DNA from: a virus
Length of the DNA stretch: 20,651 bases
Direction: 5' to 3' (one strand)
IMG/VR virus record: IMGVR_UViG_3300031902_000291
Coordinates: 1 to 20,651 of that record
Both the position numbers and the translations under genes were made by a program. This document shows positions 1 through 20,651 of the stretch, piece by piece. How positions within the stretch are numbered: the first letter of the stretch is position 1; each line of letters opens with the position of its first letter. The notes beneath the pieces were generated by a model. The model was not told the DNA's origin, did no database searches, and saw nothing but the letters and a program-made list of their open reading frames with translations.

Positions 1-1
1 T

Positions 2-442
2 GCCACCAATTCAGTTGGATGGAACGGGTTAGGATCGGGTATACGATATGCCAATGGCTCTTTTACTCAGATTTTGCAAACCGAATATTATGCCACTACA
101 TCAACAATGTCTGCACCTAATTCTGCGTATAGTCTGGGTGGCGATATCGGTTATTCATACTCCCGTTTTAGAACAGACCCATACACTATTTGGGTAAAGA
201 CCATTGGTCGGTCAGTCCGTCTTATCTGCGACAGTCAGATAGACCCTCTTTTTTATACTGGGAATGACGGCAAAAACTACGGTACGGTCAAGATCGGCAA
301 TCAAATTTGGCTGTCTTCCAATCTGAGCGAAACGCTGTATCGGGATAAATCCCCTATTCCAAATGTCGTCCCAGACGCATCATGGTCTGTATTGACAACG
401 GGCGCATGGTGCTTTTACAACAATAATCCATTAACCGAATAG
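2..442 (+). CDS. FISUMP-domain tail protein, C-terminal part (5' end outside window)
   Basis: The frame is open from the first bases of the window, so the gene begins upstream; a TTG at 74 is only an internal codon. The visible protein falls into two parts. The first, ending in GRSVRLICD, resembles the C-terminal end of a FISUMP (Fib_succ_major) domain, whose usual ending is G-x-SVRC-x-x-D. The second, from about position 255, has the typical beginning of another FISUMP domain (YGTVKIGNQIWLSSNL, then W-x-x-L-x-x-GAWCFYNNN), but stops at a TAG in mid-domain. FISUMP domains have a C-type-lectin-like character and are common in secreted and phage tail proteins of Bacteroidetes. A host-binding fibre or tip role is inferred from this and from the fibre genes downstream. 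The next gene starts 4 bp later. The domain match is from memory of the family pattern. Confidence 0.75.
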   Translation, partial: ATNSVGWNGLGSGIRYANGSFTQILQTEYYATTSTMSAPNSAYSLGGDIGYSYSRFRTDPYTIWVKTIGRSVRLICDSQIDPLFYTGNDGKNYGTVKIGNQIWLSSNLSETLYRDKSPIPNVVPDASWSVLTTGAWCFYNNNPLTE

Positions 443-446
443 CACC

Positions 447-1067
447 ATGAGCGAAGAAAAGTATTCATTAAACAACAATCCATTCTCGATTGATCCAACT
501 GAGAATGTTAAGAATCTCGTCCTTCTGAATGTCAAACGTCTGGATGACACCATTAATATGTTGGCAGAAAGGCTAACGTCCAAAATCGAGGCAGAGATCA
601 GACGTATTGACGAAACGATTGCCTTGTCAAGAGAAGCGACAAAATTAATTAACAAGGCAGAAGCAAAGCGTATTAACGCTATTCGTGCGGTAGACGTTGG
701 TGCAGTTGCCACTGCTAACGATAAAGCCACGGCACAGGCTGTTGTACTGGCAAATCAGGTGAGTTCCTCGGCAGAAACATTGAGAGCCTTGGTTGCTCAG
801 ACTGCCACGACCGTGGCTCAACAGTTAAGTCAATATACCACTCAGTTGTCAGACCGCATTTCATCAATAGAAAAAGCACAATATGAGAATATAGGGAAAG
901 GAAGGGCAACTGACCCCCAATTAGAGTCACTGCTAATTGAGGTTGCCCGTCTTCGTGATTCACAGAGTGCCCATCTGGGTAGTGGAGCAGGAATGAACCA
1001 GTTCTTTGGTTGGGCAGTGGCGGTGGTGTCTTTAGTAATCGCAGGGATAATGATTTTTCTAAAATGA
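447..1067 (+). CDS. Coiled-coil phage protein with C-terminal membrane anchor
   Basis: This 206-residue protein starts 4 bp after the FISUMP gene. Residues about 20-175 are Ala/Gln/Thr-rich and heptad-like, suggesting a long alpha-helical coiled coil. The last 23 residues (from NQFFGW) form one hydrophobic membrane span ending in Lys at the very C-terminus. The N-terminal stretch around KNLVLLNVKRLDD and the RIDAIRAVDV-like block (here RINAIRAVDV) match a phage-associated family that I recall as annotated only hypothetical. The gene overlaps the peptidase gene by ATGA, which suggests translational coupling. A tail-anchored rod beside an endolysin could be holin-associated or spanin-like, but that is inference and no biochemical function is assigned. 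Confidence 0.8.
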   Translation: MSEEKYSLNNNPFSIDPTENVKNLVLLNVKRLDDTINMLAERLTSKIEAEIRRIDETIALSREATKLINKAEAKRINAIRAVDVGAVATANDKATAQAVVLANQVSSSAETLRALVAQTATTVAQQLSQYTTQLSDRISSIEKAQYENIGKGRATDPQLESLLIEVARLRDSQSAHLGSGAGMNQFFGWAVAVVSLVIAGIMIFLK

Positions 1068-1441
1068 AACACTTCACACTATTGGAACTTACGGTCACCC
1101 ATTCGGGTCTTCCCAACATCCCTAATGAGGAGCAGGTGAAGAACCTTGAGATCGGGGTAGAGAATCTTCTCGATCCTCTTCGGGAGATGTACGGTAAACC
1201 TATTATCGTGAATAGTGGGTTCAGAACTCCTGCTGTGAATAAGGCGGTCAATGGGAGTCCTACCTCAAACCATATGACAGGTCAAGCCTTCGATATCACC
1301 TGCGAAGATAATATGTTTCTGTTTCAGTTGATCAAGAAGCACTTCGCCTTCGACCAACTCATTAACGAGTATGACTACTCTTGGGTTCATGTCTCCTACC
1401 GTGGAGAAGCCAATCGACACCAAATATTTTCACTCCCATGA
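1064..1441 (+). CDS. M15-family zinc peptidase, probable endolysin
   Basis: This 125-residue protein is of the peptidase M15_3 (D-Ala-D-Ala carboxypeptidase/endopeptidase) type, which cleaves peptide cross-links in peptidoglycan. The metal-site motifs are complete: SGFR at 51-54, H70 and D77 in SNHMTGQAFD, and H109 in WVHV. There is no signal peptide, so export would depend on a holin-type partner. The ATG at 1064 overlaps the previous stop (ATGA); a longer in-frame start at about 1010 was rejected because it lies well inside the upstream gene. The 3' end overlaps the next ATG in the same way. Its length is typical of single-domain phage M15 enzymes. It could be a virion-associated wall hydrolase instead of the lysis enzyme. 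Confidence 0.88.
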   Translation: MKHFTLLELTVTHSGLPNIPNEEQVKNLEIGVENLLDPLREMYGKPIIVNSGFRTPAVNKAVNGSPTSNHMTGQAFDITCEDNMFLFQLIKKHFAFDQLINEYDYSWVHVSYRGEANRHQIFSLP

Positions 1442-1935
1442 CCGCAAAGATATATCCATATACCTACTCCAAAGACTTCAAGGTGACTTGGGAGTCGCTC
1501 TACGCTCTGGCGGTGGAAAGCCAAGGTTTTGTTGGTACGATCACTGAATGGCTTGACTCGCTGAAGTCAGGAGCAGAGGGTAAGAACGCTTACCAGATAG
1601 CCAGTGAAGAGGGGTTCGTAGGGACAAGGGCAGAATGGCTTGCCTCTCTCAGGGGTACTGACGGTCTTAGTATCCAAGGGGAGAAAGGTGAGGCGGGGAC
1701 TCCATTTATCAGCCAGAGTTTTACCCTTTCGTTCCTCGACATCTCCCATAAATACGTCACCCTTGACCTGCCAGTCACAAACAATCAATCTGTTCTTGTC
1801 TGGGTCGATGGAAGTGGGGTACTGGGAGAGGTCGGAGTTGACTACTCCGTTTCGGGACAGGAGATATTCTGGACAAGTTATCTATTTGATCACCTGCTCT
1901 CGTCAGGGGATAAACTTCGAGTAATATATTATTAA
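1438..1935 (+). CDS. Tail-fibre-like protein with GFVGTxxEWL repeats
   Basis: This 165-residue protein has two copies of a short repeat common in phage fibre proteins: AVESQGFVGTITEWLDSL (about 25-42) and ASEEGFVGTRAEWLASL (about 55-71). A short collagen-like GEKGEAGTP follows near residue 82. The C-terminal 60 residues look like a beta-rich module ending in GDKLRVIYY, similar to the end of the next gene (GDKLMVSYTY). The ATG at 1438 overlaps the peptidase stop. The role is inferred to be a small fibre or fibre-tip subunit. The repeat motif is seen directly; no exact family is assigned. Confidence 0.78.
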   Translation: MTAKIYPYTYSKDFKVTWESLYALAVESQGFVGTITEWLDSLKSGAEGKNAYQIASEEGFVGTRAEWLASLRGTDGLSIQGEKGEAGTPFISQSFTLSFLDISHKYVTLDLPVTNNQSVLVWVDGSGVLGEVGVDYSVSGQEIFWTSYLFDHLLSSGDKLRVIYY

Positions 1936-1945
1936 ATAACACGCT

Positions 1946-2863
1946 ATGAGCAAGATAAAACCAAAATGGATCGACTTTAATACCGACACAATGGAGATTG
2001 TTAACAACCAACTCTCCGTTAAGGGTACTGCGAGTGATGCCAAGGATTCCAAAGTCAGTGCAACAGATACGACTCCTGCATTCCTACAGGCGAAGGTATT
2101 GGGTTCTTCTGGGAAAATCACTACAACCAAGGTAAACTCAGGGGCGAATGAAACCTTAGTCCTCGGCATCGGTGCAGACGTATTTGACAAGACCGTCCAC
2201 TCTACAACCGACATTACTGAGGGAACGAAGCAGTTTTTCACCAATGGTAGGGCAGACGCTCGTATCACCAATCAAAAAGGACAGGCTTCGGGTCTTTGTC
2301 CTCTGGGGGCAGACAGCCTGATCCCATCCGCTTACCTTCCCAACAGCATAGATGAGATCGTTGAAGGCTACTTGTCTGGAGGGGTCTTTTTCGAGGACGA
2401 AGCACATCTTACTGAGATCACTCCTTATGACAGCAAATTATACATCGATGTGTCTACTAATCTTCAGTACCGTTGGTCTGGATCAGTCTATGTAGGCATA
2501 CAATCTGCCTTGGCTTTAGGTGAAACTTCCGCTACTGCATACCGTGGAGACAGGGGCAAGACGGCCTTTGACCACAGTCAGAGCGCACATTCTCCAAGCA
2601 ACGCAACTAAGTGTATTAAAAAGGTTGAGGTTCTCACCCTGTCGGCAGGAAACATTTCAGCCAAATACGCTGATCTCTCCGAAGTACCGATTGCCCCTAC
2701 CGCAGTAGAAGTGTTTCCGGTTGGCGGTTGCCCTCAGTTGTACACGGTGGATTTCACTGTTGTCTCTAATGGGTCGTTGGTGCTCAGACTGAACTGGAGT
2801 AGTCTGGGACTTGATGGTATCCTTGCTGATGGCGATAAACTGATGGTCAGTTACACTTATTAA
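1946..2863 (+). CDS. Tail fibre protein
   Basis: This 305-residue protein begins with a block of about 75 residues (MSKIKPKWIDFN... to ANETLVLGI) that is repeated at the start of the next gene and is likely a common attachment module. The middle includes GETSATAYRGDRGKTAFDHS, a motif I recognise from many phage fibre and neck-appendage proteins. The C-terminus (about 245-305) is beta-rich and ends in DGDKLMVSYTY, related to the end of the preceding protein. The start codon follows a 10-bp gap. Host recognition or assembly of the adhesion apparatus is inferred from these motifs and the neighbours. Confidence 0.82.
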   Translation: MSKIKPKWIDFNTDTMEIVNNQLSVKGTASDAKDSKVSATDTTPAFLQAKVLGSSGKITTTKVNSGANETLVLGIGADVFDKTVHSTTDITEGTKQFFTNGRADARITNQKGQASGLCPLGADSLIPSAYLPNSIDEIVEGYLSGGVFFEDEAHLTEITPYDSKLYIDVSTNLQYRWSGSVYVGIQSALALGETSATAYRGDRGKTAFDHSQSAHSPSNATKCIKKVEVLTLSAGNISAKYADLSEVPIAPTAVEVFPVGGCPQLYTVDFTVVSNGSLVLRLNWSSLGLDGILADGDKLMVSYTY

Positions 2864-2894
2864 CTCACAGATCGAAGATAAAAAATAACCGATT

Positions 2895-3767
2895 ATGAGC
2901 AAGATTAAAGCAAAATATATTGACTTCAATCCTGACACAATGGAGGCTATTGCAGGGCAACTCTCTGCGAAAGCCACTTCTGCGGACGGCAAGGATGTCA
3001 AAGTCTCAGCAGGGGATACTACTCCTGCATTCCTCTCAGCCAAAATACTTGGCACTACCAACAGGGTTACCGTCACCAAGACTGACGCAGGGGCAAACGA
3101 GACTTTAGTGATCGATGTTGTGGGACTCGGAGGAACGGCAGAGATGCAGGTGTCGGGAGGGTATATTCAGTACCGACCCGATAGTGGAGCATCTTGGTCA
3201 AATCTGATTCTGGTCAGTAGCCTTGTCGGGGCAACGGGGTCGGCAGGTGCGGACGGACAAGCAGGTACAGCAGGAACAGCAGGTGCAAAGGGAGATAAAG
3301 GAGACACGGGAGTAACAGGTGCAACGATTGAACTGCAAGTGTCGGGCGGGTACATTCAATGGAGAACCGTGGGAGGTGTGTCGTGGACTAATCTGATTTT
3401 GGTCAGTAGTCTTGTCGGAGCGACAGGTACAACTGGAGCAGGGGGAGCAACAGGAGCAACAGGGAAAGGAATCTCATCTACATCCTACAACGCAGGAACA
3501 GGAGTCCTGACTATCACGTATACCGATGCCACAACCTACAGCACTGCCGATCTGAGAGACACAGCCGTGGAGATCAATATCAATTTCCTTGATTTGACCC
3601 CATTTGTCTACAATGTCCCCAAAGCAATGGTTTTAACAGCACAGGCACACGAAAGCACGATAGCAACGCTGAGTATTGCGCTTAATACCAACATGGCTCG
3701 GTATGATAAGTTGACCATCACCCCCGCAGTAATCGGATTAATCACCTTAACAGGCACATTACTATGA
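2895..3767 (+). CDS. Tail fibre protein with collagen-like segments
   Basis: This 290-residue protein shares its first ~75 residues with the previous protein. An internal module of about 33 residues occurs twice, at 82-114 and 145-177 (core QVSGGYIQ, SW-x-NLILVSSLVGATG). Each copy is followed by Gly-x-x collagen-like repeats (about 112-143 and 175-193), which typically trimerise in phage fibres. A KGISSTSYN...DLR motif at 191-221 is also common in fibre proteins. The C-terminal 70 residues are beta-rich and unrecognised. The stop overlaps the start of the large repeat protein (ATGA at 3764), so the two are probably made together and may form one fibre complex. Confidence 0.83.
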   Translation: MSKIKAKYIDFNPDTMEAIAGQLSAKATSADGKDVKVSAGDTTPAFLSAKILGTTNRVTVTKTDAGANETLVIDVVGLGGTAEMQVSGGYIQYRPDSGASWSNLILVSSLVGATGSAGADGQAGTAGTAGAKGDKGDTGVTGATIELQVSGGYIQWRTVGGVSWTNLILVSSLVGATGTTGAGGATGATGKGISSTSYNAGTGVLTITYTDATTYSTADLRDTAVEININFLDLTPFVYNVPKAMVLTAQAHESTIATLSIALNTNMARYDKLTITPAVIGLITLTGTLL

Positions 3768-6151
3768 GAGAGTATATAACATCCAAGGCATCAGGAACAG
3801 GTGGTGCTACCCTGCCAACCCTTCCGTCTCCTGTAACAACCGATCCTGTTGCATGGACTCGCCCTTCGGATTGGATCGACATTTCTACGGTTGATGCCAA
3901 CGAGATCAAGATTCTGAGTACCGAAGGGGTAGGCTTATGCTTTCAGACAACCATAGCAGGGAGCGGTACTTACTCAATCGATTGGGGTGACGGAACAATT
4001 GATACAGACAGAGCGTCAGCAACGATTTACCACCACGTATTTACTTCAGCCAACGGGACAGACTGTTCGTTGGGGTACAAAACATTTGCTGTCAGAATAT
4101 ATGGCGCATCGGGCAATATCACCGCATGGAAGATTGCCAAACCAACCACGATCAGCGGACAGCACTACTCTCCTATGTTGGAGTTTAATAGTGGAGTAAC
4201 AACATGGTCAAGTACGGGGTTTGCAAATATGTTTGTAAACTCAGGTGGTTATCTTCCTCCATTGTTGCGTTCTGTAAAAATTTCATCTTGGGGATCAAGC
4301 ACGGGGTACTCAGGCTTATTTGATGGTTGCACCACACTTCAATCAGTTACCCTCCCGTCTTCATGGGGCAGTACAACTACTGTAGCAACCATGTTTAATT
4401 TATGCTACTCTCTTCATACCGTTACACTACCATCCACTTGGGGTAATGTCACTAACGCAACAAGTATGTTTAACGGTTGTTTTTCTCTTCAATCTGTCGC
4501 ACTCCCAACTTCTTGGGGAAGTATCAATTCAGCAATAAGTCTTTTTTACGGCTGTACTTCATTAAGAGGGATTACCCTTCCTGACTCATGGGGGAGTATA
4601 CCGTTTTTAACGAGTTTCTTTCAGAACTGTTATTCTCTTCAGACCTTAACGCTACCAAATACTTGGGGGATCGTGACCAAGACGGACAGTATGTTTCAAG
4701 ATTGCCGTTCGCTACAACCCGTTACTCTTCCAACTACTTGGGCAGGTATTACTACTACGCAAAGTATGTTTGCAAATTGCTATGCACTAAGAACTATTAT
4801 CATGCCTATCTCTTGGGGAAGTGTCCTCACACCCGTAGGTATGTTTTCGTCTTGTACTTCACTCCAATCAATCGTTCTTCCAACTGCTTGGGGAAGTGTC
4901 AGCAATGTCAACACGATGTTTAACACTTGCTATTCCCTTCAGTCTATTGTCCTCCCTGCGTCTTGGGGTAGTGTGAGCAATACCAACCAAATGTTTAATG
5001 GTTGTTCATCATTAATAAGTGCCTCCCTTCCCATGGATACAATGGGTATTATTACTAATGTATCAAATATGTTTTCGGGGTGCGCTTTTCTTCAGTCCAT
5101 TACCTTACCTGCCTCTTGGGGAAGTGTATCTCTTGCATCAAGTATGTTTTCGGGGTGTAATGCTTTACATACCGTAACCCTTCCAACCTCTTGGGGTAGC
5201 GTTACCAAAACGGATTCAATGTTTTATAATTGCTACTCCCTGCAATCAGTCACTCTTCCAACATCATGGGGAAGTATTACTACTACACAAGCCATGTTTT
5301 ATGGATGCTCTGCACTTCAGTCTATCACTCTTCCGACAACTTGGGGAAGTAGTCACTCCTCCATGAATTCGATGTTTATGAATTGCTACTCCCTGCAATC
5401 TATAATACTTCCTTCTTCTTGGGGTAACTGTAATAATGTGTCAGCGATGTTCCAAGGTTGCTACTCCCTGCAATCGGTTAATCTTCCAACAACGTGGTCA
5501 AACAGTCTTAGTACCGTTGCTACAATGTTTAACAATTGCTACTCCTTACAAGCAATATCTCTCCCTGCATCATGGGCAAATATAACAAACACGTTACAAA
5601 TGTTCCAAAACTGCTACTCTCTGATTGCCGTCACTATGCCAACCGCTTGGGGAAATGTATATTCTGCGAATGGGATGTTTAGTTCTTGTGAATCACTAAA
5701 ATCCATTGTGCTACCGACTGCAATGAATACTGTAAATGTGCTAAATGATTTTTCTAATATGTTCAGTTACTGTGTCTCCTTGGTATCTGTTGCTAATACG
5801 CAATATTTAGGCTCTTCTCTCCAACAAGCCAGTCTGAGTAATGCATTTATGAATTGCTATGCCTTGACGAGCAATATCGTGATCGACTCACTTATTAGTT
5901 CGTTCTCTTGCCAAGGTGTTGGGGGTTTGTCAAAGATACCATCTGTAAGGCTCACAAGGGCGGGTTCGACATTTGGGAACACACCTCATGTCGATGTATC
6001 TAAGAGCGACATGAGCGCATCGGCACTCAACGACTTATTTGGCGATCTTCCGACCATAGCAGGAAAAACAATCACCATAACAGGTTGTACAGGCGCAGGA
6101 ACTTGCACCAAGTCAATAGCAACAGGTAAGGGATGGACAGTAACAGGTTAA
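3764..6151 (+). CDS. Giant BspA-like leucine-rich-repeat fibre protein
   Basis: This 795-residue protein has three parts. The N-terminal ~150 residues include a PKD-like segment (GTYSIDWGDGTID, residues 68-80), a beta fold common in surface proteins. Residues about 185-707 form ~21 tandem repeats of 25 residues with consensus MF-x-x-CYSLQSVTLPTSWGS, related to BspA/DUF285-type leucine-rich repeats. Cys, Leu, Pro and Trp recur at fixed positions. The C-terminal cap ends in GKTITITGCTGAG then GKGWTVTG, an ending I associate with Bacteroidetes phage and surface BspA proteins. BspA proteins bind host or bacterial surface ligands, so a receptor-binding role is inferred. There is no signal peptide, which fits a virion protein. 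It is coupled to the fibre gene upstream. Confidence 0.88.
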   Translation: MREYITSKASGTGGATLPTLPSPVTTDPVAWTRPSDWIDISTVDANEIKILSTEGVGLCFQTTIAGSGTYSIDWGDGTIDTDRASATIYHHVFTSANGTDCSLGYKTFAVRIYGASGNITAWKIAKPTTISGQHYSPMLEFNSGVTTWSSTGFANMFVNSGGYLPPLLRSVKISSWGSSTGYSGLFDGCTTLQSVTLPSSWGSTTTVATMFNLCYSLHTVTLPSTWGNVTNATSMFNGCFSLQSVALPTSWGSINSAISLFYGCTSLRGITLPDSWGSIPFLTSFFQNCYSLQTLTLPNTWGIVTKTDSMFQDCRSLQPVTLPTTWAGITTTQSMFANCYALRTIIMPISWGSVLTPVGMFSSCTSLQSIVLPTAWGSVSNVNTMFNTCYSLQSIVLPASWGSVSNTNQMFNGCSSLISASLPMDTMGIITNVSNMFSGCAFLQSITLPASWGSVSLASSMFSGCNALHTVTLPTSWGSVTKTDSMFYNCYSLQSVTLPTSWGSITTTQAMFYGCSALQSITLPTTWGSSHSSMNSMFMNCYSLQSIILPSSWGNCNNVSAMFQGCYSLQSVNLPTTWSNSLSTVATMFNNCYSLQAISLPASWANITNTLQMFQNCYSLIAVTMPTAWGNVYSANGMFSSCESLKSIVLPTAMNTVNVLNDFSNMFSYCVSLVSVANTQYLGSSLQQASLSNAFMNCYALTSNIVIDSLISSFSCQGVGGLSKIPSVRLTRAGSTFGNTPHVDVSKSDMSASALNDLFGDLPTIAGKTITITGCTGAGTCTKSIATGKGWTVTG
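4316..5885 (+). repeat. Coding tandem repeat, 75-bp unit, about 21 copies
   Basis: The repeats lie within the BspA-like gene and each starts at or near an ATGTTT (Met-Phe) pair. Most units are exactly 75 bp (25 codons); a few are 78 bp or longer, always in frame. DNA identity is partial across the array. Units near 5230, 5383 and 5458 share an exact 18-mer (TTGCTACTCCCTGCAATC), which suggests recent duplication or gene conversion in that part. The last two units (from about 5690) are more divergent and lack the TWG/SWG motif. Confidence 0.9.
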
Positions 6152-6164
6152 TAAATTAAAAGTT

Positions 6165-6368
6165 ATGAACGAAGGATTTTACAAATGGTATGGGTACTTG
6201 TATTACGCACCGAATTTTGTGAGTACACCCACCTTTGATTTGTATAAGGAGCAGAAGGACACCTACACCTACCCTTTTGACGGGTGGTATTGGTTCGACT
6301 CAGAGAATGATGCCTATGAATTCTACGGAATAGAACGGGCAGTTGAAGAAGGAATTGAATTACCTTAA
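6165..6368 (+). CDS. Small Tyr/Trp-rich protein
   Basis: This 67-residue protein starts 13 bp after the repeat-fibre stop. It is very rich in aromatic residues (about 12 Tyr, 3 Trp and 6 Phe) and acidic residues, for example FDGWYWFDSENDAYEFYG. No membrane span or signal peptide is visible. Its position directly after the large fibre gene suggests a fibre-associated or tip protein, or a small assembly factor. I do not recognise a named family. Confidence 0.7.
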   Translation: MNEGFYKWYGYLYYAPNFVSTPTFDLYKEQKDTYTYPFDGWYWFDSENDAYEFYGIERAVEEGIELP

Positions 6369-6378
6369 TTATAAAAAC

Positions 6379-6684
6379 ATGAAAATCAAAGAAATCTTTT
6401 TCTATTTCCAAGGAACCATAATCATCATTGGATTCTTTATCACCTTGATTTATCTGATCTATACAGGTAAGTCCCCCGAAAGCGTTGCCCTTGTCATCGG
6501 TGCGCTGATCGGAGCATTCCTCCAAACGGTCAATTATAACTACGGGAGCACAAAAGGCTCTGCGGAGAAGACCGAAATGCTATATAATTCCACTAAGATG
6601 CCCGACAAATCTACGGTGCAGAGTACGACAGAAACAACATCTACATCTACATCACCATCACCATCACAAATACCAAAACCATGA
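6379..6684 (+). CDS. Holin-like small membrane protein
   Basis: This 101-residue protein has two hydrophobic spans: residues about 6-28 (FFYFQGTIIIIGFFITLIYL) and about 33-50 (SVALVIGALIGAFLQ). They are followed by NYNYGSTKGSAEKTEML, a pattern common at the end of phage holin-like proteins (G-S/T-x-K-G-S-x-E/D-K). The tail is a Ser/Thr/Pro-rich linker coded by short DNA repeats (ACATCT and ACCATC units, about 6638-6668). The ATG at 6379 was preferred to an upstream in-frame codon at 6343 that lies inside the previous gene. The stop overlaps the next start. A role in lysis, releasing the M15 enzyme, is inferred. Confidence 0.68.
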   Translation: MKIKEIFFYFQGTIIIIGFFITLIYLIYTGKSPESVALVIGALIGAFLQTVNYNYGSTKGSAEKTEMLYNSTKMPDKSTVQSTTETTSTSTSPSPSQIPKP

Positions 6685-6875
6685 TCACAAAGACCAAGAC
6701 CATGACAACAATTACAGTCATTGTTGAGTTCATTACCAAGTACAAAAACCTGTTAATTACCGCAGGAGCCATCATCCTCGTAGCAGTCATCATTGCTCAG
6801 TGCAAACGCAACACTGTTCTTCGGAAGGAGAACGCTCGTCAATCCACGACACTTACAACACCACAAATACCATGA
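6681..6875 (+). CDS. Small single-span membrane protein, partial paralogue of next gene
   Basis: This 64-residue protein has one membrane span at about residues 22-40 followed by QCKRNTVLRKENARQSTTL. The next protein has the same organisation with QCKKNIALRKENARQATNL, so the gene is a short duplicate of its neighbour's N-terminal region. Its last residues (TTPQIP) also resemble the end of the preceding protein (SPSQIPKP). It overlaps both neighbours by 4 bp. Cys directly after the span is conserved in both copies. Function is unknown; a lysis-cluster or envelope role is possible. Confidence 0.65.
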   Translation: MITKTKTMTTITVIVEFITKYKNLLITAGAIILVAVIIAQCKRNTVLRKENARQSTTLTTPQIP

Positions 6876-7489
6876 TAGCAATTATTGCCTTTATCACCAA
6901 GAACATCAAACTTCTACTTATCGGAGGATTCGTAGTCCTTATACTGATTATAGCAGGTCAATGTAAAAAAAACATCGCCCTTCGTAAAGAGAACGCTCGT
7001 CAGGCCACCAACCTTGAACAGGTGACCAAGAAGGATGGCTCAGAACTAACCCTTACGGTTGACGAATTTAAGCACATTAACACTCCGGTGACACAGAAGG
7101 TCGACTCAATCAGGAAAGTGGCTAAAGTCCCGTTACGTGCAATCAGGAATGCCGAAGTAACAAGCATCACTTATCGGGATACTGTTGCAGTGGAAGCAAA
7201 GCGTGATCGCCCAGTGGAGATTAAGCCTCTTGTTGCAATGAGCGTTAAGTATTACGCTATTCCGGTCAGTATTGATGAGCAATGTTGGGGAATGAAAGGC
7301 ATGATCCTTACCTCTGACTCCAGTGCCAGACTGAAGGTTACCTCACGGACAGCAATTAATTCAATACAAAGGCTTGAGATAGGCAAGAGGTTCCTTGGAT
7401 TCCTTTGGTTTACCAAGAAGTCAACCTTCAAAGCCTATACGGACTGCGGGGAGGTCAAGATCGACAAAATCAAGTTCATAAAAAAATAA
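6872..7489 (+). CDS. Single-span membrane protein, possible inner-membrane spanin-like
   Basis: This 205-residue protein has an N-terminal span at about 11-29 (LLLIGGFVVLILIIAG), then Cys and a short charged helix (KKNIALRKENARQATNLEQV). A large soluble domain follows, predicted to lie in the periplasm by analogy with N-terminally anchored proteins. This layout, beside a holin-like gene, resembles phage i-spanins or lysis accessory proteins, but no outer-membrane lipoprotein partner is seen, so the call is tentative. The ATG at 6872 overlaps the upstream stop; the upstream in-frame extension to 6800 lies in the previous gene. Confidence 0.7.
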   Translation: MIAIIAFITKNIKLLLIGGFVVLILIIAGQCKKNIALRKENARQATNLEQVTKKDGSELTLTVDEFKHINTPVTQKVDSIRKVAKVPLRAIRNAEVTSITYRDTVAVEAKRDRPVEIKPLVAMSVKYYAIPVSIDEQCWGMKGMILTSDSSARLKVTSRTAINSIQRLEIGKRFLGFLWFTKKSTFKAYTDCGEVKIDKIKFIKK

Positions 7490-7491
7490 CC

Positions 7492-8007
7492 ATGAAACTC
7501 ATCGTCTTAAACTATCCGATTGCCGACTTCATCTACAACGCACAAGTGCTGTCCATGTACCGTGCCAGTGGAACTCTGAGTAGCGGGGGAGAGGCTATTG
7601 TTATGGATACTATCCTCAATACGAGTGACGAGCAGATACTGACCCGATACCTCAAGGCAGGAGCCGTCATCATTGCCGACATCATGAGTGGCTACACCAA
7701 GAACATCTTGGATCAGGACGGGGTCATGCTACTCGATCCGTATGAGTTTGGTGGTACACTTGGACTGCTGACCAATCAACTTATCTACAGGCTGAATATG
7801 CCAGATACCGTGATTGATTCAGCAATTGATGCCCTTGATGAGGCGATCCGTGACGGTCTGGAGAACTACATCATCTACCGCACTGCCAAGCACCGCTCAA
7901 TTGAAAACCAGTCCTACCTGCAAGATTGGAATGAATGTCTGGACAATATCCGCAAGTACCTCAATCGCAGAAGCGAAGGGACGCACAGAAACTACAACAT
8001 ATATTAA
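7492..8007 (+). CDS. Conserved-looking phage protein, unknown function
   Basis: This 171-residue protein starts 2 bp after the previous stop. The N-terminal 30 residues look beta-rich, and the rest is mainly helical, with a C-terminal pair of helices (LDEAIRDGLENYIIYRT and WNECLDNIRKYLNRR). There is no membrane span. Length, the order of secondary structure and several motifs resemble the protein at 8119, suggesting distant paralogy. A virion role is plausible from its place in the late block. I do not recognise the family. Confidence 0.72.
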   Translation: MKLIVLNYPIADFIYNAQVLSMYRASGTLSSGGEAIVMDTILNTSDEQILTRYLKAGAVIIADIMSGYTKNILDQDGVMLLDPYEFGGTLGLLTNQLIYRLNMPDTVIDSAIDALDEAIRDGLENYIIYRTAKHRSIENQSYLQDWNECLDNIRKYLNRRSEGTHRNYNIY

Positions 8008-8118
8008 TCTCCAAAATAGGGTATAACAGGTCTGATTAAGGGTATACATACAACCCCAAGAATCAATGGCTTAGATTCCTTTGTCATTAGAAATTGCAAC
8101 TTCTAATACAAGGAAATT
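8008..8118 (+). promoter_or_regulatory. Intergenic leader with direct and inverted repeats
   Basis: This is the only sizeable gap in the + strand block. It holds two exact AGGGTATA copies at 8018-8025 and 8039-8046, 21 bp apart, which places them on the same face of the helix. Downstream are two small inverted repeats: GAATC/GATTC within about 8059-8078, and ATTAGAA (8086-8092) with TTCTAAT (8101-8107), which ends 11 bp before the next ATG. I see no clear TAnnTTTG box. It may be a regulated promoter, an attenuator or an mRNA-processing site. Confidence 0.4.
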
Positions 8119-8661
8119 ATGAGTGTAGAACAAATTGTAGCAGTCGAGGGAGGGTCTCCCGTTCCTGCTACTATCAACTTTTATTACGAGATCGAGAAGT
8201 TATTTAACAGTGTCTCGATCCGAACTGCTTACAGGGCGAAGATGACGAAGGATCAACAGGGCGAGTCTCAACTGGATGATATTCAATTAACCAGTCAGGA
8301 GAGGTCTATCTTCCTCGAATTTCTGGAGATGGTAACCTTTGACGTATTCGGGGAGTTATTTAAGATAACCGAGAGCGTGAAGGAGCCTATCTTTTTCAAC
8401 ATCAATTACACCCCATTATCACCTGCGGTTGCTGTCCTTTGCTGTGGAGCAAAGATTCTGGATAACGAGAATTACTCCCTCAATATTCTGCAAAACCTCG
8501 ACAAGAAAATCGAGAACTGCCTCCGCTACGGGACGCTTCGGGAATGGGCAATCTCCACCTCACAGTTAGAGGATGCCAAGATCAATGAGGCTCAGTACAA
8601 AGAATATATCCGCAAGGTGAAGAACCTGTCCTTCGAATTACGCAAACCATTAATGACATAA
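8119..8661 (+). CDS. Phage protein of unknown function, possible paralogue of the 7492 gene
   Basis: This 180-residue protein is mostly helical in its C-terminal two thirds. It carries LDKKIENCLRYGTLREWAIS at a place comparable with LDEAIRDGLENYIIYRTAKH in the 7492 protein, and LTSQERSIFLEFLEM comparable with NTSDEQILTRYLKAG. There is no signal peptide or membrane span. It follows the repeat-rich leader at 8008-8118, so it may be expressed separately from the upstream genes. The next gene begins 6 bp after its stop. Confidence 0.72.
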   Translation: MSVEQIVAVEGGSPVPATINFYYEIEKLFNSVSIRTAYRAKMTKDQQGESQLDDIQLTSQERSIFLEFLEMVTFDVFGELFKITESVKEPIFFNINYTPLSPAVAVLCCGAKILDNENYSLNILQNLDKKIENCLRYGTLREWAISTSQLEDAKINEAQYKEYIRKVKNLSFELRKPLMT

Positions 8662-8667
8662 AATATC

Positions 8668-9321
8668 ATGGCAACAGTTACACCAAACAATCCCACAGGG
8701 AAATTAAAAGTGGCTCCTAATTATACAGAAAGGGAACTTGCAGATTATAAGGATAAGACGGAAAATTGGAAGAGAGACGAAAAACCGCCTATGATGAACG
8801 GTGTTCCTGATTGGGACTTTCAGGAGTTACTAAAGCAGAGAGACGCTTCCCGATTGGCATACGAAAAGGGCAGGGACATTCACATTGCATCGTCTCAATC
8901 CGATGGGTATCTGCCACGGCAAGACCCAAAACTATATAGTTCTCAAGCAAACAGGGGGTCAAGGAATCCAAGTGATAAAAACTATGAAGATTGGCAGAAC
9001 GGTGATGGATTAGGAAAAAAATTTGATCCTAAATTTATTAACGAAATATCAACTCCTGATGGATTTAAAAATACAAACGACAGAAGGGCGCAATTAGGGT
9101 TGCCTCCGCTAAACATGAAAAATCCGCTTAGTGTGGCACTTCAGCCAAAAACATCACTCGATGTTCCACAGGTTACAGGATTAGAGACTCCCACTGCTGT
9201 GCCTCCTGCCTTGCCTAACACTCTTCCACGCACTTCCCCTCAGTTAGAGGCAGAAACTCTTTCAGCAAAAGAGAGGGATCAGGCACTCAAAAAGTCAATC
9301 ATCTCATCCATCAACCAATAA
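8668..9321 (+). CDS. Hydrophilic Pro-rich phage protein, unknown function
   Basis: This 217-residue protein is hydrophilic and low in Cys, with many Asp/Lys/Asn/Pro residues. Residues about 155-205 are Pro/Thr-rich (TAVPPALPNTLPRTSP) and look disordered; the last 20 residues form a charged helix. It is the last gene of the + strand block, directly before the hairpin at 9323. It may be an internal or minor virion protein, but no family is recognised. Sequence character differs from the fibre genes: more AT-rich codons and longer A-runs. Confidence 0.68.
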   Translation: MATVTPNNPTGKLKVAPNYTERELADYKDKTENWKRDEKPPMMNGVPDWDFQELLKQRDASRLAYEKGRDIHIASSQSDGYLPRQDPKLYSSQANRGSRNPSDKNYEDWQNGDGLGKKFDPKFINEISTPDGFKNTNDRRAQLGLPPLNMKNPLSVALQPKTSLDVPQVTGLETPTAVPPALPNTLPRTSPQLEAETLSAKERDQALKKSIISSINQ

Positions 9322-9322
9322 C

Positions 9323-9359
9323 GAGAAGGCCACCTTAAGCAAGTGGCTTTTATCTTCTC
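9323..9359. terminator. Two-part hairpin between convergent blocks
   Basis: The arms are GAGAAG (9323-9328) with CTTCTC (9354-9359), and GCCAC (9329-9333) with GTGGC (9343-9347). A 6-nt TTTTAT bulge lies on the right side and a 9-nt loop in the middle. The + strand carries TTTT directly after the inner stem, as in an intrinsic terminator for the late block. The stop codon of the last + gene ends 1 bp before it. The outer stem is symmetric, so it may also act on the - strand. Confidence 0.6.
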
Positions 9360-9448
9360 CCCCTGTTATCGAACCACCATTCGATCAGCGTGTATGCAAT
9401 ATACACCAAGGCTATCGATACAACGATCATCAGTCTTACATCCTTCAT
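9350..9448 (-). CDS. Possible 32-residue membrane peptide
   Basis: On the - strand, an ATG at 9448 opens a frame of 32 codons that starts 6 bp after the stop of the DnaA-like gene and ends inside the terminator hairpin. The peptide reads as a short charged start, a hydrophobic span (LMIVVSIALVYIAYTLIEWW) and a basic end (NRGRR). Such layouts are common among small phage membrane proteins. Close spacing to the upstream stop suggests coupling. It could still be chance, because short frames are common. Confidence 0.42.
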   Translation of the reverse strand: MKDVRLMIVVSIALVYIAYTLIEWWFDNRGRR

Positions 9449-9452
9449 AGCG

Positions 9453-9468
9453 GTTTACAATTGTAAAC
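9453..9468. promoter_or_regulatory. Perfect 16-bp palindrome
   Basis: GTTTACAATTGTAAAC is a perfect inverted repeat with no spacer. It covers the last codons and stop of the DnaA-like gene and lies just upstream of the 32-residue frame. Half-sites like it (GTTTAC) recur in the early leader near 20526 and near 15893. A binding site for a dimeric regulator is a reasonable guess; it could equally be an RNA feature. Confidence 0.45.
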
Positions 9469-9928
9469 TATCCAGCAAAATGCGTGTCTTGACGTATAAA
9501 TCCTGTAATTCCTTGACCTCATCGATTGTCCTGTAGTAATACAGAATCGTGGCATGATCCCTGTCAATTGTTTTACCAATTCTGGCTTCCGACATACTCG
9601 GAAACATCTCATGGCAGATCACACTGTAGACCTTTCGGGTATCTACCAGTGTCCGAAATTTCTTCCTGCCGACAACATCTTCCACAGTTATTCCATTCAT
9701 CACGCATATCTGGTTTAACAGGGACTCTGGATAAAATTTACCTGCAATATTGTCATTCTGGGCATTGCAGAGTTTTTCTTGCAAAGGGGATAAATCTTCC
9801 TCCCCTTTCTTTCCACGAAGGCTACCGATGATGTAATCGATCTCAATTCGGGTTAATGGAACAAACGATAAAGATTCACTCATGATGTGTGTTTTTAGAC
9901 GATTTAAGACATTATTTTTTTCAGACAT
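9455..9928 (-). CDS. DnaA domain IV-like DNA-binding protein
   Basis: In this 157-residue protein, residues about 78-145 resemble the C-terminal DNA-binding domain of DnaA (Bac_DnaA_C): TVEDVVGRK corresponds to the helix after the linker, TRKVYSVICHEMF to the helix with the conserved R-x-x-A-M-x-L pattern, and ARIGKTIDRDHATILYY to the GRDHSTVLYA signature. Asp124 and His125 are kept; the following residue is Ala126 where DnaA has Ser/Thr. There is no AAA+ domain. The N-terminal 75 residues are unrecognised. It probably binds a DnaA-box-like site to start or block replication or to regulate transcription. An alternative start is Met16 (9883). Confidence 0.72.
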   Translation of the reverse strand: MSEKNNVLNRLKTHIMSESLSFVPLTRIEIDYIIGSLRGKKGEEDLSPLQEKLCNAQNDNIAGKFYPESLLNQICVMNGITVEDVVGRKKFRTLVDTRKVYSVICHEMFPSMSEARIGKTIDRDHATILYYYRTIDEVKELQDLYVKTRILLDSLQL

Positions 9929-9952
9929 ACATTTCCCCGTTTGAGGGGTGAT

Positions 9953-9967
9953 CGTTAAAATTTAACG
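9953..9967. repeat. Short inverted repeat at gene boundary
   Basis: CGTTAAA (9953-9959) and TTTAACG (9961-9967) are perfect 7-bp arms around a single A. The repeat covers the stop codon of the upstream gene and lies in the 33-bp gap before the DnaA-like gene, near a small CCCC/GGGG stem (about 9934-9947). It may be an operator or a weak RNA hairpin. Confidence 0.35.
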
Positions 9968-10450
9968 TGGTAGTGATAGTAAAGAAGCCATCTCCTTGAC
10001 TCCTTCCTCTATCGCTTGATCGGAAATTGAATTACTGCCAAATTTTATGGATTTGAAACCCCTTGGTTTTCTCCCTCGGTACTCCTTGGAGATGCGGAGA
10101 TAATCTTCCAAGGAGATTATTGATAAATCTGCTATGTCGGCTACACCATATGTGGGTTCAAACCGCACGTAGACAGTGGCAGTGAAGTGGACATACTTGT
10201 CATCTGCCACAAAAACAGTGAAGATGTCAGCCTCGGTTGCCCTTGCCTCAACCGTTTCCTTGTACACTATGTTGACAATCTCATCTACAGTGTCCTGTAT
10301 CCTGTACAGCATATCTTTATCCAGTGTAGTCATCAGGCTGATTATTTCTTGGGTAGGAAACATTCCTATGGTTCCGGTCAATGATTGATCCTTACTGAAG
10401 AGCATTGATTTTATGATCGATTGTCTGATGGTATCTTCTAATTTTTTCAT
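9962..10450 (-). CDS. Phage protein of unknown function
   Basis: This 162-residue protein is soluble, with helical ends and a beta-rich centre (FTVFVADDKYVHFTATVYVR, about 77-96). The C-terminal part has a basic patch (KEYRGRKPRGFKSIKFG) followed by a short helix. It lies between the helicase and the DnaA-like gene, 10 bp after the helicase stop, which suggests a role in replication. No family is recognised. Confidence 0.72.
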   Translation of the reverse strand: MKKLEDTIRQSIIKSMLFSKDQSLTGTIGMFPTQEIISLMTTLDKDMLYRIQDTVDEIVNIVYKETVEARATEADIFTVFVADDKYVHFTATVYVRFEPTYGVADIADLSIISLEDYLRISKEYRGRKPRGFKSIKFGSNSISDQAIEEGVKEMASLLSLPR

Positions 10451-10460
10451 GGTAATATTT

Positions 10461-11801
10461 TTAAAATGGTTGGCTGTCGTTTTGGGATTCTTTGACGGGG
10501 TGCTTGTAAATCTGGGCAGGCAAGTCCGAGAACCTTGTCATTTGTTCGTTGTGTGCGATCTCGATGGTTCCCACTCTCCCCCTGCGGTTTTTGGCAATTG
10601 TAAGATTGTAGGCTTCATCCTCAACCCAAGGGAAGATCACGATGTCTGCATCCTGTTCCAGTGATCCTGATTCACGTAGGTGGGATAGGTGAGGCTTTCC
10701 TGTATCTGCATCCCGATTGAGTTGTGCAAGGGCGATAATTGGTATCTTTTCGGAGAGGGCAAGTTTTTTCAATGACCTGCTCATTTCTCCCACCTGTTGT
10801 TCCCTGTTTGCCCTTTTGTCTGTTGGGGTTAAAAGTTGCAGATAGTCAATGATCACAAGATCGCAACGGCCTTTACGTCTATTTTTTGTGGTCATCGCCT
10901 TAATTAAATTCACCGTCATGTTTGCATCGTCATTCCAGATAATCGAGTGTTTTTCAAGCGTGGTCAGAGAACGATTGATGGTATCCCAATCGTCATCGTT
11001 AAGGTGACCGTCCCTTATCGCAGTCCTGTTCACTTCTGATTCTCCGCTAATCTGAATGCGCATCAAATCTTCTGCTCCCATTTCAAGACCGTAGAAATTT
11101 ACCCATGCTCCCGAACGTGAAGCCATCTTTGCGAAGTGGAGTGCCAGTGAGGTCTTACCAATTGCAGGTCTGGAGGCAACGAGGATGAAATTTGTCTTGC
11201 GCCATCCTCCGGTAGAAAAATTCAGTTCTTTGAATCCAGTTGTGATCCCTGCGCTATTGCCTTTGCGGTATTCTTCACAGTCATTTTCCATTTCCTTGAT
11301 CGTATTCTGGATGACGCTGATTTGGCTTTTGCCAGTAGATTGCCCGACTGAATAGTCATCGATGACTCCTATCTTGACTTTCAATTCATTGAGAATCTCT
11401 TCAATATCAGAGGATTCGTCATAGGCTTGCTCCATCACTCCGAGACTGATCTTGATCAATTCCCTTTGGATAAACTTCTGTTGTACGATCCGAGCGTAGA
11501 ACTCAAGGTTGGTGGTAGTTCCGATGTTACTGGTCAGTTCAGTGACGTAGAGAAAACCTCCTATCTCTTCGACCTTGCCCATTTCACGGAGTGCCTTGGA
11601 AACCATCAGTAGGTCGATGGGCATATTGCGCTTTACAAGCGAACTGATCGCCCTAAATATTTCGACATTCCTGTGGTCGTAAAATGAATCTTCGTTGACC
11701 AGATGGGTTATTTTAACCCATGCTTCGGAATCTAACATCAGCGATCCCAGAACTGCCCGTTCAGCATCTAATGCCTGTGGGGGAACTCTTCCTTCGTTCA
11801 T
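10461..11801 (-). CDS. dnaB: DnaB-type replicative DNA helicase
   Basis: This 446-residue protein has full DnaB architecture and length. The N-terminal domain begins with PPQALDAERAVLGSLMLD (7-24). The RecA-like motor domain has Walker A at about 209-218 (ASRPAIGKTS, where many DnaB proteins have ARPGMGKT), Walker B LVIIDYLQL at 315-323 and the motif LRESGSLEQDADIV at 375-388. It unwinds DNA at the fork as a hexamer loaded by an initiator or loader. Its start overlaps the upstream initiator gene by ATGA (11798-11801), so the two are likely made together and may interact. The last ~20 residues are polar and variable. Confidence 0.95.
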   Translation of the reverse strand: MNEGRVPPQALDAERAVLGSLMLDSEAWVKITHLVNEDSFYDHRNVEIFRAISSLVKRNMPIDLLMVSKALREMGKVEEIGGFLYVTELTSNIGTTTNLEFYARIVQQKFIQRELIKISLGVMEQAYDESSDIEEILNELKVKIGVIDDYSVGQSTGKSQISVIQNTIKEMENDCEEYRKGNSAGITTGFKELNFSTGGWRKTNFILVASRPAIGKTSLALHFAKMASRSGAWVNFYGLEMGAEDLMRIQISGESEVNRTAIRDGHLNDDDWDTINRSLTTLEKHSIIWNDDANMTVNLIKAMTTKNRRKGRCDLVIIDYLQLLTPTDKRANREQQVGEMSRSLKKLALSEKIPIIALAQLNRDADTGKPHLSHLRESGSLEQDADIVIFPWVEDEAYNLTIAKNRRGRVGTIEIAHNEQMTRFSDLPAQIYKHPVKESQNDSQPF

Positions 11802-12586
11802 GGCTCTGATAAAATTTTCTCAAACATTTTTTGATTTGGTAACTTGACAGTCTCCGATCCATTCGTTTCTTTTTTAATCCACTTTCGGAAGGTCAGGTTT
11901 GCACTGACGCATTTTGTTAAGAGTGGCTTGTAGTTATGCATGGTCAGGATCATGCTTGTTATTTGTTCCAGAGTGAACTCTGACTTTAAGCGTTCAAATT
12001 CTGCAAGAGTGAAAGGGTATTTCATTTTGGCAACCATCGGAGCATTGTCTTTAATCCACTTGTTGAACTTTGAAAAGTGGATTGAAATTTCACTTGGCGT
12101 GGTCACACGCAAAACCTGTTCCACAGGTTCCCCCACACCCTCTCCCTCTCCCTCCTCCCCTCCCATCCCATCCCCTTCCCGTGGGGTAGACCCATCGGGG
12201 GCACAGCGGGGACTCTGCGGGGGAACATTTTTACTCAGTATGTCTTTAAGAACATCCTTATCAATCAGATAATTAGGATATCTCGCATCAAATTTTTGAT
12301 GGCTATGGAAGGTGCGAATGAGGTAATAATTTTCTTTGTTGTGTGTGATAGGCACAAGCATCTTTGATTCGATCAATGCATCAATGAATTTTTGAATTTC
12401 AGAGGTCTTTAGGTCGTCATCATAAGGAAACAATTTTGCTTTAAGCAGAGAGGTGTTTGCCCTAAACACTCCATTGTCATCTGCCAGATTCCATGTCCCA
12501 ATAAAGAACAGTCTACAGGGTAATGAAAGTTTTGCGATCTTCTCATCCTCCCAAAATTCAGGTTTGATCGATCTTATTCTGGCCAT
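11798..12586 (-). CDS. Phage replication initiator / replisome organiser
   Basis: In this 262-residue protein, residues 1-115 begin ARIRSIKPEFWEDEKIAKLS and include GTWNLADDNGVFR, the pattern of winged-helix phage replication proteins (replisome organiser or O-like). A Gly/Glu/Pro linker runs from about 121 to 160 (GGEEGEGEGVGE at 142-153). The C-terminal part (about 165-245) is helical and resembles the DnaD/DnaT-type helicase-loading region only loosely. It is coupled to dnaB, as expected for an initiator-helicase pair. The linker is coded by an exceptionally G/C-rich, run-rich stretch. In lambda-like and other phages the origin lies inside such a gene, so this stretch is a candidate origin. 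Confidence 0.83.
   Translation of the reverse strand: MARIRSIKPEFWEDEKIAKLSLPCRLFFIGTWNLADDNGVFRANTSLLKAKLFPYDDDLKTSEIQKFIDALIESKMLVPITHNKENYYLIRTFHSHQKFDARYPNYLIDKDVLKDILSKNVPPQSPRCAPDGSTPREGDGMGGEEGEGEGVGEPVEQVLRVTTPSEISIHFSKFNKWIKDNAPMVAKMKYPFTLAEFERLKSEFTLEQITSMILTMHNYKPLLTKCVSANLTFRKWIKKETNGSETVKLPNQKMFEKILSEP
12113..12222. other. Palindrome plus G-run tracts, candidate origin
   Basis: Inside the initiator gene, a perfect palindrome AACCTGT-TCC-ACAGGTT spans 12113-12129. Directly next to it, 12130-12180 is a pyrimidine tract on the + strand with nine runs of three or more C, so the coding (-) strand has nine G-runs with short loops, a strong G-quadruplex pattern. At 12183-12222 the G-runs switch to the + strand (4, 5, 4 and 5 G). 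The tract encodes a flexible linker, so protein constraint is low. Origin function is inferred. Confidence 0.5.
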
Positions 12587-13011
12587 TTTTGTTCAATTTT
12601 TTTAATATTTTTATGAAGGAATTTGGTAATTTCACTCATAACAGGGTGACCAAATCGCTCCCATACTTTTAGTGTTAAATCCTTGTTAAAAATAAAGATT
12701 GCAATAGAGTCTAATGTGCTATATATAAATAGTTTATCACCTGCAATATTTATGTTTTTATAAATTTGGATAGGTTTATCCGGTGAAGATGAAGTTTTAA
12801 GAAACTCAGAGAGTGTATGACAGTCTTCGCAAACCGTTAAAAGGTCATCATTGTCTGCCTCCCAAGGGTTTCCACAGTATCTAAGGTGGTGGACATTAAG
12901 GGTGGTTTCTGTGTCCCCACAGTGTCTGCATTTAAACTTATCCCGCTTCATGATCTCAAGTCTCTTCCTTTGCCACTTCGGGTGTTTTAGTTTTTCTGAA
13001 TAATCACTCAT
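12574..13011 (-). CDS. HNH-type nuclease-like protein
   Basis: This 145-residue protein shows the HNH/McrA-like layout at its N-terminus: KLKHPKWQRKRLEIMKRD, a zinc pair C28-x-x-C31, the catalytic pair H41-H42 in LNVHHLRY, NPWEADNDDL, and C61-x-x-C64-H65. The remaining 75 residues are AT-rich in coding and unrecognised, possibly a specificity or structural domain. It overlaps the initiator gene by 13 bp. Stand-alone HNH proteins in phages can be homing-type, packaging or repair nucleases. Because it sits in a continuous operon with the replication genes, DNA processing is likely, but its target is unknown. Confidence 0.85.
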   Translation of the reverse strand: MSDYSEKLKHPKWQRKRLEIMKRDKFKCRHCGDTETTLNVHHLRYCGNPWEADNDDLLTVCEDCHTLSEFLKTSSSPDKPIQIYKNINIAGDKLFIYSTLDSIAIFIFNKDLTLKVWERFGHPVMSEITKFLHKNIKKIEQKWPE

Positions 13012-13177
13012 TGGTCGTTGTAATTACTTGGTTGTTTTGTTTTAACTTCATCAGCACATACTGGTTGATCAGGGATTGTGCTACCCGTAGTAGATCAACG
13101 CTGTTATTCCAGAACAGTGAGTTCACTAAGTCTTGCTTCTCGCTGATCTCTTCTGGTGTTTCTTTTTGCTTTCTCAT
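13004..13177 (-). CDS. Small unknown protein
   Basis: This 57-residue protein fills the gap between the HNH gene and the 61-residue protein. The ATG at 13177 lies 1 bp after the upstream stop (13179), and the stop overlaps the HNH start by 8 bp, so the spacing fits the operon. The sequence is polar and helical (EEISEKQDLVNSLFWNNS; LLRVAQSLINQYVLMKLK) and ends in NNQVITTTNE. No family is recognised. The 14-bp stretch coding NQVIT recurs near the end of the gene at 17431. Confidence 0.62.
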   Translation of the reverse strand: MRKQKETPEEISEKQDLVNSLFWNNSVDLLRVAQSLINQYVLMKLKQNNQVITTTNE

Positions 13178-13178
13178 T

Positions 13179-13364
13179 TCAGACGGGATGATCTCGGTTA
13201 TACTTATCTATCCGCTCTTGCCTGTCTTGGTCTGGTCGGATCATTATCCAAGTCTTTTTATTGATCTGCACAGCAACTGTCTGGTCTGTTGGCTTCCTTT
13301 GCCGTGCCTTGAAGGAAGCATTTCTCTTGTTGATCCTTCCTTCCAGTTCACTGAAAACGCTCAT
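13179..13364 (-). CDS. Small basic unknown protein
   Basis: This 61-residue protein is counted from the ATG at 13364; an upstream in-frame TTG at 13406 would overlap the NinG-like gene much more. The ATG overlaps the upstream stop by 17 bp. It is very basic (RINKRNASFKARQRKPTDQ) with a short beta segment (TVAVQINKKTWIMI) and ends RQERIDKYNRDHPV. It could bind nucleic acid, but no motif proves it. Confidence 0.6.
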   Translation of the reverse strand: MSVFSELEGRINKRNASFKARQRKPTDQTVAVQINKKTWIMIRPDQDRQERIDKYNRDHPV

Positions 13365-13947
13365 TGTATTGCTTGTTAAGGATTTTGTACTTTTCGATGA
13401 TGTCAATCAAATCCGGTTTATCCCATCTGTGCCTCTGGATATCCCATTCTCTCTGGGTTGCCAAGAGTTGCTTGTAGGCTTTTCTGCCGATCTTCTTCCT
13501 GACCCAGTCGTTGTAGATGTAGGATGTCCCGTGTTTAAACTTATTACAGGAACTACACCCGCCATAGACATTCAATTCATTGAATCTGAGCGCACTGTAT
13601 TTCCCTGCGGGGTAGCAATGGCAAGCGTGATAACTTGTCCGGTCGATTACCTTGGTGGTGTTGCAGGTCGGACAGTAGAAGTGAGTGCCGTTGATGGCAT
13701 CCCTGTTTCGGATGAAGGTGTTGAAGACAGCCTGTGCCAGAGCCATAAGTTTTGGCAGGGGCATCGAGTCGTAGGTGGCATCCCTGCGCATCTTTGGGGT
13801 GATCTTAGCCTTCGCCAGTTTCAACTTTAACTTGGCTGACCGTACCAGTGGCATACAGGCAGGGCAAGCCTTGGCTATAGCTATCCCGTTGCGCCTACGT
13901 GGTTCGAAGGGGGTATGGCAGATCACGCATTGGATGATGGTGTTCAT
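13348..13947 (-). CDS. ninG: NinG/Rap-like recombination nuclease
   Basis: This 199-residue protein matches the lambda NinG (Rap) family layout. There is an N-terminal zinc-like pair set (C7-x-x-C10, C28-x-x-C31), then LMALAQAVFNTFIRNRD (68-83), C92-x-x-C95, a HACHCYPAG segment (107-115) at the place of the family's AGHY/F motif, RFNELNVYGGCSSCN (121-135) and a basic C-terminus. Rap is a structure-specific endonuclease acting on recombination intermediates. The gene overlaps its upstream neighbour by 4 bp. HACHC in place of AGH is a variant worth checking, although the His is kept. Confidence in the family is high; gene naming is by resemblance. Confidence 0.85.
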   Translation of the reverse strand: MNTIIQCVICHTPFEPRRRNGIAIAKACPACMPLVRSAKLKLKLAKAKITPKMRRDATYDSMPLPKLMALAQAVFNTFIRNRDAINGTHFYCPTCNTTKVIDRTSYHACHCYPAGKYSALRFNELNVYGGCSSCNKFKHGTSYIYNDWVRKKIGRKAYKQLLATQREWDIQRHRWDKPDLIDIIEKYKILNKQYNERFQ

Positions 13948-14438
13948 GGCTCAATGAAGGGGGTTAATTCCGATCTGTACATCTGGTAACAGAGGCCAGA
14001 TTCTGTGGTTACCTCATGCTCTTTATTGATGAAATCCTCTTTGAATGCATACCCTACTATTTCGTTGATTTCGCCTCCAACATGGACAAGGACATATAAT
14101 TCAACGTCTTTATTGATTTTCCTTGTTGCCCACAGATGCCCTTCTTCGTTTTTTGTTGATTTAACGTCATAGCGTAGCGGACGCTTGATGTTTTCATCGG
14201 TATAGGTATCAAGGATGCCGTCTTCACTTCCGCTCCGTGGCTTTGTGCAGAGATCGAATTTCAGACCAAACGCTTTGCAGAATACATATTCACCCACCGC
14301 ACCAAGGCGGTGAATCTTTTGCGGGTCTTGGCCTGATCTTATTGTGTCTTTTACATTTGCTTTTACACAAGCATTGTACCGTTGATTGCCTACCTCTGAG
14401 TAGCATTCAATTTCTTCGGGGGTTAATAAGACTATCAT
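13944..14438 (-). CDS. PD-(D/E)XK-like nuclease-fold protein
   Basis: In this 164-residue protein, the order GAVGEYVFCKAFG (E50), SGSEDGILD (D73) and RYDVKST (D91-x-K93) matches the E...D...(D/E)-x-K core of the PD-(D/E)XK nuclease superfamily. WATRKINKDVELYVLVHVGG, a following strand pattern, is common in phage members. It lies between NinB-like and NinG-like genes with 4-bp overlaps at both ends, so a role in recombination or repair is likely. The specific substrate is not known. It could also be a non-catalytic member, but the core residues are present. Confidence 0.68.
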   Translation of the reverse strand: MIVLLTPEEIECYSEVGNQRYNACVKANVKDTIRSGQDPQKIHRLGAVGEYVFCKAFGLKFDLCTKPRSGSEDGILDTYTDENIKRPLRYDVKSTKNEEGHLWATRKINKDVELYVLVHVGGEINEIVGYAFKEDFINKEHEVTTESGLCYQMYRSELTPFIEP

Positions 14439-14851
14439 ATTTTGTCTTTGTATTGATCTTCAAATTCTGGGAAGACATAATCGCTTGGAAGGGGAAGGAT
14501 GATCCCCAGTTCACCGGAGGCGAACCTTTGAATCTTGTCAAGGTATTCCTTGAACTCCAGAGTGTTCAGATTCTTGGTTGACATAGTGCCTTCCATCTCT
14601 TCTCCAAACACGCTGATCGTTCTTTTTTTAAGAAACTTTTCCTTGAAGTAGTTATGCAGTTCCTCCGAGTCATACTCACCCTCGGTTTCCTTGCATATAC
14701 AGGCATACCACAGCCACATCAGCCTGTTCTGGGAGTAGGTTCTCTTGTCGTGATGCACGTTAATCGAGACTTCGTAACGTCTGTCAGGAAGTTGGTCAAT
14801 GTGATCCTTGACCCTTTGCTTGTCGGAAAAAGTATTTATTCGAAAAAGCAT
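14435..14851 (-). CDS. ninB: NinB/Orf-like recombination mediator
   Basis: This 138-residue protein follows the lambda NinB (Orf) layout: N-terminal strands with YEVSINVHHDKRTYSQNRLMW (26-46), where S40-Q41-N42 matches the family's RSxxQN core, then a helical ETEGEYDSEELHNYFKEKF, GTMSTKNLNTLEFKEYLDKI (88-107) and a Pro-rich end (GIILPLPSDY). Orf binds single-stranded DNA and SSB and can replace RecFOR functions in lambda recombination. It overlaps the PD-(D/E)XK-like gene by 4 bp. Upstream lies the 121-bp gap with a hairpin. Confidence 0.82.
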   Translation of the reverse strand: MLFRINTFSDKQRVKDHIDQLPDRRYEVSINVHHDKRTYSQNRLMWLWYACICKETEGEYDSEELHNYFKEKFLKKRTISVFGEEMEGTMSTKNLNTLEFKEYLDKIQRFASGELGIILPLPSDYVFPEFEDQYKDKI

Positions 14852-14942
14852 GGCTGTATTTGTAGTCTCGTTTAAAATGCTTTACTTTACCCCTATCAGG
14901 TCAGTTTACTGATTTGTTGTGATCATGTGGTGTGATTACGGG

Positions 14943-14964
14943 ATGGGACGCTTCGGTGTCCCAT
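14943..14964. other. Strong hairpin with TTCG loop in operon gap
   Basis: ATGGGACGC (14943-14951) and GTGTCCCAT (14956-14964) pair around a TTCG loop on the + strand, with one G-T wobble. On the - strand the same position is an A-C mismatch, leaving a 7-bp stem with an 8-nt loop. It starts 9 bp downstream of the stop of the 14973 gene. No T-tract follows on the - strand. A smaller inverted repeat TCAGT/ACTGA is at 14901-14912. The gap 14852-14972 holds no credible gene. Confidence 0.5.
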
Positions 14965-14972
14965 TCTTCGTT

Positions 14973-15203
14973 TCATTCCGGTAGGGAATCGAATTCTTTC
15001 ATCTCAAGGTTGCGGTGTTCTTCCTTGATCCGATGATCCATGAATGACTTCGCTCTCTGAAGTTCGTAGGTAAGAAATCCGAGTGCTTGTTTTGATACAT
15101 TGGCAACTGCGTTGGCTCTGGCGACATCGATTTCATTCCTGTCGAGTTTTTCAAGTGTGGTACATAGGTTAGCGAATAGGCTCTTGCTGTTTACTGGTTT
15201 CAT
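14973..15203 (-). CDS. Small helical phage protein
   Basis: This 76-residue protein is helical throughout: LFANLCTTLEKLDRNEIDVA, then ANAVANVSKQALGFLTYELQ and RAKSFMDHR. The pattern L-x-x-x-x-x-LD-x-x-E/G-I-D-V followed by A-x-A-x-A-N and YEL-x-RA occurs in a small phage-protein family I recall from prophages, always without known function. It overlaps the upstream gene by 35 bp and precedes the hairpin gap. Confidence 0.72.
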   Translation of the reverse strand: MKPVNSKSLFANLCTTLEKLDRNEIDVARANAVANVSKQALGFLTYELQRAKSFMDHRIKEEHRNLEMKEFDSLPE

Positions 15204-15522
15204 TTTCGATGGATTTAATTTTGCGTATTAATTGAAGGTATTTTCTGACAGCAGATTTTGTATCTGGGTCAATTGTTTCGTATGTAGATTTATTCAAGCG
15301 GAAATAAGAATGGAATAAATAATAGTCGGTTAATTTTTCAACATAACTCTTGGCGTAGACCTTTGCCGTAACTGCTATTTTTTCTTTGTTCCTTGCTTTA
15401 AATTCTCTGGTTCGGGCACATATTTTTTCTTTGTTCGTTTGATAATAACCTCTTCGCCAAGTATTCTTTCTTATTCGCTTCAAGCGAAGTCTCTCTTGTT
15501 TTTCTTCTTCGGTTTCCTTCAT
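15169..15522 (-). CDS. Basic Lys-rich phage protein
   Basis: This 117-residue protein has an N-terminal half that is strongly basic, with NKEKI twice (NKEKICARTREFK and NKEKIAVTAKVYA), a repeat style often seen at the start of phage HNH-type or DNA-associated proteins. No HNH or zinc motif follows. The second half (DYYLFHSYFRLNKSTYETID) is unrecognised. It may bind nucleic acid. The ATG at 15522 lies 1 bp after the upstream stop. Confidence 0.7.
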   Translation of the reverse strand: MKETEEEKQERLRLKRIRKNTWRRGYYQTNKEKICARTREFKARNKEKIAVTAKVYAKSYVEKLTDYYLFHSYFRLNKSTYETIDPDTKSAVRKYLQLIRKIKSIENETSKQQEPIR

Positions 15523-15523
15523 T

Positions 15524-15745
15524 TCAGAATGGGGTTTTATTCACGGGTTTCTTTTTGCCACATCTCTTGCAGACCCCAGTTTTTGTATCGGGAAGATGCC
15601 CCCACCACAGTCGGCATTTAAACTTATAGAATCGGCTTTTTTGTCGGGAGACTTCCAGATCAATTGTCTCGCTCTTCCTTTCAAGACCTTCAAGAATATC
15701 GGTGATTCCTCTTAAATGCTCTCTTAATTCGCTAAACGCATCCAT
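15524..15745 (-). CDS. Small zinc-ribbon-like protein (DUF1660-like)
   Basis: This 73-residue protein has a helical N-terminus (about 1-35) followed by CRLWWGHLP (C44, H50) and GVCKRCGKKK (C59, C62). The C-x-x-x-x-GH...C-x-R-CGK pattern resembles the DUF1660 prophage family and suggests one zinc site. The function of that family is not known to me. It lies between the MBL-fold gene and the Lys-rich gene, with gaps of 9 and 1 bp. Confidence 0.68.
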   Translation of the reverse strand: MDAFSELREHLRGITDILEGLERKSETIDLEVSRQKSRFYKFKCRLWWGHLPDTKTGVCKRCGKKKPVNKTPF

Positions 15746-15754
15746 GATTTTTAG

Positions 15755-16519
15755 TTAAAATGGTGTGATATTGAATGGTATTCTCATCCCTTTCTCAGCC
15801 ACATGAACCGTCTTTCCGGTCTGCTCGGTAATTCTCTTTTTGAACATTTCGGAGTCACTGTTCTGGTCTGAAAGGTGTATTAATACTATATTGTTTACAT
15901 TTGTAATCCGGTTAGCACGTAGTAATTCCTGTAGTGTTTCAAGGCTCATGTGCGAATTTTTGATCCGATAGTAGACCTTCGTGTGAACCGATCCGTTGTC
16001 GAGATTCCGACTGAGTATTTCTTCTGAATAGTTGGCCTCTATGAGGAGTTGGTTGAGTCCGATGTTCTTAAAATTAAAGGGGCACATAAAGGTGTCCGAA
16101 ATGAAAAGTACAGTACCGCATTCCTTATGTCGGATCAGGTAGCCTACTGGCATCTTGGCATCGTGGATGATATCAAAAGCAAGGACTTCGAAGTTGCCGA
16201 TTTGAGCCTTTGGTTTGATTGCGTCCTTAATGTTGGCTGATTGGATAGCGTGATATCTATGCCCTTTCAGTGCCAGTGCATCCAGTGTTCCTTGGGACGC
16301 ATAGATGTCGATTCCCATCTTGGCATAGTTCTTGGCGAACTTGGCATGATCACCATGCTCATGACTGATGATGCACCCTTTGATGTCCAGTAATGAAACG
16401 TCATTCTCGCTGAGAATCTTCCCCAAAGGCATCCCTGCCTCGATAGCAAGGATACCATCTGATGCTATCAGGAGGTAGGAATTACCCTTGGATGAAGAGC
16501 CGTTGATCAGGAGTTCCAT
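15755..16519 (-). CDS. MBL-fold metallohydrolase, candidate nuclease partner of RecT
   Basis: This 254-residue protein has a full metallo-beta-lactamase metal site: HEHGDH at 53-58, H119 in DIIHD, D142 in FISDTF and H215 in VLIHLSD; H190 (NSHMS) may also take part. The start GSSSKGNSYLL is typical of the YycJ/WalJ-like branch, which includes nuclease-like enzymes. It begins 1 bp after recT ends. Phage recombinases of the RecT type usually act with a 5'-3' exonuclease (RecE, YqaJ or lambda Exo), and none of these is seen, so this protein is the best candidate for that job. That functional link is inference. Confidence 0.85.
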   Translation of the reverse strand: MELLINGSSSKGNSYLLIASDGILAIEAGMPLGKILSENDVSLLDIKGCIISHEHGDHAKFAKNYAKMGIDIYASQGTLDALALKGHRYHAIQSANIKDAIKPKAQIGNFEVLAFDIIHDAKMPVGYLIRHKECGTVLFISDTFMCPFNFKNIGLNQLLIEANYSEEILSRNLDNGSVHTKVYYRIKNSHMSLETLQELLRANRITNVNNIVLIHLSDQNSDSEMFKKRITEQTGKTVHVAEKGMRIPFNITPF

Positions 16520-16520
16520 T

Positions 16521-17420
16521 TCAGAAGTCTCTTGTTGGTGTCTGGGGAGGAAACATCTCGGCCTGTTTTTCCACCTTTGCCTCGGTCTTTGGGGGAATTA
16601 CATTTGTAACTTCTGGAGCAGGAGCAGGGGTTTCGACTGGTGGTGGACTGGTGGTGACATTTGAACTGACATCCTCGAAACTTATCTCAACGGTGTTGGC
16701 CTGATCCATCAAGGCATCGTCTTCCTCCTCATCTCTCGTAATCTTAAGGTAGCCATCCGAAGCAGTGTTCATGATATATTTACAGGCTCTCTGGACTACG
16801 CTTTTCTTAGCCATCTCGTCACGGAAGTTTTTGTGGGCAGGGGATGCTCCATTGGTTTTTCCCTGCTCCCATGCCTTCTTGATCTGGCTCATGTTCATGA
16901 TCGTAACCTCTGCCGTTCCGTCTTCCATCGTGGTAATGGCATATGCTCCCCTTATCTTGTCGTTGTCGATGGTTTCAAAATTCTGGGTGTGCTTGACGAT
17001 CTTTTTGCGACCAGAGGAAGACTCTATTTCGTAGACGAACTCGTCTCCCTCGTAGATTACGTTGGCAGTTACGTGTTTCATGCCCACCCGCTTTGCCATC
17101 GCAATCGATCCGAAGTAGGACTTGCTCAGTTTTAACTTATTCCCATAGGGGATGAAGTAGCACTGGTTCTTCTGCGGACTCAAGCCTTGGACAACCATGT
17201 CCAGTAGGCAGGTGGCAACCGAATCCTTGGTGCAGGTTTCAAGGGGTTTCGCATCATGCCCTTGCAGAATGATGTAGGCTGATTTGAGAGCGTTCTCTGG
17301 TGAGTAATCTGGAGGCAGGATCAAAGCCTTGGCCTGTGTAAATGCCTGTATCTTGGCAAGTACCTGATCGGAGATGTTCTTTTCCTGCACGGCAGGAGTA
17401 GTGTTCTTTGGGTCTGTCAT
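16521..17420 (-). CDS. recT: RecT-family single-strand annealing recombinase
   Basis: This 299-residue protein contains the RecT core: LDMVVQGLSPQKNQCYFIPYG (about 72-92), KLKLSKSYFGSIAMAKRVG (94-112), VIYEGDEFVYEI, HTQNF, IRGAYAI, and FRDEMAKKSVVQRACKYI (about 197-214). RecT binds single-stranded DNA and anneals complementary strands in phage recombination. The C-terminal ~70 residues are acidic then Pro-rich (SPPPVETPAPAPEV) and likely disordered, a possible SSB-like tail for partner binding. Its neighbours are an SbcC-like ATPase upstream and an MBL hydrolase downstream. Confidence 0.94.
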   Translation of the reverse strand: MTDPKNTTPAVQEKNISDQVLAKIQAFTQAKALILPPDYSPENALKSAYIILQGHDAKPLETCTKDSVATCLLDMVVQGLSPQKNQCYFIPYGNKLKLSKSYFGSIAMAKRVGMKHVTANVIYEGDEFVYEIESSSGRKKIVKHTQNFETIDNDKIRGAYAITTMEDGTAEVTIMNMSQIKKAWEQGKTNGASPAHKNFRDEMAKKSVVQRACKYIMNTASDGYLKITRDEEEDDALMDQANTVEISFEDVSSNVTTSPPPVETPAPAPEVTNVIPPKTEAKVEKQAEMFPPQTPTRDF

Positions 17421-17430
17421 TGTTGGGGGG

Positions 17431-17781
17431 TTATTTGCGTTCTCTTTTTGTAATTACTTGGCATTGGATGTAGGAGAAAAACTCCTTGGCTACGTGCCGA
17501 ATCTCGAAGCCGTTATTGAAAATCAGTCCGTAGTCATGGACGAGCCTGTCAATCCGAAAGGTGGACTGGGTGCTTTTCTGGACGATCTCTACGTTGTTCC
17601 AATATTCGACTCTCGCCCTGACTCCGATCTTCTCAACCAGAAATCTCAGGTTGGTCTTCCCTGTCAGGGTCTCGACAGTTGTGTATTCCATCTTCAGTAG
17701 TAGTTTCTCTTCCTTGATCCTTGCTCTGTCGGCTTGCTTGGTGGTCTTCTTTTTTTCGAGGGTCTCTGCTCTTTCTGTCAT
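17431..17781 (-). CDS. Unknown protein between ATPase and RecT
   Basis: In this 116-residue protein, the first 35 residues are highly charged and helical (EKKKTTKQADRARIKEEKLL). A beta-rich part follows (TTVETLTGKTNLRFLVEKIG; VRARVEYWNNVEIVQ; FRIDRLVHDYGLIFN). It sits 3 bp after the ATPase stop and 10 bp before recT, in the heart of the recombination cassette, so it may be an accessory protein there. No family is recognised. Confidence 0.72.
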   Translation of the reverse strand: MTERAETLEKKKTTKQADRARIKEEKLLLKMEYTTVETLTGKTNLRFLVEKIGVRARVEYWNNVEIVQKSTQSTFRIDRLVHDYGLIFNNGFEIRHVAKEFFSYIQCQVITKRERK

Positions 17782-17784
17782 GGC

Positions 17785-19713
17785 CTATGTTATTTTGAGG
17801 GTTTTGTCGGTGGTAACGTACAGAAGGATGGTCTGCGCCTCGGTCGGGATGAATTGGTTGACCGCCTCTGCGTTGTCGATGATGATGGGTACTGATATAC
17901 CGTAGTGTTTCGAGAGAGCGTTGATGATGTCGATCCCTGCGTTGATCTGGTCGGCTCTGTTGGCATCGCTGAAGGGGACTCCATTGACCATAGTCTCGAA
18001 TACCTGACGTTCTCCTCCGGTAACCAGAGTCTCGTACAACTTAAACTTGACGATTGTGAACTTGTCGTTGACGGCCTGTTCAACCATCAGCATCTTTGTC
18101 TTCTGAAAAGATTCGATGGTAAACTCGGTCTTCTCCAGTTCCGACAAGTCTTTGGCATGGAGTGACTCTTCTTTTTTCAACTCGTTAACACGTTTGGAGT
18201 TGCGCTCAATCTGGTCTCTGGTGGCAAGTTGCCTCTTAAGTTCAGTGACACCTTCCAGTAGGACATCCCGCATCTCACGCTGATCGGTAACGTCTGCAAC
18301 CTTGAGTTCTGGCAGTGGCTTCTCGACAGTGGCTTTGAGACTCTGGTACTGATTGTTTCCTTGTGTCAACACTAAGGTCTCGGCAAGTTCCTGTCGTGGC
18401 TTCTGGGATTCAGTGGTGAGTAGTTTTTGTTGTTCAGTGAGTTTGTCGATCTCATGTTCCGCATCTAATATCTGTATCTCAGTAGAGAGTTTGCGCTTGG
18501 CTAATCCCTTGCCGTTTGAATTGATTGACTCCAGTTTTTCTGCCTTCTCTTTTTTGAACAGGATCAGTTGTGTCTCCTCGGCATCCGCAATGTTGCTGTT
18601 TGCAAGTGGCTGACCGCACTTGGAGCAGGTCAGGCTGTCTTTGTTGTAGACGAACTCCCTCTTGTTTTCATTCTCCCAATCCTCACGCAGTTGAGTAATG
18701 CTTTTATCGATCGAAGTCAGCGAATCTTTGTAGTTGGTCATCAGAAACTGTAGTCTGGACAGTTCGTTCTCGGTCGGTCGGAGTTGTGCAGTGGCTCGGC
18801 TTATGGTGATATTGTATTCGTTGACATCCTGCATATTCTTTGTTCTGAGATCGTTCTCGATCTCTGCCATCAATTTCTTGGCTGAAAAGTTGGCATCGTA
18901 ATGGCTCTGGATTGATGTGTTGGCCTTGGTGGTCTGGTCGATGATCCCATCGATCTCGGAGTTGAGTTGTTTGACGGCCTTCTCTTTCTCCTTGATCTCT
19001 GCCTCGATGGTTGCCCAATCAAGTGTGTCGGGATTATTATGAAGGACTTCATCAATGCGGTAGGAATAGGATTCCAGAATTTTCTTCAGTGTTGCCTTCT
19101 GTGCGGTCACCTCACGCTTGTATTCTTCAAGTGATTTAAGGTCGGATAGTCGGGCAAACAGTTCACGGTATGCTATGTTGTCACCCATAGCCATTGCATC
19201 GGTAATATCGCCTCCCATGCGGACTATAACATCCCTGCGCTCGGTCTCCTTCAACTGGACATTAAAGAACAGGGGGATGGTCAATATCTTCCAGAGACTT
19301 TCTGGGGTGATCTCGTCTACCTTCCGGTAGAACTCGCCAAGTGTACAGGGTACTTCGTTCCAGAACATCTCCGACTCATTGGACTCGTAGGTCAGGGTCT
19401 CTGATCCCCGCTTGCGTGTCCATTTTTCTCTGTAGACCCTCTTGGCCTTGACCTCAAACTCGTCAACCATGAAACACATCTCGACAGAGTGGTCGGCACG
19501 GTTCAGTGCGGTGTTGACAGTGTTCTTGATGCTGAATGATTTTTCATTCTGGGAGTTTTTCCCGAAGAAGAGCCAGTTGATCGCATCTATGATGGTGGTC
19601 TTGCCTGTCTTGTTCGCTCCTTCGATGATCGTGTTCTGGTGGAAGAGAACCAGAAGATTCTCACAGCCTTTAAAGTTTGTGATCCTGAGTGATTGGAATT
19701 GTACGGTCTTCAT
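17785..19713 (-). CDS. Rad50/SbcC-like SMC-type ATPase
   Basis: This 642-residue protein starts with LRITNFKGCENL and Walker A GANKTGKTT (32-40). A long coiled coil runs from about 185 to 540, broken by a CxxC zinc-hook motif (C363-S-K-C366 in LTCSKCGQPLAN). The C-terminal ATPase half has DANRADQINAGIDIINAL and a Walker B-like VPIIIDNAEAV (608-618; D613, E616). Hook proteins of this type hold two DNA ends or act with a nuclease; no Mre11/SbcD gene is seen. It is about half to two-thirds the length of bacterial SbcC, as expected for a phage form. Its neighbours recT and the MBL gene suggest a joint recombination role. Confidence 0.88.
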   Translation of the reverse strand: MKTVQFQSLRITNFKGCENLLVLFHQNTIIEGANKTGKTTIIDAINWLFFGKNSQNEKSFSIKNTVNTALNRADHSVEMCFMVDEFEVKAKRVYREKWTRKRGSETLTYESNESEMFWNEVPCTLGEFYRKVDEITPESLWKILTIPLFFNVQLKETERRDVIVRMGGDITDAMAMGDNIAYRELFARLSDLKSLEEYKREVTAQKATLKKILESYSYRIDEVLHNNPDTLDWATIEAEIKEKEKAVKQLNSEIDGIIDQTTKANTSIQSHYDANFSAKKLMAEIENDLRTKNMQDVNEYNITISRATAQLRPTENELSRLQFLMTNYKDSLTSIDKSITQLREDWENENKREFVYNKDSLTCSKCGQPLANSNIADAEETQLILFKKEKAEKLESINSNGKGLAKRKLSTEIQILDAEHEIDKLTEQQKLLTTESQKPRQELAETLVLTQGNNQYQSLKATVEKPLPELKVADVTDQREMRDVLLEGVTELKRQLATRDQIERNSKRVNELKKEESLHAKDLSELEKTEFTIESFQKTKMLMVEQAVNDKFTIVKFKLYETLVTGGERQVFETMVNGVPFSDANRADQINAGIDIINALSKHYGISVPIIIDNAEAVNQFIPTEAQTILLYVTTDKTLKIT

Positions 19714-19909
19714 GGTGTAATTTGTAAACGGTGTCAGTCATTAACTTGTCTCTCTCTGCCTTGGTAAGGAATAGTTTCTCGGTTGCCTTCTGGTCTTTGC
19801 GGAACTCCAGATATTTGTGGATCATCCAGATGATGTAGATCAGGGCGATTACGAATAAGTAGAAGAGCGCATCTCGGTATTCACCGATTGAAGTGATCGT
19901 GTTGTGCAT
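19670..19909 (-). CDS. Small single-span membrane protein
   Basis: This 79-residue protein has a short N-terminus, then one membrane span (residues about 14-33, ALFYLFVIALIYIIWMIHKY), then a charged helix (EFRKDQKATEKLFLTKAERD). The last 44 bp overlap the start of the ATPase gene, in another frame. There are only 3 bp between the upstream stop and its ATG. Such small membrane proteins in phage early operons can be superinfection or host-takeover factors, but nothing here shows that. Confidence 0.68.
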   Translation of the reverse strand: MHNTITSIGEYRDALFYLFVIALIYIIWMIHKYLEFRKDQKATEKLFLTKAERDKLMTDTVYKLHHEDRTIPITQDHKL

Positions 19910-19912
19910 GGG

Positions 19913-20254
19913 TTAAGGATTTATTGATGGGACTGCCGACTTTCTGGTGACTGGAGGTTTGTTTCCGTTGACTCTGGCTGTGCCGTGGAGGTTGAACAGG
20001 AGGAGGTCTGCTTTACGGAACTTTGGTTTGCCTTGGACTGTCACCGTCCAGAGGTCACCGCTTCGGAGTGCCTTGGGTATTCCATCTTTCAAATGCAGAA
20101 ATTTTCTTGTCTGCCTCAATGACATGAGTTCTGGGAGGCTGTCCTCTGGTTTGTGCTTTGCTTCCAATGCCAGTGCTTTGCCTGTCTTCTCGATCAGGGA
20201 GGCAACCAACTCAATGAAGTCGTGGTCGGCAAGGAGTCGTTTGTAGTCGCTCAT
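19913..20254 (-). CDS. MerR/excisionase-like helix-turn-helix protein
   Basis: In this 113-residue protein, residues about 43-88 read LPELMSLRQTRKFLHLKDGI then LRSGDLWTVTVQGKPKFRKA then DLLLF. This follows the helix_turn_helix_17/excisionase pattern (L-x-x-x-x-A/T-x-x-L at the first helix, G-x-L-x-x-x-x-x-G-x-x-x-x-x-x-x-DL at the wing). The N-terminal helix and the basic, Pro-rich tail are not recognised. It may regulate the early operon or act as an excisionase; no integrase is in the window. A TTTGCAAA motif lies directly in front of its start. Confidence 0.62.
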   Translation of the reverse strand: MSDYKRLLADHDFIELVASLIEKTGKALALEAKHKPEDSLPELMSLRQTRKFLHLKDGIPKALRSGDLWTVTVQGKPKFRKADLLLFNLHGTARVNGNKPPVTRKSAVPSINP

Positions 20255-20262
20255 TTTGCAAA

Positions 20263-20514
20263 TTATTTGTAAAGGGTTGTAATTCCGAAGTTTGCGAAAT
20301 TGCGTTTGACAATTTCCACCTCGTTGATCTTGATTTTATTGCCTTTTTTGGGGATCATTAACCTCCTTTGCCCCAGTTTCTTATGGGAGAAGGTCTGTTT
20401 AGACCAAGCGCATTCCTGCATTAAGTTGGCTTTCAGTGTCTTGGAGTCGGTGACACTTAATTTAACAAATTGTGGATAAAATCCACAAAAAATTCCGCTA
20501 TCGAGTATTGACAT
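20263..20514 (-). CDS. Small possible DNA-binding protein, first gene of early operon
   Basis: This 83-residue protein is the first gene after the leader and promoter. It has a beta-like N-terminus with CGFYPQFVKLS, then a helix-turn-helix-like stretch (LKANLMQECAWSKQTFSHKK) that loosely resembles small regulators with a helix and the motif W/V-S-x-x-T-F, and a final helix (EVEIVKRNFANFGI). The evidence is weak; it may be a Cro-like regulator. The coding sequence contains the DnaA-box palindrome near codons 9-15. Confidence 0.62.
   Translation of the reverse strand: MSILDSGIFCGFYPQFVKLSVTDSKTLKANLMQECAWSKQTFSHKKLGQRRLMIPKKGNKIKINEVEIVKRNFANFGITTLYK
20470..20488. promoter_or_regulatory. DnaA-box palindrome
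   Basis: The arms TTGTGGAT (20470-20477) and ATCCACAA (20481-20488) pair around a 3-bp spacer. On the - strand it reads TTATCCACA exactly, the classical DnaA box (20471-20479). The second half differs from a box at two positions. It lies next to a very AT-rich region, which is the layout of an origin, but it is inside a coding region and no box array is visible. Confidence 0.5.
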
Positions 20515-20522
20515 ATCGATTT

Positions 20523-20587
20523 TTTGTTTACGTTTGTAACGATTAAGAATTCAAATTTGCAAATTGATTGTTGCAAACGTAAACAAA
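20523..20587. repeat. Long inverted repeat in early leader
   Basis: TTTGTTTACGTTTG (20523-20536) and CAAACGTAAACAAA (20574-20587) are perfect 14-bp arms separated by 37 bp. Between them lies AATTTGCAAATT (20554-20565), a 12-bp palindrome. A further TTTGCAAA is at 20608-20615, and TTGTTA-T-TAACAA at 20618-20630. The right arm overlaps the -7 box of the early promoter, so it could be an operator. The whole stretch 20515-20651 is AT-rich and I see no gene in it. Confidence 0.6.
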
Positions 20588-20604
20588 CAATTTGCATTTC
20601 CAAA
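20574..20604 (-). promoter_or_regulatory. Bacteroidetes-type promoter for early operon
   Basis: On the - strand, TTTG (20604-20601) is followed by 19 bases and then TACGTTTG (20581-20574). This matches the Bacteroidetes primary-sigma consensus TTTG-N19-21-TAnnTTTG. The expected start is near 20568, leaving a leader of about 55 nt before the first ATG at 20514. The -7 box coincides with one arm of the long inverted repeat, so binding of a repressor there would block it. Confidence 0.62.
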
Positions 20605-20651
20605 AGATTTGCAAACATTGTTATTAACAATTTTCTGTTGAATTTAATTGT

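Follow-up and report, generated by a model that had tools for sequence, protein, structure and literature searches.

Gene context of the initiator

The window, i.e., the whole stretch of DNA analyzed here, is a viral record of 20,651 bases. Its left part carries rightward genes of structural type; its right part is a leftward block encoding RecT, an SbcC-like protein, NinB, NinG, an HNH protein, the replication initiator, a DnaB helicase, and a protein with the DnaA C-terminal domain. The initiator gene lies directly upstream of the helicase gene, whose start codon overlaps its end.

10461–11801, minus strand: DnaB-like replicative helicase (Pfam DnaB_C, E = 1.3e-68; PHROG 19, E = 4e-91)
11798–12586, minus strand: phage replication initiation protein, 262 aa (PHROG 2149/1408/16167)

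Residues 1–119 of the initiator match the profiles of the PHROG replication-initiation families 2149, 1408, and 16167 with E-values from 7e-28 to 5e-26, so that the function assigned to this gene in an earlier note, made from the DNA letters only, holds. By sequence, the protein belongs to this "RIR[ST]IKPEFW" family, for which there is no Pfam or NCBIfam model. Unlike lambda O, which matches Phage_rep_O (PF04492; E = 5.7e-36), the window protein and three relatives yield no match to this Pfam model at E ≤ 1; it also differs from the RepA_N proteins in having no match to PF06970 at E ≤ 1. The AlphaFold2 model consists of a confident N-terminal winged helix (codons 1–122), a disordered linker (123–164, pLDDT <50), and a helical C-terminal domain (164–260). 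Its best fold matches in PDB are weak, 4pt7 and 4pql (probability 1.00, E = 0.0025–0.003, TM 0.46–0.48 to the target); 4pt7, entitled "Structure of initiator", is listed in PMC7145576 among the RepA_N-type RepA structures from S. aureus plasmids. The nearest relatives of the initiator are found in Bacteroidota contigs and human-gut phage; judging by these relationships, a member of the Bacteroidota is the probable host.

Just downstream of the helicase block, a small phage protein with the DnaA C-terminal (domain IV) DNA-binding domain is encoded at positions 9455–9928 of the minus strand (Bac_DnaA_C, E = 7e-11). The scan of the window for DnaA boxes yields three, the number expected by chance, and none near the G-run tract described below. 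At 20468–20620, a perfect inverted DnaA-box pair, TTGTGGATAAAATCCACAA, adjoins an A+T-rich region with the inverted repeats GTTTACGTTTG / CAAACGTAAAC; this is possibly an operator or a second regulatory or replication site. A perfect 11-bp tandem duplication, GACTGGTGGTG, is seen at 16635–16656, toward the 3′ terminus of the gene for the RecT-like protein. The structural block encodes, at 3764–6151, a 795-aa protein of repeated SMFxxCxSLQSxxLPxSWGS units, by eye similar to BspA/leucine-rich repeats and a possible adhesin. The Rfam search of the window produces no match, and no tRNAs are found. GC skew, proposed earlier as a check on the origin, is compatible with this area in that the value at 12200 is nearly as low as the cumulative minimum, which is at 13605, in a record that is a fragment and whose skew is confounded by gene strand.

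Two adjoining elements in the initiator linker

The following features are seen in the part of the gene encoding the linker and its borders; the array copies are given as read on the coding strand.

12113–12129, either strand: perfect 7+3+7 palindrome AACCTGT-TCC-ACAGGTT, present but probably incidental
12130–12181, minus strand: purine-repeat tract, a putative opening or strand-capture element, GGGAAGGGGATGGGATGGGAGGGGAGG (period 5) followed by GGGAGAGGGAGAGGGTGTGGGGG (period 6)
12180–12223, minus strand: putative iteron array with an 11-bp period, detected by lag-11 periodicity against synonymous recoding
12213–12223: array copy CCCCCGCAGAG
12202–12212: array copy TCCCCGCTGTG
12191–12201: array copy CCCCCGATGGG
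12180–12190: array copy TCTACCCCACG

The earlier note had described this region as one G-run element that switches strands. The counts behind this description are exact: there are nine coding-strand runs of at least three G in 12130–12180, which is also the densest C-run stretch of the plus strand in the window, and four plus-strand runs of at least four G within 12183–12222, starting at 12183, 12197, 12208, and 12219 (spacings 14, 11, and 11). The single element itself, however, resolves into two adjoining ones, 11-bp iterons and then a purine-repeat tract: the plus-strand G-runs in 12180–12223 are the coding-strand C-runs of the tandem 11-bp repeats, the coding-strand G-runs in 12130–12181 are the purine-repeat tract in a G-rich form, and the strand switch is the border between the array and the tract.

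The array occupies codons 121–136 of the initiator gene and consists of three in-register copies and one shifted, TCTACCCCACG, in which the C-run is out of register by 3. Its lag-11 periodicity exceeds that of synonymously recoded sequences (p = 0.0018–0.003; 0.0018 with the codon usage of the other phage genes), and no other site in the window matches the copies as well. Tandem Repeats Finder does not report the array, which is short and degenerate. After the array, the coding strand reads GGGAAGGGGATGGGATGGGAGGGGAGGAGGGAGAGGGAGAGGGTGTGGGGG, a purine tract of period 5 passing to 6; 89% of the bases in 12130–12183 are purines on this strand. The period of 5–8 in the tract is again stronger than under synonymous recoding (p = 0.005–0.011; 0.011 with the codon usage of other phage genes), and its G+C content is 70%, the family median being 57%.

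The palindrome, perfect as claimed, turns out to be unremarkable. The window contains 25 perfect inverted repeats with arms of at least 7 and loops of at most 10 bases (14.2 ± 4.2 in shuffled sequences), three of them with a 3-base loop, and a functional hairpin at the palindrome was rejected, such palindromes being common in the window. The C-run/G-run hairpin suggested for the mRNA folds mildly better than shuffles (RNA z = −1.9; 8 of 200) and is not convincingly above chance, and a DNA hairpin of the whole tract folds no better than shuffles (z = −0.8); both were rejected. The inverted repeat TTTAATCCACTT / AAGTGGATTGAA (11873–12086) was also rejected as a set of iterons and is ascribed to the protein, since two of its copies fall on the codons for the KWIK motif in the C-terminal domain.

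Arrays and tracts in related phages

We compared 8 + 80 + 80 + 80 + 80 viral loci (partly overlapping), four genome loci, and 17 regions from a phage collection, and computed the statistics on 206 non-redundant relatives. At the same position of the gene, the relatives carry 11-bp arrays of quite different sequence:

L004: AACACCACGTG TACACATGGTG AACACATAGTG AACACTACG
L005: GAGGCCACAGC GAGGCCACAGG GAGGCCAC
L011: ACAACGGGTAC ACAACGGGTAC ACGACG
L096 (Vibrio phage): CACGCGTCAAC repeats
L097 (Gordonia phage): CAGTGCGCCGA repeats
L106 (Propionibacterium phage): TCTCGCGAGGG arrays
other relatives: CTCACTGAGGA and CTCGACGAGCG arrays

Directly 3′ of each of these example arrays there is a purine-repeat tract, e.g., GGAAGGGAAGGGAAAGG (period 5, peptide GKGREGKG), GGAAATGGAAAT (period 6, EMEMEM), GGAACAGGGAACAGG (period 7), and GGAACAGGGGAACAGG (period 8, peptide GTGEQGNRGTGEQ). 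Across the relatives, the period is 5, 6, 7, or 8, mostly on a GGAA/GGGA core, which is present in 149 of 172 tracts; the coding strand is more than 70% purine in 160 of 172, and the median distance from array to tract is 9 bp. The encoded peptide changes completely (GKGREGKG, EKEKEK, NREQG, GTGEQGNR), while the DNA pattern stays. The earlier suspicion that the DNA itself may be selected is supported in that the DNA, rather than the peptide, is preserved among relatives. For the refuting case outlined at the time, a Gly/Glu linker kept with its G-runs broken, the comparison shows something else: the periodicity of the DNA persists although the amino acids differ, and the G-runs are kept only in part.

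The last point bears on the possibility that the function resides in a DNA G-quadruplex of the G-rich coding strand, perhaps facing an i-motif. In favor of this, both three-tier quadruplex motif matches in the 20.6 kb of the window fall in the tract, G4Hunter is near −2.4, and the linker contains 10 runs of at least three G against a mean of 4.7 under protein-preserving recoding with the phage's own codon usage (p = 0.0004). At least four GG runs are also found in 149 of 172 relatives' tracts; however, at least four G3 runs are retained in only 56 of 172, ten tracts have no GG at all (GAAACA, GAAAGA, and AAAAAG repeats), some have the opposite strand orientation (CTGATTC repeats in L102, L107, and L109), and the AA after GG, common to most tracts, is needless for a quadruplex. 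A quadruplex as the conserved element was rejected on the relatives' tracts, and we regard it as highly improbable that such a structure is what the tract is for.

The reversed tracts, with purines on the other strand (CTGATTC / TTGGTTC repeats of period 7–8 in L102, L107, L109, and L032), form a minority, and the named phages that carry them are from Pseudomonas, Bordetella, and Vibrio. L011 and L013 have nearly identical C-terminal domains and divergent N-terminal ones, which suggests, from the sequence comparison, that recombination took place at the linker/origin. In L013, there is additionally an insertion resembling HNH and, instead of the 11-bp array, a 12-bp repeat encoding (STID)n. 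Mycobacteriophage Miko, for which an origin in or next to repA has experimental support, was considered as a tested family member and rejected, its RepA lacking the N-terminal motif of the family and its gene lacking the 11-bp array.

Periodicity beyond the needs of the protein

To score periodicity, the protein was kept and codons were redrawn from the usage of the gene itself; about 100 bp before the tract were scored at a threshold of p < 0.01. Lag 11 is significant in 90 of 206 genes, the other 116 falling short of the threshold. The remaining lags give 45 genes for lag 22, 19 for lag 10, 10 for lag 20, 9 for lag 21, 4 for lag 12, and none of the 206 for lags 9 and 13; in a block of the same size after the tract, lag 11 is seen in only 2 of 204. 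The p-values are per gene and uncorrected, and relatives of common ancestry do not sample the family fully independently; how the lags differ from each other, and the two blocks likewise, is therefore a stronger argument than the individual values. A repeat in the protein cannot account for the 11-bp copies, since 11 is not a multiple of 3 and successive copies are in different frames.

The tract itself exceeds recoding at p < 0.01 in 67 of 73 genes with period 5, 13 of 24 with period 6, 16 of 17 with period 7, and 57 of 58 with period 8. Period 6 is weakest here because it is in step with the codons, so that the recoded protein itself repeats. The tract was chosen as the best segment of period 5 to 8, hence its existence is partly selected for; its core, its purine strand, and its adjacency to the array are not.

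The N-terminal region, first meant as the negative control, produced 10 periodicity hits, which on inspection are mostly extra iteron clusters; for this reason, the block that follows the tract was taken as the control instead. A sliding scan places the lag-11 signal at codons ~11–31 (10–11 genes), ~51–76 (up to 37 genes), and ~101–136 (up to 54 genes), fading through the tract, on a background of 0–2 of 206 between and after these zones. Many relatives (L151, L095, L052, L106, L170, and others) have two further 11-bp clusters, at codons 16–25 and 55–73, in the part of the gene that encodes the conserved winged helix; the window initiator has the linker array without these extra clusters. The iteron sequence varies between subfamilies and is alike within a gene: clusters share 9.3 of 11 positions within a gene versus 7.4 of 11 between genes, and in L151 the word TCGTCGAATG occurs at codons 16, 62, and 111.

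These clusters weigh on two further explanations. By neutral slippage, short repeats would grow in a linker under little constraint, charged residues would make the tract purine-rich, and the DNA would have no function. The linkers are indeed predicted to be disordered, and the tracts resemble microsatellites of period 5–8 with variable repeat length. Against this, the tract adjoins the 11-bp array in many genes, the GGAA/GGGA core persists at all four periods and in different frames, and two more iteron clusters lie within the coding sequence of the conserved folded domain, where slippage products would hardly be tolerated; slippage thus appears improbable. Alternatively, by binding to the arrays as operators, the initiator could repress its own gene or operon, and the origin would be elsewhere. 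Autoregulation is common among initiators, and many relatives have two of their three clusters near the 5′ end of the gene, where binding could block transcription; yet the most frequent cluster is in mid-gene beside the purine tract, as in the lambda and pSK41 origins, and the roles of operator and origin can coexist. We consider operators with the origin elsewhere very improbable.

Comparison with known origins

Origins inside initiator genes are already known, in lambda and pSK41. The lambda O protein binds iterons that lie midway through its own gene, and the region that opens is next to them and has almost exclusively purines on one of its strands (PMC5043065); the order there is iterons and then AAAAGAAAAAAGAAAAG. 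The comparison with lambda O made in the earlier note proves apt, the lambda iterons being at codons 116–144 and the present array at codons 121–136. At both loci, iterons, putative ones in the window, are placed midway through the initiator gene and followed by a purine-asymmetric stretch (PMC5043065, PMC7466680), a likeness of anatomy; both proteins also have an N-terminal DNA-binding domain and a C-terminal partner domain. The lambda iterons, however, are 18-bp inverted repeats spaced 20–24 bp, compared to 11-bp direct repeats here; the annotation of lambda O includes no further iteron clusters; and the lambda region that opens is A+T-rich, so that the common trait is purine asymmetry, not A+T content. 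Easy melting of the window tract is not obvious, since it is G+C-rich (70%) rather than A+T-rich.

In the RepA_N plasmid pSK41, the Rep boxes are located centrally in rep, the N-terminal winged helix binds to them, and the linker peptide can be dispensed with (PMC5703833). The RepA_N plasmids (pSK41, pTZ2162) resemble the window in the central position of the sites within the initiator gene. RepA_N iterons differ from the 11-bp repeats in being longer semi-palindromes that converge on A-tracts (PMC7145576), and the parts of the RepA_N literature examined describe no GGAA tract. In the open-access full texts searched, we found no description of an origin, iterons, or tract for the PHROG 2149/1408/16167 families, in particular of the 11-bp iterons, the extra clusters, or the GGAA tract; the layout of an 11-bp array with a purine tract, which recurs in hundreds of diverse phages, is apparently undescribed.

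A probable replication origin embedded in the initiator gene

The positions, the periodicity, the purine asymmetry, the gene order, and a DNA pattern exceeding the needs of the protein are observed at this locus. By far the likeliest reading is an embedded origin, because the order and place of the elements are the same as in lambda: we assign a probability of roughly 0.83 to the tract being a phage replication origin placed, as in lambda O and RepA_N, in the linker of its own initiator gene. The N-terminal winged helix would bind the periodic 11-bp repeats at 12180–12223; with approximately one iteron per turn of B-DNA, the copies would face the same side, and the 11-bp period suits double-stranded, same-face binding. 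The nucleoprotein complex would then open or capture the purine-asymmetric tract at 12130–12181, which has the position of the purine-asymmetric unwinding region of lambda. Finally, the C-terminal domain, tethered by the disordered linker, would recruit the DnaB-type helicase encoded immediately downstream, the expected partner to be loaded at the origin. On this reading, the peptide of the linker would be mainly a side effect of the DNA pattern required there, which would explain why the amino acids differ so widely among relatives and the DNA pattern does not.

The tract periods of 5–8 have no common helical phase, which weakly hints that the tract is read as a single strand. Tentatively, at somewhat less than even odds, the family may represent a very widespread and undescribed class of phage origins, in which one initiator family uses up to three 11-bp iteron clusters ~140–150 bp apart within the coding sequence, together with a GGAA-repeat tract of a distinct, switchable period (5, 6, 7, or 8 nt) that a repeating protein filament would recognize in single-stranded form, with a logic like that of the DnaA-trio but with a motif of its own. 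The four registers of the tract raise the question of which protein or strand-opening step tolerates spacings of 5, 6, 7, and 8 nt yet keeps the GGAA core. The phages with predicted origins are those of Bacteroidota, Proteobacteria, and Actinobacteria, and for most of them no mapped origin was found. In these genes, selection on the DNA would override the peptide sequence, successive repeats being read in different frames, and the low-complexity linker would become a readable signal, from which the origin may be predicted by sequence alone in hundreds of phages.
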